Of a stretch of DNA of 64,000 bases, positions 1 to 64,000 are shown piece by piece. The notes under the pieces were generated by a model, which saw nothing but the letters and a program-made list of their open reading frames with translations, had not been told where the DNA came from and did not search any database. Each line of letters starts with the position of its first letter. Position 1 is the stretch's first letter. The position numbers were made by a program, and so were the translations under genes. The stretch covers positions 1-64,000 of the forward strand of contig NZ_JAEAMR010000005.1 of assembly GCF_015999245.1 (NCBI RefSeq), read 5' to 3'. Source of the DNA: Streptomyces sp. AV19 (GTDB lineage Bacteria; Actinomycetota; Actinomycetes; Streptomycetales; Streptomycetaceae).

Positions 1-97
1 ACGCGTTACGGAACGGGGCGCGAAAGCGGCCGCGGATTAGATCTGCGTTCCGTTTCATACCGATCAAACGAAACGAAACAGAACTAAACTGGTTTTG

Positions 98-148
98 GTT
101 CCGTTCCGTTTTTTCTTCACGAAACACCGAGATGGGGAACGGAACGTT
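98..148. promoter_or_regulatory. Inverted-repeat operator candidate upstream of coiled-coil gene
   Basis: GTTCCGTTCC at 98-107 is repeated as its exact complement GGAACGGAAC at 136-145. Further cores of the same motif lie at 9-14 (CGGAAC) and 47-52 (GTTCCG). The stretch at about 60-120 is unusually A/T-rich for this genome. The gene start at 164 follows directly. Plasmid proteins of the KfrA type, which are DNA-binding coiled coils, are known to repress their own promoter through such repeats, so autoregulation is a reasonable inference. Confidence 0.6.
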
Positions 149-163
149 GGTACGCTGTGCCTC

Positions 164-1558
164 ATGACGGAGACGTTCAGTTCCGAGACGAGGGACGACA
201 GCGCAGGCGAGGGCGCCGAGCGCGGGATGCGGAAGTGTGCCCGGGACGGCTGTACGAACTTCTTCACGCCGGCGGCTACGGGGCGGCCGCGCCTGTACTG
301 CTCGCAGGTGTGTCGTAAGAAGATGTGGGACGCGACCGAGGCCGTGAAGAACGACGGCCGGGAAGGTGGGGCCCCGGCGGCGACGGCGGACACGGTCGAG
401 GAGCTGGTACGGCTGATTGCCGGCGCCTCGCAGCTGGTGGGGATGCTGCACCGCGAGCGGCAGGAGCTCGACCCAATGTCGGTGCGGGCCAAAGTCGCCA
501 AGGCCGAGGCCGAGGCGGTCGAGGCGAAGGCCCGGCAGAACTCCCTGGAGGCGTCCCTGAGCGCGGCGGTCGAGTCTGCCGAGGCGGCCGAGGAGGCTCG
601 GGCCGAGACTGAGCGCCAGGCGGACGAGGATGCTCATGCGGCGGCACGGCGGATCGAGGGGGCGGACGAACTCGCTGCGGAAGCCGAGCGGTTGCGGCGG
701 GCCGCGCAGGCTGAACGTGACGATGCCCTGGAGACAGCGGCCGGGTTCGAGCGGGACGCGAAAGAAGCCAGGGGCGTGCGGGACACCGCGCTCAGGGGGA
801 AGAGGGCCGCGGAGGAGGCGTTGGAGGCCGAGCGGGACCGCACGCGCGCGCTGGAGCAGGAGCGGAACCAGGCGCGGGAGGCGGCGGCCGCGGCGAAGGC
901 GCTGCAGGAAGCAGCTACGGACGAGCGGGACCGGGCCGTCGAGGGTCTGGGGAAGGCCCGGAAGGAGCACCAGGACGAGCGCGACGCTCTGCTGAGCGAG
1001 GTACAGGCGGCCCACCACCAGCGTGACGAGGCGCGTCGAGAGCAGAAGCGGACCGCCGAGCTGCACGCCACGGCGGAGCGAGAGCGAGCCGCTATCGCGG
1101 CGGAACACGACGCACTTGTGCGCGAGATCGAAGCCGTGCGGCAGCGCCTGGCCACCGCAGAGGAGTTGCTGAAGGCCGATCAGGGTGACGGAAAGCCGGA
1201 GGGGAATACCGCCAAGCGTGCCGCCGAGGACGCGGCTGCTGAGCACATCCCGGGGCAGATGCGCGTACCGATGCCGGGCGTCGAGGGCGCCGAGGCCGAG
1301 CTGATCGAGGCGTTCGTCCAGGGTGGCAGGGGACTGTCTCGGCCCGCGTACCAAGTGTTGTTCGACCTTCAAAGGGCCCTCAAGAGCCGGTCAGACCTCG
1401 CTGACCTGTCCGGACGCCGGGATGCGGTGCTCAAACTCGCACGTCAGCGACGGCTCCGCATCCCGCACGGTCCCGAGGGTGAACGGCTGCGAGCCGCGCT
1501 GGACGCCTACGCCGCAGCGCACGCCGAACCGCCGCACGACGCCGGGTCGGGCGAGTAG
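164..1558 (+). CDS. Plasmid-type coiled-coil protein with N-terminal zinc-finger-like motif
   Basis: 464 residues from ATG 164. An in-frame TTG at 95 would lie inside the inverted-repeat region and is less likely. Residues about 20-60 carry a Cys-rich motif (C-x4-C ... YCSQVCR) of the kind seen in small zinc-binding plasmid proteins. Residues about 90-350 are an almost uninterrupted Ala/Glu/Arg-rich coiled coil. The C-terminal 100 residues are globular and end in a tail, RAALDAYAAAHA, that is nearly repeated at the end of the gene at 2852. KfrA-like proteins (DNA-binding head plus long coiled coil, plasmid partition accessories) are the closest architecture I know, but no KfrA HTH is recognised. 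A role in plasmid maintenance or nucleoid organisation is inferred. Confidence 0.7.
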   Translation: MTETFSSETRDDSAGEGAERGMRKCARDGCTNFFTPAATGRPRLYCSQVCRKKMWDATEAVKNDGREGGAPAATADTVEELVRLIAGASQLVGMLHRERQELDPMSVRAKVAKAEAEAVEAKARQNSLEASLSAAVESAEAAEEARAETERQADEDAHAAARRIEGADELAAEAERLRRAAQAERDDALETAAGFERDAKEARGVRDTALRGKRAAEEALEAERDRTRALEQERNQAREAAAAAKALQEAATDERDRAVEGLGKARKEHQDERDALLSEVQAAHHQRDEARREQKRTAELHATAERERAAIAAEHDALVREIEAVRQRLATAEELLKADQGDGKPEGNTAKRAAEDAAAEHIPGQMRVPMPGVEGAEAELIEAFVQGGRGLSRPAYQVLFDLQRALKSRSDLADLSGRRDAVLKLARQRRLRIPHGPEGERLRAALDAYAAAHAEPPHDAGSGE

Positions 1559-1588
1559 CGTCGGTTCCATCAACCTACGGAGGTCACC

Positions 1589-1888
1589 GTGACCGCACAG
1601 CCCACCGAACACCGCCCCCTGCCTGAGCCGCCGCCCATGCGCACCCTGCGTGAGCTGCGGGCGGCCCTGCGGACCCATGGCTTCCCGGGGGATCCCGAGG
1701 CGTTCGAGCGGGAGTTGGACGCGGCCGAGCTGGACGACCTTCCCCGGGTCCGCGAGATCACGCAGGCCTACCGGCACCGTGTGCTGCTGCGGCTCGACCC
1801 CGAGGGGACGGCCGCCGTGGAGCGGACGGCCGAGGACGTCGAGGCCGAGCTGCGCCGCAAGCTCGCCGGCGGGGCGGCCGCCCGGTGA
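1589..1888 (+). CDS. Small acidic protein, possible antitoxin (DUF6247-like)
   Basis: 99 residues from GTG 1589, with a strong GGAGG ribosome site at 1579-1583. The first 20 residues are Pro-rich. The body contains FERELDAAELDDLPRVREI, a pattern I associate with DUF6247-type proteins of Streptomyces. These often precede a small RelE-like gene. The stop overlaps the GTG of the next gene by four bases, so the two are translationally coupled. The order (acidic partner first, compact basic partner second) fits a type II toxin-antitoxin operon. The antitoxin role is inferred from that arrangement only. Confidence 0.55.
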   Translation: MTAQPTEHRPLPEPPPMRTLRELRAALRTHGFPGDPEAFERELDAAELDDLPRVREITQAYRHRVLLRLDPEGTAAVERTAEDVEAELRRKLAGGAAAR

Positions 1889-2139
1889 CGCACGCCTTCT
1901 ACGCCGACGCTGCCGAGAAGGCCCTTCTCGATCTGACCCGCGGCGAGCGTGCCGCCGTCGAGAGCGTCCGCGTCTCCCTGGAGACCGACCCCCGGCAAGG
2001 CCGCAGCCTGCCCGACACTGACTCCCGGGTGGTGGAGGTCCTGCCGGAGACCACCGGCGGCCGCGGCATCAGCGTCGTCTGCCGGTACAGTGCGGATCTT
2101 GACGCCGCCCTCATCTCCTGGTTGATCGCAGGCCCGTAG
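1885..2139 (+). CDS. Possible RelE/ParE-fold toxin-like protein
   Basis: 84 residues, starting at a GTG that overlaps the upstream stop. The predicted pattern is two helices followed by beta strands, with the sequence beginning HAFYADAAEKALLDL and ending in strands that include RVVEVLP and ISVVCRYS. That layout and size match RelE/ParE-superfamily toxins, which cleave ribosome-bound mRNA or poison gyrase. No diagnostic catalytic residues can be assigned by eye, so this is a structural guess supported by the coupled upstream gene. It could equally be a DNA-binding partner or an unrelated small protein. Confidence 0.45.
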   Translation: MTHAFYADAAEKALLDLTRGERAAVESVRVSLETDPRQGRSLPDTDSRVVEVLPETTGGRGISVVCRYSADLDAALISWLIAGP

Positions 2140-2361
2140 CCCCTCCGGCGACCCACTCTGCCCGGGGCGCTGCCCCCGGACCCCGCCAGCGCCCCGGCGG
2201 CGCTGGACCCGCCACGTTCGTGGGAGGGCACCTCTGGCGGTGCCTCCTACACCCCCGCTGCCGCCCGCCCTCAAGTGCTCGCGCTGCGCGCTTGAGAACG
2301 GTTGTCCTTGAACCCCGGTGTGCCGCCGTTGCCCGCAGGGCGATCGGTCGTTGACCCTGGT

Positions 2362-2748
2362 ATGGATCGCTTGGCCGGGGCGGGGGCGCCGGGCGTCGAG
2401 GAGCTGGCCGAGACGTTGGCTGACGCCGCCTGCCACCTGCACGATGCCGTGACCGGGCCGGGCGCCTGGAGCCGTACGGCCGTCGAGGACGCGGCGGAGA
2501 GCATCGAGACCACCGCGCAGGCCCTGACGAGCGCGCACCCGGAGGCCGCAGCAATCCTCGCACCGGTGCACACAGCCCTAGCCGTCCTCCGCGAGCGGCT
2601 GGCCCTTCCCTCAGCCGACCCGAGCGCCAAGGGGAAGCCGGCTGCGGACGGAGCGGCCCGCGGCCGGGGGCGTCGGCGGGGACTCGGTCACGGGTGGCAG
2701 GGCATACGAGTGCGCGAGGGCGGTACGGTGCCGGGATGGCGGCCATGA
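2362..2748 (+). CDS. Hypothetical small plasmid protein
   Basis: 128 residues from ATG 2362; a TTG at 2302 would add 20 residues. It is mainly helical and Ala-rich (GVEELAETLADAACHLHDAV), with a basic Arg/Gly-rich end at residues about 95-115. I do not recognise the family. A 46-base stretch of its 5' part (2391-2436) recurs with 5 mismatches at 4140-4185, where no full gene follows. There is no clear ribosome site before either start. Confidence 0.4.
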   Translation: MDRLAGAGAPGVEELAETLADAACHLHDAVTGPGAWSRTAVEDAAESIETTAQALTSAHPEAAAILAPVHTALAVLRERLALPSADPSAKGKPAADGAARGRGRRRGLGHGWQGIRVREGGTVPGWRP

Positions 2749-2851
2749 GCACGGCCGTGACACGGTCTCGGGCCGTCACTACCGCCGCACCCGGCCGCGC
2801 GGGTTCGCGCCGTGGCGGCCGCGGCCGGCGACGCTGCGGCTGATCGAGCAG

Positions 2852-3700
2852 GTGCAGGCCATCCTGGACGAGTACCGGGACCATCTGCCGATGTCCGGGC
2901 GGCAGATTTTTTACCGCATGGTCGGGTTGTACGGTTATGAGAAGAAAGAGCGGGCGTACGACCGGCTGACCGAGCACCTGAACCGGGCCCGCCGGGCCGG
3001 CCTGATCCGCATGGAGGACATCCGGGACGATCGCGCCGTGGTGATAGGGCCCGGCGCCGGCTACGACGGCCCGGCCGACTTCTGGCGGTCGGTGGCCGCC
3101 GCAGCCGAGGACTACCACTGTCCGCTCGCCGAGGGCCAGCCGCGCGCGGCCGAGCTGTGGGTGGAGAGCGCCGGGATGATGCCGATGGTGGCCCGCGTGG
3201 CCGCCGGGTTCGGCGTGACCGTCTACGGCTCCGGCGGGTTCGAGTCGGTCGGCGCCAAGCACGAGGCCGCCTGCCGGATCGCCCGCCGCGCGCTCCCGAC
3301 CACCGTGCTCAGCCTCGGCGACCTGGACCCGTCGGGGTGGTCGATCGTGGACGCGGCCGCGGACGACGTGGCCACGTTCGTGGAAGAGATGGACGCCGAG
3401 CCGCCCGCCGTGCGCCGGCTCGCCGTCACCGTCGAGCAGGTGGCCGCGTACGGGCTGGAGACCGTGCCGCAGAAGGAGACCGACCGGCGTGGTGAGCGCA
3501 TGCCCGCCACCGTCCAGGCCGAGGCCCTGTCCCCCGACCAGCTGACCGGCATCGTCCGGGCCGGTCTCGCGGCCGTCGTCGACGAGCGGGCCCTACAGGC
3601 CGTCCGCGAGCGGTCCGAGCGCGAACGCGCGGAACTGCGCGCAGCCCTGGACGCCTACACGGCGGCGCACGCCATGGGCGACGAGGCCGACACCGTATAG
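2852..3700 (+). CDS. Topoisomerase VI A / Spo11-like TOPRIM protein
   Basis: At least 282 residues from GTG 2852. The N-terminal part (GRQIFYRMVGLYGY, then ERAYDRLTEHLNRARRAGLI) resembles the winged-helix, catalytic-Tyr region of topoisomerase VI subunit A. ELWVES at about residues 108-113 and LSLGDLDPSGW at about 150-160 match the Glu and Asp-x-Asp elements of a TOPRIM fold. Such stand-alone proteins occur on actinobacterial mobile elements with unknown function. Coding-like sequence (APWRPRPATLRLIEQVQA) continues in frame upstream of 2852 with no ATG, GTG or TTG. The true start may therefore be non-canonical or removed by a frameshift. The tail RAALDAYTAAHA repeats the end of the gene at 164. 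Confidence 0.65.
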   Translation: MQAILDEYRDHLPMSGRQIFYRMVGLYGYEKKERAYDRLTEHLNRARRAGLIRMEDIRDDRAVVIGPGAGYDGPADFWRSVAAAAEDYHCPLAEGQPRAAELWVESAGMMPMVARVAAGFGVTVYGSGGFESVGAKHEAACRIARRALPTTVLSLGDLDPSGWSIVDAAADDVATFVEEMDAEPPAVRRLAVTVEQVAAYGLETVPQKETDRRGERMPATVQAEALSPDQLTGIVRAGLAAVVDERALQAVRERSERERAELRAALDAYTAAHAMGDEADTV

Positions 3701-3708
3701 TCGAACGT

Positions 3709-4113
3709 ATGAGCGAGAATGTGCCGAGTGATTCCCTACCGCCCGATATCGAGCGGCTCCGGGTGGTTCGGGCATATCTCAGCTACGAACTCGCGCGGGT
3801 TGACGCCCGGATCCGGCGGTTGGAGGAGCAGGCCGCCGGGCGGGCCGCCGCGCCGCCCCGCGAGCGCCGTCCGGAACCGGCCCCCACCGGCTCTGCAGCC
3901 GGTGGGGAGCTGAAATGGTGGCGGTTCGTTCCGGCTCGTGGTGACCGTGGTGGCGGGATGGTGCACCGGGGGGACTGCCAGGAGGCGGCCGGTGCCCCGC
4001 TCGGGCAGACGGAGGCCCGCATGATCCTGGACGAGGACGGCGTGCAGCCCTGCCCCCGGTGTCGGCCGGAACTGCGGCTCCGGTCACCGGCACAGGACGC
4101 CGGGCGCCCGTGA
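3709..4113 (+). CDS. DUF6233-like small protein
   Basis: 134 residues from ATG 3709, eight bases after the preceding stop. The start is a helical segment (PPDIERLRVVRAYLSYELARVDARIRRLE), followed by a Pro/Ala linker. The C-terminal domain has VHRGDCQ and PCPRCRPELRL, giving one His and three Cys that could bind a metal. The layout matches the DUF6233 family as I know it from Streptomyces plasmids and prophages. Its function is unknown. Its position just after the TOPRIM gene suggests the same transcript. Confidence 0.6.
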   Translation: MSENVPSDSLPPDIERLRVVRAYLSYELARVDARIRRLEEQAAGRAAAPPRERRPEPAPTGSAAGGELKWWRFVPARGDRGGGMVHRGDCQEAAGAPLGQTEARMILDEDGVQPCPRCRPELRLRSPAQDAGRP

Positions 4114-4139
4114 TCCTCGGGGCTGGGGCCGGGCTGGCA

Positions 4140-4185
4140 GGGCGTTGAGGAGCGGGCCGAGACGCTGGCCGACGCCGCCTGTCAC
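4140..4185 (+). repeat. Decayed copy of 2391-2436
   Basis: 46 bases matching 2391-2436 with 5 mismatches (41/46). In translation both read GVEE-x-AETLADAACH. The second copy is not attached to a complete gene, which points to a partial duplication followed by decay. Confidence 0.75.
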
Positions 4186-4260
4186 CGCACTGCGCTTGGA
4201 CAGGCCCACGGTCGGGTGACCTTCTCGGGGGGTGAGCGCCCGGCCCGGGAGACTGCCGGT

Positions 4261-4476
4261 ATGGGTGACGCGTGCGACTACGAGAGGCTGATCACCCGGC
4301 TCATGCCGGTGGCCATGGACCCGGCCGCCGTGGGCCGGATCGTGACGGCCGAGAAGCTGACGGGTGCGCAGATTGGGCAGCTGATCGCCCGCCTCGGCGT
4401 CCGGTATGACGAGATCGGGATGGGCATCCGCATGTGCGACGCCATCACCGAGGTGATCCGCGACGAGAACCGGTGA
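4261..4476 (+). CDS. Hypothetical 71-residue protein
   Basis: 71 residues from ATG 4261, preceded by GGGAGA about nine bases upstream. That site favours this start over the GTG at 4216. The protein is compact and helical (ERLITRLMPVAMDPAAVGRIVTAEKLTGAQIGQLIARLG) with no recognisable motif. The following 212 bases (4477-4688) show no gene, although GTG and ATG triplets are scattered through them. I cannot assign a function. Confidence 0.45.
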   Translation: MGDACDYERLITRLMPVAMDPAAVGRIVTAEKLTGAQIGQLIARLGVRYDEIGMGIRMCDAITEVIRDENR

Positions 4477-4823
4477 TGGCCGCCCCGGACGCCCACAGTG
4501 CGTCGTCACGCGCCCGGTCCGGCTGGCTCTTGATAAGTTGCCTTACCACGAGTCAGCGGCGCCGGGCGAGAAGTTGTGGTGAGCATGTCAATTTCTTCGA
4601 ACCGGTATCCCGCCACCCGCTTCTGACGGGCCGGCGGCCGCCCGCCGCACCCACCCCGCCGCCGGCGGGACTACCTCCGGGAGAGCCGATGGACGCCACC
4701 ACCGCACAGCGCACTGTCATCCGCTACGCGCGCCCGGACGGCGCCCCCCTCACCGACGCCGACTTCGACACCCTGCACCGCATCGCCCGCGCTCACCGCA
4801 CCCCGGCCCCCGGAGGGGACCTC

Positions 4824-5153
4824 ATGGACGACACCACCACCCCGCGCCGCGTGCTCACCGAGGAGGAATACCAGGAGGCATGCCGCCGCGCGCACACGGC
4901 CGGCCGCCTGCGCGGCGACGGCGCCGCCCACGTCGTGGCCGCCGTCCTGGCCGCCGCCGGCGTGCTCACCCCGCCGCCCCGCCCCGACGCGCTGGACCCC
5001 GACACCTGCACCGCGCTGTTCCCGGACGATCACGGCTACTGGCTCCAGTGCCAGGAGGACCCCGGACACCCCGGCCACCACAACGACGGCGAATTCGACT
5101 GGACCGACGCGCACCCCGACGCCGTCCCCCCCGCAGGGCTGAGACGCCGATGA
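4824..5153 (+). CDS. Small acidic His/Cys protein, paralogue of the gene at 23971
   Basis: 109 residues from ATG 4824, which has a strong ribosome site (GGAGGGG). An in-frame ATG at 4689 with GGGAG would add 45 residues and is possible. The start at 4824 aligns with the start of the paralogue at 23971: both begin with TTTPR and share a helix, DPDTCTA or LDTCTA, then QCQEDPGHPGHH or QCTDEPGHADHH, then an acidic end. The conserved Cys and His residues suggest metal binding. The stop overlaps the integrase start as ATGA, so expression is coupled to the recombinase. The function is unknown. Confidence 0.6.
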   Translation: MDDTTTPRRVLTEEEYQEACRRAHTAGRLRGDGAAHVVAAVLAAAGVLTPPPRPDALDPDTCTALFPDDHGYWLQCQEDPGHPGHHNDGEFDWTDAHPDAVPPAGLRRR

Positions 5154-6286
5154 GCACGACGGACACCCCGCCGCCGACGGCGGAAGCACCCGCCGTCGGC
5201 GGCGCCCTGGACGTCGAGCCGCTCGACGGCCCGGCGGTGCCCGCCGCCCGCTCGGGTCTGTCCGACGCCGCCCGCGAGGCGGTCGCCGCCGGCGTTCCGG
5301 AGGAGACCGCCCGAGGGTACGACGGCGACTGGCGCCGGTTCACGGCGTGGGCACTCGCCCTCGGCCGGAGCCCGAAGCCGTGCACCGGCGACACGCTTAC
5401 CGAGTACGTCACCTGGCTCACCCTCACCCCCCGCCCCCGCACCGGCCGACCCTACAAACCCGCGTCCATCGACCGCGCCATGGCGTCGATCGCCGTTGCG
5501 CACCAGGCCGCCGAACTCCCGCCGCCGCACCAGAAGGGGGCCCGGCTGGTCCTGCGCGGCTACGAGCGGCGGCTGAAGGAGACCAAAGACCCCCGCGGCC
5601 GCCGGCGAAAGGCCACCGCCGCCACCCCGCCCGTCCTGCGAAAAATGGTCGGCGCCCTGGACCGCACCACCCCCATCGGCATCCGCGACGCCGCCGCCCT
5701 GCTCACCGGATTCGCGCTCGCCGCCCGCCGCGGAGAGGCCGCCCTGCTGAACTGGGAGGACCTCACCGAGGTGGAGGAGGGGTTCGAGGCCGAGCTCTAC
5801 CGGCCCAAGGTGAACAAGGAGCAGCCGCCGGGCGTGCCGTACGGCAGCAACCCCGCCACCTGCCCCGTCCGCGCCCTGCGCGCGTGGCGGACCTGCCTCA
5901 CCGCCCACGGCCGCACCCCCACCGGCCCCCTCTTCGTGCGCATCGACCGGCACGGCCGCATCGCCCACCCCATGACCCGCCACGGCCGGCCGATCGGCGA
6001 TGCCGACGGCCGCATGACCGGCGAGGGCATCGGCGACATCGTCACCCGCGCCGCCACCCGCGCCGGCCTCACCCCGCCCGCCGACCTCCTGCCCGACCTC
6101 CCCGCCCGCTGGACCGGCCATAGCCTGCGGCGCGGGTTCGCCACCGCTGCCCGCAAGGCCGGGAAAGACATGATCGAGACGGCCCGGCACGGCGGTTGGG
6201 TGGATGGGTCGAAGGCTCTGACCTCGTACTTCGAAGAGGCCGGGCGATGGGACGAGAGCAATCCGCTGTACGGCATCGGCCTGTAA
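5150..6286 (+). CDS. Tyrosine recombinase (phage-type integrase)
   Basis: 378 residues from ATG 5150, overlapping the upstream stop. It has an N-terminal SAM-like DNA-binding domain (GYDGDWRRFTAWALALGR, residues about 55-140) and a C-terminal catalytic domain. Active-site residues are visible: Arg in AARRGEAALL, His-x-x-Arg in HSLRRGF, His in ARHGGW, and Tyr in SYFEEAGRW near the end. These enzymes cut and join DNA through a 3'-phosphotyrosine. It could integrate the element, resolve multimers or serve a cassette. I see no tRNA gene or obvious attachment site beside it. The length is close to the usual 350-400 residues, so it is probably active. Confidence 0.9.
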   Translation: MSTTDTPPPTAEAPAVGGALDVEPLDGPAVPAARSGLSDAAREAVAAGVPEETARGYDGDWRRFTAWALALGRSPKPCTGDTLTEYVTWLTLTPRPRTGRPYKPASIDRAMASIAVAHQAAELPPPHQKGARLVLRGYERRLKETKDPRGRRRKATAATPPVLRKMVGALDRTTPIGIRDAAALLTGFALAARRGEAALLNWEDLTEVEEGFEAELYRPKVNKEQPPGVPYGSNPATCPVRALRAWRTCLTAHGRTPTGPLFVRIDRHGRIAHPMTRHGRPIGDADGRMTGEGIGDIVTRAATRAGLTPPADLLPDLPARWTGHSLRRGFATAARKAGKDMIETARHGGWVDGSKALTSYFEEAGRWDESNPLYGIGL

Positions 6287-6314
6287 CGGGGTGTGAGCGA
6301 TGACCCGGCCGCGT

Positions 6315-6626
6315 TCAGTCTCGGCCCTCGGCCGCCGCCATGGCTCCGGCCTTCACGCCGTCCAGGAACGACCAGGCGTCGGCGAAGTGCATCGGACCGT
6401 TACAGGTCAGGCTTCGCATGCCGCGGACGGTCAGATTGAAGCGCACCGTGCCGTACACGAGCCGGTCTACGCGCTCGCCGGGGATGCCGCCGTGGTCGGT
6501 CACCTTGATACGCAAGCCGGTCGCGAGTGCAACGGCCTCGGCGTGCCACCGGAGTTGTTCGATCGGCTCCCAGCTTTCGTCGAAAGCCGGGCTGTGGCTG
6601 CCGTTCTCGTTCTTCACCACGTCCAT
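6315..6626 (-). CDS. Hypothetical 103-residue protein
   Basis: 103 residues on the minus strand from ATG 6626, with GGAG seven bases upstream. It converges on the integrase, with 28 bases between the stops. The sequence alternates helix and strand (LRWHAEAVALATGLRIKVTDHGG, then RLVYGTVRFNLTVRGM) and looks like a folded alpha/beta domain. I do not recognise it. No membrane segment or Cys cluster is present. Confidence 0.5.
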   Translation of the reverse strand: MDVVKNENGSHSPAFDESWEPIEQLRWHAEAVALATGLRIKVTDHGGIPGERVDRLVYGTVRFNLTVRGMRSLTCNGPMHFADAWSFLDGVKAGAMAAAEGRD

Positions 6627-6831
6627 CTTGGGCTCCTGTTCGGGGGTAAAAATTGCGAGTCGTCCGGGTATCGGGCGACGATGGGAGGCCGTGAAGGACT
6701 ACCCTGGACCGCCGCCCCGCCCCCCGCCGGAGGCGCCGCTGATGGAACGGGCGCCGAGACGACCGGCATGAGCGGGCCGCGGCGGGATCCGCCGGGCACG
6801 ACGTCCGGGCGGAGTGCGAGAGACTGCCTCC

Positions 6832-7134
6832 GTGACCACGACTCCCCCGCCCCGCGTCCTCGGTAAGGGCCTCGGCGCCATCTACTCCCACCTCGCGGCC
6901 GACGACGAGCACCAGGAGCCCGCCGCCGACATACCGCCGGAGGACCGCGGCGAAGACGAGGTGGACGCCGTGCTGGACATCCTGCGCAGCGTGGCCGTGC
7001 CGGCCGGCCTGGCCCAGGCGGCCGCGGCCCTGCTCGACCAGGCCGCCGCCGGGCGCCCGTTCACCGAGGCACGCCGCACGGCCGCGGCCACCGTCGCCGA
7101 GCAACTCCGGGCCGCCGCACGGTCCGCAGACTGA
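6832..7134 (+). CDS. Hypothetical acidic helical protein
   Basis: 100 residues from GTG 6832, with GGAGTG upstream. The N-terminus is Pro-rich, with an acidic middle and then two Ala-rich helices (LAQAAAALLDQAAAGRPFTEARRTAAATVAEQLRAAA). No family is recognised. It stands alone between genes on the other strand. Confidence 0.4.
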   Translation: MTTTPPPRVLGKGLGAIYSHLAADDEHQEPAADIPPEDRGEDEVDAVLDILRSVAVPAGLAQAAAALLDQAAAGRPFTEARRTAAATVAEQLRAAARSAD

Positions 7135-7220
7135 ACCCCCGGCCCCCGACCCTCACCAGCGCGGGGACGGCCTCCCGGACACAGGCCGGCCGGGCCGGGG
7201 TGCGGTGCCCGCAGGCAGCT

Positions 7221-8669
7221 TCAGCGGGCCGGGCCGGGGACGCGGGCGGGCAGCGCGTCCGCGAGGTCCTGGAGACGCTCACCGGCCCCCGGCGCCCCGT
7301 CGGCCAGCGCGGCCGCCGCGCGGAACAGACCGCCGAGGGGCCCCGCCGTGGCGTAGACGACGACGTCCGCCGCGTCCCGGTCCGGCAGCGTCCCGGGGAG
7401 CGTGGCCAGGCCCAGCACGCCGAGCGCCGCCGCGGTGCCGCCGGACCCGGCCAGGGTGCGGCGGGTCTCGCCGGCGGTGGTGGCCAGGACGCCGTCGGCG
7501 GCGAGGACCGCGCGCAGCAACTCCGCCCCGGGGCCGGGAGCCCCCTCCGGGGCGGCGGGGTGCCGCGCGAGGGCATCGAGGTGACGGCGGGTCAGCGCGC
7601 CGCCGGCCTCGGCGACGACCTCGGCGGCCACGTACTGGCCCCGGGCCAGCGCGGCGGCCCAGTGGACCAGGCGCCGGGCGAGGACCTCCGTCGGCCGCCG
7701 GTCCGCCGCCTCCCGCCGCAGCCGCCGGACGGTGGCGTCGCCGGTGTCGCCCTCGGCCGCCGGCGGCAGCTCCTCCCCCGCCTCCCAGGTGACGGATACG
7801 AAAGTGTGCGCCTCCCCGTAATTGGTGACGTCGACGTCCACCTGGGCCACGGCGAAGGGCGGGTGGCCGGACATCTCGGCCCGGACCAGGCACCGGTCCG
7901 GCGCGGCGGGCACCTCGCCGTCGCGGGCCGTCGGCACCCAGCCGGAGAGCTGCATGTCTCCGTCGGAACCGTATGGGCGGAGCTCCGCACCGGTCAGCTC
8001 GACCGGGATCGGCCAGCGGCCGAAGAACAGGCGCGCGACGCTCGGCGTCATGACGTCCTCTCTGTCTCGTCCGGGCCGAGGGTGCACGGACGGCCGGTGC
8101 CCCCCGGCCGCGGGCATAGGTGATCGGCGGTGTGCGGGGGTGCTCAGACGGTCGGTCAGCCACCCGGGCAGGTCCAGGACCGGGGCGTCGCGGACGACGG
8201 TGTACCGGAGGCCGTTGACGACGGAGCCGGGACCGATGAGATATCCGCCGGTGCGACGGCCCGGCCCGCGGGTGTCGATCCCGGGACCGAGGCCGGCCCG
8301 TCCGCCCGACGTGCTGCCGATGATCCGCCCAGCGGGGGCCCGGAAATAGAGGTGACGGCCCCCCGGGGTCCGCACCGTCAGGGTGGCGGGGACCGGGTGG
8401 CCGCCGACGGCGCACAGGGCCGCGAAGGACGCGATACCCTCCGGGCCGTCCAGGTCGAGGCCGACCACGTCGGAGGCCCGACACCCCACGCCGATGTTGT
8501 GGCCCGGAGGCCACGATTCGCGTACGCGGGCGGCATCGTGCAGGCACCGGCCGTGCCACCCCGGACCGGCGGGACGCCGGCCGCCGGGCGGCAGCGGGAA
8601 GACCGCGACCCGGTACCGCTCGACGAGCGCGGCCACCGCGCCCGGAGTCGGGCCCGCCTCAGCACACAC
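7221..8669 (-). CDS. Primase-polymerase (PrimPol/AEP) domain protein, possibly a fusion
   Basis: 482 residues from GTG 8669, inside the end of the preceding gene. Residues about 1-200 match the bifunctional primase/polymerase N-terminal domain: GLDLDGPEG supplies the metal-binding Asp-x-Asp, TPGGRHLYF the conserved His, and GGYLIGPGS the typical later strand. The remaining 276 residues start at an internal ATG (8051) preceded by AGAGAGGAC. No stop separates the two parts. The C-terminal half (VARLFFGRWPIPVELTGAEL, then a helical repeat region) is unrelated to known helicase partners and unassigned. Either one protein, or a second protein started internally, or both, may be made. DNA synthesis or priming for element replication is inferred. 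Confidence 0.65.
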   Translation of the reverse strand: MCAEAGPTPGAVAALVERYRVAVFPLPPGGRRPAGPGWHGRCLHDAARVRESWPPGHNIGVGCRASDVVGLDLDGPEGIASFAALCAVGGHPVPATLTVRTPGGRHLYFRAPAGRIIGSTSGGRAGLGPGIDTRGPGRRTGGYLIGPGSVVNGLRYTVVRDAPVLDLPGWLTDRLSTPAHRRSPMPAAGGHRPSVHPRPGRDREDVMTPSVARLFFGRWPIPVELTGAELRPYGSDGDMQLSGWVPTARDGEVPAAPDRCLVRAEMSGHPPFAVAQVDVDVTNYGEAHTFVSVTWEAGEELPPAAEGDTGDATVRRLRREAADRRPTEVLARRLVHWAAALARGQYVAAEVVAEAGGALTRRHLDALARHPAAPEGAPGPGAELLRAVLAADGVLATTAGETRRTLAGSGGTAAALGVLGLATLPGTLPDRDAADVVVYATAGPLGGLFRAAAALADGAPGAGERLQDLADALPARVPGPAR

Positions 8670-9075
8670 AGTGGTACTCGTGGTCGGCGCCGCAGTCGCA
8701 GCAGTGGAAGCCGGAGCCGTACCAGCCGCACTCGCACTCGTACTCGCGGACCTCACCGGTGGCGGCGTCCATCTCCTCCTGGTACTCGCTGTGGCGCCAG
8801 CCAGAGCACTGGTCGTTGTAGCAGCCGCAGCCGGGGCACTCGGGACAGACCATGCTGTTCGTCCAGCCGCAGGTCTCGCACAGCAACTGATTGCCGGGGT
8901 CCTCAAGGATCGCGACAGCGGCGTCCACCGTGCGCACGTCCCGGTCCTGAGCCATCACCTCTTGGATCCGGTCCCGCTCGGGGTGGTCCAGGATCGCGAC
9001 GGCCACATGGTGCTTGATCCCGAGCTCTTCCTTGAGGGCCGCCAGGTCCTCCTTGCGCGCGTGCTGCCTCGGCAT
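8659..9075 (-). CDS. Cys-rich zinc-ribbon protein
   Basis: 138 residues from ATG 9075. The N-terminal half is helical and charged (ARKEDLAALKEELGIKHHVAVAILDH). The C-terminal 65 residues hold over a dozen Cys in CxxC, CPECPGCGC and CCDCG patterns, plus His and Trp, so two or three zinc sites are likely. The end overlaps the start of the PrimPol gene in an out-of-frame TGTGTGTGC run, so the two genes are coupled. It may be a nucleic-acid-binding partner of the polymerase. The family is not recognised. Upstream (9076-9480) I see no gene, only a possible minus-strand TACAGT -10 box near 9255. Confidence 0.6.
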   Translation of the reverse strand: MPRQHARKEDLAALKEELGIKHHVAVAILDHPERDRIQEVMAQDRDVRTVDAAVAILEDPGNQLLCETCGWTNSMVCPECPGCGCYNDQCSGWRHSEYQEEMDAATGEVREYECECGWYGSGFHCCDCGADHEYHCVC

Positions 9076-9480
9076 GTCGGCTCTTCCTGCGGGCGGCGGC
9101 GATCCCAGACTCACCGGCCCGCACGAGCGAGGCCAGAGGGTGACGGCGAAGACTTTGGTGACGGCTCGGCGCGAGGCACCTACGGCGGTGTCCGGTCTGG
9201 GCCGGATCCGTGCCGGGCCGCGAGCCGGGCCCACGGCCCACTGACCGCACGTCACACTGTAGCGCGCGGCGCGGCGGTGCCGGGGGCTTTCCGGCTGCGG
9301 GGGTGGACCGGATCTGAGCCGACTGTCGGCCCGTCCCCGAACGGGCCGTGCCGGGTCGCGGATCCCCCGGGGGTGCCTCAGCCGGCGGCGCGGTCGGTCG
9401 TGCGGCGCCACCGCGGACGGCGGGGGCGGGCGCCGTCCAGGACCGGGGTCCCGCCGGTATTGCTCCAGGATTGAACGCTA

Positions 9481-11086
9481 AGCTTGTTCTTTTTCTTCTG
9501 GTCTCGAACGGTGTCCCGAACACGGTCACTCACCTGGGCATTCGCCGGACATGAGGGCGGCCTTCGTCTGATCCTGTGCTCCGTCACGAGGAGAACCAGT
9601 CGAAGGCCGTTGTCATGAGTGTGGTGTGCCCGGATGCCCGGCGGGAAGCGTTCGCGGAAGCGTCACGCTTCCGGGCAGAGTTCTACGAGTGTCTGACCGC
9701 CCGGCGTGACGAAATATTCGAACTGGCCGACGCGCTGTTGTGCGTCGACGGGCCGGTCACCTCACCGGTGGACCTGACGATGGTGCCCGAGCACCGGCGT
9801 GGGCACGGCGCGTTGTACGGAGCTCTCAGCCGGGGCCGGATCGATGTCGGGAGACTGCGGACCTTGCTCGCCGGGCTGCCGTTGCCTCGGTTCGAGGGCG
9901 GGCGCCTGGTGCTGGCGGTCGACGTGTCGCCGTGGCTGCGCTCGGACGCGCCGTGCTCGGCAGACCGGCTGTTCTGCCACGTCTACGGCCGGGCGAAGTC
10001 CGCCTCCCAGTTCATCCCGGGCTGGCCGTACTCCTTCGTCGCCGTCCTCGAACCGGGAGCCACCTCGTGGACCTCGATCCTGGACGTGGTCCGGCTCGGA
10101 CCCGAAGACGATGCGACCGCCATCACCGCCACCCAACTCCGAGCCGTGGCCGAACGGCTCATCTCAGCCGGCCAGTGGCGGCCCGGCGACCCGGACATCA
10201 CGATCGTCATGGACGCGGGTTACGACGTCACCCGCCTGGCCTGGGTCCTGCGGGACCTTCCTGTCGAGCTGGTCGGGCGGATCCGCAGTGACCGGGTGAT
10301 GCGGCTGCCGAAGCCCTCGCTCAAGGAGTACGCCCTGGCCTACCCCCAGGGCGGCAGGCCACCGAAGCACGGCAAGGAGTTCCGCTTCGCCCAACCCGAA
10401 ACCTGGCCCGAGGCGGCGATCACCACCGTCACCGACACCACCAACTACGGCAAGGCCGAGACCCAGGCGTGGGACCGGGTCCATCCGAGGCTGACCCACC
10501 GCTCGGCCTGGCTGGAGCACGACGGTGAACTCCCCATTGTCGAGGGCACCTTGGTCCGGTTGAAGGTCGAGCACCTCTCCAAGGAACGCGAGGCCCCACC
10601 GGTCTGGCTGTGGTCCTCCAAGACCGGCGCTACCCCGGCAGACGTGGATCTGTGGTGGCAGGTATTCCTCAGGAGATTCGATCTTGAGCACACCTTCAGG
10701 TTCACAAAGCAGACGCTCGGCTGGACCACCCCGAAGGTCCGTACCCCCGAGGCCGCGGACCGCTGGACGTGGCTCGTGGTCGTCGCCCACACCCAGCTCC
10801 GCCTCGCCCGACCGCTGGCCGCCGACCTCCGCCGGCCCTGGGAGAAGCCGACCAAGCCCGAACGCCTCACCCCGGCCCGGGTCCGCCGGGGGTTCAGGAA
10901 CATCCGAGCCCACCTGCTCTGTCCGGCCCGTGTTCCTCAACCACGCGGCACCGGCCCCGGGCGCCCGCCCGGCACCAAGAACAAGCACCGGGCACCCCGC
11001 TACGACGTCGGCAAAACCGTCAAACGCCCCGAGACCCTCAAGGCCATCGGCAGACCCGGCCGATCTTGGTAGAAAAAGAACAAGCT
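9481..11086 (+). mobile_element. Insertion sequence with 16-base terminal inverted repeats
   Basis: AGCTTGTTCTTTTTCT at 9481-9496 is exactly complemented at 11071-11086. These ends bracket one transposase gene, giving an element of about 1606 bases. The flanks (GCTA on the left, CAGG on the right) do not form a matching target duplication. The right end lies inside a Tn3-family transposase gene, while the left flank holds no continuation of that gene. This implies a deletion or rearrangement next to the element after insertion. Confidence 0.85.
9615..11072 (+). CDS. IS transposase (IS701/NF041680-like DDE)
   Basis: 485 residues from ATG 9615; GTG 9576 is an alternative 13 codons upstream. 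RNase-H-like DDE residues are plausible in LVLAVDVSPWLR (first Asp), ITIVMDAGYD (second Asp) and RRFDLEHTFRF (Glu). The final block FDLEHTFRFTKQTLGWTTPKVR is typical of IS701-like Streptomyces transposases. It fills the insertion sequence and runs to within 15 bases of the right inverted repeat. It appears intact, so the element may still be mobile. Confidence 0.85.
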   Translation: MSVVCPDARREAFAEASRFRAEFYECLTARRDEIFELADALLCVDGPVTSPVDLTMVPEHRRGHGALYGALSRGRIDVGRLRTLLAGLPLPRFEGGRLVLAVDVSPWLRSDAPCSADRLFCHVYGRAKSASQFIPGWPYSFVAVLEPGATSWTSILDVVRLGPEDDATAITATQLRAVAERLISAGQWRPGDPDITIVMDAGYDVTRLAWVLRDLPVELVGRIRSDRVMRLPKPSLKEYALAYPQGGRPPKHGKEFRFAQPETWPEAAITTVTDTTNYGKAETQAWDRVHPRLTHRSAWLEHDGELPIVEGTLVRLKVEHLSKEREAPPVWLWSSKTGATPADVDLWWQVFLRRFDLEHTFRFTKQTLGWTTPKVRTPEAADRWTWLVVVAHTQLRLARPLAADLRRPWEKPTKPERLTPARVRRGFRNIRAHLLCPARVPQPRGTGPGRPPGTKNKHRAPRYDVGKTVKRPETLKAIGRPGRSW

Positions 11087-12883
11087 CAGGATGTCGATGA
11101 GGGCGACGGTGCCCCACTTCTTGCGGATCGCCTTCTTCAGCCGGCGGAGGTTCTTCGGCTCCTTCTGCGGCTCCGGCTCGGTGAACTTGATCGCCCCGCT
11201 CTTGCGCTTGCCGTCGATGGTCACCCACGGCAGCTTCGGCAGGGCCGCATCCAGGGCGGACAGGGCCTGGCGCATCTCGTGCTTGAGCTGGGCGGTGAAG
11301 ACCTTGCCGTCGCGGGGCTTGTTGAGCTTCTCGTAGTACTCCGCGCGCCGGGTCTCGAAGTCGGTGGGCAGGTCCTCGTCGGGGTTGCGCCATTTGTCGG
11401 CGCCGACGACCCAGATCTCCTTGCAGCGCAGGCGGTCGCGCAGGGCCTGGAAGACGCACGCCTCGTACACCGTGCGCACGACGCGCTGGGGGCCCTTGGC
11501 GGGGGTGTGGACGGCGAACTCCCTCCAGTCCTTGCGTACGACGCCGTCGAGGGGGATGTCCGCGCCGATGGGCAGGTAGGTGGTGGAGGCGTCCTTGTGC
11601 TCCTCGATGAGCTTCAGCGCCTTGATGACGGGCTTGTGCGTGTCGTTGGAGGAGCGGAACTGAAGCACGCCGAGGAGCTTCATCAGCCCGCGCCGGTAGT
11701 GGTTGCTGTAGGAGGACTTGAACACCTCGCGCTTGGAGCGGGCGAAGGCCGCGTTGGTGGCCTTCATCTCGGCGACCAGGTCCTTGAGGGTCTTCTCCCC
11801 GCCGGCGGCCGGGAAGACCACCTCGCGTACGGAGCCGTCCGGGGCGCCCAGAGAGGCGGTGGCGATCTTTCCCAGCAGCCCGGCCTTGCCGCGCACGCGG
11901 GTGAACTCGGCGACGAATGCCTCGGTCACCTTCTTCTCCGCGCGCGCGTTGATGCGGTGCACGGTGGAGTTCAGCAGCTCTACCAGGGTGTCGGTGATCT
12001 CGCGCTGCCGCTGGAAGAGCAGCGCGGCCAGCAGTACCTGCCGCACCGCGGGGGTAAAGCGCCGCAGGTGGCTGGGCGAGGAGGCTGACGCGCGGGCCCG
12101 CCAGGCGCTCACCACCTGTACGCCGATCCCGGCGAACGCCTTCTCCGGGACAGCCACGGCGCGGACCTGCAAGAGCTTGGCGATCTCGTCCAGCAGCGAG
12201 GCGAGGCTGACGTTGCCCGGGTGGGCCTTGATCTGCGCGAGCACCGCCTCCACCGGGTCGTCCTCGTCCTGGTCCTCGTCGGTCTCGGCGAGGTCGTCCT
12301 CCGCCGCTTCTGCTCCAGGCAGGCCGGTGAAAACGAGCGCGTCCAAGCGGCGCGGGCAGCCTTCAGCCTCGGCCAGGTGGGCGGCGACCTCGGCGATGGC
12401 CCGCTCGTCGGCCTGGTGCAGCGCGGAGCGGACGATCGCGGCGGCCTGGTCGGGGGTGGGCGGCTCGATCAGCTTTTCGCGCATCTGCCGGTACAGCTCG
12501 GCCCGGACCTGCTCAGGCCGGCGCTCGTCGTGCCAGATCTCGTCGACCAGGGCAGAGGCGAGCTTGATCTGGTCGGTGACCGAGCACTCGTGCCAGCCGG
12601 TCAGCTCCCGGATCTCGGTGCGGTGCCGCTTGGCCGTACGCGAGGTGAAGTCGTACAGCGCCATGTCGGCCGCCGGGATGCCGACCTGGTTGGCCACGTG
12701 GGCGACCGCGTCCGCGGGCAGCTCGATGCGGGTCTTGGGAAAGCGGCCCCGGAAGGGCAGGAACTTCAGCTGGACGGCGAAGCCCAGGCGGGTGGCCCCG
12801 CTCTTGTTCCGCAGCCAGTCCAGCTCGTCGCCGATCAGCGTGAAGTGCTCGACCACCGCGTCCAGCCCAAGATCCCGCCCCAC
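11087..12883 (-). pseudogene. tnpA: Tn3-family transposase, C-terminus lost
   Basis: 599 codons from GTG 12883; the open frame extends to 13000. The N-terminal DUF4158-like domain reads DELDWLRNKSGATRLGFAVQLKFLPF and continues with LTGWHECS. The central region and the start of the Tn3 DDE domain (IKALKLIEEHKDASTTYL, then WGTVALIDIL) follow. Tn3 transposases are close to 950-1000 residues; this one stops where the insertion sequence begins, before the last catalytic residues. The missing part is not on the other side of the insertion sequence. The copy should be inactive. I could not identify its terminal repeats, and the resolvase at 20385 may or may not come from the same transposon. Confidence 0.85.
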
Positions 12884-12960
12884 CGGGCCCGCCCCTCTCC
12901 GTGCCGTCCGCCGCACCCGGAGCCGGCGGCACGTTGCCGTCGGCGTGCCGTGTGCGGCGT

Positions 12961-13440
12961 TCACTCGTTCAGCCCAACGAGGTGATCCACTTCCGGGCAA
13001 CGGGCGGACATGATCAGAGATGAAGGGGGCCTTCTTCCGGGTCGTGACCGGCCGTCCCCTACTCGGCGAGCGTGTCCGTGCTGGTCAGGGGGCCGACGGC
13101 GCTCTGTACCGGCGAGTTCGGTGTAACGCCTTCGCGGAGGGGCTTCCCCGGACCGGCGCGCGCGGTGTGCCGCGACGCGGCAGGCCGGCCGGTCGAAGAT
13201 GGCGTCGCGGCGGTGTCCGCGGCCTGGCAGAAAGCGGCGGCCGCACACGGGGCAGCGCACGGCGATCGAGTCCGGGCCGTTGAGGATCATGTGCAACCCG
13301 ATCGCAGCTCCCGCGCCCCACCGGCGCCGGTCACGTCGCGCCCGTCCCGCACATGAGGGGCCGCAGTACACCGCGTCCGCGCGGGCTGCCGCCCGGATCG
13401 GTTCCCGGCACCACCGGCACCGGCGCACTCGACCGGCCAT
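12961..13440 (-). CDS. Zinc-finger-like protein at end of glycosyltransferase operon
   Basis: 159 residues from ATG 13440, four bases after the stop of the kinase gene, so probably the last gene of that operon. CRWC...YCGPSCAGRARRDRRRW and CPVCGRRF form two Cys clusters surrounded by Arg, suggesting a small nucleic-acid-binding zinc protein. The last 40 residues are low-complexity and may be read-through into transposon-derived sequence. No family is assigned. Confidence 0.5.
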   Translation of the reverse strand: MAGRVRRCRWCREPIRAAARADAVYCGPSCAGRARRDRRRWGAGAAIGLHMILNGPDSIAVRCPVCGRRFLPGRGHRRDAIFDRPACRVAAHRARRSGEAPPRRRYTELAGTERRRPPDQHGHARRVGDGRSRPGRRPPSSLIMSARCPEVDHLVGLNE

Positions 13441-13444
13441 GTCC

Positions 13445-13999
13445 TCAGCGTACGCCGGGCTGCCGGTCCCGCTCGGTGTCCAGGACGGCGGCGCAGGTCT
13501 GGGCCGGGTCGCCGGTGTAGGTGATCGCCTGCTCGTGGGGGGCCGGGGGCTCGAAGCGGGCGAAGAAGTCGTCCAGCGCCTCGGGGCTGACTATGAGCGC
13601 GTTGGCGTCCTCACGCCGGTTGCGGTCGGCCAGGCGCCGCAGGAGCTCGTCCCGGTCGACCGGCAGGTAGACAAGCCGCCACCGACCGCCGACGGCCTCG
13701 ACGAGCTTCTTCCAGGCGTCGCGGTCCGCCTGGAGCCACAGGCCGTGGTCCAGGACGACGTCGTCCCCGGCCGCCAGGTGCTCGGCGAGCTGTTGGCGGA
13801 TCGCGTCGACGACGGGGCGTTCGCGCTCGAAGTAGGTGTCCTCGGGGTAGTCGACGCCGTAGCGGCCGTGGAGGCGATGGACCTCCTCGTCCACGGACAA
13901 CCGGACCATCCCCCGGTCGGCGAGCGCCTGGGCGAGGGAGGTCTTGCCGGAGCCGGTGATGCCCACCAGCAGCACCGCCACCGGCTCGCGCGCGATCAC
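13445..13999 (-). CDS. P-loop kinase (AAA_33 / zeta-like)
   Basis: 184 residues from GTG 13999, with GGGGAGAGG upstream; GTG 14005 is too close to that site. Walker A is GITGSGKTS at about residues 12-20. SVDEEVHRLHG carries the conserved Asp seen in polynucleotide-, chloramphenicol- and zeta-type kinases. VVLDHGLW is the Walker B-like strand, and RRLADRNRRE forms the Arg lid. Members phosphorylate small molecules, sugars or nucleic acid ends. The gene lies 56 bases after a glycosyltransferase in the same direction. Its substrate is unknown; a role in the same pathway as the transferases is inferred. Confidence 0.75.
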   Translation of the reverse strand: MIAREPVAVLLVGITGSGKTSLAQALADRGMVRLSVDEEVHRLHGRYGVDYPEDTYFERERPVVDAIRQQLAEHLAAGDDVVLDHGLWLQADRDAWKKLVEAVGGRWRLVYLPVDRDELLRRLADRNRREDANALIVSPEALDDFFARFEPPAPHEQAITYTGDPAQTCAAVLDTERDRQPGVR

Positions 14000-14055
14000 G
14001 TCCACCTCTCCCCTCTCAGCCGGGCCTGGCCTCCATTCTCGCCGACCAGGGCCGC

Positions 14056-14922
14056 CTACCGGCGGGTGTTCGCGGCAGGTGGGCGCCAGCGGGTGACGAT
14101 GGTCCGGGCCTCGTCCGCCCACCCGGCCGGCAGGCCGTCGAGGGTGACGCGGCGGAAGCCGAGGCGGGGGTCGGCGACGTCGATCCGGCCGTGGTGCCGG
14201 TCGATGTGCTCCAGCAGGCGCCCGGCCTCGTCCCGTACGGCCGGGGTGTGCTCGGCCCAGGCGCCGGAGGTGAAGTTCTCCACCCTGCGCCGCAGGTCGT
14301 CCAGGACGCCCGCGCGCCACTTGAAGTGGTGCACGCAGGCGAGGGTGTCGGGGTCGGGCTTGTGGCCGGGGGCCCGGTGGTTGCCGGAGGCCACGGCGGT
14401 GCCGGACCGTGCGAGGACGATCTTGCGGGGGTCGCCGTGCAGGAGCCGGTGGGTGAGGTGTCCGCCGAGCGGGAACGCACGGTCCAGCCCGGTCACCGGC
14501 CGCCAGTGGGCCAGGCGCCCGTCGGGGGCGACGCGGTCGAGCATCAGCCCGCCCACCACCGGCCGCCCCGCCGTCTCCGCCGCGGCGATCACCTCCGTGA
14601 GTGGGGCGGGGTAGGTGTGGAGCTCGTCGGAGTCGGCGAGGAGGTGCCAGCCGGGCCCGGCCTGCTCGCGCAGGGTGTCGCGGAGGCCGGTGTTGGTGTG
14701 CTCGTGCCACGGACCGGTAGTGACCGTCGCCGGGGGGACGCCGAGCTCGTGGGCGGTCGCCAGCAGCTGGACCCGCCAGGCGGCGGGGACGTGGTCAGGG
14801 AAGTGGAAGGCGAGGCGGAAGTCGGTGATGCCGAGCGCGCGGTAGTGGGCGGTCCAGGCGGTCAGCAGGGCCGGTTCCACGGGGCCGATCACCGCGACCA
14901 ACACGGGCGGGGCGGGCGTCAT
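14056..14922 (-). CDS. Glycosyltransferase, GT-A fold (family 2 / Glyco_tranf_2_4-like)
   Basis: 288 residues from ATG 14922, whose ATGA overlaps the preceding stop. The opening PVLVAVIGPVEPALLTAWTAHYRALGI is the typical strand-and-helix start of these enzymes. LLADSDELHTYP holds the acidic metal-binding motif at about residue 100. Later KIVLARSGTAVASGNHRAPGH and CVHHFKWR match the family's C-terminal pattern. It would transfer a sugar from a nucleotide donor. There is no signal peptide or membrane span, so it acts in the cytoplasm. It is the fourth gene of a tightly overlapping glycosyltransferase operon. Confidence 0.75.
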   Translation of the reverse strand: MTPAPPVLVAVIGPVEPALLTAWTAHYRALGITDFRLAFHFPDHVPAAWRVQLLATAHELGVPPATVTTGPWHEHTNTGLRDTLREQAGPGWHLLADSDELHTYPAPLTEVIAAAETAGRPVVGGLMLDRVAPDGRLAHWRPVTGLDRAFPLGGHLTHRLLHGDPRKIVLARSGTAVASGNHRAPGHKPDPDTLACVHHFKWRAGVLDDLRRRVENFTSGAWAEHTPAVRDEAGRLLEHIDRHHGRIDVADPRLGFRRVTLDGLPAGWADEARTIVTRWRPPAANTRR

Positions 14923-16148
14923 CGCAGCTCCTCGATGAGGCGGGTGTAGGTGGTGGTGAGGAAGGCGGCCTGCTCGGCCGCCGTGGCCATGCCCACCGCG
15001 GCCGGGGCCTCCGGCCCGGGACGCTCGGGTGGCTCGGAGGCGAGGCTGTCGAGGGCCGCGGCGAGGGCGCTGGGGCCTCCGGCCGGGAACAGCCGGGCCC
15101 ACGGCTGCCCGGCGATCCTGCTGGTGAGGGCGGGGTCGTGGTCGGAGAGGATCAGGGGGACGCCGAGGCGGGCGGCGTCCATGACCAGCCCGGATTCCTT
15201 GCCGACCCCGGGGCGGCGGGTGACCAGGGCTGCGTCGGCGGCGGCGTAGACGAGGCGGAGGACCTGCTCGCCGACCGGGCCGGGCACCGTGTGCAGGCGG
15301 ACCTGCGGGAGCTGGTGCCAGCGGGCCAGCGTCTCCTCGTCGAGCGGGGTGCCGGTGACCACCAGGTGCAGCGGCCGGGTGAGCCGGGCGAGGGCGGCGT
15401 CGACGGTGGCGATGTCCTTGTAGGGCCACCAGCCGCCGACCAGGCACACCGCCGCCGCGTCGTCGGGGATGCCGAACGCGGTGCGGGCGCCGTCCCGCTC
15501 GGCCCCGGTGAGCCGGTGCCCATCGTCGACCGCGAAGGCCCGTACGGCCCCGGCCAGGCCGGGGAAGGCGCCGGCGAACTGGTCCCGGACGGCCTTCGTC
15601 GGGTACAGCGCGATCACCCGCCGCTCGCCGCGGCGGGCGAGCCGCCCGAGCAGCCGCACCGGCGCGTCCTCGGTGGTGATGGCCTCGTGGATGAATCGCA
15701 GGTGGGGTTGTCCGCCGAGGAGGGCGGTGGCGCCGTGCAGGGCCTCGCTCGCCGTGAGCACCACCACCGCCCCCGGCTCCCGGACCAGATGCCGGGCGGT
15801 CCGCAGGCACGCGGCCTCGGTCAGGCACCGGGCGATCAGCGTGACCTGGTGCGGGGATCGCCGCAGCGCGAGCGGCCACCGCCGGGAGGCGAACAGCCGC
15901 TGTCCGGCCGCTGAGACAGCGCTCGCCCACTGGGCGGCGGCCAGCAGCACCGCTGCAACCAGCCCCTGGGCGCCAGTGATGAGTCGGGCGCCAACCTGGC
16001 GGAGCGGAGCGGGGTCGGCGGCGCCGTACGGGGCGATGACCACGCTGCCGCCCCGTGCGGCGGCGAGCGCGGAGAGGGTGCGCGGGTGGTGCCCGCCGAG
16101 CCGGTGGGCACCCGGCTCGATGAGCACCAGCGGCTGCTGGCCGGTCAT
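14919..16148 (-). CDS. Glycosyltransferase, GT-B fold (GT4-like)
   Basis: 409 residues from ATG 16148, overlapping the upstream stop as ATGA; an upstream in-frame start would only extend into the previous gene. The N-terminal half (LIEPGAHRLGGHHPRTLSAL) is the acceptor domain. The C-terminal half shows CLVGGWWPYKDIATVDAAL, then VGKESGLVMDAARLGVPLIL, the usual donor-nucleotide-binding block of GT4 enzymes with its conserved Glu. A hydrophobic stretch in the first third could associate with the membrane. The acceptor is unknown. Confidence 0.75.
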   Translation of the reverse strand: MTGQQPLVLIEPGAHRLGGHHPRTLSALAAARGGSVVIAPYGAADPAPLRQVGARLITGAQGLVAAVLLAAAQWASAVSAAGQRLFASRRWPLALRRSPHQVTLIARCLTEAACLRTARHLVREPGAVVVLTASEALHGATALLGGQPHLRFIHEAITTEDAPVRLLGRLARRGERRVIALYPTKAVRDQFAGAFPGLAGAVRAFAVDDGHRLTGAERDGARTAFGIPDDAAAVCLVGGWWPYKDIATVDAALARLTRPLHLVVTGTPLDEETLARWHQLPQVRLHTVPGPVGEQVLRLVYAAADAALVTRRPGVGKESGLVMDAARLGVPLILSDHDPALTSRIAGQPWARLFPAGGPSALAAALDSLASEPPERPGPEAPAAVGMATAAEQAAFLTTTYTRLIEELR

Positions 16149-16849
16149 CCGGCGACCGCCTGCTCGCCGTGCGCCGCCGTGAACCGGTCCTTCAGCCACG
16201 CGGGATCGTTGAGCGCGTCGAACCGGGCCGTGTCCCGTGCGGCCTCACGGGCGAAGGCGATGCCGTCGCGGGCGCCAGCCGCCGCGTACGAGGCGAAGTC
16301 GCCCTCGCGGCTGGTCGTCCAGGCGTCGAGGCGGGCCTGGGCGTCGGCATCGGCCATGCCGTACTCGCTGCCGCGCGCGAGCATCGCGCACTCCCTGAAA
16401 CCCGCCTTCCAGGCATGGTACGGACTCTGGTTGAACCGGGTCGTTCCGGCCGTGTCCTCGCAGAACTCCACCTTGCCCGGGAGCGCGGCGAGGACGTCGA
16501 CGGCCTCGCCCATCTCCCGCAGCGCGTCCCGCCGGATCAGCTTCAAGCCGCCGTAGCCGTAGGTCAGCCCGTTGACCGGGTTGACCGCCCGCCACACCCG
16601 CATCGAGATCCCGCCGCCCAGCGGCTCGACGTCGGCGGCGGGGAAGCGGGTGTCGATGGAGAAGTCGCCGTCGGCGAGGAAGAACTGCTCGGTGTCGGCC
16701 AGCTCGGCCGTCAGCCGGTAGGCCCGGCGCATGCCCCGTACGCCGTGCAGGCGCTTGACCGTGCCGCCCAGCACCCGGCCGAGCCGCCGGTGCAGGGCGT
16801 TGGCCATCGGCTCGTCGTAGGACAGCAGGACCGCGTCGAACCCGGTCAT
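16145..16849 (-). CDS. Phage-type glycosyltransferase-like protein
   Basis: 234 residues from ATG 16849, overlapping both neighbours by four bases. The landmarks SYDEPMA, FFLADGDFSID (Asp-x-Asp), VWRAVNPVNGLTYGYGGLKL, FNQSPYHAWKAGFRECAML and the closing LNDPAWLKDRF follow, as I remember it, a conserved protein of tailed phages of T4 type annotated glycosyltransferase or hypothetical. That resemblance is strong along the whole length. Seeing it in a bacterial operon with three other transferases is unusual. Modification of nucleic acid or of a cell-surface glycan are both possible; the sequence alone does not decide. Confidence 0.7.
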   Translation of the reverse strand: MTGFDAVLLSYDEPMANALHRRLGRVLGGTVKRLHGVRGMRRAYRLTAELADTEQFFLADGDFSIDTRFPAADVEPLGGGISMRVWRAVNPVNGLTYGYGGLKLIRRDALREMGEAVDVLAALPGKVEFCEDTAGTTRFNQSPYHAWKAGFRECAMLARGSEYGMADADAQARLDAWTTSREGDFASYAAAGARDGIAFAREAARDTARFDALNDPAWLKDRFTAAHGEQAVAG

Positions 16850-18000
16850 GCGATCGCCTCCAGATAGCGGGCGGCCACGGCGGCCGGGGCGAAGTCGGCG
16901 GTGGAGGCGTGGGCGCGCTTGGCGTGGACCCGGTAGAACTCCGCGTCGGTGGCCAGCCGGCGGGCGATCTGGACGGCCTGGTCGTCGGTGTCGAAGAGCA
17001 GGTCGTCGTCGATGTGCTCGGCCAGCCATCCGGTGCGCGGGGCGAGGACCGGCAGGCCCATCCCCTGGCAGTCCACCACCGACATCGACCACGGGCACCC
17101 GGGCCGGAAGGGCGCGATCCCGAAGTGGGCGCCAGCGAGCAGGTTCCGGTAGCGCACCCGGTCACCGCGGTCCGAGGCGATCGTGACGCCGTCGAGGGCG
17201 GCGAGTTCGTCGCGGTGGCGTTCGGGGCTGGGGTCGAGGCGGACGCGCTCGGGGCTGCGGTTGCCGAACAGATCCATCACCGTCAGCTCCACCGGCGCCT
17301 CGGCGGTCAGGTGCCGGGCGAGGGCGGTGAAGCGGGCGGTGCCGTAGTGCGCGTAGAGGCGGTGGTTGTAGACGCCCGTCGCGCGGCCGTCCGGCGGCAG
17401 GGTGTCGGCGGGGTCGCGGACCAGGCGCTCGTCCCTGGGGGCAGGCACGACGTGCAGCTTCTCGTCGAGGTCGACGCCCATGCGGTCGGCTGCCGCCGTG
17501 GTCCAGGACGCGGCCGTGGCGGAGTGGACGAGGACGCGGTCGCAGGCGGCGAGGCCGGCGGCGAAGGACAGCAGCACACTCCGGCCGAGGCCGCCGTCGT
17601 CGAGGGACGGGTCGAGTGCGAGGTCGCCGTCGTCGGTGAAGGAGAAGGGCAGGTAGTGGCAGTACCCGGCGATCCGCGTGTCGGTTCCGGCTTCGAGGAG
17701 GGCGGCGCGGATCGCGGGGGCGGCCTCGATCTGGTTGGCCACCACCACCTCGGGCCGGACCCGGCGGACGAGCGCGACGAGGGCGTCGAGGCCGGGGTCG
17801 AGGCGGGCCCGGTACTTCGTGGACGGCGAGAGCGTGGGGGCGAAGCCCACCCGCTCGTCCCCGGCGGGGGCCGGGGCGGCCACGGTCACGTCCACCCCGG
17901 CGTCGGCCAGGGCCGGGGTGAGCAGGTCGGCGAAGGTGAAGCCGGAGTCGGCCGAGAGCCGTCCGGGGTTGGAGATGTTCAGCAGGTACAGCAGCCGCAC
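16846..18000 (-). CDS. Glycosyltransferase, GT4-like, first gene of operon
   Basis: 384 residues from GTG 18000, with GGAGGGAGA just upstream. LLYLLNISNPGRLSADSGF opens the GT-B N-domain. VVVANQIEAAPAIRAAL and VLVHSATAASW follow. GVYNHRLYAHYGTARF recalls the Asn-His-Arg start of the donor domain of tRNA-queuosine mannosyltransferase-like enzymes. The end is FRPGCPWSMSVVDCQGMGLPVLAP. The gene is transcribed away from the XRE regulator at 18148 across a 147-base region with repeats. The product probably loads sugar on a cytoplasmic acceptor that the next three enzymes extend or also modify. Confidence 0.75.
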   Translation of the reverse strand: MRLLYLLNISNPGRLSADSGFTFADLLTPALADAGVDVTVAAPAPAGDERVGFAPTLSPSTKYRARLDPGLDALVALVRRVRPEVVVANQIEAAPAIRAALLEAGTDTRIAGYCHYLPFSFTDDGDLALDPSLDDGGLGRSVLLSFAAGLAACDRVLVHSATAASWTTAAADRMGVDLDEKLHVVPAPRDERLVRDPADTLPPDGRATGVYNHRLYAHYGTARFTALARHLTAEAPVELTVMDLFGNRSPERVRLDPSPERHRDELAALDGVTIASDRGDRVRYRNLLAGAHFGIAPFRPGCPWSMSVVDCQGMGLPVLAPRTGWLAEHIDDDLLFDTDDQAVQIARRLATDAEFYRVHAKRAHASTADFAPAAVAARYLEAIA

Positions 18001-18081
18001 GGCGGTCTCCCTCCCGCAGGGCCCGGGTCGTCCAGGCCGGTTGAAGGGAAGGAAACCGGGGTCAATGACGGTGACGGGATG

Positions 18082-18112
18082 GTGAACTGGCCTCACTCAC
18101 GGTTCACTCACG
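18082..18112. promoter_or_regulatory. Operator candidate between GT operon and XRE/deformylase operon
   Basis: TCACTCACG occurs twice with an 11-base period (18093-18101 and 18104-18112). GTGAAC at 18082-18087 is the complement of GTTCAC at 18102-18107. These repeats lie in the 147 bases between divergent starts (18000 and 18148), a natural place for the XRE protein to act on both operons. Confidence 0.5.
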
Positions 18113-18147
18113 TTCGTCATCAACCAGCCAGCCGGGCGGGGGCCTTG

Positions 18148-19125
18148 ATGGAGGAACAGCACGATGCGATGACCACAGAGCAGGCGGCCGAGGCGTTCGC
18201 GGCCGAGACCGCCTACTGGCGCGAGGTGCGGGGCCTGTCCAAGCGGGCCCTGGCCTGCGCGATGGGCTTTGATCCGTCGTACGTCAGCCATGTGGAGTCC
18301 GGGCGGCACAAGCCGACGGAGGACTTCGCCCGCCGCGCGGACGAGGCGCTGGGCGCCGGCAAGGCCATCTGGAAGCGGTGGTGCGACTACGAGGCGGCCA
18401 AGGCCCGAGGCGGCCGAGCGGCAGCGCCGCCGGCGCCGCGCGCGGTGGGCGAGCAGCCGTACGCGACCGGCTCCGCGCTCGTCGTCGAGCACGACGCCGC
18501 TCGGCTCGACTACGACGGTCGCCTGTACCGGCTGACGATGCGCCGGCTTCTGCGGAACACCGGCTCCGAGCCGGTCACCCGCTACCTCATCCGCATCAGC
18601 GTCGACCGCTACCCCGGCGAGCCCGAGCGGTCCAACGCCCACTACCGCACCCACCCACTGACCTGGGACGAGCTCGCGCTGAGTGCGACGTGCCGGGGCG
18701 AGGCGATGCGCTGGGAGGCCAAGCACGACCGCGACGCCTTCAAAGAGGTGTGGCTGCTGTTCGAAAACAACCAAGGCCGCTTCCCGCTGTACCCCGGCGA
18801 GTCGGTGTGGATCGAGTACGCCTACTCGGTGGGGGACGAGAAGTGGGGCCGGTGGTTCCAGCGGGCCGTACGGCTGCCCACCGAGCACCTGGAGGTCCAG
18901 CTCGCCTTCCCCGCCGCCCTCGACCCGGTCGTGTGGGGCACCGAGACCTCCATGACCGCCGAGGCGTCCCCGCTGCGGACCGCCCCCGTGCGGCGGGACG
19001 AGAACGGGACGCGGTTGTTCTCCTGGACGACCTCCACACCGCCCCTGCACGCTCGGTACCGTTTGGAGTGGCGCTTCCGAGCGGCCCGGCCCGAACCCCA
19101 GACGAGCGACAGGGAGCTGACGTGA
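18148..19125 (+). CDS. XRE-type regulator with large C-terminal beta-rich domain
   Basis: 325 residues from ATG 18148; ATG 18169 is possible. Residues about 15-75 form a Cro/CI helix-turn-helix (VRGLSKRALACAMGFDPSYVSHVESGRHKP). From about residue 105 a roughly 215-residue domain rich in Tyr, Trp and alternating strands follows (LDYDGRLYRLTMRRLL, then YPGESVWIEYAYSVGDEKWGRWFQ). It reads like a beta-sandwich ligand sensor of unknown type. The stop overlaps the deformylase start (GTGA). Regulation of the divergent glycosyltransferase operon is inferred from position. Confidence 0.75.
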   Translation: MEEQHDAMTTEQAAEAFAAETAYWREVRGLSKRALACAMGFDPSYVSHVESGRHKPTEDFARRADEALGAGKAIWKRWCDYEAAKARGGRAAAPPAPRAVGEQPYATGSALVVEHDAARLDYDGRLYRLTMRRLLRNTGSEPVTRYLIRISVDRYPGEPERSNAHYRTHPLTWDELALSATCRGEAMRWEAKHDRDAFKEVWLLFENNQGRFPLYPGESVWIEYAYSVGDEKWGRWFQRAVRLPTEHLEVQLAFPAALDPVVWGTETSMTAEASPLRTAPVRRDENGTRLFSWTTSTPPLHARYRLEWRFRAARPEPQTSDRELT

Positions 19126-19691
19126 CGACGGTGCGGCCCAGCGAGCAGATGCGAGACCTCGGCGTCGTGCAGTACGGCGCCCCCGTCCTCGCCGACGTCG
19201 CCCGGCCCTTCGCCCTGCCCGCGGAGAAGGACACCGCCGAGCAGACCGTCGAGACGCTGTTCGCGGCGATGGAGCGGATCGCGCGCGTGCACCCCTTCGC
19301 CAAGGGCATGGGTATCGCGGCCCCGCAGATCGGCATCGGCCGGGCGGCGGCCGTCGTCCAGCCCGCCGACCCCGCCGCCGCGGCGATCGTCCTGCTCAAC
19401 CCGCGCATCACCGCCCGCTCGCAGGAGATGGACGAGCAGTTCGAGGGGTGCCTGTCGTTCTTCGACGTCCGCGGCATGGTTCCTCGCCCCCTGACGATCA
19501 CGGTGGTGACCACCGCCCTGGATGGCACCGAGGTGACCGCGGTGTACGAGCGCGGCCTCGCCCGGCTCGTCGCCCACGAGATCGACCACCTCGACGGCCT
19601 GCTCTACACCGCCCGCATGCGGCCCGGCGTCGAGCCGATCCCGGTGGAGGAGTACCGGCAGACCGGCCGTTCGTGGGCGTACGACCAGTAG
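19122..19691 (+). CDS. def: Peptide deformylase
   Basis: 189 residues from GTG 19122. All three family motifs are present: GMGIAAPQIG (motif 1), EGCLSF (motif 2, metal-ligand Cys) and HEIDHLDG (motif 3, two metal His and the catalytic Glu). Deformylases remove the formyl group from N-terminal Met. A second, non-housekeeping copy on an accessory locus may protect against deformylase inhibitors or act on a dedicated peptide substrate. Translational coupling to the XRE regulator is the notable point. The length is normal and all catalytic residues are intact, so activity is expected. Confidence 0.9.
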   Translation: MTTVRPSEQMRDLGVVQYGAPVLADVARPFALPAEKDTAEQTVETLFAAMERIARVHPFAKGMGIAAPQIGIGRAAAVVQPADPAAAAIVLLNPRITARSQEMDEQFEGCLSFFDVRGMVPRPLTITVVTTALDGTEVTAVYERGLARLVAHEIDHLDGLLYTARMRPGVEPIPVEEYRQTGRSWAYDQ

Positions 19692-19737
19692 CCCCGTCGC
19701 CCGTGCCCTGTGCCCGACTGGGCTCGTTGCACCTTTT

Positions 19738-20250
19738 GTGACCGACGAGCTGAGCGCCACAGCACAGCGCACCTGGTCGTTCTCCACCATCGCCACTCCG
19801 CGGATGCGGGTCGCTGAAGTCGTCCACCAGCCCGGCCCCGACGCCTACAGCGACCTCGTCCGTGACGCGCTGGCCTCCGGGTTCGCCTGGGGCAGCGGGA
19901 CGATGCCCGTGGTGACCGCCGCCGTGCACGTGGTCGGCGGCTGCTTCCACGCGCTGACGCTGACCGGCACCACCACCGTGGTGGCGCCCGCCGAGCCGGT
20001 GCCGCTGTCCTCGGCCTGGCTGAAGGCCGCTCTGGACTCGCTGGAGGCGGTGGTCATGGTGGTGCCGCCCGGCACCTTCGACGAGGAGATGCCCGAGCAG
20101 GCCGACCGCACCGACGACCCCGGCGCCTGCGCCGCCCACCGCACGAAGCTCAACGCCGTACGGACCGGCGGCCACCTGCTGTGGGCCGCCGCCCGCATCC
20201 GGCTCGACCAGCCACCGGTCGGTGCGTCAGCCGCCGGGCCGGGGGTGTGA
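19738..20250 (+). CDS. Hypothetical 170-residue protein
   Basis: 170 residues from GTG 19738, 46 bases after the deformylase gene and in the same direction. It has alternating strands and helices (RMRVAEVVHQPGPDAYSDLVRDALASGFAWG, then VHVVGGCFHALTLTGTTTVVAP). LDSLEAVVMVVPPGTFDEEMPEQ follows. No signal peptide or catalytic motif is recognised. It may belong to the same operon. The following 134 bases (20251-20384) hold nothing I can support. Confidence 0.5.
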   Translation: MTDELSATAQRTWSFSTIATPRMRVAEVVHQPGPDAYSDLVRDALASGFAWGSGTMPVVTAAVHVVGGCFHALTLTGTTTVVAPAEPVPLSSAWLKAALDSLEAVVMVVPPGTFDEEMPEQADRTDDPGACAAHRTKLNAVRTGGHLLWAAARIRLDQPPVGASAAGPGV

Positions 20251-20384
20251 CGGGCCCTGGCCCGGTTCATCCCCGCGCTCCTCGGCCTCGGCCTCGTCTC
20301 CGCCGTACGGCCCGAACGGGCCTTCCTCGCCCGGCTTCGCGCCCAGTTGCCGGGCGCCTCCCTTGGTCCGGTGATAGCCGGGGA

Positions 20385-21053
20385 TCACCGGTTGCCGCCT
20401 TCGAGCTGGGCGGGGATGCGGCTGGCCCGCAGCTCACGCAGGTCGGGGATGTGGTTGTAGAGCGTGCCCGGGGAGACGCCGAGCATCTTGGCGATCGCGG
20501 TGATGGAGTGCTCGGGGTTGGGCAGCAGGTCCCGGGCCATGTTCAGGATCTTCTCGTCGACCACGGTGGGCCGGCCGCCGACCTTGCCGCGGGCCCGGGC
20601 GGCGGCCAGGCCCTCGCGGGTGCCGGAGACGATGAGTTCGCGGATGAACTCCGCCAGGGCGGCGAAGACGTGGAAGACGAGCCGGCCGCCGGGGGTGGTG
20701 GTGTCGAGGTTCTCGTGCAGCGAGGTGAAGCCGATCTCGCGGCGGCGGAGCTCGGCCACCATGTTGATCAGGTCCTGGAGGGAGCGGCCGTAGCGGTCGA
20801 GGGCGGGGACCACCAAGGTGTCGCCGGCGTCGAGGAAGGCGTGGCATGCCTTGAGCTCGGGGCGGAGGTCGTTCTTGCCGGACTTCTTGTCCGCGAAGAT
20901 CTTCCGGCACCCGGCCGCCTTGAGGGCGTCGAGCTGCCGGTCGAGTTTCTGTCCGCCGGTGGACACGCGTGCGTATCCGATGCGGATCTCGGTGCGGACG
21001 GCAGGCTCGGCGGCCAGCAGTTCGAGAGCGTCAGGCTCAAGGGGCGTGTTCAC
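20385..21053 (-). CDS. Serine recombinase (resolvase/invertase)
   Basis: 222 residues from ATG 21053. GYARVSTGGQKLDRQLDAL carries the catalytic Ser. DKKSGKNDLRPEL and VVPALDRYGRSLQDL are the resolvase core. LAEFIRELIVSGTREGLAAARARGKVGGRPT leads to a C-terminal helix-turn-helix (SITAIAKMLGVSPGTLYNHI). The length is normal for a Tn3-type resolvase or DNA invertase. It is probably a remnant of a transposon, since the neighbouring DDE transposase is truncated. It should be active if expressed. Confidence 0.9.
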   Translation of the reverse strand: MNTPLEPDALELLAAEPAVRTEIRIGYARVSTGGQKLDRQLDALKAAGCRKIFADKKSGKNDLRPELKACHAFLDAGDTLVVPALDRYGRSLQDLINMVAELRRREIGFTSLHENLDTTTPGGRLVFHVFAALAEFIRELIVSGTREGLAAARARGKVGGRPTVVDEKILNMARDLLPNPEHSITAIAKMLGVSPGTLYNHIPDLRELRASRIPAQLEGGNR

Positions 21054-21273
21054 GCCCGGAATCCTGTCAGAAAACGGTCCTCTGGGGTTCTTGAACCACC
21101 CAGGTTATTGAAGGAGTTTTTGAAGGCCCTGGGGGCCTTCCGGCGACCCGCCCGACGATCTTCATTAAACGTTGGTTTTTTGAAGGCGGAGACGGGTCTC
21201 GGGCCGCACAGTCGCACCGCGGGCGCAGGCCCGAGCATCACACTCAGCTACTTGTCACTTGGTCGGCTGCTCG
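21054..21273. other. Non-coding stretch upstream of resolvase, possible res site or transposon end
   Basis: TGTCAGAAAACGGTCC at about 21066-21081 resembles the inner part of Tn21-type terminal repeats. TTTTTGAAGGC occurs twice (about 21116 and 21178) and GGCC palindromes lie between. Resolvases act at such clustered sites next to their own gene. No gene is visible. Confidence 0.35.
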
Positions 21274-21984
21274 TTAACGGCACCCCACGAACGCGGAGCC
21301 GTTGTCGACATAGACCGACTCGGGGACCCCGCGGGCGGCGAGCGCCGGCCGCAGGGCGGCGGCGAGGCGGACGGTGTCCTCGGCGAACCCGAACCGGTGC
21401 CCCACGATCGCGCGCGAGTGGTCGTCGATGAACGCGAACAGATAGGTTTTGCGCCCGCCGATCTTCGGCCCGTGCAGAGCGTCACCGGTCCACAATTCGT
21501 TGCCGCGGGTGGCCTCGAACCGGCCGAACACCCCCTTCTGCCCGCCCTGTTCACCGCCGGTCAGGCCGGCGGCGACGAAGTGCCGCTGCAAGGTGCGGTC
21601 GGTCGGCGACCACCCCTGCGTGGTCCGCAGGATCCGCTGGATCTGGGCGGCCGTCCGCTGCGGGTTCTCCCGCTTCAGCGCGGCCGCCAGTTCCAGCACC
21701 TCCGCCGGGGTCCGCGGGACCGCCTTGCGCGGCTCGGGCACCAGCGCGGCGAACCCGCCCCGCCGGTAGTCCCGCGTCCAGCGGTCGATCGTGCCCCGCG
21801 AGACACGCACCTGTCTGCCGAACGGATCGGTGTGCTCCCGCCCGGCCAGCTCCCTCGCGAGCCTCCCGCGCTGACGCGTACTCAGGGACGGATCCAGCAG
21901 GTCCTGGACCAGGGAATAGCGGAACAGGCCCACCTGCCGGGCCTTCTCCGCCCGGCGGCGGTCCTCTTCCTCAGGCGACGCCAT
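21274..21984 (-). pseudogene. DDE integrase-type transposase, C-terminus missing
   Basis: 236 codons from ATG 21984. The N-terminal half is helix-turn-helix (VSRGTIDRWTRDYRRGGFAALVPEPRK and TAAQIQRIL). The rve-type core begins NELWTGDALHGP (first Asp) and reaches VDNGSAF (second Asp). It then stops at FVGCR before the Asp-x35-Glu element that should supply the third catalytic residue. About 150 residues are missing compared with relatives I know, so this copy should be dead. The adjacent gene at 22090 is its usual partner. Confidence 0.8.
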
Positions 21985-22089
21985 CAAGCACTCACACCCC
22001 TTCTCGTCTCGACCGCCCGACCGGTCGCGGGCAGACGCGGTCAAGACTGGAGCCACCTCCCCACCCCGCCCAGAGGCGGCACGTGTTGA

Positions 22090-22713
22090 TCAACTGGACG
22101 AAACCGGGCAGGCCAGCAGCCGTCCGGCTATCACCCGGCCGGCGAACGCCCACCGCGACACCGTGTTCACCGCCGGCCACTTCCCGGCCGCCGCCCCATG
22201 GACAGCCGTGACGGCCGCGACCGCGTCGGCCACCGGCGACCCGGACGGCTCCGGCATCACCGGGTCATCGGCGATCGCGACCAGGGCCACGGTGAAGTGC
22301 CGGCGGACGTCCTCGGCCCGCACCACGAACCGGCGGATCCAGCCCCGGACCGTGTCCTCGGCCCGGCCCAGACGCGCGGCGACCTGCCGGTGCCCCATCC
22401 CCAGGGCCGATATCTCCAGTCCCGCACCGATCACTTCGGCCGCATCCGCCCGCCGCGGCCACATCACCTCGGCCAGCAGGACATGCGTGACCCCGCACCC
22501 CGAACAACGCGTCCGGCGCGGACGGAAGAACAACCGGGCCCCCAGAACACCCCGGACGACCCGCGGCCGGCCATGCCCCCACGGCGCCAGAACCGCCCCG
22601 CACCCCGGACAAGCCAACCGGCCATCACGCAACTGCTGTTCGACCAGCAGGACATCGCAGTCCACGACGAGCACCGAGCACCTCCGCCTCGTGCACACCA
22701 CGTCGTCGCGCAC
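22090..22713 (-). CDS. Zinc-ribbon/HTH protein associated with DDE transposase (DUF6431-like)
   Basis: 207 residues from GTG 22713. CPGCGAVLAPWGHGRPRVVRG and CSGCGVTHVLL form a zinc ribbon near the N-terminus. ISALGMGHRQVAARLGRAEDTVRGWIRRF is a helix-turn-helix. I recall DUF6431 proteins with this layout paired with integrase-core transposases, which fits the gene 105 bases downstream. It probably assists DNA recognition by the transposase. The start is chosen for lack of upstream similarity; a GTG about 13 codons in is possible. Confidence 0.6.
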   Translation of the reverse strand: MRDDVVCTRRRCSVLVVDCDVLLVEQQLRDGRLACPGCGAVLAPWGHGRPRVVRGVLGARLFFRPRRTRCSGCGVTHVLLAEVMWPRRADAAEVIGAGLEISALGMGHRQVAARLGRAEDTVRGWIRRFVVRAEDVRRHFTVALVAIADDPVMPEPSGSPVADAVAAVTAVHGAAAGKWPAVNTVSRWAFAGRVIAGRLLACPVSSS

Positions 22714-22909
22714 GAAACAAGATCAGGATGCCCAGGAAGATCACACCTCATACCCACCGCGAATGTCGCAAACCCCCACCTACATGCTCATGCAGAGAGT
22801 CGTCCAACAGGCCCCCGCCACAGTTCGTCAATGGGAGGGGTGCCATAGGTTTCCGGCGTCGACGGGTGTGACCTCCCGGCATCGCCAACGGCCGGTTCTC
22901 GCAAAGCGG

Positions 22910-22939
22910 TTGACTGCGAGTTATTGGGTACCCAATAAT
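22910..22939 (+). promoter_or_regulatory. Promoter overlapped by perfect 18-base palindrome
   Basis: TTATTGGGTACCCAATAA (22921-22938) is a perfect palindrome. A -35-like TTGACT (22910-22915) and a -10-like AATAAT (22934-22939), 18 bases apart, flank and overlap it. The gene at 22977 follows. A repressor bound here would block RNA polymerase directly. Confidence 0.7.
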
Positions 22940-22976
22940 CAGTGGTGTCCCCCTCGCTCCCCTTGGAGGCCGACCC

Positions 22977-23921
22977 ATGCAGCTCGACATCACGCCCGCC
23001 CTCGTTCATGACCTCTTGGAGTCCCCCCGGGCCGCCCTCCGACCGGAGAGCACCGGCATCGTCCTCGGCCCCGACGGCTGGACCGTCGCCGTCTGGCCCG
23101 AGCAGGCCCCCGACCCGGGACTCATCGCGTTCACCGCCGAGGACGCCCACGCGTGGGCCGACGAGGACGGCGAGTTGGACGACGACACCGTCACGGCCCT
23201 GTGCACGCCGGCGGACCCCGACGACGGGGCCGACTACCGGATCCTTGGCGAGAACGGCCGCCGTACGCCCGGCGCCGGCACCCGGTGGCAGGTCATCACC
23301 GCGACCACCGACCACGCCGACGAGGACACACCCGGCTCCGCCTCCTGGTCCGTCGCACGGCACTGGCGAGACGCCGTTTGGTTCGACCAGGACGGTGCCC
23401 GCGAACTAGTCCAAGCGGACCCGGCGGAGGCCCGGACGGACTCGCGTGACCGTACCGACGCGCTGTGGCTGACCAGCGGCGGCCGTTACCTCCTCTACCG
23501 CCGGTCCGCGTCCGTCACCGAGATGCCCGAAGAATGGGAGGAGTGCACCCTGAAGCAGGCGGTGCTGTACACCTACCGGGCCGCCGGGCACCGTGTCACC
23601 GCCGAGCTCCCCCCGGCCCTGGCCGCCGCCCGGCACGCGCGCGCTCTCGCCGACGAACTGACCGCCCCCCGGGTCCGGCTGGAGGGCGACCCCGAGCTCG
23701 CCCGCGGGGCCGCCCGCCGCGTCCTGGACGAGGCCGCTGAGACCGTGCACGCCACCAAGGCCGTCTCCGAACTCCTGCGCTCCCAGGTACTCGCCGACCT
23801 GCGGCAGCAGCGTGCCGCCACCGCCCGCGTCGTCGAGCAGGCACACGACGATCGCCAGGCCGCCGCCGACCACTTGGGCATGAGCTACCCCACCCTCTCG
23901 AACCTGATCAACTACGGCTGA
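22977..23921 (+). CDS. Hypothetical protein with possible C-terminal helix-turn-helix
   Basis: 314 residues from ATG 22977, with TTGGAGG eight bases upstream. The first 200 residues are acidic and mixed alpha/beta (GIVLGPDGWTVAVWPEQAP, then VARHWRDAVWFDQDG). Residues about 215-300 are a long helical, Ala-rich region. The last 30 residues, DRQAAADHLGMSYPTLSNLINYG, look like a helix-turn-helix of the kind that reads DNA. Together with the palindrome in its promoter, self-regulation is possible. It heads a run of five rightward genes ending in the zeta toxin and beyond. The family is unknown. Confidence 0.55.
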   Translation: MQLDITPALVHDLLESPRAALRPESTGIVLGPDGWTVAVWPEQAPDPGLIAFTAEDAHAWADEDGELDDDTVTALCTPADPDDGADYRILGENGRRTPGAGTRWQVITATTDHADEDTPGSASWSVARHWRDAVWFDQDGARELVQADPAEARTDSRDRTDALWLTSGGRYLLYRRSASVTEMPEEWEECTLKQAVLYTYRAAGHRVTAELPPALAAARHARALADELTAPRVRLEGDPELARGAARRVLDEAAETVHATKAVSELLRSQVLADLRQQRAATARVVEQAHDDRQAAADHLGMSYPTLSNLINYG

Positions 23922-23970
23922 GAGCCCGAAGCGCCGCGACGCTCCCGAGTACCCCACGGAGAAGACCGCG

Positions 23971-24312
23971 ATGACCACCACCCCGCGCATCCTGACCGAT
24001 GCCGAGTACGACGCCGCGTACGCGCGACTCACGGACGCCGCGTACCGCCACGGCAGCCGACTCGGCACCAACGCCGCCCACGACGTCCTCACCGAAACCC
24101 TCGCCGCGGTCGGCCTGTTCGCCCCGGCCCCCGAACCCGACCTCGACACCTGCACCGCCCAGTACCTGCCGACCGACATCGATCTGTTCGGCCCCGACCT
24201 CCTCGGCCAGTGGCAACAATGCACCGACGAGCCCGGCCACGCCGACCACCACGACAGCATCGACCTCGTATGGGGCGACGACAGCCCCGGTGCCCTGCCC
24301 GCGCGGGCCTAA
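23971..24312 (+). CDS. Small acidic His/Cys protein, paralogue of the gene at 4824
   Basis: 113 residues from ATG 23971, with GGAG upstream. It shares with the gene at 4824 the start TTTPR, a helical segment, LDTCTAQYLP, and QCTDEPGHADHHDSID, including one Cys before and a Cys and three His after the centre. The pair points to duplication within the element or acquisition of two related plasmids. It is a possible metal-binding protein; its function is unknown. The next gene begins 31 bases after the stop. Confidence 0.6.
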   Translation: MTTTPRILTDAEYDAAYARLTDAAYRHGSRLGTNAAHDVLTETLAAVGLFAPAPEPDLDTCTAQYLPTDIDLFGPDLLGQWQQCTDEPGHADHHDSIDLVWGDDSPGALPARA

Positions 24313-24343
24313 CAGCCCCACTCACCTCGGAGGAAAACCACCC

Positions 24344-24646
24344 GTGGAACCCATTGGTACGAAGCTGAGGCCCCATTCATGGGACAGCGAACAGTCCGTG
24401 GCTTACGAGGCCGCCGTAGAGGCGGCCAATGCTGTGGTCGGCGCGCTTAGCGCGCTCATCGCGCGGGAGGAAGCGAAGCCGGCGGCCGAGCGGGACGAGG
24501 GCGCGATCAGGATGTGGGAGGACGAGCAGGCCCGATGCCACCGAGTGCGTGAGCAGCTGGACCCTGCCAACACCTCCGAGGTTGCCCGCCTCCGGAGGCA
24601 CTTTGCCGAGCGTGCCCAGGTGCTGCGGGGGCCGGCCGGTGACTGA
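24344..24646 (+). CDS. Probable antitoxin to the zeta toxin
   Basis: 100 residues from GTG 24344, with a strong CGGAGGA ribosome site. It is entirely helical and charged (AVEAANAVVGALSALIAREEAKPAAERDEGAIRMWEDEQARCHRVREQL). Epsilon-type antitoxins are short helical bundles that bury the zeta active site. The gene overlaps the zeta gene by eight bases, the expected order and coupling. The sequence itself is not recognisably epsilon, so the assignment rests on context. Confidence 0.6.
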   Translation: MEPIGTKLRPHSWDSEQSVAYEAAVEAANAVVGALSALIAREEAKPAAERDEGAIRMWEDEQARCHRVREQLDPANTSEVARLRRHFAERAQVLRGPAGD

Positions 24647-25670
24647 TCCCGAGGCCCTGCGGTACAAGCTTTCGGAGGCCGGGAGCCGCCGGATTTTCGA
24701 GCGACGCATCGTGCCTCAACTCCTGTCAGCGGCGAAGCCGCAACAAGAGCCCGTAGCCGTCTTCCTGGTAGGTCAGCCTGGTGCCGGCAAGACCCGAGTG
24801 TCGCACTTGCTGGCCGAGCGCCTCAACGAGCGTGGCGGGTTCGCCGACATCGACAGCGACTTGTACAAGCCGTATCACCCCGAGTACGCCCGCCTTCTCG
24901 CCGAAGATGACCGGCTGATGGCCCTCTACACCGGCCCCGACGGGCGGGAGTGGATGCGGCAGGCGCAACAGTACGTACGCGAGAACCGGATCAATGCCTT
25001 GGTCCAGGAGATAGCAGACCGAGGCGAAGAGTTCATGGCGGCCCAGATGCGGGCCTACCGGGAAGCTGGATTCCGGGTGGAAGTCGTCGCCTTGGCGGTC
25101 TCGGAACCTCTGTCGTTGCAAGGAATTCTGAACCGCTACCACGAGCAGGTGAAAGAGCGCGGCAGCGGACGCCTGACGGTGCCCGAGAAGGCCGCTGCCT
25201 CCTACGTCGGCATCGTGCGCACAGCTGCCATGATCGATGCCGAAGCCGCCGCCGATTACGTCGCCGTCTACCGCCGCGGCGAAGCCGAGCCCCGGTACAG
25301 TAACAGCCGGGGAACCGACGGGCAGTGGCGACGGCCGCCGCAGTTCCGACAAGCGATCGAGACGGAACGGGCCCGGCCGTGGACGCCGGTGGAAACTCGC
25401 GACTTCCTCACCGTACAGGCGAAGCTGTACCGCGAGATGAGCGCGGATTTCCGACCGCAGATCCAACGAATCGACACCCTCGCCCGGTCCTTGCTGGACG
25501 CCACAGCCTCCCGGCCAACTCACCAGGTTGACGAGCAGGCAGCGGAGGCCACCCGCCTCGCACGCCTGGCCTTCCCAGGCTCTGCTGAACAAGCGCTCCA
25601 CGACCCTCCGGCTACCACGTCGCAACAGCCGCCCACAGACCGTGAAGCCCGACCGGAAATCGAGCGCTGA
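24639..25670 (+). CDS. Zeta-family toxin kinase
   Basis: 343 residues from GTG 24639. Walker A is FLVGQPGAGKTRV. ADIDSDLYKPYHPEY matches the zeta motif with catalytic Asp and the substrate-side residues. VEVVALAVSEPLSLQGILNRYHEQ and GRLTVPEKAAASYVGIVRT match the later helices and the conserved Arg. Zeta toxins phosphorylate UDP-N-acetylglucosamine and block cell-wall synthesis. The chain is longer than the minimal domain and ends in a tail (AAEATRLARLAFPGSAEQAL). That tail is also found near the end of the mobilisation protein at 30531. Plasmid addiction is the default role; delivery through the secretion system is a speculative alternative. Confidence 0.85.
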   Translation: MTDPEALRYKLSEAGSRRIFERRIVPQLLSAAKPQQEPVAVFLVGQPGAGKTRVSHLLAERLNERGGFADIDSDLYKPYHPEYARLLAEDDRLMALYTGPDGREWMRQAQQYVRENRINALVQEIADRGEEFMAAQMRAYREAGFRVEVVALAVSEPLSLQGILNRYHEQVKERGSGRLTVPEKAAASYVGIVRTAAMIDAEAAADYVAVYRRGEAEPRYSNSRGTDGQWRRPPQFRQAIETERARPWTPVETRDFLTVQAKLYREMSADFRPQIQRIDTLARSLLDATASRPTHQVDEQAAEATRLARLAFPGSAEQALHDPPATTSQQPPTDREARPEIER

Positions 25671-25824
25671 AACGCCGCACCTACGAGGGCGCGCACGCCG
25701 TATCTCGCGTGCCGAGCACCGGCCGGACTCGTCCAGGCCGCCCGTCGCGCGTGACGGGCGGCTGCCGCTCGGGATATACCGAAACGCACCCGCAACCACG
25801 GTGCCTACAAGCATAATCCGCTCC

Positions 25825-26214
25825 ATGGCCCACCCACCCAACCGCTATCCGGGGCCGTGCGCCGAGTGCGGGGTACATCTGGCCGCCGGGGCCGGTGAAC
25901 TCCGGCCCGTCCAGGGCCGCCGACGAGCCGTATGCCGCGATCACGACGACCGCCCCGCCACCCCGCTGGACACCGTCCCCCGCCGCGCGCACGACGAGCC
26001 CGAGCCCCCGCCGCCCACCGAAGTCCGCATCACCGGCACCGACGCCGAACGCCTCGTCGTCCTGGACGCCCTCCGCACGACCCAGGGAATCCACGTCGAC
26101 CACCGCTCCCAGCCCCACCCGCGGCGCGACCCCGACGACCCCCGCGCCTCCATCTACGTCCGCCTACAGATCAGCCCTGACCTACTGGCAGTAGCCCAGC
26201 GCGACCTCACCTAA
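25825..26214 (+). CDS. Hypothetical protein with N-terminal Cys/His motif
   Basis: 129 residues from ATG 25825. CAECGVHLAAGAGELRPVQGRRRAVCRDH looks like a single zinc-binding loop. A Pro-rich linker follows, then an alpha/beta domain (EVRITGTDAERLVVLDALRTT, then IYVRLQISPDLL). No family is recognised. The next gene starts 20 bases later, so they are probably cotranscribed. Confidence 0.5.
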   Translation: MAHPPNRYPGPCAECGVHLAAGAGELRPVQGRRRAVCRDHDDRPATPLDTVPRRAHDEPEPPPPTEVRITGTDAERLVVLDALRTTQGIHVDHRSQPHPRRDPDDPRASIYVRLQISPDLLAVAQRDLT

Positions 26215-26234
26215 ATTCACCAAGGAGGTACGAA

Positions 26235-27518
26235 ATGCCGACGGCGCAGACCGTGGCCACCCAGCCCGTCGGGCGGCACGAGGGACTCCCGCTCTACACC
26301 GGCCGCACCGCACCCGACGACCTGTTGACGCAGCGGCAGCTGACCGCCCGGCGGCTCAGGCTCGCCGAGGGCCAGAAACCTCGGGCGTACGTGCGCGTCA
26401 GCATGCCGTACGGAGGCGGTCCGGTGGCCCTGTACCGGCCGGACGAGGCCGTCGCCATGCGACCCCTGTCGCCCCGTCAGCAGGCCGCCATGACCGCCCG
26501 CCGCACCTGCACCGTGTGCAGCACCGCCGGGACGGAGGTCCTCCCCGAGCGCCGCGGGCCCTGGCTCCCCCGGCCCGGCCGCGTCTGCCGCGACTGCGAC
26601 CGTGCCCTAGAGGAGCGGTACCGCCGCACCTGCCGTCGCTGCGGCACCGAATTCCAGGACCCCAGCAGCGTCAACGCCGGCCGGTGCGGGGCGTGCGCGG
26701 AGTGGGTGTCTCGCGCCGAGGACGTCGTCCGTCGGCTGGCTCTGCGGCACTGCCCGGGATGCGCGGTGCAGACCGCCACCCGCGAGGAGATAGCCACCGC
26801 CGACCCGGCGGACGTCGCGCTCGATTTCCCGGTCACCTGCCGGGGGTGCCGTGCTGCCGAAGAGGAGCGGGAGGCGGCGGCCCGCCGCCAGGAGGAGCGT
26901 GATCGCTGGGACGAGCTGGGCCCGGTCCGCCGGTGGGCCCAGCAAGTGCTCGCCGCCCCGCACAGGTTCGCGATCGTCGATACCGAGACGACCGGGCTTG
27001 AATCGGACGCGCGAATCGTTGAGATCAGCATCACCGACGGCGCTGGCCGCACCCTGCTCGACACCTTCGTCAACCCGCAGACTCCTATCCCCGCGGACGC
27101 CACCCGCATCCACGGCATCACCGACGCCATGGTCCGTAACGCGCCGGTGTTCGGGGAAGTCCTTCCCTGCATCACCCAGGCTCTCAGCGGCCGGCGCGTC
27201 ATCATCTACAACCGGGCCTATGACACGGGACGACTCGTCTGCGAGCTCGACCGGCACCACCAGGCAATCGCCCCCACGCTGCCCGGTATTTCCCTGCCCC
27301 CGGAGGAGTACCACCCAGCCGCTGTCGCGTGGATGGACGCCCAGGAGTGGGACCGGTGCGCGATGGAGGCGTACGCGGTGCACGTAGGCCAGTGGTCAGC
27401 GTATTTCGGAGGATGGCGATGGCAGCCGCTCGGCGGCGGCCACCGGGCCCTCGGCGACTGCCGCACCGTCGTCCAGCGCCTCCGGGAAATCGCCGAGGCG
27501 CCGGACCCGGTGGACTGA
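26235..27518 (+). CDS. Zinc-ribbon / DEDDh 3'-5' exonuclease fusion
   Basis: 427 residues from ATG 26235, with AAGGAGG upstream. Residues about 85-210 contain four CxxC-type clusters (CTVC, CRDCD, CRRCG with CGAC, CPGC with CRGC), so several zinc sites. Residues about 240-420 are an RNase T / DNA polymerase III epsilon-like exonuclease: FAIVDTETTGL is Exo I, YNRAYDTGRL is Exo II, and GGGHRALGDCRTV is Exo III with the catalytic His and Asp. It should degrade DNA or RNA from 3' ends in the cytoplasm. The zinc modules may supply nucleic-acid targeting. The role in the element is unknown. Confidence 0.8.
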   Translation: MPTAQTVATQPVGRHEGLPLYTGRTAPDDLLTQRQLTARRLRLAEGQKPRAYVRVSMPYGGGPVALYRPDEAVAMRPLSPRQQAAMTARRTCTVCSTAGTEVLPERRGPWLPRPGRVCRDCDRALEERYRRTCRRCGTEFQDPSSVNAGRCGACAEWVSRAEDVVRRLALRHCPGCAVQTATREEIATADPADVALDFPVTCRGCRAAEEEREAAARRQEERDRWDELGPVRRWAQQVLAAPHRFAIVDTETTGLESDARIVEISITDGAGRTLLDTFVNPQTPIPADATRIHGITDAMVRNAPVFGEVLPCITQALSGRRVIIYNRAYDTGRLVCELDRHHQAIAPTLPGISLPPEEYHPAAVAWMDAQEWDRCAMEAYAVHVGQWSAYFGGWRWQPLGGGHRALGDCRTVVQRLREIAEAPDPVD

Positions 27519-27555
27519 CCCGCAGGCGTCCGGCCCGCACGTACGGTCGCGCTGA

Positions 27556-27623
27556 GGGGTGGGTCCCTCCGGTCGGTCGGCCCTCACGGTGCGGAGGGAC
27601 GAGCGACCGGAGGGACCCACCCC
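27556..27623. terminator. Perfect 20-base inverted repeat between convergent genes
   Basis: GGGGTGGGTCCCTCCGGTCG (27556-27575) is exactly complemented at 27604-27623, with a 28-base loop that itself can pair CCCTC with GAGGG. It lies between convergent genes ending at 27518 and 27747, so a bidirectional terminator is the simplest reading. A protein-binding site or structured RNA is possible. The rest of 27624-27746 shows nothing. Confidence 0.65.
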
Positions 27624-27746
27624 GACCCCGGATCCCTGACCCCAACCACCCACCGTGGCGAGCCATATCGACGGCCTCTCTCCCCCTCTGGGAGTGAGGC
27701 CCGCCGGAGGCACTTACCCCAGAGCCACCGTTACTTGGACAACGGG

Positions 27747-28124
27747 CTAGACATCCGTCGACCCAGCCGCGTTCGTCTGCGGTTGCTCACTCGGGTTGTT
27801 ACTGCTCTGCGCAGGTACAGAACCGCTCCCGCTGGACCTGTTGGATGTCCTCTGCCGCCTCTGCTTGGATTCGTCACGAGGCCGACCCGGTCCCCGCTTC
27901 GACGGATCCCGGAGCTTCAGGAGACGGAGTTCGCTTTTCGTCCAGACCTCCTCCAAAGCAGCCCAGGACTTGATCACATCCTTCTCCCGCTCGGCGAGAG
28001 CGGCACGGGCTTCCTCCACGGCCTTGATGTTGGCGGAGTGCTCCGCCACCAACTTCAAGCGGTCCTGCATCAGTTTCTGCGCTGCGGCCATCAGCTCTGC
28101 GTCTTGCGAGATGTCATCTGCCAT
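27747..28124 (-). CDS. Small coiled-coil protein with AT-hook-like motif
   Basis: 125 residues from ATG 28124. Residues about 5-70 are a charged coiled coil (KLMQDRLKLVAEHSANIKAVEEARAALAEREKDVIKSW). KRGPGRPRDESKQRRQR at about 77-93 contains the GRP core of an AT hook. The last 30 residues are Ser/Asn/Pro-rich and probably disordered. It is divergent to the mobilisation operon, across the candidate transfer origin. A relaxosome or DNA-bending accessory is a reasonable inference. Confidence 0.55.
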   Translation of the reverse strand: MADDISQDAELMAAAQKLMQDRLKLVAEHSANIKAVEEARAALAEREKDVIKSWAALEEVWTKSELRLLKLRDPSKRGPGRPRDESKQRRQRTSNRSSGSGSVPAQSSNNPSEQPQTNAAGSTDV

Positions 28125-28360
28125 GGCCGAAGGGTAGCCGGACGGCTTCCGTCCGCGCCTGACGGCGCGTGTCCGGTGCGGCTGGAGGCTGCGACGCCGG
28201 GCGGTCGTGACCAGCGGGACGAAGAGTGCGTCTGCATAGCGCGTGCCGAGGTCGTGCAGATTACCTTGCGGATTCGACAGCCAGCGGCCCGTCCGATCGC
28301 TTCTCCGTGCCCGAGGCCGCAAGCGCCCGCAAGGTAGCTCGTCCGTCCGCAGGCTCTTCC

Positions 28361-28498
28361 GCAAGGTGAGTCTGCAATCCGTAGCCTTCGACGTCACAGG
28401 ACGGGAGCAAGGTGAGTCTGCAATCCGTAGCCTTCGACGTCACAGGACGGGAGCAAGGTGAGTCTGCAATCCGTAGCCTTCGACGTCACAGGACGGGA
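28361..28498. repeat. Three tandem 46-base direct repeats
   Basis: Three contiguous, apparently identical 46-base units at 28361-28406, 28407-28452 and 28453-28498. Each begins GCAAGGTGAGTCTGC and ends CACAGGACGGGA. A partial fourth start (GCAAG) follows. There are no spacers, so this is not a CRISPR. The location just before the hairpins and mobilisation genes fits iterons of a transfer or replication origin. Confidence 0.9.
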
Positions 28499-28508
28499 GC
28501 AAGCTAGG

Positions 28509-28593
28509 AGATCAGGTCCCCTGATCTCGCTTGACCTCTCGCCTTGCGGCGGCGAGAGGTGACACACTGTCGTGTGGTCCCCACTGCGTGGGG
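28509..28593. other. oriT: Candidate origin of transfer (hairpin cluster)
   Basis: Four inverted repeats in a row: GAGATCAGG / CCTGATCTC; ACCTCTCGCC (28534-28543) / GGCGAGAGGT (28551-28560); CACAC (28563-28567) / GTGTG (28572-28576); CCCCAC (28579-28584) / GTGGGG (28588-28593). Transfer origins of MOB-P systems carry inverted repeats next to the nick site, immediately upstream of the MobC and relaxase genes, exactly as here. The nick position cannot be set by eye. Confidence 0.65.
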
Positions 28594-28621
28594 TCGCTTC
28601 GCTGGGAGGAGGAATCGGCCG

Positions 28622-29020
28622 ATGGCCGAGGATTTGACGGGGCGTCTGGTGACGCCGCCCGGAGGGCGTAACAAGCGGCATTCGGGCGGGCGTCAACACA
28701 AGACCAAGGTGTTGATGAACAAGGAGGAAGCCGAGATTGTCAAGGCCCGGAGCATCGTGCTCGGTGTCAGCGCGCCACGGGTGCTACTTGAGTCGGCGAT
28801 TGGTGTGCCGCCGTTCACGAAGACCGAGCGGCAGGCCCTCATCGGGGAGCTCCTGGCAGTGCGCCGGCTGTTGGCCAACATGACCAACAACGTGAACCAG
28901 ATCGCGCGAGCCTTGAACATGGATGTCGAGGTTCCCGGCAGCCAGATTTCCGGTGTACTTGCCGCCTCGGCGAAGGCGGTCGCGCGAGTTGAGGACGCGG
29001 TGGATCGGCTCGCTCCGTGA
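28622..29020 (+). CDS. MobC-like mobilisation protein
   Basis: 132 residues from ATG 28622, with GGAGGAGG upstream. After a basic N-terminus (GGRNKRHSGGRQHKTKVLMNKEE), a ribbon-helix-helix-like segment follows. The MobC signature region LLAVRRLLANMTNNVNQIARALN comes next. MobC proteins bind beside the nick site and help the relaxase open the strands. The stop overlaps the relaxase GTG. There are 28 bases to the hairpin cluster. Confidence 0.75.
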   Translation: MAEDLTGRLVTPPGGRNKRHSGGRQHKTKVLMNKEEAEIVKARSIVLGVSAPRVLLESAIGVPPFTKTERQALIGELLAVRRLLANMTNNVNQIARALNMDVEVPGSQISGVLAASAKAVARVEDAVDRLAP

Positions 29021-30492
29021 TCCCGAACGTGACCCGCGGCCAGGACATGGGCGACCTTGTCCGGTACCTGTTCGGACCGGGACGCGCGAACGAGCACACC
29101 GACCCGCACACCGTGGCCGTGGCGGATGGATGCTGGAGCGAAGGGTTCCCGGCGTTCGCCGACGACTCGGAATTGTCGGAGCTCATCACGGACTTGGAGG
29201 CGCCGCGGAAGCTGTTCGGTACCGAGGTCAAAGACGGGTACGTGTGGCACTGCTCGCTCGCCCTGCCTCCGGAGGACGGAGAGCTTGGTGACGAGCGCTG
29301 GGCGACCGCGGCCCGTCGGCTCGTCGAGGCTATGGGGTTCTCCGAGGGATCCGGCCGGGCGCCGTGCCGGTGGATCGCTGTGCACCACGGTAAGAGCACC
29401 GGCGGTAACGATCACGTGCACATCGCCGTCAACTTGGTCCGCGAAGACGGCACGGTCGCCAACGTGTTCCGGGACTACGCCCGCACCCAGCAGGTATGCG
29501 CCGCCCTGGAGCGCGAATTCGGCCTCCGAGTGGTCGAGGGCCGCAGGGGCCGAGGCATGCCCGGGATCAAGCGGGGCGAGCGGGAAGCGGCTGCCCGGCG
29601 GGGACGACCGGAGCCCGCCAGGTTGACCCTGGCTCGCCGCGTGCGTGCGGCAGCAGTCGCGAGCACGAGCGAGGGCGATTTCGTCGCGCATCTGCGCCGC
29701 TCCGGTGTGCTTGTCCGCCCCCGATACAAGGCCGGCGGACAGCACGAGGTGGTGGGGTATTCGGTGGCCCTGCGCGAGCGGAACGGCGATGCTCCGGTGT
29801 GGTACGGCGGCGGGAAACTCGCCAAGGACCTCACGCTGACGCAGCTGCGCGCCCAGTGGCCGGAGAACGACCCGGCGGCCGCCGTCGACGCATGGAAGTC
29901 CGGGCAGGCGGTGCGTGAGCCGGACAGTGTGTGGCTGCGGGACGAATCCGCCTGGGAGGTGGCGGCCCGTCAGGTAGCGGCCGCCCGCGAGCGACTCGCC
30001 ACGGTGCCCGTCGAGGACGTCGCTCAATGGGCCCAGGCCGCCAGGGAAACCGCGGGGCTGTTCGCTGCATGGTCGCAGCGGCTGGAGGGCGACCGGCCGG
30101 GACCACTGGCCCGCGCCGCCGATGTGCTCGCCCGGTCCGCGCAGCTTCCGCGCGGTGCCCGGCACCGAGCGGAGACCGCAGGACAGCACGATGATTTGCG
30201 AGGGGTGGCACTAGTGGTGATGTACTCCCGATCGGGCGAGGCCAGCAGCTGGGGCGAATACCTGTTCCTCCGCACGCTGCGGAACACCTTGCGGGCCCTG
30301 CACGACATGCACACGGCCCGACAAGAGCTCTACGCGGCACGGCAGATCGAGGACAGCGCGCGTCATGGTCTGGCCGAGCTGGAGCGCGCCCGGCAATCGC
30401 TCATGGACAGCCCGGGGGCGCCGCTGCCCCCTCCCGGCCCGCAGATCGATCCGTACGGCCGTCCCGGCCCCGGTCCTTCTCTCGGCCGGTAG
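29017..30492 (+). CDS. Relaxase (MOB-P/VirD2-like)
   Basis: 491 residues from GTG 29017. IPNVTRGQDMGDLVRYLFGPGR is the typical start of actinobacterial relaxases. WIAVHHGKSTGGNDHVHIAVNLV contains the metal-binding His triad (HxH with an earlier His). The catalytic Tyr is not certain; candidates are Tyr in DLVRYLFG and in FRDYARTQQ. The N-terminal 200 residues are the nuclease; the rest is helical and probably binds partners or the coupling protein. It nicks oriT and pilots the strand through the secretion channel. Confidence 0.85.
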   Translation: MIPNVTRGQDMGDLVRYLFGPGRANEHTDPHTVAVADGCWSEGFPAFADDSELSELITDLEAPRKLFGTEVKDGYVWHCSLALPPEDGELGDERWATAARRLVEAMGFSEGSGRAPCRWIAVHHGKSTGGNDHVHIAVNLVREDGTVANVFRDYARTQQVCAALEREFGLRVVEGRRGRGMPGIKRGEREAAARRGRPEPARLTLARRVRAAAVASTSEGDFVAHLRRSGVLVRPRYKAGGQHEVVGYSVALRERNGDAPVWYGGGKLAKDLTLTQLRAQWPENDPAAAVDAWKSGQAVREPDSVWLRDESAWEVAARQVAAARERLATVPVEDVAQWAQAARETAGLFAAWSQRLEGDRPGPLARAADVLARSAQLPRGARHRAETAGQHDDLRGVALVVMYSRSGEASSWGEYLFLRTLRNTLRALHDMHTARQELYAARQIEDSARHGLAELERARQSLMDSPGAPLPPPGPQIDPYGRPGPGPSLGR

Positions 30493-30530
30493 CCGAACCG
30501 CTCGCCTTTTGACCTCATGGGATGGAGTGA

Positions 30531-32624
30531 ATGCGCGTGAGCGATCAGCGGATGACGGACGAGCTGTACGACCCGATCACGCAGGCGATAGCCGAGGCCC
30601 TGCGGCTGGCGATCACCATTGCGGCGGTGGTTGCCGACGAGATCGCGCGCGCCCGAGAGGAGCGGTACCGGCGCGAAGAGGCGGCCAGCCAGGAGCGCGC
30701 CCGGGCGCTTGCCGAGCGGCTGCGGGCGGAACGGTCCGCGGTCGAACCGCTGTTGCGCGAGGCATGGCAAGAGCGGTTCTGGCGGACGCCGGACGCGCGC
30801 CGTCTGGGCCGGTGCTGGCAGGCGGCCGCCGAGTGGGCCGGCGGAGACGAATTCGCCCGTCAAACCCTGGAGCACCTGCGCCAGCAGCTGAACAAGCGGT
30901 ACGGCATCGAGGCACCTGCCTGGCCCCTGCACGGAGCCGAGATCAGCCGCATGATCGCGCTCGCCGCCCCCGAGTTCCAGCGGTTTCTGCAGCAGGGCCG
31001 TGCGGCCGCCCACGGCGTCAGCACCGTCTCCCTGGTGGTGCTCATCCGGGACACCGCCGACCCACTGACGATCGCCCACCAGGACGTGGTTGTCGTCGCC
31101 GCTGGCATGCCGCCGAGCGAGGCAGGCGCCAACGCGTTCCTACGGTGGGCCGAGCAGGCCCGCAGCCAGAACACGGACCTAGATGTGTCCCGGTTCTACA
31201 TCGAGGTCCTGGAGAACACCGCCGACGGCGTACAGCAGGTACCGGCGGCCCGGTTGTACGGCCACGAGGCGGAGCGTGCCCGGCAGGAGGCCGTGCGATG
31301 GCAGCGCGCCGTAGTGTCCGGCGAGCAGGAGGCCACTCCCGCCGAGCTGCTCTACGCGCTGGAGCAGGAACGCGGACGTCTGGAGGCCGAGAAGGAGCAT
31401 CGGGTTTCGCGGTTCCGTGAGTACCGCAGCCGGCTCGACGCCGAGGGGCTCAGTGACGCGGACCGGAAACGGCTCGCGGGCAATATCACCGCGATCATTG
31501 ACGGGCTCCCTGTGCTGCGTCAGCAGATCGAAGAGCTACAACTGAGAATCGAGGTAGCCGGCGCGCAGGTCCGCGGCGAAGACCCCGCCCACGTCTACGG
31601 GGGCGTGCAGCTGCGCGACCTTCTTGACCAAGGGTGGTGGGAGACCGCCAACGACAGCGAAATTGCCGGTGTCTGGGACACGGTGCGCGGCTGGTCGCCG
31701 GGGCAGGCCCGCGCCGAAATGCAGGCGCATCTGCGCGAGGAGATCAACAAACATCACGGGGTTCATGTCCCGCCGGGGGACAAGCTGACCGGCGTCGACA
31801 TCGCGCAGTTGCTCGGCGAGTCCACGAGGGTGGACGAGGCCATCACGGTGTCCCTGGTGAGTGAGGAACTGAGGGATGAGGGGCTGGCCGCCTACGAGGA
31901 GGCCGCCGGCCTGCACGCGCAGGCGAAGGAGAAAGACGCCGCCGCCGAGCAGACGCCGGACGCTGAGGAAGGCGCGTCGCTGCGGGCTGAGGCAGCCTCG
32001 TTGCAGCAGCACGCCATGGAGGTCAAGGGCCGGGCCGAGGCCATGATGGACCGCAGTGCGTGGGTGTCCGCCCAGGGTGTGGCCGCCGAGTTCGCCGTCC
32101 TGCACAGCGGTAACGCCCGCGCTGTCGAGCGGCTCACGGAGGAGTTCGCCCGCCGGTGGGCTCGCACCCCGGCGCCGGAGGCCATCCGGCAGTTCCTTGC
32201 GGAGACCGAGCGGGGGTTTGCCCCCACCGGCAGTCAGACGGTGCTGACCGCTGTCCCGCTCAACGAGGAGCGGACGGTGTGGCGGGCCCTGCGGCCGACG
32301 TCCGGCGCCGTGCCACAGGCGGGACCGGAGGCAGAGCGGGCACCCGAGACCGCAGTGTCCGTCCGGGAGACGGCCGAGACCGAGCGGGCAACGGCAGAAG
32401 CTGAGCGGGCAGCGCGGGAGATGCGCGACGCACGGCAGGCGGCCGCCGAGGTGGCCTTGAAGGACATGCCGGACCAGGAGGCGGCAGAGGCCGCGCGGCT
32501 GGCCGCCATGGCCTTTCCGGAGGGCCCCGAAGCGGCTGTTGCCAAGGCGCCTGTGGGCAGCCGGAAGAGCGGTTCCGCAGGGCCTTCCGCATCGCGGGAG
32601 CGCGCGGCCGAACTGGGACGCTAA
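30531..32624 (+). CDS. Large helical mobilisation-associated protein
   Basis: 697 residues from ATG 30531, 38 bases after the relaxase. It is mostly helical. It starts MTDELYDPITQAIAEALRLAITIAAVVADEIARAREER. Two similar modules (about residues 80-160 and 355-430: FARQTLEHLRQQLNKRYGIEAPAWPLHGAEISRMI and ARAEMQAHLREEINKHHGVHVPPGDKLTGVDIAQLL) look like an internal duplication. Long coiled coils follow. Near the end, EAAEAARLAAMAFPEGPEAAV matches the tail of the zeta toxin. It is probably a relaxosome or secretion adaptor. No enzyme motif is seen. Confidence 0.6.
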   Translation: MRVSDQRMTDELYDPITQAIAEALRLAITIAAVVADEIARAREERYRREEAASQERARALAERLRAERSAVEPLLREAWQERFWRTPDARRLGRCWQAAAEWAGGDEFARQTLEHLRQQLNKRYGIEAPAWPLHGAEISRMIALAAPEFQRFLQQGRAAAHGVSTVSLVVLIRDTADPLTIAHQDVVVVAAGMPPSEAGANAFLRWAEQARSQNTDLDVSRFYIEVLENTADGVQQVPAARLYGHEAERARQEAVRWQRAVVSGEQEATPAELLYALEQERGRLEAEKEHRVSRFREYRSRLDAEGLSDADRKRLAGNITAIIDGLPVLRQQIEELQLRIEVAGAQVRGEDPAHVYGGVQLRDLLDQGWWETANDSEIAGVWDTVRGWSPGQARAEMQAHLREEINKHHGVHVPPGDKLTGVDIAQLLGESTRVDEAITVSLVSEELRDEGLAAYEEAAGLHAQAKEKDAAAEQTPDAEEGASLRAEAASLQQHAMEVKGRAEAMMDRSAWVSAQGVAAEFAVLHSGNARAVERLTEEFARRWARTPAPEAIRQFLAETERGFAPTGSQTVLTAVPLNEERTVWRALRPTSGAVPQAGPEAERAPETAVSVRETAETERATAEAERAAREMRDARQAAAEVALKDMPDQEAAEAARLAAMAFPEGPEAAVAKAPVGSRKSGSAGPSASRERAAELGR

Positions 32625-32727
32625 CTTGACCAGCCTCACCGAAAAATGTAACTATCCGGATCAAACCCGATGAGCGAACCAGCACATGTGCCAATCGCAT
32701 CCTGGGGGATGAACGGCGGGCGCGTTG

Positions 32728-33222
32728 TCAGCTCTTGGGCGGCGCGCTGAGGGCGGGGGCGAGCCACATGGCCGGGTCCGCGGGTTCGAGCGGGAGAGGT
32801 TCGTACGCGTACCGGCTGTGGCCCTCCGGCGAACACGCCGCCAGCGGCCCGTTGTCGCCATCCATCAGGACCCGCAGGTGGGGATCGGCGTGCTGGAGCA
32901 ACCAGTTTGATATGCCCAGCGCCGGGTCATGACGGAGGTGCTCCCAGGCCCGCCATACGGCGGTCATCCGGAGCAATGCCTCCGGGTGGGCCCACCACCG
33001 CGGACACCACGTCGCGCTGCCGTGGAGATTGCGCCGGATCGTGGGGGCGAAGTAGCCCTCGACGAAGTCCGCCACGGTTGGGAACACCAGCTCACGGGGC
33101 GGTTGCTTGCGGGCAGAGCGGCGGCGTTTCGCCCGCGCGGGCGCCGCCTGCTGCGGCTCCGGCGTCGTAGCGGCGCCGGTGGCGTCGTTGTCGTCGGCCC
33201 ACTCGTCGGCGAAGGGGTCCAT
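32728..33222 (-). CDS. DUF4913-like protein
   Basis: 164 residues from ATG 33222, whose first base overlaps the coupling-protein stop (TGATG). A disordered acidic and basic N-terminus precedes the conserved block FPTVADFVEGYFAPTIRR, then WCPRWWAHPEALLRMTAVWRAWEHLRHDP and the closing HADPHLRVLMD. That matches DUF4913 as I know it from actinobacterial conjugative and phage regions. Its function is unknown. It is the last gene of the leftward secretion operon. Between 32625 and 32727 there is no gene. Confidence 0.7.
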   Translation of the reverse strand: MDPFADEWADDNDATGAATTPEPQQAAPARAKRRRSARKQPPRELVFPTVADFVEGYFAPTIRRNLHGSATWCPRWWAHPEALLRMTAVWRAWEHLRHDPALGISNWLLQHADPHLRVLMDGDNGPLAACSPEGHSRYAYEPLPLEPADPAMWLAPALSAPPKS

Positions 33223-34991
33223 CAGATCGCCCCCGGGTCGTATTTGGCGAGTGAGGCTGAGACGGCGGGGGCGATGTGCGGTTGTTCCCACCACGGCACG
33301 GTCCGGATCAGGGTCGGTCGTGAGCCGGACGGGACGAGGAGGGCCCGGCCCGGGCTGACGCCGCCGAGGTCGCTCACGCTCACAATCTCGTCTTCCCGGC
33401 TGGACTGGCTGTTGGAGCGGGTGCTGAAGCCGAACGGGCCGTTTCCGCCCGGCTGTCGGCTCGTTGAAAAGGTCGGAGCTTCGAAACCGCCGGCCATCTT
33501 GGAGAGGTTGCCGAGGAAGTTGGGCGAGGCGCCGCCGCCGCCGTAAACGCGGATGTTCGCGGACCCCCACAACTTGGCCATGCCGTGTTCGCCCCAGACT
33601 TCCACCCCTTGCTCCCAGCTCTGGAGGATCGTCATGACGGGCATGCCGCGCGATCCGTAGTGGGAGTATTTGTCGGGCAAGTCGGCCCACCGGCATACGT
33701 TGGCCGCTTCGTCGAGGACGCCGAGCATGGCGGCGGGGTGACGGCCGTGCGGGGAGCCGGAGGCCAGGCGTTCGCCCGCCTCGCAGACGGCGACGGTCAG
33801 GGCGGTGACAAGGGCGCCGGCGGAGTCGGTTCCCTCCCGGCTGATCATGTACAGGGTGTCGGTGCCGGCGACGTAGGCGTCCGGGTCGAACTCGGGCAGA
33901 CCACGGCCGTTGTCGGTCACCCACCGCGTGACCTTCGGGTCCACCAGGCACGAGGCCATCTGCAAGGCCGTGCCGTAGATGCCGCCCCGCTGCTTTTCTG
34001 GAGCGTTGAGAACGGACTTGACCGCGTCCGCGGGAAGAAGGAATTCCGGCCCGGCGGCGCGGAGGATGCGTTCGGGCTCGCCGTCGCGGCTGTTGGACAG
34101 CCACCGGTACGCCTGCGTGATGGGCCGCTTGTCGAGGGCCGCGGCCAGGAAGAAGTACGCGAGGAGGTCTTGACCCGCCGGCTCGAAGTACGCGTCCGTG
34201 GTGGCGGTGGGCTTGCGCCGGTCGCTGGCGAAGTGGGAGGCGAGGCGCCGGGCGGCGGCCACGTCCTCGATGTGGCCCAGGGGGTTCCACCACCAGGAAA
34301 CCGCCTCCCCGATAAGCCCTTGGAGGTCGAAGACGAAGATGCGGCCGAACTGTGCGCGGACTCCCCTTGTCGCGTCGACGACGTCCCGCTTGTTGCTGGT
34401 GACGTAGACGGGCCGGCGGCCCGCCCGGCAGACGGCAGGGATCGCGCGGCGTGTAGTTTTTCCTGTCCGCGGTCCCCACACATCCACGTGCATGTCTTCG
34501 AGCGACCCGTACAACGGCCGGTCGCCGATGACGGATCGGCCGATGAACACCCCCGGGTCTGCCTGGATCCCGTCGGATGGGTCGGGCGCGGGGACGCCCC
34601 ACCGGTCGGCCTGTTGGGTCACCGTGTTCCAGGTGAGTTTGTCGAGTTCGCGGCCCTTGGCCAGATGTGGGGCGGCGGCGTCGATCCGGTGCCTTCGGCG
34701 CCGGGCGGCCAGGACGGCCCGCGCGACGAGGCCGCCCGCGACGGCCAGGACCAGGACTTCGGCGACGAGGACGGCGGTGGCCCAGGCGCCGGGCCACCGG
34801 TAGGTGCCGTGCGCGAGCGCGAACGGCAGCGCGAACGGGCCGGGGGGTGCCTCGGCGTCGCCGAGCGCGGCGCCGAGGCTGGCGGCGGCCCAGGCGGCGG
34901 CGCCCAGGACGACGAGGAGGAGCAGGGCGCCGAGCAGGACGTAGGGGCCTGCCTCGTCGCCGGGACCGCGCCGCTTGGTGGTCGAGCTCAC
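33222..34991 (-). CDS. Type IV coupling protein (VirD4/TraG-like)
   Basis: 589 residues from GTG 34991, overlapping the VirB4-like stop. There are two membrane segments near the N-terminus (YVLLGALLLLVVLGAAAWAAA and TAVLVAEVLVLAVAGGLVARAV). Walker A is WGPRTGKTTR. VYVTSNKRDVVDATRG and FDLQGL follow. Walker B is MLGVLDEAANVCRW. The IRVYGGGG and LVPSGSRPTLIRTVPWW blocks are typical of actinobacterial T4CPs. It feeds the relaxase-DNA complex to the channel and could select protein substrates. Confidence 0.9.
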   Translation of the reverse strand: MSSTTKRRGPGDEAGPYVLLGALLLLVVLGAAAWAAASLGAALGDAEAPPGPFALPFALAHGTYRWPGAWATAVLVAEVLVLAVAGGLVARAVLAARRRRHRIDAAAPHLAKGRELDKLTWNTVTQQADRWGVPAPDPSDGIQADPGVFIGRSVIGDRPLYGSLEDMHVDVWGPRTGKTTRRAIPAVCRAGRRPVYVTSNKRDVVDATRGVRAQFGRIFVFDLQGLIGEAVSWWWNPLGHIEDVAAARRLASHFASDRRKPTATTDAYFEPAGQDLLAYFFLAAALDKRPITQAYRWLSNSRDGEPERILRAAGPEFLLPADAVKSVLNAPEKQRGGIYGTALQMASCLVDPKVTRWVTDNGRGLPEFDPDAYVAGTDTLYMISREGTDSAGALVTALTVAVCEAGERLASGSPHGRHPAAMLGVLDEAANVCRWADLPDKYSHYGSRGMPVMTILQSWEQGVEVWGEHGMAKLWGSANIRVYGGGGASPNFLGNLSKMAGGFEAPTFSTSRQPGGNGPFGFSTRSNSQSSREDEIVSVSDLGGVSPGRALLVPSGSRPTLIRTVPWWEQPHIAPAVSASLAKYDPGAI

Positions 34992-36451
34992 CGGGGCCCG
35001 CCCTCCTTCCAGATGCGGTTGGTGTCGTTGATCGCGAGCTCTGCCGTGGTGAGGTCCACGTGCACCGGGATGCCGGGCCTCCCGCCGACTTTGATCAGGA
35101 AGTTTCCGCGGCCGGGCGGGTCCGCTTCCTTGCCGAGGTCGGAGTCCCATGTGGGGGGTGTCGCCCAGCCGTCGAGGAGGGTCTGTTCCACGCTCGACAG
35201 GCCCACCACCTGGGACAGTGACGGCATTTCTTTCCGGGGCAGGCCGCCGCAGATGACCATGCCCGCCCTCTCGACGAAACCCGTGGCTTTGGCGCGGTCC
35301 TCGGGGTGGGGCAGGGCGAGCAGGTCGTCCATGGTGTGGGTGATCATCGCCATGCCCACGCCCCGGGCCCGGTTGAGTCTGGTGAGTGCGTCGACGCGGT
35401 CCACCAGGCCGCGGCCGGCCCGGAGGACCCTCCAGAGCTCATCGAGGATCACGAAGTAGCGGCGGCGGGGCTCCAATCCGGCCTCCGCAAGGGCTTGCGC
35501 CGCTTCGACGGCCTGGAACCCGGCCGACCAGCAGGCCAGCAGGGCCGCCGCCTGTAGCTGGACTTCGCCGTCATCGATGTCCGAGACATCGAAGACCACC
35601 GGCCGGTCATGTCGCATGTTCTCGCTGGTCGGGCGCGCGAACAGCTCCCCGAGCCGCCCCTGTCCCAACAGGGCCATCAGCGAGGCTTCCAGAGGCTCCG
35701 TCACGTCGCGGTAGCGGTCCATGTCGCCACGGTCGAGGGCGACCACCCGCAGTTCCGGCGGAGCCTCGTGGATGATGCGGACCAGATCGGACAGGACAGG
35801 GACCCCGTCGTGCCGCTCGGCCAGCAGCAGGAGGGCGGACGACAGGATCGTCTCCTCCCGGTCGCTGGGCGGGGCCCCGCGCAGGATCGTCACCAGCGCG
35901 GAGACGGTGTTCAGGCGGCGGCCGTGCGCCTCGGCGTCCAGGGCCCGGCGGGCGTCCCCGGTCAGCCGGGCCGCGGCCGCCCCGGCCGCTCCGGGGTCGA
36001 GGACGTTGAGATAGCCGCGCCCCCGCCCCAGGGTGATCACCTGCCCGCCGAGCGCCCGCACCAGGTCCACGTAGTCCGGCCGCAGGTCTCCGAAGATCAG
36101 CGGCATGACGCCGTAGCCGGACAGTCCCAGCGCCATGCGGCGCACAATCGTTGACTTGCCCAGGCCGGGTCGCCCGAGAACGAAGGCCGACGGGTTGTGG
36201 ATCAGCGCGGCCCGCTGAAACCAGCTGATGGGGTCGCAGCAGACGGTGGCGCCGGAGGTGAGGTTCCGGCCGAGCGGGACGCCGATCGTCGGGGTGCCGG
36301 AGCCAGCCCCGTACGGCCAGAGGCCGCACACCTGCACGGCCGTCCCGCGCCATTCGGCGACGGGGTCCAGGTAGTTGACGGCGCCCCCGCCGCGTCCGCG
36401 CCACCCCCGGTGCCCCGGGCGGCGGACAGCGGGTTTGGTCGTACGGGACAT
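34988..36451 (-). CDS. VirB4/TraC-like secretion ATPase
   Basis: 487 residues from ATG 36451. FVLGRPGLGKSTIVRRMALGL is Walker A. PLIFGDLRPDYVDLVRAL follows. YFVILDELWRVL is Walker B, and MAMITHTMDDLLAL is the usual helicase-like motif after it. It lacks the N-terminal VirB4 domain; the next gene (SCO6880 family) seems to supply it, so the ancestral protein is split in two. It powers channel assembly and DNA transfer at the inner face of the membrane. Confidence 0.85.
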   Translation of the reverse strand: MSRTTKPAVRRPGHRGWRGRGGGAVNYLDPVAEWRGTAVQVCGLWPYGAGSGTPTIGVPLGRNLTSGATVCCDPISWFQRAALIHNPSAFVLGRPGLGKSTIVRRMALGLSGYGVMPLIFGDLRPDYVDLVRALGGQVITLGRGRGYLNVLDPGAAGAAAARLTGDARRALDAEAHGRRLNTVSALVTILRGAPPSDREETILSSALLLLAERHDGVPVLSDLVRIIHEAPPELRVVALDRGDMDRYRDVTEPLEASLMALLGQGRLGELFARPTSENMRHDRPVVFDVSDIDDGEVQLQAAALLACWSAGFQAVEAAQALAEAGLEPRRRYFVILDELWRVLRAGRGLVDRVDALTRLNRARGVGMAMITHTMDDLLALPHPEDRAKATGFVERAGMVICGGLPRKEMPSLSQVVGLSSVEQTLLDGWATPPTWDSDLGKEADPPGRGNFLIKVGGRPGIPVHVDLTTAELAINDTNRIWKEGGPR

Positions 36452-36487
36452 CAGGGCCTCCCCTTCGGTCGGCTGACGGCGGGAACG

Positions 36488-37993
36488 TCACAGCGCATCG
36501 CGCACCACCTCCGGCAACGCGAGGTGAGCCGGCAGGACGAGGCCGATCGGCAGCGCGGCCGCGAACGCGGACGCCTGCGCGGCCCGGATCCGACGCAGCC
36601 GGATCCGGGCCCCGGCCGAGAGGTTGTCCATGGCCGCCTCGGCGAGCGGCAACGACGCCTCGTCGGTCACGGTCGCGGTGGCCAGCAGGCCGAAACGGAC
36701 CACGCCGGCACCGGTCGCTTCCTCCCGGGCGGTCTGCTCGGCCGCCTGCAACGCGACATCATCGCGCGCGCTGCCCTGCGCTTTCTGCTGCGCGAGGAAC
36801 CGGGCGTCCCGTACGTCGTTCTGCACGATCTTCGCCCCCGTGGCCGCGTCGTGCGGCCGGTACAGGAGCGTGACCCGTTTGCGGGCGATGTCCGGGTGCG
36901 GGAGCAGGAAATTCGTCAGGACGTTGGAGAAGACCTCTCCGCGGGGGGCGGCCGACATGGACCAGGTGATGGAGTACGCCCCGTCGTGCCAGTAGGCGGC
37001 GCGGTGGTCGTCGGCCTCCGCCGGCCCGGCGTCGTCCCAGGTGAGGCCGGTGCCTTCCCCGCTGGTCCGGGCCCGCTCCACGATGACGGCGGCCGTCGGG
37101 TCGTAGGCGACGCGCACGGCCTCGGCGAGCTGTTCGCCGGTCATGGGGCGGGCGGGGCCCGCCCCCGTGGTGGCCAGGCCCGCCGCCAGGCCGGGCAGCC
37201 GGTTGCCGAGTTCGACGGCCATCTCCTGCGCCGTGCGCCGGGGCCGGCCGTCACGGGCGGCGCCCGAGTAGGTCAGGGCGATGCGGGTGGACATCAGCGC
37301 CGAGCCTGCCGGGTAGCTCTCGACCACCTCGGCGAGGACCTGCGCGGCGAGCGCGGGGGCGTCCGGCGACAGGTTGGCCTCCACCTCGTGCCGCAGCCGG
37401 ATCCCGGTGTCCGGGGCCGCCTCCACCGTCACCGACACCCCCACGAGCCCGGGTTCGTTGGCGAGCTGGGCCAGCCAGTGCCCCCAGTAGGCCACCCACG
37501 TGTCCACCTGCGCTTGGTCCACGAGCGCGGCCCCGTCCGCGTCCGTGCTCAGAACCACCGCATGGTGGTTGGTGCTGGGGTAGCTGATGAGCGCGAACGG
37601 GCGGCCGTACGCATCCTTGGCCTCCGTGATCGTGGAGCGGGCCGCGAGGCCCGGCAGCTGGCAGGTGCCATATCCAGTACGGCCCAGCGGCCCCGAGCGG
37701 TACAGGTTGCTGCCGGTACGGCGGGCCCGCCGGAAGGCGGCGCGCGCCAACAGGCTTTGCGCAAGCATGCGATCGTGCTTGTCCCGCAGGGCGACCGGAA
37801 CCATGGCCAGGACCAGGAGCACACCGAAACCGATGGCCAGCCAGATACTGACCAGGGTCAGGACGACGACCACGAGCAGGCCGGAGACGAACAGGACCGT
37901 GGTCCCGAGACGGAGCCCGGGCAGGCCCCCGCTCTGCGGGCGGCGCCAATTGCCGTAGGTGGGCTGGCGGGTGAGCGGGTCAGTTTCCGACAC
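36488..37993 (-). CDS. SCO6880-family T4SS protein (VirB3/VirB4-N-like)
   Basis: 501 residues from GTG 37993, overlapping the preceding stop. TYGNWRRPQSGGLPGLRLGTTVLFVSGLL with two membrane segments is a PrgI/VirB3-like start. The following 400 residues (LQVPL-type strands, then YPSTNHHAVVLSTDADG and VFSNVLTNFLLPHPDIARKRVTLLYRPHD) are the family I know as SCO6880. It typically accompanies the separate VirB4 ATPase in Streptomyces conjugation regions. It probably couples the ATPase to the membrane channel. Confidence 0.8.
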   Translation of the reverse strand: MSETDPLTRQPTYGNWRRPQSGGLPGLRLGTTVLFVSGLLVVVVLTLVSIWLAIGFGVLLVLAMVPVALRDKHDRMLAQSLLARAAFRRARRTGSNLYRSGPLGRTGYGTCQLPGLAARSTITEAKDAYGRPFALISYPSTNHHAVVLSTDADGAALVDQAQVDTWVAYWGHWLAQLANEPGLVGVSVTVEAAPDTGIRLRHEVEANLSPDAPALAAQVLAEVVESYPAGSALMSTRIALTYSGAARDGRPRRTAQEMAVELGNRLPGLAAGLATTGAGPARPMTGEQLAEAVRVAYDPTAAVIVERARTSGEGTGLTWDDAGPAEADDHRAAYWHDGAYSITWSMSAAPRGEVFSNVLTNFLLPHPDIARKRVTLLYRPHDAATGAKIVQNDVRDARFLAQQKAQGSARDDVALQAAEQTAREEATGAGVVRFGLLATATVTDEASLPLAEAAMDNLSAGARIRLRRIRAAQASAFAAALPIGLVLPAHLALPEVVRDAL

Positions 37994-39392
37994 GGGGGCC
38001 TCCCTGGGGGGTGGTCGGGCGGTGGCCGCCGGCGCCGGACGGCGGCGGGCCCCCGGCGGACCCGCGCGCCGGAGGCGCCGTCTGCGGCTGGGGCGGGACG
38101 GCCGCTGTCCCCTGCGGGCCCGCGGTCTGGCCACGTCCCGCACCGGGGGTTCCGGTGGTCTGCGCGCCGGGCGTGCCCTGCGGGCCGGTGTGGCCGCCGG
38201 GGGCGCCCTGCGGTCCCTGCTGCTGCCCGGGGGTACCGCCGCCCTGCGGGCCGGACGGGCCCTGTTGTCCGGGGGCGAGTCCGCCGCCGTGGTGCCCTCC
38301 CCCGTGATGGCCGCCGCCGTGCGACGGGACCTTGTGGGCGCCCGTGCCGCCGTCGGCCCCCTTCTTCGCCTTCGAGGCCATGGCCATGGCCCGGACCTCG
38401 GGTACGGCCTTGGCTCCGGTGGCCACCACCTTGCCCATGAAGGCGACGGCCGCGGCGCCGCCGCGGCCGGTGGCCACCTGCTGCACCATCGGCGTCACAA
38501 AACGCAACAGAGCAGGCAACGTGAAGGCCGCCATCAACAGCAGTACGACGCCGTGAAGTACCGTCAAAAGGTCACCGGTCTTGTTCGTCCCCATGCTTTG
38601 GAAAGCGGCCGCATAAACAATGGCCGATACGGGTTTGAACAGGGCGAACGCGCCGAGCCAGCCGCAGGACTTCCGGAACCACGCTTTCCCGGATTCAGTC
38701 GTCGCCCCGGCGGCGGCGAGCGGTAGCGTCCCGCCCAGCAAAATGATCATGGCGCCACTGATGAACATGTGGATGATCTGGATGAACGACGCGAGGATCA
38801 GGAATCCGGACAGCAGCAGGAGCAGAGCGGCACCGGTGCCCTCCCCCACCATGGCCATGGCGCGAATCCGGTCGTTGTACTGGTCCGTGCACGCGAACTC
38901 CGGAACCGTCCCCGGATTCAGGTGTGTGGGGCACTTCAGGGACTCGTCCACGATCCACACGGAGAAGATGTCACCCGCGGCCACCACGAGGTTGAGGATG
39001 GCCACACTGGCAGGGGCCACGATGACGAGGAGGAAGATGCCGCGGGCGGCGTCCACGGCGGGCGTCGAGCGGCGGGTGAGAGCCATGCGGCCCGCCGCTA
39101 TCAGCAGCGACAGGACAGCAATCCACATGACCAGCCAGTGCGTCTTTTCCTGGAGGAAATGGATCGGCCCTGTATCGGAGTCGATGTCGGGGTGTTTAAG
39201 GTTCAGCCAACCCGCCGTCGTCGCTTTCAGGAATTTGCCTGCTGCTTCGGCGAAACTGTGCGCGATCTTGTCGAAGGCCGAACCGGCCAGATCACTTACA
39301 GCCTTGCCGGGGTTGGTGGCCGCTCTGCATGCGCCGGTCAACGGACTGCCGAGCCCCAGAGGATCGGTGATGACTTTGCATTTGTCGGGCAT
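37980..39392 (-). CDS. VirB6/TrbL-like polytopic membrane protein
   Basis: 470 residues from ATG 39392. Residues about 85-330 have six or more hydrophobic spans (WLVMWIAVLSLLIAAG, IFLLVIVAPASVAILNLVVAAG, GAALLLLLSGFLILASF, MIILLGGTLPLAAAG, VVLLLMAAFTLPALL). The last 130 residues are His/Gly, then Pro/Gln/Gly-rich low complexity (GGGHHGGGHHGGG, then QGPQGAPGG), probably an extended cytoplasmic or external tail. VirB6-like proteins form the inner-membrane pore. The tail is a notable extra. Confidence 0.8.
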   Translation of the reverse strand: MPDKCKVITDPLGLGSPLTGACRAATNPGKAVSDLAGSAFDKIAHSFAEAAGKFLKATTAGWLNLKHPDIDSDTGPIHFLQEKTHWLVMWIAVLSLLIAAGRMALTRRSTPAVDAARGIFLLVIVAPASVAILNLVVAAGDIFSVWIVDESLKCPTHLNPGTVPEFACTDQYNDRIRAMAMVGEGTGAALLLLLSGFLILASFIQIIHMFISGAMIILLGGTLPLAAAGATTESGKAWFRKSCGWLGAFALFKPVSAIVYAAAFQSMGTNKTGDLLTVLHGVVLLLMAAFTLPALLRFVTPMVQQVATGRGGAAAVAFMGKVVATGAKAVPEVRAMAMASKAKKGADGGTGAHKVPSHGGGHHGGGHHGGGLAPGQQGPSGPQGGGTPGQQQGPQGAPGGHTGPQGTPGAQTTGTPGAGRGQTAGPQGTAAVPPQPQTAPPARGSAGGPPPSGAGGHRPTTPQGGPRVGN

Positions 39393-40198
39393 CACACCCC
39401 CCCGAACGGGATATAGCCGTCGAGCGTCTGCACGTAGGTGGCCGGCGGAACCGACTGCGGGATGGTCAGCCGCCAATCCCCGTCCACCCAGGTGACGGTC
39501 ACCGTCCCGACCTGCATCGCGGCATCCGGGAACTTGTTGACGAGCTGGACGACGGCCGCGTCCGGCGTAAAACTGACGATTTTGTATCCGGCGAGCTGAC
39601 CATGCCCGCTGTCGCTGTCCTCGTCCGGGCCGGTGTTCGGGCTCGCCTTCGCGCTCGCCTCGGCCTTCTTCCGCAGCGCGAGGTAAGCGTCCTTGCCGTC
39701 GCCCACCGTCTGCTGCTCGGTGACCTCCCGCCAGTGCGGGGCGAAGAAGTAGCGGGTGCCGATCTGCATCGCTGCCATCAGGGCGCCGGTGGGCGTGCGC
39801 GCGTAGCAGCGGGCCACGTCGCCGTCCACGACGGCAGGGCCGGCGCTCTTCGACGTCGGCAGCGCCACCGTCTCGAACAGCGACCACTCCACATCGGACG
39901 GCGCCTTGTCCGGGATGCCCTGGCCGGTGTCGGCCAGCTTCGGGCACGACCCGCCGGCCACCGCCGGAGCGGACGGCGCCGGAGCGGACGACGGGCCATG
40001 GGTCGCCGACGCGGACCCGCCCGCGCGGGCGGGCGGAGTGCTGCCGGAGTCGTCGCCGTCCGTCACGACCAGGACCGCGAGCAGGACGACCAGCACCACG
40101 AAACCCGCCGACCCGATGAACCCCACCCGCGTCCACGGGCTGGGGCCTGGGCTCTGGTTGCTGTTCTCCCCGGATGCGCCGGGATCGCTGTGGGCCAT
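39392..40198 (-). CDS. VirB8/TcpC-like bitopic membrane protein
   Basis: 268 residues from ATG 40198. One membrane segment at about residues 27-46 (VGFIGSAGFVVLVVLLAVLVV) is followed by a Pro/Ser/Ala linker. The extracytoplasmic domain contains GALMAAMQIGTRYFFAP, then YKIVSFTPDAAVVQLV and VTVTWVDGDWRL. This pattern of a single span and an NTF2-like strand-rich domain is that of VirB8/TcpC, the scaffold of Gram-positive conjugation channels. It overlaps the next gene by one base. Confidence 0.65.
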   Translation of the reverse strand: MAHSDPGASGENSNQSPGPSPWTRVGFIGSAGFVVLVVLLAVLVVTDGDDSGSTPPARAGGSASATHGPSSAPAPSAPAVAGGSCPKLADTGQGIPDKAPSDVEWSLFETVALPTSKSAGPAVVDGDVARCYARTPTGALMAAMQIGTRYFFAPHWREVTEQQTVGDGKDAYLALRKKAEASAKASPNTGPDEDSDSGHGQLAGYKIVSFTPDAAVVQLVNKFPDAAMQVGTVTVTWVDGDWRLTIPQSVPPATYVQTLDGYIPFGGV

Positions 40199-40228
40199 GT
40201 TGCCCCCCTTCAGGGATGTGACGGACGG

Positions 40229-40537
40229 TCAGATGAGGGCCCCGACGATGCCGGATGCCGTGCCGGCGATGATGCAGGCCCCCATGACCATGGCCAGTCC
40301 CTTGGCGTGCTCGCCTCCCTCCCCGTTGCGGTGCGAGAGCGCCATCTTGCCCGCGACCCCGAGGACCCCCGCGACGCAGGCGCCGCTGACCGTCCAGGCC
40401 GCCCACTTGAGGATCGTCAGCAACTTGTCCCCGAACGGTGGCTTCTCGCCGCCGCCAGGGTTGGGCACGTCGGCGAGGGTGACGGTGTGGTGGTGCAGGC
40501 TGTCCGCCGAGGCGGCAACGAGGTCATACAGGGACAC
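40229..40537 (-). CDS. Small two-span membrane protein (VirB2-like position)
   Basis: 102 residues from GTG 40537. Two hydrophobic segments (ILKWAAWTVSGACVAGVLGVAG and LAMVMGACIIAGTASGIVGALI) flank a short basic loop HRNGEGGEHAKG. Size, topology and location suit the VirB2/TrbC pilin-like component or another small channel subunit. No pilin signal cleavage can be assigned. The start lies inside the end of the DUF6668 gene. Confidence 0.6.
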   Translation of the reverse strand: MSLYDLVAASADSLHHHTVTLADVPNPGGGEKPPFGDKLLTILKWAAWTVSGACVAGVLGVAGKMALSHRNGEGGEHAKGLAMVMGACIIAGTASGIVGALI

Positions 40538-41153
40538 CGTGATCTCCGATCAGTCGGGACAGGTCGGCGCCGAGTGCGGCGAGCTGTTTGGGCAAGGAGG
40601 CGCCCGCGCCGGCGCCGCAGCGCCACGCCTCCCACCAGGGCACATCCCAGGTACGGGGGACGCCACCGGTCACGAGGTGGTGTAGGTCGCGCAACGGGCG
40701 GGGCAGGCGCCCGGGGGTGTCCGCGACGAGGACCAGGCCCAGAAGGACGGCGCCGGGCACAGCACCGGCCGCCCACTGCCGGGCCGCTTGTTGAGCGGCC
40801 GTCAGGCCATGGAAGGACGTCCGGGCGACCAGGACGACCCGCGCGGGCGCGTGGCCGGGCAGCTGGGGCCACGCGCGGTTCGCGTCGAGCCCGCCGGGGA
40901 CGGCCTGTGTCAGCATGCTGACCCCGGCACCCCCGTGGCAGCCCAGCCACCACCAGCCGGTGCCGGGGTCATGCGGCCACGGCAGGACCGGCAGGCCGCC
41001 GGACGGCGGGGGCACCGCGCCCGGTTGCGGCGCGGACGGCCCCGTCATCTCCGGCGCCACCCGCCTACCGGGGGCGGGATCAGGATGCGCTGCGGGCGCC
41101 GACGGCGAACCGGCAGATGTGGCCCACCGGTTGACCGGTCTCTCACTGGACAA
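40524..41153 (-). CDS. DUF6668-like protein
   Basis: 209 residues from TTG 41153, preceded by a GGAAGGGGGG run. LPVLPWPHDPGTGWWWLGCHGGAGVSML and LPGHAPARVVLVARTSFHGLTAAQQAARQWAAG match DUF6668 as I know it, found at the front of SCO6880/VirB4 operons. The glycine loop CHGGAGVS recalls a P-loop of ParA/SIMIBI type without the Lys, suggesting a degenerate NTPase fold. It is the first gene of the leftward secretion operon. Confidence 0.65.
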   Translation of the reverse strand: MSSERPVNRWATSAGSPSAPAAHPDPAPGRRVAPEMTGPSAPQPGAVPPPSGGLPVLPWPHDPGTGWWWLGCHGGAGVSMLTQAVPGGLDANRAWPQLPGHAPARVVLVARTSFHGLTAAQQAARQWAAGAVPGAVLLGLVLVADTPGRLPRPLRDLHHLVTGGVPRTWDVPWWEAWRCGAGAGASLPKQLAALGADLSRLIGDHGVPV

Positions 41154-41234
41154 CGGACGTCCCCCCTTCCTCTGGCCCCCGGTTGAGCAAGAGAGTACCT
41201 AAGAGTAGTCATCTGAACACATAGGTTTGCTACG

Positions 41235-41261
41235 GTCGCAACCGTCGCCCGCAGTCGCAAC
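41235..41261. promoter_or_regulatory. Repeats in divergent region of the two secretion operons
   Basis: GTCGCAAC occurs at 41235-41242 and 41254-41261, a 19-base period, in the 199-base gap between the leftward operon (41153) and the excisionase-like gene (41353). An A/T-richer stretch with AGAGTACCTAAGAGTAGTCATC just to the left may hold the leftward promoter. A binding site for the excisionase-like protein is plausible. Confidence 0.4.
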
Positions 41262-41352
41262 GGCCGCTATGGGCGCTTATGAAACGGTGGGGGGTCCGGG
41301 GTGAGAACGACGTGGACGAGCCGCGACGGCAACGGTGAAGGGCGGGGCGGGC

Positions 41353-41547
41353 GTGCTGGAAACGTATCCCGAGGTACTGACAGCGGACGAAGTCGCCGAG
41401 GTGTGCCGGGTCGAGACCCGAGTCGTGCGACGGCTCGCCGCCGCTGGGGAGTTACCCGGGTTCAAAGTGGGCAAGGAGTGGCGTTTCCACCGCGTCGACG
41501 TGGCCACGTTCATAACCCCCGAAGGCAGGAGCAAGCCGCCGGGGTGA
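41353..41547 (+). CDS. Excisionase-family DNA-binding protein
   Basis: 64 residues from GTG 41353, chosen for the GGGCGGGGC just upstream; GTG 41335 would add six residues. TADEVAEVCRVETRVVRRLAAAGELPGFKVGKEWRFHRVDVATFI is a complete MerR-like winged helix of the excisionase/HTH_17 family. Because it sits at the head of the secretion genes, away from the integrase at 5150, it more likely regulates the divergent promoters than acts in excision. Confidence 0.75.
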   Translation: MLETYPEVLTADEVAEVCRVETRVVRRLAAAGELPGFKVGKEWRFHRVDVATFITPEGRSKPPG

Positions 41548-41551
41548 CGGT

Positions 41552-42610
41552 GTGAGCGCCGCCAGCAGCGCGGCGAAGGCCGCCGGCGCCGCCGTCATCG
41601 GCATAGCCTTCCTCGGCATCGCGTTCCTCGCCGTCATCGGCGCAGCCGTCCAGGACGACGAGCGACCCGGGATCAGCCAAGTGGGCCTGTCCGGCGGGAA
41701 GCTGAACGAAAAGAACGTACCGCGCGAATACCTCCCCTGGGTCCTCAAAGCGGGGGCGATGTGCCCGGAGGCCCCACCGCCGATCATCGCCGCCCAGATC
41801 GAGGCCGAAAGCAACTGGGACCCGACAGTGACCAGCCCCGTCGGCGCCATGGGCATCTCGCAGTTCATGCCGGGCACATGGCGGGACTGGGGCGTCGACG
41901 CCGACGGCGACGGGAAGAAGGACGCGTACACGGCGGCGGACGGCATCATGTCCCAGGGCCGCTACGACTGCCACGTAGCGGAGAAGGTCAAAAGCTACGG
42001 CATCACCGGCGTGGACCCGGTCCGCATGATGCTGGGCGGGTACAACGCGGGCCCGGAGGCGGTCCGTCTGGCCCGCGGGATCCCCCGCAACTCGGAAACC
42101 CAGGGCTACGTCCGCGACATCATGAAGCTCGCCGCCACCAAGTACACCGCCCCCGGCAGCACGACGACGGGCGGCCCTTTGCCCGCCGGCGGGGACTTCG
42201 GACAGAAGGTCATCAGTCAGGCATCCCTCGGCCTCGGCATCCCGTACGCCTGGGGCGGAGGCACCGTCAACGGGCCTAGCAGGGGCTTTGCCCAGGGCGC
42301 GGGCACAGTCGGCTTCGACTGCTCGTCGTTCGTCCAATGGGCCGTTTACCAGGCGTCCAAGGGGAAGATCACCGTCCCCCGGACCACCGAGGACCAGGCC
42401 AGGGCCGGGCAGGAGATCAAACCGGAGGACATGAGGTCGGGCGACGTGGTGGTCTTCTCCCTGCACGGCGGGGGCTACGACCACGTGGGGATCTACGTCG
42501 GGGGCACCACCATGATCCACGCACCCAAGACCGGCGATGTAGTGAAATTCGCTGATATGAGCGATCCGTACTACGGGTCGAAATCCCGGACGATCCGGAG
42601 GTACTGGTGA
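41552..42610 (+). CDS. Lytic transglycosylase / NlpC-P60 cell-wall hydrolase (VirB1-like)
   Basis: 352 residues from GTG 41552. An N-terminal membrane anchor (AAVIGIAFLGIAFLAVIGAAV) is followed by an SLT domain (IIAAQIEAESNWDPTVTSPVGAMGISQFMPGTW, with catalytic Glu) and an NlpC/P60 domain (FDCSSFVQWAVY with catalytic Cys, DHVGIYVGG with His). Both wall-cutting activities in one protein are typical of Gram-positive conjugation systems, which must open peptidoglycan for the channel. It would act outside the membrane. Confidence 0.9.
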   Translation: MSAASSAAKAAGAAVIGIAFLGIAFLAVIGAAVQDDERPGISQVGLSGGKLNEKNVPREYLPWVLKAGAMCPEAPPPIIAAQIEAESNWDPTVTSPVGAMGISQFMPGTWRDWGVDADGDGKKDAYTAADGIMSQGRYDCHVAEKVKSYGITGVDPVRMMLGGYNAGPEAVRLARGIPRNSETQGYVRDIMKLAATKYTAPGSTTTGGPLPAGGDFGQKVISQASLGLGIPYAWGGGTVNGPSRGFAQGAGTVGFDCSSFVQWAVYQASKGKITVPRTTEDQARAGQEIKPEDMRSGDVVVFSLHGGGYDHVGIYVGGTTMIHAPKTGDVVKFADMSDPYYGSKSRTIRRYW

Positions 42611-43248
42611 CCCGTCACCCTCGACGAGCAGCCCTCACGGCGACCATGGCCGCCGTGCTCCTCGCAGCCGGCTGCGGATTCGGCAGCGGCAGCGACCCCA
42701 AACCGCCCGCCAGCCGTCCCGCCACCGGAACCGGGCCCTACCCGACGCCGCCGCACGCCTCACCCGCCGCCCCCCTGCCCAGCACGACGAACACCGCGAC
42801 ACCGAAGGGCGGCGTGCCCACCCCCGGCAGCGTGGACCAACGCGACGCCACCGCAGTCAGCCGCGCCGCCCTGACCGTCATGCTGACCTCGGACACCACC
42901 ACCGACATCACCCCCCATGACGCCAACCTCCGCGCCGTACGAGCCGGATGGTGCACAGAGGACTTCGCTCGGCAGATCCGCGACACCCCGCCCCGCTCCG
43001 CCCCCGGCGCCACCTGGACGACATGGACCCGCCACCGCGCCTACACCACCGTGAACCTCCGGCCCGCCCAGGACGCCGGACGGCCTGGCGACGACGCCAC
43101 CCACGCCCTGCGCCAGTGGAGCGTCACCACCACTGCCCGCGGCCGCGACGGGTGGAACGGACCGCCCGACATCGTCGCCGCGTTCGTCGAGCTCAGCCGC
43201 CCCGCCGACGGTGACCCCTGGCGCGTCGCAGGCGTCAGCCTCCAGTGA
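42607..43248 (+). CDS. Lipoprotein, conjugation-associated
   Basis: 213 residues from GTG 42607, overlapping the hydrolase stop. A lipoprotein signal is clear: basic start, hydrophobic ALTATMAAVLLAAGC with the lipobox Cys at about residue 22. A Pro/Thr/Ser linker follows. A domain with SRAALTVMLTSDTTTDITPHDANLRAV, then PDIVAAFVELSR and a closing RVAGVSLQ, is strand-rich like NTF2/TcpC-type extracytoplasmic domains. It probably belongs to the channel. Confidence 0.65.
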   Translation: MTRHPRRAALTATMAAVLLAAGCGFGSGSDPKPPASRPATGTGPYPTPPHASPAAPLPSTTNTATPKGGVPTPGSVDQRDATAVSRAALTVMLTSDTTTDITPHDANLRAVRAGWCTEDFARQIRDTPPRSAPGATWTTWTRHRAYTTVNLRPAQDAGRPGDDATHALRQWSVTTTARGRDGWNGPPDIVAAFVELSRPADGDPWRVAGVSLQ

Positions 43249-43262
43249 AAGCAGAACCCGCG

Positions 43263-43341
43263 ATGACCGTTCCCGCCTGGCCGCACTACCACCTCGTCCA
43301 GCACGACGACGGCACCGTCACCATGACCGGCCCCCACAGCC
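43263..43341 (+). pseudogene. Truncated start of a plasmid protein
   Basis: ATG 43263 opens [21 protein letters not shown], a short motif I associate with small Streptomyces plasmid proteins. It then loses sense where the polyketide synthase sequence begins in another frame. It marks the right-hand breakpoint of the conjugative block. Confidence 0.5.
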
Positions 43342-43785
43342 TTCCGAGACCTCGGATTCGACTCACTCACCGCCATCGAACTCCGCAACGGGCTCCATAC
43401 CGACACAGGGCTACGCCTCCCCTCCACCCTCGCCTTCGACCACCCCACCTCTTCCGCTCTCTCCGCACACCTGCTTCGCGAGCTGCTTGAGGACGATGGC
43501 AGTCTCGCCCCCGGCTCCGGACCGGGTCTCGCGGATGTCGAGCAACTGGAGGTGGCGCTTTCCCGGGCGACGCTCGGCGTCGCCCAGCGCGCGGTCCTGG
43601 CGAAGAGGCTGCGGGTGCTGGCTGGGCGGCTGACGGGGCCGGGGGCCGGGGGCGGTGCCCATGACCTCGGCACGGAGCTGGAAACGGCCTCGGACGAGGA
43701 GATGTTCGAGCTGATCGACAACATCGACGACATTGACAACGTTGACAACATCGACACGGAGGCTGGTGGCAGCGACGGCTCCTGA
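43342..43785 (+). pseudogene. Fragment of modular polyketide synthase: end of terminal ACP plus docking tail
   Basis: Frame from 43342 reads [18 protein letters not shown], the acyl-carrier-protein site with the phosphopantetheine Ser, then [20 protein letters not shown] helical tail with [23 protein letters not shown] and the acidic end [23 protein letters not shown] follows, a C-terminal docking region. The first half of the ACP and everything before it is missing, replaced by a plasmid gene start. No start codon serves this frame. It is clearly a relic created by recombination. A polyketide cluster must have been, or still is, related to this DNA. Confidence 0.85.
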
Positions 43786-43957
43786 CAGACGTCGGGCGAC
43801 GGAAGCCAAAGCAGCATCTGGGGATAGACCGTGTGCCCTATGGGTCCGCCAGTAAGCGGCACCGGCAGAATCCGGTCCTCCGACGTCGTCATCACTGCGG
43901 CACCCACGTTGATCCCCGCGGTGATGTGGTCGGCTGCCCGCACGGGTGGGGCATGGG

Positions 43958-46762
43958 ATGGGCGTTATCGTGGCGATCGATATGCCATACGACGACGCGC
44001 CCTTCACGACGCCATGTGCGAGCGAGAGTCCGGTTGGGGCGGACGTCGCCCCGGTGTACTGGTGGAAGACGGCTGACCCGGGTGCCACGGTGCCCGAATT
44101 TCCCGCGGGTACCGACGCCCGGGTGTTCGTGCCGTCCGGTGAGCGGTTCGGGGAACTGCGGGATCGGCTTGCCGCGCGGGGTGCGCAGGTCCGCACCGTC
44201 AAGTACTGGAGGGAGGAGGAGCTCCTCAGCAACATCGGTCCGGACGGCATGGTGGGTGAGCTATGGGCCCGTACCGGTACCGCGCTGCCCGAGGCACGCC
44301 GCCGGGGAAGGACGGTGCGACGCACCGGCCCTTCCGCCACTGTGGCCCGGTACGCCTTTGAAGCTCTGTGGGAGGCCCAGGAAGCCGGGCGCGAGATTCC
44401 GCCGTCGGAGGAGCCGAACGATCTGGTGCCCCCGTCATGGCTGCCTTTCCTGCCGTACCCGACGCTCAACCCGGCCCAGGCGCAGGCGGCTCCTCATGTG
44501 TTGCGCAGGGACGAGCACACCCTGGTCGTTGCGCCGACCGGCGCCGGCAAGACCACGATAGGCATGCTCGCGGCCCTGCGGGCCATCCTGGGCGAGGGGC
44601 GCAAAGCCGCGTGGCTGGTGCCTCAGCGGTCCCTCACCGATGAACTGGACCGTGAGCTCGAGGGGTGGCGGCGGCGCGGCTTGCGGGTGGAACGCCTCTC
44701 GGGTGAGTACAGCATCGATACGCGGCGCGTGCGGGAGGCGGATCTGTGGGTCACCACCACGGAGAAGTTCGAAGTGCTGTGCCGGACGTCTTCCCTGCGC
44801 GACCGGCTGGCCGAGGTGGGCTGCCTCATCGTGGACGAGGTGCACCTGCTGGGTGACCCGGAGCGTGGGGCTGTGCTCGAGGCAGTGCTCACCCGGGTCC
44901 GGAACGAGGCCTCGCGCATGCGGGTGGTCGGCCTCTCCGCCACCGTGTCCAACGCGGAGCAGATCGCGGGCTGGCTGGGCGCACGGCTGATACGGATCGC
45001 TTGGCGGCCCGGCCGGCTGACGTGGCAACTGCCTTCCGTACCAGCTGTTGCCGACCGGAACGCCGCTCAGGCGGCCCGGACGCGGGTGACCAACGCGATC
45101 GTGGCCGATGTGACCGGGGACGGTGGCAGTGTGCTGGTGTTCTGCGGCAGCAAGTACGGTGTGCGCAGTACGGCGCTGGCGATCGCCAACAGCCGTGGTG
45201 TGTCGACGGCGGGGGTGAGACCGGACGACCTGGAGGGTCTTCGGCGGGTGTGCGATGCGGCCGGGGTGGGGCTGCACTACAAGGGCTGGGAGTACAAACG
45301 AGATGCCGAACGGGATTTTCGTGAACGGCGGACGGACGTGCTGGTGGCCACGTCGACTGTGGCAGCCGGTGTGAACCTGCCCGCCCGTGCGGTCGTGGTG
45401 CGCGATACCCGGATCGGTATGCGGGAAGCGGACGTCGCGACCGTCCAGCAGATGTTCGGGAGGGCAGGGCGGCTTGGAACCGGTGAGAGCGCCGGCTGGG
45501 CCTTCATGATCGTGGACGAGGCCGAACTGGCGGATTGGCAACAGAGGTTGGTGGGCGGGTACACCGTGGACTCGCAGATCAGCACCAGCTTGCCGGACCA
45601 CGTGCTGGCAGAGGTTGTCCAGGGCCGGATCCGTACGGTGCGGCAGGCCGAGGAATGGTGGCTGCAGACGTTCGCCCATCACCAGGGGAGCCGCAGCACC
45701 GAGTCGGTGCGCGAGGCCCTGGAGTTTCTCGTGGCTGCGGAGTACTGCCGCACGGAGAGCGAGACCGGAGGGGACACCCTCATCGCCCCGACCGAGCTGG
45801 GAGCGCTGACCACACGGGTCATGGTTCCCGCCCGGGTTGGCTACCACCTGCGTACGGCGCTGGCCCGCTGCCCGGTGCCGACTGATGCGGACGAAGCCGA
45901 AGAGACCCTCATCGGGTTGGTGAGCACCTCGGTACCGAAGCTGGCGAAGGCTGCCCTCGATGAAAATCTCAAGTCGGCGGTAGGGCTGTTGCTCCATGTC
46001 CGCGGACAGCTGGGCCGATTCGCCGATGACGGACGGATCAGTGGAGAGGAATTCCAGATTCCCTACGCCGATGGGGACCTCGCACGCGCCGCGTTGCTGA
46101 CGGTCGCGAACAGCCCGACGGCCTTCCGCTCAGGGGAGCGTGACATCGTAGGCCTGCCGCGAGCGGCGATGCGTCCGGTGCTGGAGGACGCTCCTCGCTA
46201 TCTGCACTGGCTCGCGTCCCAGGGATTTCTGGGCACCTTGCATCCCTGGATCGCTGTAGTGGCGGCTGACCTGAACCGACGTATCCGTTGGCGCCGTTGC
46301 GGGGCGCCCCGCGGGAGTGGGCGACTGCTGTGGATGTGTGAGCGGATGACCACGCCCCAGCATGCCGATGACGAAGTCCCGGCCATGTGGCACGCGGCTC
46401 GTGACCGGGGCCTGAGAGACCCTGACTGGCAAACCCCGACGGCCCCCAGAGGAAACCGGCTTGACGCACCGTCCTATGCGAACCTGCTCCGCGAACGTGT
46501 TGCCCAAGGCGAGCTGACAGGCCGGGATGCCCCCGCAGGGCGTCCGCAACCGGCTCGGGGGCGGGTCGTGGCTGTGTGGAGCGGTCGTGACTACCGAGCC
46601 GAAGCCGCACGGCGAGGGGGACAGCCGTACACGTTCCCGGCATCAGGGGAAGGGCTTGAGGAGCTTGAGGAGACGGGCCGGACGGGTATCGCCGTGTTCT
46701 CGTGGAGTGGTGACTACCGGGCGAACGGTTGGCTGGCGGAGTATTCCGCGGTCGGGGGCTGA
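43958..46762 (+). CDS. Ski2-like DExH helicase
   Basis: 934 residues from ATG 43958; GTG 43946 is possible. After a 160-residue lead domain, APTGAGKTTIGMLAAL is motif I, CLIVDEVHLLGD is motif II (DEVH), VVGLSATVSNAEQIAGWLGARLI is motif III, VATSTVAAGVNLPARAVVVRD and MFGRAGRLGTGESAG are motifs V and VI. The order is that of Hel308/Brr2/Ski2 helicases. The C-terminal 350 residues include a winged-helix-like region and an unassigned end. It stands alone, so repair, RNA metabolism or defence cannot be separated. No nuclease gene is adjacent. The 172 bases upstream hold no gene. Confidence 0.8.
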   Translation: MGVIVAIDMPYDDAPFTTPCASESPVGADVAPVYWWKTADPGATVPEFPAGTDARVFVPSGERFGELRDRLAARGAQVRTVKYWREEELLSNIGPDGMVGELWARTGTALPEARRRGRTVRRTGPSATVARYAFEALWEAQEAGREIPPSEEPNDLVPPSWLPFLPYPTLNPAQAQAAPHVLRRDEHTLVVAPTGAGKTTIGMLAALRAILGEGRKAAWLVPQRSLTDELDRELEGWRRRGLRVERLSGEYSIDTRRVREADLWVTTTEKFEVLCRTSSLRDRLAEVGCLIVDEVHLLGDPERGAVLEAVLTRVRNEASRMRVVGLSATVSNAEQIAGWLGARLIRIAWRPGRLTWQLPSVPAVADRNAAQAARTRVTNAIVADVTGDGGSVLVFCGSKYGVRSTALAIANSRGVSTAGVRPDDLEGLRRVCDAAGVGLHYKGWEYKRDAERDFRERRTDVLVATSTVAAGVNLPARAVVVRDTRIGMREADVATVQQMFGRAGRLGTGESAGWAFMIVDEAELADWQQRLVGGYTVDSQISTSLPDHVLAEVVQGRIRTVRQAEEWWLQTFAHHQGSRSTESVREALEFLVAAEYCRTESETGGDTLIAPTELGALTTRVMVPARVGYHLRTALARCPVPTDADEAEETLIGLVSTSVPKLAKAALDENLKSAVGLLLHVRGQLGRFADDGRISGEEFQIPYADGDLARAALLTVANSPTAFRSGERDIVGLPRAAMRPVLEDAPRYLHWLASQGFLGTLHPWIAVVAADLNRRIRWRRCGAPRGSGRLLWMCERMTTPQHADDEVPAMWHAARDRGLRDPDWQTPTAPRGNRLDAPSYANLLRERVAQGELTGRDAPAGRPQPARGRVVAVWSGRDYRAEAARRGGQPYTFPASGEGLEELEETGRTGIAVFSWSGDYRANGWLAEYSAVGG

Positions 46763-47411
46763 CCTGCGTACTCGGCGACAGCTCGGTGTGGCGCTGCGCC
46801 GGTGAGAAGCCGCCGTGCGCGAGCGGTGTGTTGACGGGTTCGGCTGTGGAGAGCTCACGTTCACGGCGTGAGGCGGCTGCGCTCCCGCTGCCGTGCCATG
46901 TCGACCTCCAGGGGCATCGTGTCCGTGCCCTGGGAAGAATCCCGTCTCCGGCCTTCGTCGCCATGAGTGAGGTATCGGGCTCTCGGTCGGCTGTTGTGGT
47001 CCGATTCGCCATGCGGGCAAATGATGGAAAGTCAGGTGTTCAGAGAGTGGCGATCGTGGTCTCGGTGGCCGGTTCTCCGGCGCGATGCTGACGAACTGCT
47101 GGGCGGGCTACCATCACAGCGCCTCTGGCCTGTGTAAACGCCGATCATTGCAGAGTTGTGGACCATCTTGACGAAGTGGTCGGCGGGGTCGGGCCGATGT
47201 GCGTTCAGCAAGGGGCCGGGGGCCTTGTGGGACTCGTCCGATCCGCGTCGGGCGTGATGGACGGCCCGTGGGGGCACCTTCCTCGCCGCTGCTGATCCTG
47301 GTTCCGGCGCACGCGATCGTACGCACCCTCATCTGCCACGGCCGGCTCACCCATCGAGACGGCGGTCAAAGGATGTCCGGGAACAGCAGAGGTCTCCTGA
47401 CGTCTTCCCGA
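46763..47411. other. No supported gene
   Basis: About 650 bases after the helicase stop contain only short open frames in all directions, with no convincing ribosome site or conserved motif. The third-position GC bias is weaker than in genes around it. It may hold decayed sequence; nothing specific is recognised. Confidence 0.5.
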
Positions 47412-47442
47412 TTGAGTGCAACTCCCCAGCAGCGGCTAGGCT
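47412..47442 (+). promoter_or_regulatory. Promoter candidate for the gene at 47469
   Basis: TTGAGT (47412-47417) and TAGGCT (47437-47442) are separated by 19 bases. TAGGCT is close to the usual streptomycete -10. The predicted leader is about 20 bases, with GAAGGGG before the ATG. Confidence 0.45.
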
Positions 47443-47468
47443 TTGGTCGTTCTTGAGAAGGGGCACTG

Positions 47469-47858
47469 ATGGGTACCAGGTTTATTGAGGTAGACGAATC
47501 GCGGCAAGGTGAGCCGGGTGTGCAGAAGGGAGGCAGGACATTGACGGTAGGAGACCAGTCCATCACCCAGGATACGTGGGTGAAGGTTGAAGCTTACGAT
47601 GATCTCGATCCGACCGTGACCGGGGACGTCCATCTGCACACGTTCGCAGTCCCGGGTATGGAAGTGCGGGTCGGGGCCGCGAAGAATGATGAGGACGGAA
47701 GCGGCGAATTCGAAACCAGGTTGGTCCCGTCCGTCCAGTATTACCAGATCGAGCTCGGGCCCGACTCGCTGAATAAGCTCCATGACGCGCTCAAGCCCTT
47801 CATCGCGGCCGCGAAGGAATGCGAGCCGCCAAAGGGCCGCAAGGTGCGCGCCAAGTAG
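47469..47858 (+). CDS. Hypothetical 129-residue protein
   Basis: 129 residues from ATG 47469, with GAAGGGG upstream. It is alternating and acidic, with a strand-rich body (WVKVEAYDDLDPTVTGDVHLHTF, VPSVQYYQIELGPDSLNKLHDALKPFI) and a basic end. No family is recognised. It has its own promoter and a perfect hairpin after the stop, so it is a single-gene unit. Codon use is less GC-extreme than its neighbours, hinting at separate acquisition. Confidence 0.6.
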   Translation: MGTRFIEVDESRQGEPGVQKGGRTLTVGDQSITQDTWVKVEAYDDLDPTVTGDVHLHTFAVPGMEVRVGAAKNDEDGSGEFETRLVPSVQYYQIELGPDSLNKLHDALKPFIAAAKECEPPKGRKVRAK

Positions 47859-47863
47859 TCCAC

Positions 47864-47889
47864 AATGCCCCCTCCCGCGAGGGGGCATT
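47864..47889 (+). terminator. Hairpin terminator
   Basis: AATGCCCCCTC (47864-47874) and GAGGGGGCATT (47879-47889) form a perfect 11-base-pair stem with a CCGC loop, starting five bases after the stop at 47858. The following bases are A/T-richer but lack a long T run, as is common in Streptomyces. Confidence 0.85.
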
Positions 47890-48084
47890 GATGCATATTG
47901 CAGACGGCGGGGCCTGTCTCGTCGGAACAGTCACCGGACTTTCCTCACATGCGGGGTCGCTCGACGGCCGGCTGAAGGGGCGCGCCGCAGCGTGACCTCG
48001 GTTCCCGCCCGAGATCGCGCGCGGCTGCGCCCGGGGCCGTGCTCCGGGGGTCGCCGACTCCGCCGACCGGGCGCTCGCCGGGCA

Positions 48085-48474
48085 TCAGGCGTCCTGCGGG
48101 TACCAGCGCAGTTCCACGGTGTTGCCGTCCGGGTCCTGCACGTAGAGGGATACCGCGGTGCCCCGGGCGCCGAAGCGCTCGCCGGGGCCGTCCACCACCG
48201 TGAAGACACCGGAATCGATGACCTGCTGCCAGTCGAGCGGTTCCACGACCAGGCAGATGTGGTCGACGTTGGACCCCTCCGGCTGCCCGTCGGCGACCTT
48301 GACGAGGTCGATGATGGTGGTGGGGCTGACCCGTACGGACGGGAAGGGAACCTTGCCGGCCCGCCACTCCTCCACCCGCACCGGCTCCAGCCCCAGCGGG
48401 CCGGTGTAGAAGGCGAGCGAGCGCTCGATGTCGGCGGTGTTCAGGACGAGGTGGTCGAAGGCGATCACGCGCAT
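48085..48474 (-). CDS. VOC-family (glyoxalase/dioxygenase-fold) protein
   Basis: 129 residues from ATG 48474. FDHLVLNTADIERSLAFYTGPLGLEPV is the first beta-alpha-beta-beta unit. VDHICLVVE and VSLYVQDPDGNTVELRWYP make up the second, with metal-ligand His in FDHL and VDHI and Glu in VELRW. Members include glyoxalase I, extradiol dioxygenases and resistance proteins; the substrate is unknown. It is divergent from a LysR regulator that likely controls it. Confidence 0.85.
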   Translation of the reverse strand: MRVIAFDHLVLNTADIERSLAFYTGPLGLEPVRVEEWRAGKVPFPSVRVSPTTIIDLVKVADGQPEGSNVDHICLVVEPLDWQQVIDSGVFTVVDGPGERFGARGTAVSLYVQDPDGNTVELRWYPQDA

Positions 48475-48633
48475 GGGTGTCTCCGTGGGGTCGGGGCGCC
48501 GGGGCGCCGGTGGTGGTACGGCGGGCCGGGCCTCGCGGGCCCGGGCGGTGGCCGGTCGCTGACTGCCGTGGCCCGCCGTTGGCTTCAGCATCGCCGAACA
48601 CCCATCCATCGGTCCAAGACATGTTTGTCATCC

Positions 48634-48658
48634 CATCCATTGTGTTTCACGATGGATG
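48634..48658. promoter_or_regulatory. LysR-type operator
   Basis: CATCCAT (48634-48640) and its complement ATGGATG (48652-48658) are separated by 11 bases, the T-N11-A dyad typical of LysR-type regulators. Another CATCCATC half site lies at 48603-48610. Both are between the divergent VOC and LysR genes, and the proximal site touches the LysR start at 48660, consistent with autorepression. Confidence 0.7.
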
Positions 48659-48659
48659 A

Positions 48660-49547
48660 ATGGATCTTCAGCAGATGCGCTACGTCCTCGCGGTGGCGGA
48701 GACCGCGAACTTCACCCGTGCCGCCGAGCGGTGCCATGTCGTCCAGTCCGCGCTCAGTCATCAAGTCGCCCGGCTGGAGCAGGAATTGGGGGCGCGGCTG
48801 TTCGAGCGGACCAGTCGCCGGGTGCGGTTGACCATCGCGGGAGAGGCGTTCCTGCCCGCCGCCCGCCAGGCCCTGGAAGCGGCCGAGCGGGCCCGGGCGG
48901 AGGTGGCTGCGGCCACCGGCGAGGTACGGGGACGGCTGACCGTCGGATCCATCCCCACCGTGACGGCCGTCGATCTCCCGGTCGTGCTGCGGGACTACCG
49001 TCGGCGCTACCCCCGCGTGCGGATCAGCCTGCGGGCCGGCTCCAGCGAGCGGCTGGTCGAGCAGGTGCGTGAGGGCGGGCTGGACGCGGCGTTCCTCGGC
49101 GTACCGCCGGGATTCCGGCCGCAGGGCGTCCGCGACCGGGAACTCGCCCACGGGCGGCACGTCGCCGTGGTCGACCCGGGCCACCCGCTGGCGCAGGAGC
49201 ACAAGGTGGACCTCCGGCAGCTCGTCGACGAGGTCTTCGTGGACTTCGCCGACGAAAGCGCCGCCCGTGCCCAGTCGGACGAGGCGTTCGCCGCGGCCGG
49301 ACTGCGCCGCGAAGTCGCCTTCGAGGTGTCCGGCGTGGAGCTCATGGCCCGGATGATCCGTCAGGGACTGGGCATCGCCCTGCTTCCCGCGGCCTTCGCC
49401 GCCGAACTGCACGGCCTGCGGAGCGTGCCGGTCACCGACGGGCCGATGAGGGTGGAACGCCTCGTCTGGAGCCGGTTCACCCCGTCACCCGCGGCCTCCG
49501 CCTTCCTCGCCCTGCTGGACGCCGGCACGTCGTCCCCCGGAGCATGA
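48660..49547 (+). CDS. LysR-family transcriptional regulator
   Basis: 295 residues from ATG 48660. MRYVLAVAETANFTRAAERCHVVQSALSHQVARLEQELGARLFER is the canonical N-terminal winged helix. A linker helix follows, then the periplasmic-binding-like effector domain (GRLTVGSIPTVTAVDLP, later MARMIRQGLGIALLPAAF). The length is standard. It probably controls the divergent VOC gene and itself through the dyad at 48634-48658. The effector is unknown. Confidence 0.92.
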   Translation: MDLQQMRYVLAVAETANFTRAAERCHVVQSALSHQVARLEQELGARLFERTSRRVRLTIAGEAFLPAARQALEAAERARAEVAAATGEVRGRLTVGSIPTVTAVDLPVVLRDYRRRYPRVRISLRAGSSERLVEQVREGGLDAAFLGVPPGFRPQGVRDRELAHGRHVAVVDPGHPLAQEHKVDLRQLVDEVFVDFADESAARAQSDEAFAAAGLRREVAFEVSGVELMARMIRQGLGIALLPAAFAAELHGLRSVPVTDGPMRVERLVWSRFTPSPAASAFLALLDAGTSSPGA

Positions 49548-49705
49548 CCGCTCCGTCCGGACCGGTGCACCGAGGTCCGGCCGGGGCGGGCACCCGTGCG
49601 GGCCGCAGCACGTCTCCGGCGCCTGCACCACTGCCCGAGGGCCCGAGGGGGTGTGCGGTGGCTCTCCGCGACATCCACGGCGACCCGCCGGACACCCCCT
49701 GACCG

Positions 49706-51124
49706 TCAGGTCTCCGGGGTCTCCGGCAGGAGCGGTGGCGCGGAGAGCGGGGCGGGCACGGGGCTGAAGAGGACGGCCCGGAGGACCTTCGGGGCGAAGA
49801 ACTTCGTGTTCGGGGCCGCGAGGGAGCCGACCTCCCGGAAGGCGTCGCCGACGACGGGGTTGCCGGGGACGCGCTGGATGACGCGGTTGAGGTACCAGGC
49901 GATGGGACGGTCGATCGCGCGGGGCCGCACCGCGTTGCCGGTGACGCCGGGGACGGCGCGGTCGCCCCCGGTGGAGATGTCCCACGCCTGCCGGGCGACG
50001 GCGGCCAGGGCGCGCTGCACGCGCCGCGTGGTGGGGGTGCGGCGGGGATCGTCCAGGGTGTCGCGCAGGGCGACGGCGCACAGTGCTGCCACCGACATGC
50101 CCTGCCCGTAGACGGGGTTGAAGGCGCACAGCGCCTCGCCGGTGGCGAGGAAGCCCGCCGGGCGGCGGCCCGGGAGGTCGTAGCGGCGGCGGACGTTGGC
50201 CGCCTTGCGGAAGCCGTGGATGGGGGTGAGGGGTTCGGCCTTCTCCAGCCACTCACGGATCATCGGGTGCGGGAGGCTGGCGGCGAAGTCGAGGTATCCC
50301 GCCTCGTCCGTGGGCGGTTCGTTCCCTCTGAAGCCCGACAGGAGCGCGATCCACCGGTCGCCCTCGACGGGCGCCAGGATCCCGCCGCGCGGCTGTGTGC
50401 CGTCGATCGCCATGTAGACGGCCCGGTAGGTCAGTTCACCGGTGCCCGGTCCGGCCCGGTAGAAGCGCGTGGCGTAGGCGAGGCCCGCGTCGATCGTCTC
50501 CTCGTGCGGCGGCTCGGCGCCGATCGCCCGCAGCCAGGCGGGGGCCCGCGAGGAGCGGCCGGAGGCGTCGAGGACCAGGTCGGCGGTGAGCGTGCGGGTC
50601 TCCTGGCCGGCGCCGCGGGCCCGGACCTGCACGCCGCGTATGCGCGCGGCGTCACCGACGAGGCCGGTCACCTCGGTGCCCTCCAGGACGGTGATCCTGG
50701 GGTCGGCGAGAACGCGGCGGCGGACCAGCCAGTCGGCCAACGGGCGGGAGCCGGTGAGGACATGGGTGCTGGCGGGAGTGCGCCGGATCCAGCCGTTCTC
50801 GTGCCGCTGCAGGATGTCGGTGGGCATGCCGAGGCGTGGGGCGCCGTGCTCGAGCAGTTCCTCCGGCAGGCCGGGCAGCAGTTCCTCCAGCGCGTCCGCC
50901 CCGCCCTTGAGAAAGAGGTGGGCGTGCCGGTCCTGGGGCACGCCGGGGCGGTGCTCGGGGCCGTCGGGGTAGCGGTCGCGCTCGACGACGGTCACGGAGC
51001 CCGCGTGGTCCTTGAGGACGTGGGCCGCCAGAAGCCCGGCGAGGCTTCCTCCGATGACGACCACGTGCCGCTTCGCTCGGTCGGATTCCTGGGCGCGCTC
51101 GGCGCGCGGCGAACCGATTCCCAT
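49706..51124 (-). CDS. FAD-dependent oxidoreductase/monooxygenase
   Basis: 472 residues from ATG 51124. HVVVIGGSLAGLLAAHVLKDHAGSVTVVERD is the FAD-binding dinucleotide fold. LVLDASGRSSRAPAWL and ATGEALCAFNPVYGQGMSVAAL are the GD-type and C-terminal FAD motifs of group A monooxygenases and related halogenases. The tryptophan-halogenase WxWxIP motif is not visible, so hydroxylase or epoxidase is more likely. It converges with the LysR gene. Enzymes of this type often tailor natural products, in line with the polyketide relic nearby. Confidence 0.8.
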   Translation of the reverse strand: MGIGSPRAERAQESDRAKRHVVVIGGSLAGLLAAHVLKDHAGSVTVVERDRYPDGPEHRPGVPQDRHAHLFLKGGADALEELLPGLPEELLEHGAPRLGMPTDILQRHENGWIRRTPASTHVLTGSRPLADWLVRRRVLADPRITVLEGTEVTGLVGDAARIRGVQVRARGAGQETRTLTADLVLDASGRSSRAPAWLRAIGAEPPHEETIDAGLAYATRFYRAGPGTGELTYRAVYMAIDGTQPRGGILAPVEGDRWIALLSGFRGNEPPTDEAGYLDFAASLPHPMIREWLEKAEPLTPIHGFRKAANVRRRYDLPGRRPAGFLATGEALCAFNPVYGQGMSVAALCAVALRDTLDDPRRTPTTRRVQRALAAVARQAWDISTGGDRAVPGVTGNAVRPRAIDRPIAWYLNRVIQRVPGNPVVGDAFREVGSLAAPNTKFFAPKVLRAVLFSPVPAPLSAPPLLPETPET

Positions 51125-51488
51125 GGGTCGATCCTCTCTCCGGCCCGCCTCCCCCCTGGTGGCGGTCCCTGTTGCCGGACGCGATCACCTTACGGATTGA
51201 TCACTAACTTCCACGGGGCAGGTGGTTTCCTTGTCAGGTCCGGGGGACGATGACACCGAAATCCGAACTCGTCCTTCCATCTCCGCCCGAAGGCACAGGG
51301 ATCGGTGCAGCAGAGCGCGGCCGAATCGGTCAGCAGGGGGAGTTGACGTCCCAGGGCGTGCAGGAGCAGTCGACGGCCGTCCAGTCGAACGCACGCTCGT
51401 CCGGTCCCCTCAGGCGGGAGGCTGCGGGATTTGGCGGCCGGACGACTTGGTCCGCTGCCGGGCCTGGAGCCCCGCGCAGAACGGGAGT
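51125..51488. other. No supported gene; upstream region of FAD gene
   Basis: 364 bases with no convincing coding sequence. AAGTTAGTGATCAATCCGTA on the minus strand near 51190-51210 is A/T-rich and partly symmetric around TGATCA, a possible promoter or operator for the FAD gene. Confidence 0.4.
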
Positions 51489-51722
51489 TCAGGGCAGGGG
51501 GCGGAACGAGCGCAGGACAGGCTCGCCGAACAGGTCCACCACAGGCCCGTCGATCCGGAAGCGTTCGAGATTCACCAGGTGGTACTGGACTCCGAACCAC
51601 AGCGGAAACAGAGGGAGTTCGGCACAGATTCTGGCCTCGGCCTCGTGGTAGAGGGAACGCCGTTCTTCGGCGTCGGCGGTGGCGCGGGCCTTGTCGATGA
51701 GGCCGTCCACGTCCGCGTTGCG
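51489..51722 (-). pseudogene. C-terminal fragment of peptide-binding ABC protein
   Basis: The frame reads NADVDGLIDKARATADAEERR, then YHEAEARICAELPLFPLWFG and the final VLRSFRPLP. This is the end of an SBP_bac_5 oligopeptide/nickel-binding lipoprotein, with its usual helical repeat and aromatic strand. More than 400 residues are missing. It joins an unrelated acyltransferase start at about 51723. Confidence 0.7.
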
Positions 51723-51925
51723 GGGGAGGCCAGGCCGACGGGACGGCCGCGTCCGTCCTCCAGCGTGATGTGGCGCAGCAGGCCGCCCGAGGACGCCTCG
51801 CAGTAGCGCAGCCACGCGGGCGAGTCGTACAGCGTTCCCGAGGCGAAGAGCGGTGCGAGCGCGTCCCGCGGAAGGTCGTCCACGCTGTGGTGGACCCGAG
51901 TGGTGAACGGGCCTGCCGAGGTCAT
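51723..51925 (-). pseudogene. N-terminal fragment of GNAT/FemAB-like transferase
   Basis: ATG 51925 overlaps the PhzF-like stop, so it was the next gene of that operon. About 67 residues (VHHSVDDLPRDALAPLFASG, then SPAWLRYCEASSGGLLRHI) match the start of FemAB/GNAT-type acyltransferases as I know them. The rest is replaced, out of frame, by the binding-protein fragment. Confidence 0.55.
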
Positions 51926-52773
51926 GGGAGCATCAGCCTTCCGGAGAGCAGGGGCGTGACTTCGCCGCCCAGCAGCACCGCGCCGTCGTCCTGGACGCGC
52001 AGCAGCAGATGGCCTTGCCGGGCGGGATCCCGGGGTCCCTGGCAGACGCGCACGTCACCACGGAATCCGTCCAGCGCCGCCAGCGCTCCGAGGCCCAGAA
52101 CGGCCCCTCCGGTCGCGTTGTCCTCCGCGCCCGACAGGGACGTGGTGAAGACCCGCACGCGCCACTCACCGGCGCTGTCGGGCGCGGACAGCACCAGACC
52201 GCTGGTCCGTGTCCTGGCGCACAGCTCCAGGACGGCCTCCGCCTCGACCGTGGCGGCCATGAGCTGAGCGGCGTCCGCGCAACGCAGATGGAGCCGGCTG
52301 CGGGACTGACGGGTGATCACCGGCGGTGCCGAGTCCGCCGGGTCCGCGCGGACGAAGTCCGGCCAGCCGGCCTCCTCCAGCTCCAGCGCTCCGGCGTCCT
52401 CGTGCCGGGCCCAGGTGACCGGCCCCTCGCGGTGCACCACCAACTGCTCGCCGCGCTCGTGCCGTACGCGCCACGGCGCGCGGTCCGGTGCGTCCAGGGC
52501 GGTCAGTACGGCGAGCGACGTCTGCAGGCACTGCGCGAGCTCCTCGACGGGCGAGAAGGTGCGCAGCACCACGTCGCCGTCGGCGGCCGCGGTGACGAAC
52601 GCCGTGTCCGGGACGCCCAGCAGCGCGGCGGCGGCCGCCGGGTCGGTGACGGGCTGCCCGGGCGGCACCACCACGGTGTGGTTGCCGCCCGTCGCTCCGC
52701 GTCCGAAGACCCGGCCCCGCCACGTCGCCCCGTGCGCCGTGCCGGCGGACCGGTCGTCCCTCCCGTGGGTCAC
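51922..52773 (-). CDS. PhzF-like isomerase
   Basis: 283 residues from GTG 52773, overlapping the aminotransferase relic's stop. GRVFGRGATGGNHTVVV is the PhzF start, with the usual acidic catalytic residue not evident. TFSPVEELAQCLQTSLAVL and VRVFTTSLSGAEDNATGGAVLGLGALAAL match the two-domain diaminopimelate-epimerase-like fold. PhzF-type enzymes isomerise or epimerise small acids in secondary metabolism. The open frame is intact, but its partners on both sides are broken, so the pathway is probably dead. Confidence 0.7.
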   Translation of the reverse strand: MTHGRDDRSAGTAHGATWRGRVFGRGATGGNHTVVVPPGQPVTDPAAAAALLGVPDTAFVTAAADGDVVLRTFSPVEELAQCLQTSLAVLTALDAPDRAPWRVRHERGEQLVVHREGPVTWARHEDAGALELEEAGWPDFVRADPADSAPPVITRQSRSRLHLRCADAAQLMAATVEAEAVLELCARTRTSGLVLSAPDSAGEWRVRVFTTSLSGAEDNATGGAVLGLGALAALDGFRGDVRVCQGPRDPARQGHLLLRVQDDGAVLLGGEVTPLLSGRLMLP

Positions 52774-53402
52774 CGGTCGCTCCCCGTGGAGTCCGCTTCC
52801 GCCGTCAGGGCCTCGCCCAGAACGGAGACGGAACGCAGCAGTTCGTCCTCGGGGATCGTCAGCGGCGGTGTCCACTTGACGACCGCGCCGTCCGTGCCGC
52901 CCCGCAGGGCGATCACGCCGAGGTCCCGCATCCGGCGGACCACGGACCGGGTGAAGGCCGCGCGGTCGCCGCCCGGTGCCGCCGCGATCCGGACCCCGGT
53001 CATGAGACCGCGGCCGATCGTCTCCAGGCGTACGCCCGGTACGGCGAGTTCGGTCACGGCCCGCACCAGGACGTCACCCAACCCGGCCGCGCGCTGCGGC
53101 AGTTGCTCGCCGAGCAGCGTGTCGACGGTCACCGAACCCGCGGCGCGGCGACGGGGTTCGCGGAGAACGTGCTGGTCTGGCGCAGCGGCGGGACGGCCGC
53201 CAGCAGCTCGCGGGGGCCGGCGGCCAGTGAGACCGGGAGTCCGCCGCCCAGTGCCTTGCCCAGGACGGCGAGGTCCGGCACCCACGTCCTCGTACCGGAA
53301 GCCGACTCCTCGGCCGCCCGCAGGACACCGGCGTACGGCAGGGCGTCCATGCTGCCGCGGGGGTCGCCGTCCGTGCGGTCGAGCAGGAGACGCCCGGGCG
53401 GA
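52770..53402 (-). pseudogene. Class III aminotransferase, truncated and frameshifted
   Basis: One frame carries WVPDLAVLGKALGGGLPVSLAAG (the PLP-binding Lys region), then TFSANPVAA. It then breaks near 53150. Another frame continues DTLLGEQLPQRAAGLGDVLVRAV, then LMTGVRIAAAPGGDRAAF and VKWTPPLTIPEDELLRSVSVL to 52770. The N-terminal 200 residues are absent. The whole is a relic of an ornithine/diaminobutyrate-type enzyme. Confidence 0.75.
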
Positions 53403-53468
53403 CGGACGGGCCGAGGTGCAGGAGGTGTGGGAGCAACGTGCCTGTGATGCCGGGCAGTTGCAGTCACT

Positions 53469-53653
53469 CGGCGAGCTTCCTCATCTGAGCCGGCGGGCTT
53501 CCCCGTTCGGGAAGGAACGCCGGTCAAGCCGCCGGTGACCTCGACACCGTTCTCCCGCAAACGCTTCCTGAGGCGCCATGGAAGCGCGTGGGCGTACGTC
53601 ACGATCGGCACGGGAAGAAGCAGTGTGAAGGTGACCAGAAGAATCAGCGCCAA
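53469..53653 (-). pseudogene. Start of a small membrane protein fused to the relic
   Basis: From 53653 the frame reads a single membrane segment (ILLVTFTLLLPVPIVTYAHAL), then RKRLRENGVEVTGGLTG. It then merges without a stop into the aminotransferase relic. The membrane part is probably the beginning of another gene, cut by the same rearrangement. Confidence 0.4.
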
Positions 53654-53943
53654 CGTGGACTCCCTCCCCGTCCGTACGCCCGATCATATCGGTGTGCTTG
53701 TTGACGATCTACGCTGCCGGGCCAACAAGTCACCCCGTGGTGGAGGCGGTTGAGGAACACGTGGGGAATTGCACGCATGATGGGGGCAGTTGACGCCGAC
53801 GCCGCACCCCGCATCTCGGTTCTGCCCAGGTTGCCGGCCGTCGCGAATGTCCCAGCTCGACAGGGTGCCATGCGGACCACGGCGGGTGGCATCCGGTGAT
53901 GTCCGGACGGGAAATGCTGTCGGCTCTGCCGGTGCCGGGGAAC

Positions 53944-56874
53944 TCACCCTCCCGGGCCGGGGGTGCCGAGCCGTTCGAACACGATGTGCGCCTCGGCCAG
54001 GCACGCCTGGCCGCGGTCGTGCTGGCCGAGATCGAGAAGCGCGTGGCCGAGGGCTGTGAGTGCGTTGGCCCGGCGGTGTTCCAGGCCGACCTCCTTGGCG
54101 ATGACCAGCGCCTGTTCGGCCGCTTCCACCGCCTGGGACGGGTGTCCGGCGGCGCGGCAGGACTCGGCCAGGCCCACCAGCACGCCCGGCATCCGGTCCC
54201 AGGACTCCAGCGCGCGCAGGACCGCCAGGCAGTCGCGGTAGGCCTCGCACGCCGGCCCGAACCGGCCGAGGCCGTGCAGTGCCGTCGCCCGGGCGTAGAT
54301 CATGTGGATCTGGCCGACGCGGTCCCCGAGGTCCTGGAACGTCGCCAGGCTCCGCTCGGCCCGGTGCCGCGCCGACTCCAGTCGTCCGATGGCCACGTCG
54401 GCCAGCGCCGCCATTCCCTCGACGAACGCGCGTGAGGACCGGTTGTCCAGTTCGGCGGCCCGCGTGGCGGCCTCGTCGCACCAGGCCACGACTTCCTCGT
54501 CGCTGTGGTGGCGGATGCCGGTCAGGGCGAGCGCGGAGAGTGCGGGGGCCAACAGGGCGGCTTGCCCGGTCCGTCGGCACAGTGCGATCACCCGCTCGGC
54601 CTCGGCCCGGGCCTGCCGGGTGCGCAGCATCTCCCGCAGCGCCCACACCAGCGTGTAGCGGGCGTACGCCTCGCTGCGCGGCAGGCCCGCGGCGCGCGCG
54701 GCCTCGGCGACGCGTCCGGCCAACTCGCACAACTCCGGCACCGCCATGCCCAGATCGATCAGCTGGATCAGCACCAGCGTCAGATCCGCCAGGACCATCA
54801 CCGGCCCGTCGGGATCCCGGGAGGCCTGCGCGGCCACGGCCAGTACGGCGGTGATCTCCTGCCCGGCCCAGCGCAGGCCCTCGGACAGGCTGTCGAACTT
54901 CGGCTCGGCAACCCTCGGCGTCACCAGGTCGGGGAAGGGGTAGCCGGGCCGGACCACCCGGTACAGGTCGGCCACCGTTACCAGGTAATGCCGCAGCAGC
55001 CGCTCCAGGGCGGCTCGTTCGGCGACGGGGCCTTGCTCCTCGCGAAGCAGCTGGCGCGCGAACAGCCGCAGCAGGTCGTGGTAGTGGTAGCGGCCGGGGT
55101 GCGGGCAGGACAGCAGTCCCAGGTCGGTCAGCGACTCGGCCAGCCGCTCGGCCTCCTGCTCCGGCAGTTCCAGCAGCGCCGCGGCGGCCGCCGACGACAC
55201 CCCCGGTCCGTCGGGCAGGGCCAGCAGCCGGAACGCGCGTGCGGTCTCGGTGTCGAGTTGGTCGTAGCTGAGCCGGAACGACGCGGCGACCGCCAGCTCG
55301 CCGGTCGCCAGCTCGGCCAGGCGGCGGCGCTCGGAGGCCAGCCGTTCGGCCATGTGCGACAACCGCCAGGCCGGGCGGGCGGCCAGCCGGGATGCCGCGG
55401 TCCGCACCGCCAGCGGCAGGAACCCGCAGGCCTCCGCCACCTGCCGGGCCGCGTCGGGTTCGGCGGCCACGCGCGGCTCCCCGGCGATCGCGGCGACCAG
55501 CCGCACCGTCTCCTCGCACGACAGCGGCTCCAGGCCCACCAGCCGCGACATCGGCATGCCCGTCAGCCACACCCGGCTGGTCACCAGCACCGCGCAGGAC
55601 GGACTGCCGGGCTGCAGCGGACCGACCTGGGCGGCGTCGCGGGCGTCGTCCAGCAGCACCAGCACCCGCAGGTTCGCCAGCCGCGACCGGAACAGGGCCG
55701 CCCGCTCCGTGGTCTCCCGGGGGATCGCGGCGTCGGCCACGCCCAGCGCGCCGAGGAAGGCGGCGAGGACGTCGGCGGGGTCGGCGGGGAGGCCGCCGGC
55801 CCCGCGCAGGTTGACGTACAGCTGTCCGTCGGGGAACCGGTCGCGCACGGCGTGGGCGACATGCACGGCGAGCGTGGACTTGCCCACCCCGCCCATGCCC
55901 GACACCCCCACCAACGGCATGGCCGGGCCACCGGAGGCCAGGTCGGCGCACAGGTCCCGCACGAGGTCTTCACGACCGGTGAAGTCGGCGATGTCGGCGG
56001 GCAGTTGCGCCGGAGGGAACGAGGCCGAACCGGCCTGCCCGGCCGGTGCGTCCGGCACCGCCGCGGACGGCGCGGCCAGGTGCGGATCGCCCCGCAATAT
56101 CCCCTGATGAAGCTCGCGCAGACGCGGCCCCGGACCGATCCCCAGCTCCTCGGCGAACACACGGTGGGCGTCGGCGAACACGCCCAGGGCCTCGGCCTGT
56201 CGTCCACTGCGGTAAAGCGCCAGCATCAGCAGCTCCCGCAACGGCTCCAGCAGCGGATGCTGGTTGACCCACATGGTCAGCTCACCGATGGCACCGGCGT
56301 GCCGCCCCACCTCCAGCTCCGTCTCGAGCCACGCCTGGACGGCGAGCAGCCGCCGTTCGCCGAGCCGGGCCCGCTGCGCCTGCGCGTACGGCCCGGGAAG
56401 TCCCGCCAGCGGGTCGCCCTTCCACAGCTCGCACGCCTCCCGCAGCAGCTCGGCCGCACCGGCCGCGTCACCTCCGGCGCGGGCCCGCTCCGCCGCCGTG
56501 ACCCGTTCCTCGAACACCTCGACGTCCAGGCATCCCGCGGGCAGCCGCAGCTCGTAGCCGTTGCCCGCCGACACCAGAACCGTCGGGCGCGTCCGGTCGG
56601 CCTCCAGCACGCGCCGCAGTCGTGAGGCGTAGGTGCGCAGCACCGCCACGGCCTGGGCCGGCGGGTCCTCCCACAAGGCATCGAGGAGTTCATCGATCGA
56701 GACGGCCCGGCCCGCACGCAGTGCCAGGACCGCCAGCACCGCCCGCTGCTGGGGGGAGCCGAGGTCCAGCTCGGTCTCCCCGCGCCGGGCGTACACCGGT
56801 CCGAGGACGCACAAGCGCAGCCGCTCCGCGCTGCCCGCGATCGGCGCGTCGAAGGACTTGCTGATGTTGATCAC
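53944..56874 (-). CDS. AfsR/SARP-family regulator (BTAD, NB-ARC, TPR)
   Basis: 976 residues from GTG 56874. RLCVLGPVYARRGETELDLGSPQQRAVLAVLAL opens an OmpR-like DNA-binding domain followed by a BTAD domain to about residue 250. FTGREDLVRDLCADL then starts an NB-ARC ATPase with VSGMGGVGKSTLAVHVAHAV (Walker A) and VLVLLDDARDAAQVGPL (Walker B). From about residue 600 on are TPR-like helical repeats (YARYTLVWALREMLRTRQAR, GMAALADVAIGRLESARHRAERS). Such proteins activate secondary-metabolite genes in response to ATP and phosphorylation. Three 11-base repeats lie just upstream. It is divergent from the aminopeptidase gene. Confidence 0.92.
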   Translation of the reverse strand: MINISKSFDAPIAGSAERLRLCVLGPVYARRGETELDLGSPQQRAVLAVLALRAGRAVSIDELLDALWEDPPAQAVAVLRTYASRLRRVLEADRTRPTVLVSAGNGYELRLPAGCLDVEVFEERVTAAERARAGGDAAGAAELLREACELWKGDPLAGLPGPYAQAQRARLGERRLLAVQAWLETELEVGRHAGAIGELTMWVNQHPLLEPLRELLMLALYRSGRQAEALGVFADAHRVFAEELGIGPGPRLRELHQGILRGDPHLAAPSAAVPDAPAGQAGSASFPPAQLPADIADFTGREDLVRDLCADLASGGPAMPLVGVSGMGGVGKSTLAVHVAHAVRDRFPDGQLYVNLRGAGGLPADPADVLAAFLGALGVADAAIPRETTERAALFRSRLANLRVLVLLDDARDAAQVGPLQPGSPSCAVLVTSRVWLTGMPMSRLVGLEPLSCEETVRLVAAIAGEPRVAAEPDAARQVAEACGFLPLAVRTAASRLAARPAWRLSHMAERLASERRRLAELATGELAVAASFRLSYDQLDTETARAFRLLALPDGPGVSSAAAAALLELPEQEAERLAESLTDLGLLSCPHPGRYHYHDLLRLFARQLLREEQGPVAERAALERLLRHYLVTVADLYRVVRPGYPFPDLVTPRVAEPKFDSLSEGLRWAGQEITAVLAVAAQASRDPDGPVMVLADLTLVLIQLIDLGMAVPELCELAGRVAEAARAAGLPRSEAYARYTLVWALREMLRTRQARAEAERVIALCRRTGQAALLAPALSALALTGIRHHSDEEVVAWCDEAATRAAELDNRSSRAFVEGMAALADVAIGRLESARHRAERSLATFQDLGDRVGQIHMIYARATALHGLGRFGPACEAYRDCLAVLRALESWDRMPGVLVGLAESCRAAGHPSQAVEAAEQALVIAKEVGLEHRRANALTALGHALLDLGQHDRGQACLAEAHIVFERLGTPGPGG

Positions 56875-56894
56875 CGTTGTGTGAGAGTGCGACC

Positions 56895-56927
56895 GGACAG
56901 GTCTCGGACAGGTCTCGGACAGGTCTT
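56895..56927. promoter_or_regulatory. Three 11-base direct repeats, SARP-type site
   Basis: GGACAGGTCTC begins at 56895, 56906 and 56917 (the last copy ends in TT instead of TC), an exact 11-base period placed 20-53 bases before the regulator's start at 56874. SARP proteins bind directly repeated heptamers spaced by four bases on one face of the helix, which gives the same 11-base period. Confidence 0.75.
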
Positions 56928-57595
56928 CGGGGGCGGCCGAGAGCTCAGAGCTTACAACGGCACGGAAGCCGTGGACAGAAGCCCCCAACAGGTTGGGGAC
57001 GGGGCCGAACAGGCGGGTGGAGACGGCCGGTTTGCGGCGATGGATGGCAGGGGCAACCTTCGCGCCGGATGGGCAAGTCCCGTCGGCCCGGGCTGCCGAC
57101 GTGACAGTCCCGGTCCGGAGAACAGGGCGTATATCGGCCGTATAGGGAAGGTACAACTTCCGTCCAACGGTCCCGGATACCTTCATTCTCATCGCGCTGG
57201 TTCGCCGATGCGACTGCCGCTGAAAACAGCCGGAGAAGGGATGGGAATCGCAGGCCAAGTCCTTTTTCTTCCACGAAGAACTTCTGGCGGTAACAACGCC
57301 GAGCGGAACCGTCGCGGGTGGCCACCCTCCTGGCTTTCCCCGCTCGCACGCGTTACCGCGTCATCGGCGCTCGAGCCCCGCTTCGACGCCGGAGCGACCC
57401 GGTGCGGCCGGCAACTGCCCGGCGGCGCCGAGCTCCTCGCCGTCGTGATCACGGAGCCGTTGCTCCTCGCGGCCGCCACGGCACGGTTCCGCCGACGCGA
57501 CCGACCCGGCTCCCGCCACACGACCTACCCGGCTCACCCGGCCCACCACCCGGCCTTGCCGACCACCGTTGCCCCGCAGTGGAGACACCACAGCC
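56928..57595. other. Divergent intergenic region
   Basis: About 670 bases between the SARP regulator and the aminopeptidase. No gene is supported. GTATATCGGCCGTATAGGG near 57129-57148 is A/T-rich for this DNA and could hold a promoter. The part after 57300 has coding-like bias in no single frame. Confidence 0.45.
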
Positions 57596-60211
57596 ATGAC
57601 CATCCGCGACATCACCCGCACGGAAGCACACCGGCGCAGTGCCCTGCTCCACGTCCACGACTACGAGGTCGAACTCGACCTGTCCCGGGCGTACGACCGC
57701 GCGGCAGCCGACTTCACCACGCACACCACCATCCGCTTCCGCGCACAGGCCGGCGCCAGGACATTCGTCGACCTGGTGGCATCGCGGGTCCACGGCATCG
57801 AACTCAACGGCAACGCGCTCGATCCCGCCGCCTGTTACACCGGTGCCCGCATCCTGCTCGCCGACCTCGGCGACGACAACGAGCTGCGCGTCACGGCCGA
57901 TTGTTCCTACGCCGGCCCGGGCGAAGGACTCCAGCGCAGCTTCGACGTGGACGGATCGGTCCACCTCCACACCCAGTTCGAGGTGTGCGCGGCCCGCCGC
58001 GTCTTCGCCGTCTTCGACCAGCCGGACCTGAAGGCGCCGCTGCGCCTCACCGTCACCGCACCGAACCACTGGGAAGTCTTCTCCAACTCCCCGACCCCGA
58101 GCCCCCACCCGGTCGACGCGTCGACGGCCCGCTGGCGCTTCCCCGCCACGCCGCCGCTGCCGTCGTACGTCATGGCACTGGTCGCGGGCCCCTTCCAGGT
58201 GCACCGATCGCAGGTCACCCTGCGGGGCCGGTCGATACCGCTCGCCGTCGCGGCGCGTCCCTCCCGCCTCGACGCGTCCGACGCGGAGGAGATCCTCGAC
58301 GTGACCCGGCGGGGCATCGAGTACTTCTCCACGGCGTTCGGGCAGGACTACCCGTTCGCCAAGCACGACCAGATCGTCGTACCCGATCTCGTCCCCACCG
58401 CGATGGAGAACGCCGGCTGCGTGACCCTGAGCGAAGACCTGCTGTCCCGCTCGAAGGCGGCCGAAGCCCTCCGCGAACGCCGCGTCGAGACGGTCCTCCA
58501 CGAACTCGCGCACATGTGGTTCGGAAACCTGGTGACCATCAAGTGGTGGGACGACCTGTGGCTGAAGGAGGCGTTCGCCACCTACTGGGCCGTCACCGCC
58601 CGGGCCGGGACGACCGGCCGCCGCCCCGCCTGGGCCACCTTCGCCAACGGCAAGAAGGCCGCGGCTTACCAGCAGGACGAACTCCCCACGGCGCGACCGG
58701 TCTCCGCCGCCGTCCCCGACACCGCACGGGCCGCGACCACCTTCGACGGCATCTCCTACGCCAAGGGCGCCGCCGTGCTCCGGCAACTGGCCGCCTCCAT
58801 CGGACCCGAGGAGTTCCACGCGGGCATCCGGCGGTACTTCACCAGGCACCGCTGGGGCAACGCCGGCCTCGACGACTTCCTGGCCGCGATGTCGCACGGC
58901 CGCACGGACAACCTCGAGGAATGGTCGGCGCAGTGGTTCGAGACGCCGGGACACACGGTCCTGCGCGCCGATTTCGACCTCGATCCCGGCCTCGACGGGG
59001 ACGGCCGGTACACCCGCTTCGCCATCCGCCAGGAGTCCGGCACCGTCCCCACACCCTTGCGCGACCACCGCCTCGCCATCGGCTGTTACGACATGGTCGA
59101 CGGCCACCTGGTGCGAACCGGCCGCCTCGAAACCACCGTCACCGGCTCACGAACCGAGATACCCGGCATGCGCGGCAGGCGGCAGCCGGATCTCCTCCTG
59201 CTCAACGACGACGACCTGACCTACGCCCAGGGCCGGTTCGACGACCGGTCACTGACCACGCTGCGGCAGCACATCGGCGACCTGCCCGACCCGCTGGCCA
59301 GGGCCCTGTGCTGGGGAACCTGCTGGAACATGGCCTACAACGCCGAGTTCCCGGCCCGCGAATACGTACGGCTCGCACTCTCGGCGATCGACCGCGAACC
59401 GGACACGGGCATGCGCGAGCCGCTCCGACTCCGGGTCGCCGCCGCGGTGGAACGCCTCGTCCACCCGGACTGGCGCCCGGCCGGCCGACGGCTCCTGGCC
59501 GACACCGCCCACCGCCTGGCACTCGCCACGGACGCCGGATCCGACCACCAGCTCGGCTGGGTCCGCACCCTGGCCGACACCGCGGCCACCGGCGAACAGC
59601 TCACCTTCCTCTCCGACCTCCTCCACGGCATCCGGACGCTCCCCGAACTGGTCCTGGACGCGGGACTGCGCTGGACGCTGCTCCGCGCCCTGGTCGTCAA
59701 CGGGCACGCCGGCGCGGCCGAGATCCAGGACGAGCTGCGCCGCGACCAGACCCGCCAACTCCAGGCCCTGCGCACACGGGCGGCCCAGCCGGCCGCGGCG
59801 GCGAAGGAGGCGACCTGGCGGCGGCTGGTCGGCGACGACGAACTCACCCTTCCCGTGGTGACCGCTCTCGTCGGCGGCTTCCAGACGATTCCCGTCGGCA
59901 GGCACGACCTGCTGGACGGCTACGCGGCCCGCTACTTCGACGTCATCGGCGAATTGTGGGACAGACACCCGTACGGCGTCGCGCGCCAGATCGCCCATGG
60001 GCTCTACCCGAGGCTGCTCGTCGGCCGGCCGGTACTGGACCTCACCGAACGCTTCCTCGACCGCCCCGGCGTGGCTCCCGGCCTCCGCAAGATCGTCAGC
60101 AATGCGGGCGAGACCATGATCCGCTGTCTCAACGCCCAGGCGACGGACGCCCGTTCATCGGACACGACCCTTCCGGCGGCCATGGCTTCCGCGGCCGCGG
60201 CCACTGTGTAG
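57596..60211 (+). CDS. pepN: Aminopeptidase N (M1 family)
   Basis: 871 residues from ATG 57596. PTAMENAGCVT is the exopeptidase GAMEN motif with Thr for the first Gly. VLHELAHMWFGNLVTIKWWDDLWLKEAFATY is the HExxH zinc site with the second Glu 19 residues later. The C-terminal ERAP-like helical domain (residues about 540-860) is complete. Length and motifs match streptomycete PepN, a cytoplasmic enzyme removing N-terminal residues from peptides. Next to a SARP regulator it may process a peptide product, but a housekeeping-like role is equally likely. Confidence 0.92.
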   Translation: MTIRDITRTEAHRRSALLHVHDYEVELDLSRAYDRAAADFTTHTTIRFRAQAGARTFVDLVASRVHGIELNGNALDPAACYTGARILLADLGDDNELRVTADCSYAGPGEGLQRSFDVDGSVHLHTQFEVCAARRVFAVFDQPDLKAPLRLTVTAPNHWEVFSNSPTPSPHPVDASTARWRFPATPPLPSYVMALVAGPFQVHRSQVTLRGRSIPLAVAARPSRLDASDAEEILDVTRRGIEYFSTAFGQDYPFAKHDQIVVPDLVPTAMENAGCVTLSEDLLSRSKAAEALRERRVETVLHELAHMWFGNLVTIKWWDDLWLKEAFATYWAVTARAGTTGRRPAWATFANGKKAAAYQQDELPTARPVSAAVPDTARAATTFDGISYAKGAAVLRQLAASIGPEEFHAGIRRYFTRHRWGNAGLDDFLAAMSHGRTDNLEEWSAQWFETPGHTVLRADFDLDPGLDGDGRYTRFAIRQESGTVPTPLRDHRLAIGCYDMVDGHLVRTGRLETTVTGSRTEIPGMRGRRQPDLLLLNDDDLTYAQGRFDDRSLTTLRQHIGDLPDPLARALCWGTCWNMAYNAEFPAREYVRLALSAIDREPDTGMREPLRLRVAAAVERLVHPDWRPAGRRLLADTAHRLALATDAGSDHQLGWVRTLADTAATGEQLTFLSDLLHGIRTLPELVLDAGLRWTLLRALVVNGHAGAAEIQDELRRDQTRQLQALRTRAAQPAAAAKEATWRRLVGDDELTLPVVTALVGGFQTIPVGRHDLLDGYAARYFDVIGELWDRHPYGVARQIAHGLYPRLLVGRPVLDLTERFLDRPGVAPGLRKIVSNAGETMIRCLNAQATDARSSDTTLPAAMASAAAATV

Positions 60212-60240
60212 CCGCACATCTCACCAAGCGGACGCAGCGT

Positions 60241-60489
60241 GTGGACGGTGACCCGCAGCTCATCCACCGTGTCGTCCACCTGGCCGACCTCACCGCGGGC
60301 ACCGACGTCCGCTGCGCCATGGGCGTTCCCGACCCCCACTCCCTGGTGGGCCGGTTCGTACCGGACGCGGATCCGCATGTTCCCTCCCAGGGGCTCACGG
60401 CTGTCCATGACCGGGGGCGCGACGCGGGGAGGCCGGCTCAGAGTGCCCGCTCCTCCTCCGCAGGTGGGATCGGAAGCGATCACCGTTGA
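60241..60489 (+). other. Possible gene relic
   Basis: From 60241 a frame with strong third-position GC reads LIHRVVHLADLTAGTDVRCAM, then PDPHSLVGRFVPD, to a stop at 60489. It has no ribosome site and lies between convergent genes. It may be the remains of a small protein; no family is recognised. Confidence 0.3.
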
Positions 60490-60496
60490 GAAGACC

Positions 60497-62119
60497 TCAG
60501 TGGCTGACCACGCCGTCGTCCTCGGAAGCGGGTCGGCCATCGGCCCCGGAACGGGTGGTCTCCCCAGCCGGGCCTCGATCGTGGTTCGGCTCCTGCACCG
60601 GCCCCGCGGGCTTTCCGGCAGGACGCATGGCCATCACCAGTACAGCTGCTCCGGAGAGTGCGATGAGCATGATCCATACCGCGCCGACGTGCATCGCGTG
60701 AATGAACGCGTCATCGGCAGCGTGCGCAAGAGCGGGCCGGTGGGTCGCGGTGGCGACATGCCGGGCCTGTTCGGCGGAAACTCGCGCCCGGTCCTGCACC
60801 GGCCCGGGCACACCGCTCAGCGAGGGTTCGATCGCGCGCCGGTACACGATCGACATGATCGTGCCGCCAACCGCGATCCCGATCACGCTGCCGGTCTGTC
60901 GCACGGTGTTGGTGACGGCCGACCCGGCACCGGCCCGGTCCAGCGGCAGGGAGCCGATCAACGCTGCCGTCACCGGGCCGAGAACCATGCCGATCGAGAG
61001 GCCCTGGACCAACAACAGGATCTCGATCCAGAGGAGTGGGGTCTGAAGTCCGAACAACCCGTACGCGCCCATGGTCAGCGCCGCCACGGTGAGCGCCGGT
61101 GCAGTGATGGGGCGCAGCGACCAGCGGTGAACCAGACGCGCGCCGAGGGGCGCCCCCAGGATCGCACCGAGCGCGGTAGGGAGGCCGGCCAAGCCCGCCT
61201 CCATCGGCGAAAAGCCGCGTGCGCCCTGCAGGTAGAAGGCGTTGTAGAAGGTGACGGCGGCGATGGCGAAGAGGAGCAATCCGAGCGCTGCGTTGCCGCC
61301 ACCGAATGTACGTTGCGCGAGCAGCCGGGGATCGAAGCTGGGTGCCTTGATCCGCAGTTCGACGAGTACGAAAGCGGCCAGCAGGACCAGTCCGACGGCG
61401 ATCGGCGCCCAGACATCCGTACGGCTCCAGACGGCCACCTGCCCCGCATGGATCAGCCCGTAGGCCAATGCCGCGAGCCCGCTGATCGACAGCAACATCC
61501 CGGCCGGGTCCAGCGGCCGCGGGACGGGGCTGCGGAAATTCGGGACCAGCATGGCGATCCCGGCCAGCGCCAGTACCACGACCGGGACATTGACCAGAAA
61601 GACCGAGCCCCACCAGAAATGGTCGAGAAGCAATCCTGCCAATACCGGGCCTGCGGCCATTCCGACACCGGCGGATGTCGAGGAAATGGCGATCGCGGTT
61701 GCCCGCGCGGGGCCGGTGAAGGTCCACATGAGGATGGCCAAGTTGGCGGGCATGATCAGCGCGCTGCCCACTCCCATCGCGGCTCGGGCGGCAATCAGCT
61801 GGCCTGCGCCGCTTGCGTACGCCGCCCACACCGAGGCCCCGGCGAAGATCACCAATCCGGTTGCGAGCACGGTCCGGTGGCCGAAGCGATCACCCAGTGC
61901 GCCTGCGGTGAACATCAAGGTGGCGAAGGCCAGAGTGTACGAGCCTGTGGCCCATTGAAGCTCGGCCGGGCCGGCATCCAGCCCACGGTCCGGGTCCGCG
62001 AGGGTCTCCAGGGCGGTACTCAGGACGGTGTTGTCCAGCCAGATCAGCAGCGAGCACAACATGAGAACGGCAAGGATCAACTGCTGCCTGGACTTCGGCA
62101 ACGTTGGGGACGTGGTCAT
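60497..62119 (-). CDS. MFS drug exporter, 14-span DHA2 (EmrB/QacA-like)
   Basis: 540 residues from ATG 62119. QLILAVLMLCSLLIWLDNTVLSTAL is span 1 with the family Asp. LQWATGSYTLAFATLMFTAGALGDRFGHRTV holds the signature GxLGDRxGxR loop. About 14 hydrophobic spans follow. The cytoplasmic C-terminus is Asp/Gly/Arg-rich. Such proteins export drugs or secreted natural products by proton antiport. The upstream repeats with TTGACA suggest regulation at the promoter. It converges with the aminopeptidase gene. Confidence 0.9.
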   Translation of the reverse strand: MTTSPTLPKSRQQLILAVLMLCSLLIWLDNTVLSTALETLADPDRGLDAGPAELQWATGSYTLAFATLMFTAGALGDRFGHRTVLATGLVIFAGASVWAAYASGAGQLIAARAAMGVGSALIMPANLAILMWTFTGPARATAIAISSTSAGVGMAAGPVLAGLLLDHFWWGSVFLVNVPVVVLALAGIAMLVPNFRSPVPRPLDPAGMLLSISGLAALAYGLIHAGQVAVWSRTDVWAPIAVGLVLLAAFVLVELRIKAPSFDPRLLAQRTFGGGNAALGLLLFAIAAVTFYNAFYLQGARGFSPMEAGLAGLPTALGAILGAPLGARLVHRWSLRPITAPALTVAALTMGAYGLFGLQTPLLWIEILLLVQGLSIGMVLGPVTAALIGSLPLDRAGAGSAVTNTVRQTGSVIGIAVGGTIMSIVYRRAIEPSLSGVPGPVQDRARVSAEQARHVATATHRPALAHAADDAFIHAMHVGAVWIMLIALSGAAVLVMAMRPAGKPAGPVQEPNHDRGPAGETTRSGADGRPASEDDGVVSH

Positions 62120-62162
62120 GAATACCTTCGGGTGCGATCGGTGAAAACCTGACGCGACTGGA

Positions 62163-62190
62163 CCGTAGGCAATCGTCGCACCTCTGTCAA
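62163..62190 (-). promoter_or_regulatory. Promoter for MFS exporter
   Basis: On the minus strand TTGACA (62190-62185, inside the repeat) and TACGGT (complement of 62162-62167) are about 17 bases apart. The predicted start of transcription is about 35-40 bases before ATG 62119. The -35 box lies inside the first of three repeated motifs. Confidence 0.55.
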
Positions 62191-62336
62191 TTCCTGAGTG
62201 TCAGTCAACTGACCGCTGTTCCAGGAGAGTTGTGAGGGCATATTGCCGCGCCACTGTCAATTCTTGAACGCCCATGAACAATTCCGCTTTTGGTGAGTCG
62301 CCGGGGGCATATCTCCACGGCTCTGTCAAATTTTGA
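62184..62336. repeat. Three spaced repeats containing TTGACA
   Basis: CTGTCAATTCCTGA (62184-62197), CTGTCAATTCTTGA (62254-62267) and CTGTCAAATTTTGA (62323-62336) are spaced 70 and 69 bases apart. The second and third are also preceded by a shared GGGCATAT. On the minus strand each gives TTGACA. They may be three operators, or two decayed copies of the promoter. Confidence 0.7.
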
Positions 62337-62512
62337 GCTTGTTTTTCACCTCGATCGTTCATGAGCCTTGTCGGTTCGCTGACGAGGGGTGTGTTGGAGT
62401 GGTGCGGCCCAGGGCGCGTATCGGGCCGTGATCAATGGGTAGTTCGGGTGAGGCCTTGTCGGCGGCCGGCGTCTGGTGCCTGGTGTCGTACCCCACGGCT
62501 ATGGTCCGGGCT

Positions 62513-63109
62513 ATGACCGATGACCAGATACGGGCTGAACAGACCCTCATCGCCTGGGCGCGGATCGAGAGGTGGCTGAAGGAGCATGCCCCCCGCACCT
62601 TCCAGCGGTTGCCCGCGCCCGCGACGGAGGGCGAGCTCCGCTCGCTGGAGCAGGAGCTCGACTTGACGGTCCCGGCCGACGTGCGCGCCTTCTACCTGAT
62701 GCGCAACGGCACCGGACCCGCCTCGGATTTCGACTGGCCCACGTCCCATGACGCCCCCGAGCCGACCGGGTACTTCCTGCCCGACGGTGAGGGGATCGGC
62801 CCCCTGGAGAACCTGGGCACGTGGTTCGAGGGCCCGGTCGCGGCCGAGCGCCTGGACGACCAGCCAGGGCAGCGGTACCTACCTCTCACCACCATCGACC
62901 CGGACGGCTTCTACGGCACCTTCGTCGACTGCACCCCCGGCCGGGGGCACGGACTGCTCGGCAGCTACGCCGAGGCCGAATTCCCGAACCTGGGGGAGGC
63001 GACGTTCGCCACCTACCTGGCCGAGGTCGCCGACGCGCTGTGCGAGGGGCGGGGCTTCGGGGACGACACTGCGCCGCGCGTGATCGACGGACGCCTCGAC
63101 TGGCGGTAG
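62513..63109 (+). CDS. SMI1/KNR4-family protein
   Basis: 198 residues from ATG 62513; ATG 62501 is in frame. LPAPATEGELRSLEQELDLTVPADVRAFYLMRNG is the signature opening of the SMI1/KNR4 (SUKH) fold. YFLPDGEGIGPLENL and YLPLTTIDPDGFYGTFVDC follow, and FATYLAEVADAL ends the fold. SUKH proteins include immunity proteins for polymorphic toxins and many proteins of unknown role. No toxin gene is adjacent in the window, so an immunity role is not supported directly. Confidence 0.8.
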   Translation: MTDDQIRAEQTLIAWARIERWLKEHAPRTFQRLPAPATEGELRSLEQELDLTVPADVRAFYLMRNGTGPASDFDWPTSHDAPEPTGYFLPDGEGIGPLENLGTWFEGPVAAERLDDQPGQRYLPLTTIDPDGFYGTFVDCTPGRGHGLLGSYAEAEFPNLGEATFATYLAEVADALCEGRGFGDDTAPRVIDGRLDWR

Positions 63110-63114
63110 GCGGG

Positions 63115-63450
63115 TTGATCGCCTGGAGCCGGGCGATCCACCGCAAGCCCGCCGTGCCCGTACCGGACGAGCCCACCAGCGAGATGGACGCCCGCGGCGA
63201 GCACTTGATCTTCCAGGCCATGAAAGCCGCGGCCGCCGACCGAATCTCCATCGTCGGCACGCACCGGTCGGAGAACACAAAGATCGCGGACCGGATCGTC
63301 GTCATGGAACACAGCCGGATCACGGAAGCAGAAAACATTCAACCAACTCGCCACATCCACCAGGCCGTTGCTCTACGAATTGTCCCAGGACCGACAGAGG
63401 GAACGCACATTGACCACCCCACCACGACAAGCAAGAAGGAGGGACTGCCG
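63115..63450 (+). pseudogene. C-terminal fragment of ABC transporter ATPase
   Basis: The frame reads VPDEPTSEMDARGEHLIF (Walker B and D-loop), then ISIVGTHRSENTKIADRIVVMEHSRITEAE (H-loop His and the following strand). Walker A and the signature LSGGQ are absent, so this is a relic of an exporter-type ABC protein. Unusually it stays open and in frame into the next, probably intact ABC gene. Confidence 0.75.
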
Positions 63451-64000
63451 TTGACGGAAGCCGTGAGCATGTCCCCGGCCTCGGCCGGGCTGCCGGTCTT
63501 CGAGTACGACGACTACCGCAAAGCGATCAGCGACCAGATCACCCTGCGGCACATGGCCCGACGGCTGCCGTCCACCCTGGCCCGCGCGTTCCGGCTGGGA
63601 TGGACCGTGGACCGGGCCGCCGTGGTGTGGATGGTCGGATTCCAGGTCGTGGCGGCGGGATCGGCTGCCGCGGGGGTCGCCGCGATCTCGGCCGCACTCG
63701 GGCGCCTCCTCGCCCCCGGCGTGGTGCCCGACCGCATCCAGGCCGCCGTTCCGGCCATCCTCGTGGGGACGGCCATCGCCGGGTTCCGGGCGCTGGCCGG
63801 CCTCGCTTCGCGGGCGGCGGCGGCCCGGCTCGTACCGAAGGCCGCTCGTGAAGCGGACATGCAGCTGATCGAGGCGTGCCTGCGGATCGAGTACGACTCC
63901 TACGACCGGCCCAACTTCCGCACCGACTTCGAAGGAGCGGAACGGGGTTCGGACCACGTGGACATGGACGCCGACTCGGCGTGGGAGCACGTCGCCCTGG
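63451..64000 (+). CDS. ABC exporter, N-terminal part (runs off window)
   Basis: At least 183 residues from TTG 63451, chosen for the strong AAGGAGGG at 63436-63443. FEYDDYRKAISDQITLRHMARRLPSTLARAFRLGW is a typical cytoplasmic lead-in. Two membrane segments (AAVVWMVGFQVVAAGSAAAGVAAI and AAVPAILVGTAIAGFRALAGLA) follow, then AREADMQLIEACLRIEYDSYDRP, the first coupling helix region. The ATPase domain must lie beyond 64000. Exporters of this shape are common next to peptide natural-product genes; the relic before it is the same family. Confidence 0.7.
   Translation, partial: MTEAVSMSPASAGLPVFEYDDYRKAISDQITLRHMARRLPSTLARAFRLGWTVDRAAVVWMVGFQVVAAGSAAAGVAAISAALGRLLAPGVVPDRIQAAVPAILVGTAIAGFRALAGLASRAAAARLVPKAAREADMQLIEACLRIEYDSYDRPNFRTDFEGAERGSDHVDMDADSAWEHVAL

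Follow-up and report, generated by a model that had tools for sequence, protein, structure and literature searches.

Conserved gene order opposite an XRE-deformylase pair

What do four putative glycosyltransferase (GT) genes do opposite a regulator coupled to a peptide deformylase (PDF), and do the two halves belong together? The question is raised by a locus at positions 13445-20250 of the window, the 64,000-nucleotide stretch of Streptomyces sp. AV19 DNA analysed here. On the (−) strand, GT-D (16846..18000) is the first gene of an operon continued by GT-C (16145..16849), GT-B (14919..16148) and GT-A (14056..14922), with three 4-bp overlaps between successive genes, and ended by an AAA_33/Zeta/CPT-like P-loop kinase gene (13445..14002; Pfam AAA_33, E 4e-23). 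Opposed to them on the (+) strand are an XRE regulator gene (18148..19125) and, overlapping it by 4 bp, a PDF gene (19122..19691); in many relatives the PDF is fused to the XRE protein. The gene coordinates confirm the succession of four GT genes with 4-base overlaps and a kinase given in a sequence-only reading of this DNA, and the 4-bp overlap and intact catalytic motifs likewise confirm its coupling of the XRE gene to a complete PDF. That reading had also counted in a zinc-ribbon-like ORF (12961-13440, (−) strand) and an ORF (19738-20250, (+) strand) matching nothing in Pfam or NCBIfam. Among 69 related loci the zinc-ribbon-like ORF has no match and the other ORF has one (L103), so neither is part of the unit, which keeps the four GTs, kinase, XRE and PDF. 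In a comparison with known anti-phage defence systems (PADLOC, 2023 library), generic P-loop and HTH models were all that the window's proteins matched.

Across the 69 loci, GT-A is matched in 60, and GT-B and GT-D in 62 each. GT order and strand are kept in 55/55 loci having all four GTs, a recurrence beyond chance; the XRE gene is divergent and adjacent in 50/60 loci, and the PDF gene adjoins it in 49 of these 50, counts in which loci L024-L041 and L045-L110 share source genomes and are not independent. Genes of the relatives were called by a codon-usage script, not a standard predictor, and product names lacking a Pfam call are our own reading. Conserved co-occurrence in other genomes, named beforehand as the test of the locus, was thus borne out. 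Ten of the 60 loci, including all five from Nocardiopsis, have no adjacent XRE gene, so the regulator is not obligatory. In 55 loci the kinase gene is no more than 400 bp from GT-A, 23 on the same strand and 32 on the opposite one, its orientation in more than half of the relatives. Distribution of the cassette is patchy (19/246 genomes of the genus and 3/296 of the class, its own included), and it is also plasmid-borne.

Element-like DNA is a frequent setting for the cassette. In the flanks of 58 of 66 genome loci (L053, L074, L076, L077 and L107-L110 excluded), the commonest extra gene belongs to the FkbM methyltransferase family (28/58), and there are relaxases (20/58), NUDIX (17/58), DUF3631 and DUF2637 (9/58 each) and integrases (4/58). 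These are among 22 recurrent families listed, and for six recurrent families one example each was scanned for identity. The FkbM protein of one locus (L048) gives a weak PADLOC mad2 match (E 6e-6). Because the AV19 locus lies between a Tn3-type transposase ORF (11000-13000) and a resolvase (20385-21053), a transposon spanning the whole of it was considered; it was rejected, as a search found no long terminal inverted repeats. The transposase was not found in a set of 22 loci or in the set of 69; the resolvase has one weak match in the former (L021, 35%) and one match in the latter (L045, 40%).

The regulator and its promoter site

The N-terminal part of the XRE protein is an HTH_31 domain (E 2e-11; 44.3 bits against a cutoff of 27), which places it among XRE-type regulators. 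In the structure model (pLDDT 84.6), the C-terminal domain (residues 107-311) has the predicted fold of the N-terminal domain of M1 aminopeptidases; structure comparison (VIA) gave Z 15.5 to 6ezn_A of the yeast oligosaccharyltransferase, 13.7 to 3kd4 and 12.7 to leukotriene A4 hydrolase. The protein carries neither a Pfam M1 domain nor HExxH and does not qualify as an M1 aminopeptidase; the modelled likeness is one of N-domain fold only. An initial guess that this domain was a pYEATS domain was discarded after the fold search.

Within the divergent promoter lies an operator-like site, TGGTGAACTGGCCTCACTCACGGTTCACTC (18080..18109). We aligned 24 hand-picked promoters and counted the 14-bp core, TCACTCACGGTTCA, in each of the 50 loci where an XRE gene is adjacent. 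The core is exact in 38 promoters, with 13 of 14 bases in nine, 12 in two and seven in one; 47/50 therefore hold at least 13 bases, while shuffled promoters reached at most 10. The promoter of L063, where the XRE match is partial, is without the core. In its own genome the full site is unique at two or fewer mismatches, and a reversed-pattern control gave 0. This conserved divergent site, unique in the genome, supports the earlier proposal of a dedicated regulator. Related sites occur in 12/18 other XRE-PDF promoters and are absent from six; for only four of those 12 were no more than 1/200 shuffles as good, and two of the four (L154 and L157) are of the cassette-linked clade.

The deformylase and the XRE-PDF module

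The PDF is well recognised by Pfam (Pep_deformylase, E 3e-34; 118 bits against a cutoff of 22.8), and the motifs G-x-AAPQ, EGCLS and HExDH are invariant in 16/16 aligned PDFs; score and motifs together identify it as a deformylase, although it scores under the NCBIfam PDF cutoffs (107.9 against 125; 96.8 against 103.95). All 16 have Arg where V. cholerae Def1 has R97, and none the Def2-type resistance Tyr, a change that is the signature of one resistance type only; we take R117 of the window PDF to be the equivalent residue, the register being set through EGCLS. The host genome has other PDFs (five matches in it, one of them partial). In a tree omitting L173, for which the script gave no motif frame, and the partial L175, a branch with 100/98 support separates the XRE-linked PDFs from two other PDFs of the genome, and the clade of cassette-linked PDFs has no more than 86/86 support.

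XRE-PDF is a stand-alone module, often one fused protein, and is also found opposite unrelated biosynthetic operons. An order-level search with the XRE protein hit 244/245 genomes, mostly through the HTH alone, and we used the 18 with matches at E ≤1e-90. A PDF gene adjoins the XRE gene in 18/18; the GT cassette is present in eight, and in ten there was none within the 15-20 kb fetched. Among plasmid records with the XRE domain (11/20 inspected), we viewed nine regions having XRE-PDF and no GT cassette, and seven have a biosynthesis-like divergent operon, with D-Ala ligase, AMP-binding/ketosynthase, preQ0 (twice), radical SAM, sugar dehydratase or NRPS genes. The sequence-only reading missed the pairing of XRE-PDF with many other operons, and likewise the element-like setting of the cassette and its FkbM methyltransferase neighbours elsewhere. 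No biosynthetic operon is seen beside XRE-PDF in the other two plasmid regions (L022 and L163), or in several genome loci (L141, L148 and L154) and viral-classed contigs. Control of biosynthesis is therefore not universal, and some XRE-PDF pairs may be element regulators.

Pairs of an XRE repressor and an ImmA/IrrE metalloprotease are known from integrative elements; like XRE-PDF they lie on mobile DNA and couple an XRE gene to one that encodes a metal-dependent hydrolase. XRE-PDF differs in its deformylase partner, often fused, in the predicted M1-aminopeptidase-N-like fold of the C-domain, and in its frequent position opposite biosynthetic operons. The XRE-DUF397 pairs of Streptomyces, reportedly tied to antibiotic production and differentiation (PMC10364602), also join an XRE gene to an adjacent partner gene, DUF397 there and a deformylase here. 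Accessory PDF genes also stand beside biosynthetic genes elsewhere: a Vibrio NRPS/PKS cluster makes a PDF inhibitor and has a PDF described as an antidote (PMC12690207), and the lydiamycin cluster includes the PDF gene lydA (PMC12130866). In the literature searched, which covered few subscription papers, neither a regulator of the XRE-PDF kind nor this GT cassette was described.

The putative glycosyltransferases and a viral relative

Family support for the four putative transferases is uneven at the sequence level. GT-D is GT4-type (Pfam PF13439, E 1e-7, above cutoff) and carries the motif NHRLYxHYG. The NHR element had been likened to tRNA-queuosine mannosyltransferases; the element itself is there, but family matches in Pfam and NCBIfam are to general GT4 models only. 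A model of the QTMAN N-domain is present in Pfam. GT-A resembles family 2 (Glyco_tranf_2_4, PF13704, E 9e-4) below cutoff, at 20.2 bits against 27.5. GT-B, a putative divergent glycosyltransferase weakly assigned from a motif seen by eye, has no Pfam match, and its only NCBIfam glycosyltransferase match is at chance level (E 0.083). GT-C (234 residues) matches no Pfam or NCBIfam family; the alignment shows the motifs DGD and NPVNGL-YGYGG-KL, and its predicted GT-A fold (pLDDT 89.4; best Foldseek match the mannosyltransferase 6yv7, E 7e-5, TMq 0.44) is what suggests a transferase. Against sequences of solved structures GT-C gave chance matches only (best E 0.23), and GT-D and the kinase none.

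GT-C had been said to follow a T4-type phage protein over its full length. Relatives occur in at least 593 viral-contig stretches from uncultivated viruses, and the 80 retained of these align with almost the entire protein at 30-37% identity. One relative lies on a T4-type contig (L042; 37% identity to GT-C residues 4-230) that also encodes T4 gp23 (PF07068, E 5e-87), which bears out full-length homology to a protein of a T4-type contig; gp23 is present on 5/19 GT-C-bearing viral records tested (1/3 + 4/16). The claim stands for viral contigs, some of them T4-type, but not for cultivated phages, where GT-C and three viral relatives found no real match (a single one at E = 7), or for PHROGs, where GT-C and its relatives found chance-level matches only. 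The viral family (L042, L177-L256) has DGD and YGYGG-K in both of its full-length members that were aligned, as in the cassette. Unlike the cassette, the 82 viral loci have no match to GT-D, GT-B, kinase, XRE or PDF, their GT-A matches arise only through a fused query, and the GT-C neighbours include radical SAM and GT8-like genes. A GT family that abounds on contigs of uncultivated viruses is in this way tied to a bacterial pathway open to testing in laboratory Streptomyces.

Possible functions of the cassette

How might these parts act together? We judge it about evenly balanced whether the cassette is a set of horizontally spread glycoside or glycan genes under an HTH/M1N-like/PDF regulator. 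The four putative GTs and the P-loop kinase would assemble a small glycoside, oligosaccharide or glycan and decorate it, with an FkbM methyltransferase often joining the pathway elsewhere; that the cassette has no scaffold-making enzyme, transporter or polymerase speaks against this reading. The divergent regulator would switch the cassette: the XRE protein would bind at TCACTCAC, within the promoter region that the two operons share, and would probably repress both of them, and the M1-N-like C-domain with its coupled or fused PDF would be the sensing half, the PDF thus serving as a sensor, not a resistance or housekeeping enzyme. What that half would most plausibly read is the N-terminus of peptides, either formylated or free, or else a ligand that binds to the PDF, upon which repression would be released. 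Such a regulator would tie the essential, translation-coupled PDF to transcriptional control and to small mobile biosynthetic operons, and the XRE-PDF module with its TCACTCAC site would give a sequence handle to find and induce cryptic actinomycete clusters. We think it doubtful, though conceivable, that HTH/M1N-like/PDF proteins are a transcription factor family sensing N-formyl peptides and triggering mobile biosynthetic operons against competitors or phages. The aminopeptidase-N-like domain would then bind a peptide N-terminus and the deformylase would read or remove the formyl group, so that foreign or stressed translation products would switch on mobile operons, the four-GT cassette among them; this would be a bacterial counterpart of formyl-peptide receptors.

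The PDF could instead be a self-resistance copy, with the cassette or the other XRE-PDF-linked operons making a PDF inhibitor. The Vibrio antidote PDF (PMC12690207) and lydA (PMC12130866) are precedents, and the genome does hold other PDFs. We nevertheless regard this as quite unlikely: the operons opposite XRE-PDF appear chemically unrelated, many relatives have the PDF fused to a DNA-binding protein, and the residue changed to Tyr in the resistant accessory PDFs of PMC12690207, R97, stays Arg in every PDF aligned here. Nor do we favour, though it has some chance of being right, a locus for surface glycans, be it capsule, teichoic acid or the decoration of glycolipids, beside which XRE-PDF would be a mobile-element regulator. 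FkbM methyltransferases and GTs of such types are common in surface-glycan loci, and the element-like surroundings, where XRE-PDF also occurs without biosynthetic neighbours, would fit; flippase, polymerase, lipid-carrier transferase and exporter are, however, absent from the cassette and from the six flank families scanned, and the recurrent divergent XRE gene with its conserved promoter core also counts against it. A modification pathway with its own regulator had been proposed from the sequence; the regulator is upheld, but a nucleic-acid target, in which the GTs would glycosylate a tRNA or DNA base, now seems improbable. The abundance of GT-C relatives in viral contigs, the NHR of GT-D and QueC/QueD/QueE/FolE-like genes at some sister XRE-PDF loci, one with a DUF6884 match, would agree with it. 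Against it, known DNA and tRNA glycosyltransferase families are unmatched in Pfam, NCBIfam and PHROGs, the genes recognised near viral GT-C are radical SAM and GT8-like ones, not base-synthesis genes, and the 22 recurrent families listed for the cassette flanks include none that we recognised as a deazaguanine gene.

A partial counterpart in Dyadobacter

A locus from another phylum, in Dyadobacter sp. CY347 (L109), shares with the cassette a GT-D gene adjoining a GT-C/GT-A fusion, whose GT-A relative scores narrowly above the PF13704 cutoff (27.9 bits), and a PDF gene, about 4 kb from the GT genes. It differs in having no match to GT-B, kinase or XRE and in its additional radical SAM, GT2, phosphatase and methyltransferase-like genes. 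The PDF gene overlaps one for a 2TM protein, relatives of which were looked for in 199 further genomes of the Dyadobacter family and not found; homology of its soluble part to the XRE domain was considered from a likeness seen by eye and dropped, hhalign E-values of 0.36 and 0.051 not being significant. In the PDF tree, a very long and unsure branch puts the Dyadobacter protein on the side of the XRE-linked PDFs. The NHRLYxHYG motif of GT-D is also present at this locus.

Organization and conservation of the glycosyltransferase cassette

The window carries an operon of four putative glycosyltransferase (GT) genes and a P-loop kinase gene (13445-18000, (−) strand), which faces an XRE regulator gene (18148-19125, (+)) and a peptide deformylase (PDF) gene (19122-19691, (+)). 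We read gene boundaries directly from the window and then checked them against Pfam and NCBIfam; all reading frames of the locus are intact. Neighboring GT genes overlap by 4 bp on the (−) strand (GT-A/GT-B at 14919-14922, GT-B/GT-C at 16145-16148, GT-C/GT-D at 16846-16849), the kinase gene lies 53 bp beyond GT-A, and XRE and PDF overlap at 19122-19125 (+). With its overlaps and intact frames, the gene layout proposed in the sequence-only reading stands as a description, with a reserve over uneven family support for the four GTs: GT-D is the only one above a Pfam cutoff, GT-A falls below while its Dyadobacter relative is just above, GT-B has no real family match in Pfam or NCBIfam, and GT-C is assigned as a transferase by its predicted fold. 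Elsewhere in the window, a P-loop open reading frame (ORF; 24429-25670, (+)) resembles a zeta-toxin-type kinase by eye.

Within the genus, 19 of 246 genomes carry GT-C (234 residues; 16145-16849, (−)), and within the class 3 of 296 do, the source genome being counted in each. Scanning named genomes yielded 66 loci, which span Streptomyces, Kitasatospora, Actinacidiphila, Nocardia, Nocardiopsis, Actinocorallia and one Dyadobacter, and extended loci repeat the architecture GT-D, GT-C, GT-B, GT-A and kinase with a divergent XRE-PDF module. The co-occurrence of GTs, XRE and PDF, proposed as a check in the sequence-only reading, is borne out across genomes: GT order and strand are unchanged in all 55 loci having the four GTs, XRE is adjacent and divergent in 50 of the 60 loci in which GT-D is preceded by 1.2 kb or more, and PDF lies next to XRE in 49 of those 50. 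Of the ten loci lacking an adjacent XRE, five are from Nocardiopsis and three are Streptomyces contigs; the other two are from Dyadobacter and Actinocorallia. The kinase gene sits beside GT-A in 55 loci, on the other strand in 32 of them. The zinc protein (12961-13440, (−)) and the gene of unknown function (19738-20250, (+)), previously counted as members of the locus, drop out, with matches in 0 and 1 of 69 loci, respectively. In a Streptomyces albireticuli cassette, a second PDF copy (63%) adjoins the first, and a further match to the end of the first (residues 156-189) lies several kb off.

The divergent promoter contains the motif TGRTGAAC-N5-TCACTCACGGTTCA. Among the 50 promoters with an adjacent XRE, its 14-bp core is exact in 38, matches at 13 of 14 positions in nine and at 12 in two, and is absent from one; shuffled promoters match at no more than 10 positions. 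Allowing up to two mismatches, the window's full site is unique in the 7.5 Mb genome.

The XRE-PDF module occurs beyond the cassette

Elsewhere, XRE and PDF are coupled or fused into a protein of about 490-520 residues. Of 18 other XRE-PDF modules, 12 have a weaker version of the site in front of them, individually convincing in only four, and the remaining six have none. The operons that XRE-PDF faces include preQ0/deazaguanine genes accompanied by other nucleoside-type genes or by GT genes; NRPS and racemase genes; D-Ala ligase, threonine dehydratase and M55 peptidase; radical SAM/SPASM, creatininase and arylsulfotransferase; dTDP-glucose dehydratase, ATP-grasp and aminotransferase; and methyltransferase, AMP-binding and ketosynthase genes. 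Counting against a purely biosynthetic role, the gene opposite one plasmid copy encodes a MazF-type toxin, another plasmid copy has no biosynthetic operon beside it, and none was recognised at three further loci (L141, L148, L154). Given these varied or non-biosynthetic neighbors, we treat XRE-PDF as a regulator of operons and elements and not as part of one pathway.

The deazaguanine genes of locus L142 are accompanied by one gene with a reverse-transcriptase domain (RVT_1) and another with DUF6884, both domains being confirmed by Pfam in this locus only. At L142, L143 and L146, the operon facing XRE-PDF has QueC/QueD/QueE-like genes, with GT-like and reverse-transcriptase-like genes further along, and in L143 a FolE-like gene was noted by eye, as was a short ORF resembling an FGE-sulfatase; these operons are possibly a deazaguanine or diversity-generating system. 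Two Streptomyces plasmids (L160, L165) carry type I-E CRISPR genes within a few kb of a fused XRE-PDF gene. At L157, which lacks the GT cassette, a YcaO-like ORF was noted by eye a few kb upstream of a cassette-clade XRE-PDF.

XRE and PDF are adjacent in all ten IMG/VR contigs found (L257-L266). Four of the ten have an FtsK-like match, three above the family cutoff, so some may be integrative elements and not phages.

Predicted function of the XRE and PDF proteins

The XRE model (pLDDT 84.6) predicts a helix-turn-helix and a beta domain (residues 107-311). The latter aligns to the M1 aminopeptidase N-terminal domain and to an oligosaccharyltransferase subunit of yeast and human, presumably Ost1/ribophorin I, with structural Z-scores from 15.5 to about 12; the M1 match is one of predicted fold, without Pfam support. 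PDF keeps its catalytic motifs. In the PDF tree, XRE-linked PDFs lie across a 100/98 branch from two other host PDFs, and cassette-linked PDFs form one modestly supported group (86/86), together with three from loci without the cassette (L022, L154, L157).

Computation shows that the cassette is conserved and has one promoter site, that PDF is intact, that an M1-N-like domain is predicted and that the module is reused. XRE would bind the divergent promoter site and repress, the M1-N-like/PDF half may sense peptide N-termini, and the GTs would make a glycoside or glycan. PDF removes the formyl group and M1 enzymes bind free N-termini, both belonging to N-terminal protein processing. Mainly because PDF and M1-type domains process protein N-termini elsewhere, we prefer peptide-end sensing and rank below it the alternative that PDF is a resistance copy. 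At the actinonin-resistance position of PMC12690207, PDF retains Arg, which argues weakly against resistance.

XRE repressors paired with metal-dependent hydrolases are already known. PDFs linked to biosynthetic gene clusters are too (PMC12690207, PMC12130866). Unlike these, neither the XRE-PDF regulator nor this GT cassette was found described in the open-access papers searched, subscription papers being mostly outside the scope.

Viral relatives of GT-C

GT-C had been likened to a protein of T4-type phages. This holds for viral contigs, some with a T4 capsid gene, and fails for cultivated phages, among which BLAST found no relative. A profile search recovered three viral contigs; a broader profile matched at least 593 viral-contig stretches. 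The T4 major capsid gene is on one of the first three and on four of 16 long contigs from the broader profile, many viral records being fragments in which its absence says little. All 17 alignment rows keep residues 1 and 3 of the DGD metal motif, and the full-length viral rows retain the NGL-YGYGG-KL and WKAGFRE motifs. The GT-C model (pLDDT 89.4) matches GT-A-fold transferases at modest TM-scores. Across 82 of the 83 available viral loci, relatives of two proteins, named by reading, lie near GT-C: one radical SAM protein of viral contig L042 in 50 and one GT8-like protein in 40. The family is abundant in uncultivated viral contigs (L042-L044, L177-L256), yet neither PHROGs nor the cultivated-phage records that were searched give a match.

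Mobile-element context

The cassette or parts of it are found on plasmids of S. rochei, S. enissocaesilis and S. cellulosae. Among the neighbors that recur around 58 loci, identified from one example of each family, an FkbM methyltransferase is seen at 28 loci, a MobA-type relaxase at 20, a NUDIX protein at 17, DUF3631 and DUF2637 at 9 each and an integrase at 4. Four of these families (relaxase, integrase, DUF3631, DUF2637) are typical for mobile elements of actinomycetes. In the window, the kinase gene is not followed by an FkbM gene, and the cassette has the remnant of a Tn3-type transposase on one side and a resolvase on the other. By eye, an IS-like transposase ORF (9576-11072) abuts and seemingly truncates the Tn3-type transposase gene (11000-13000).
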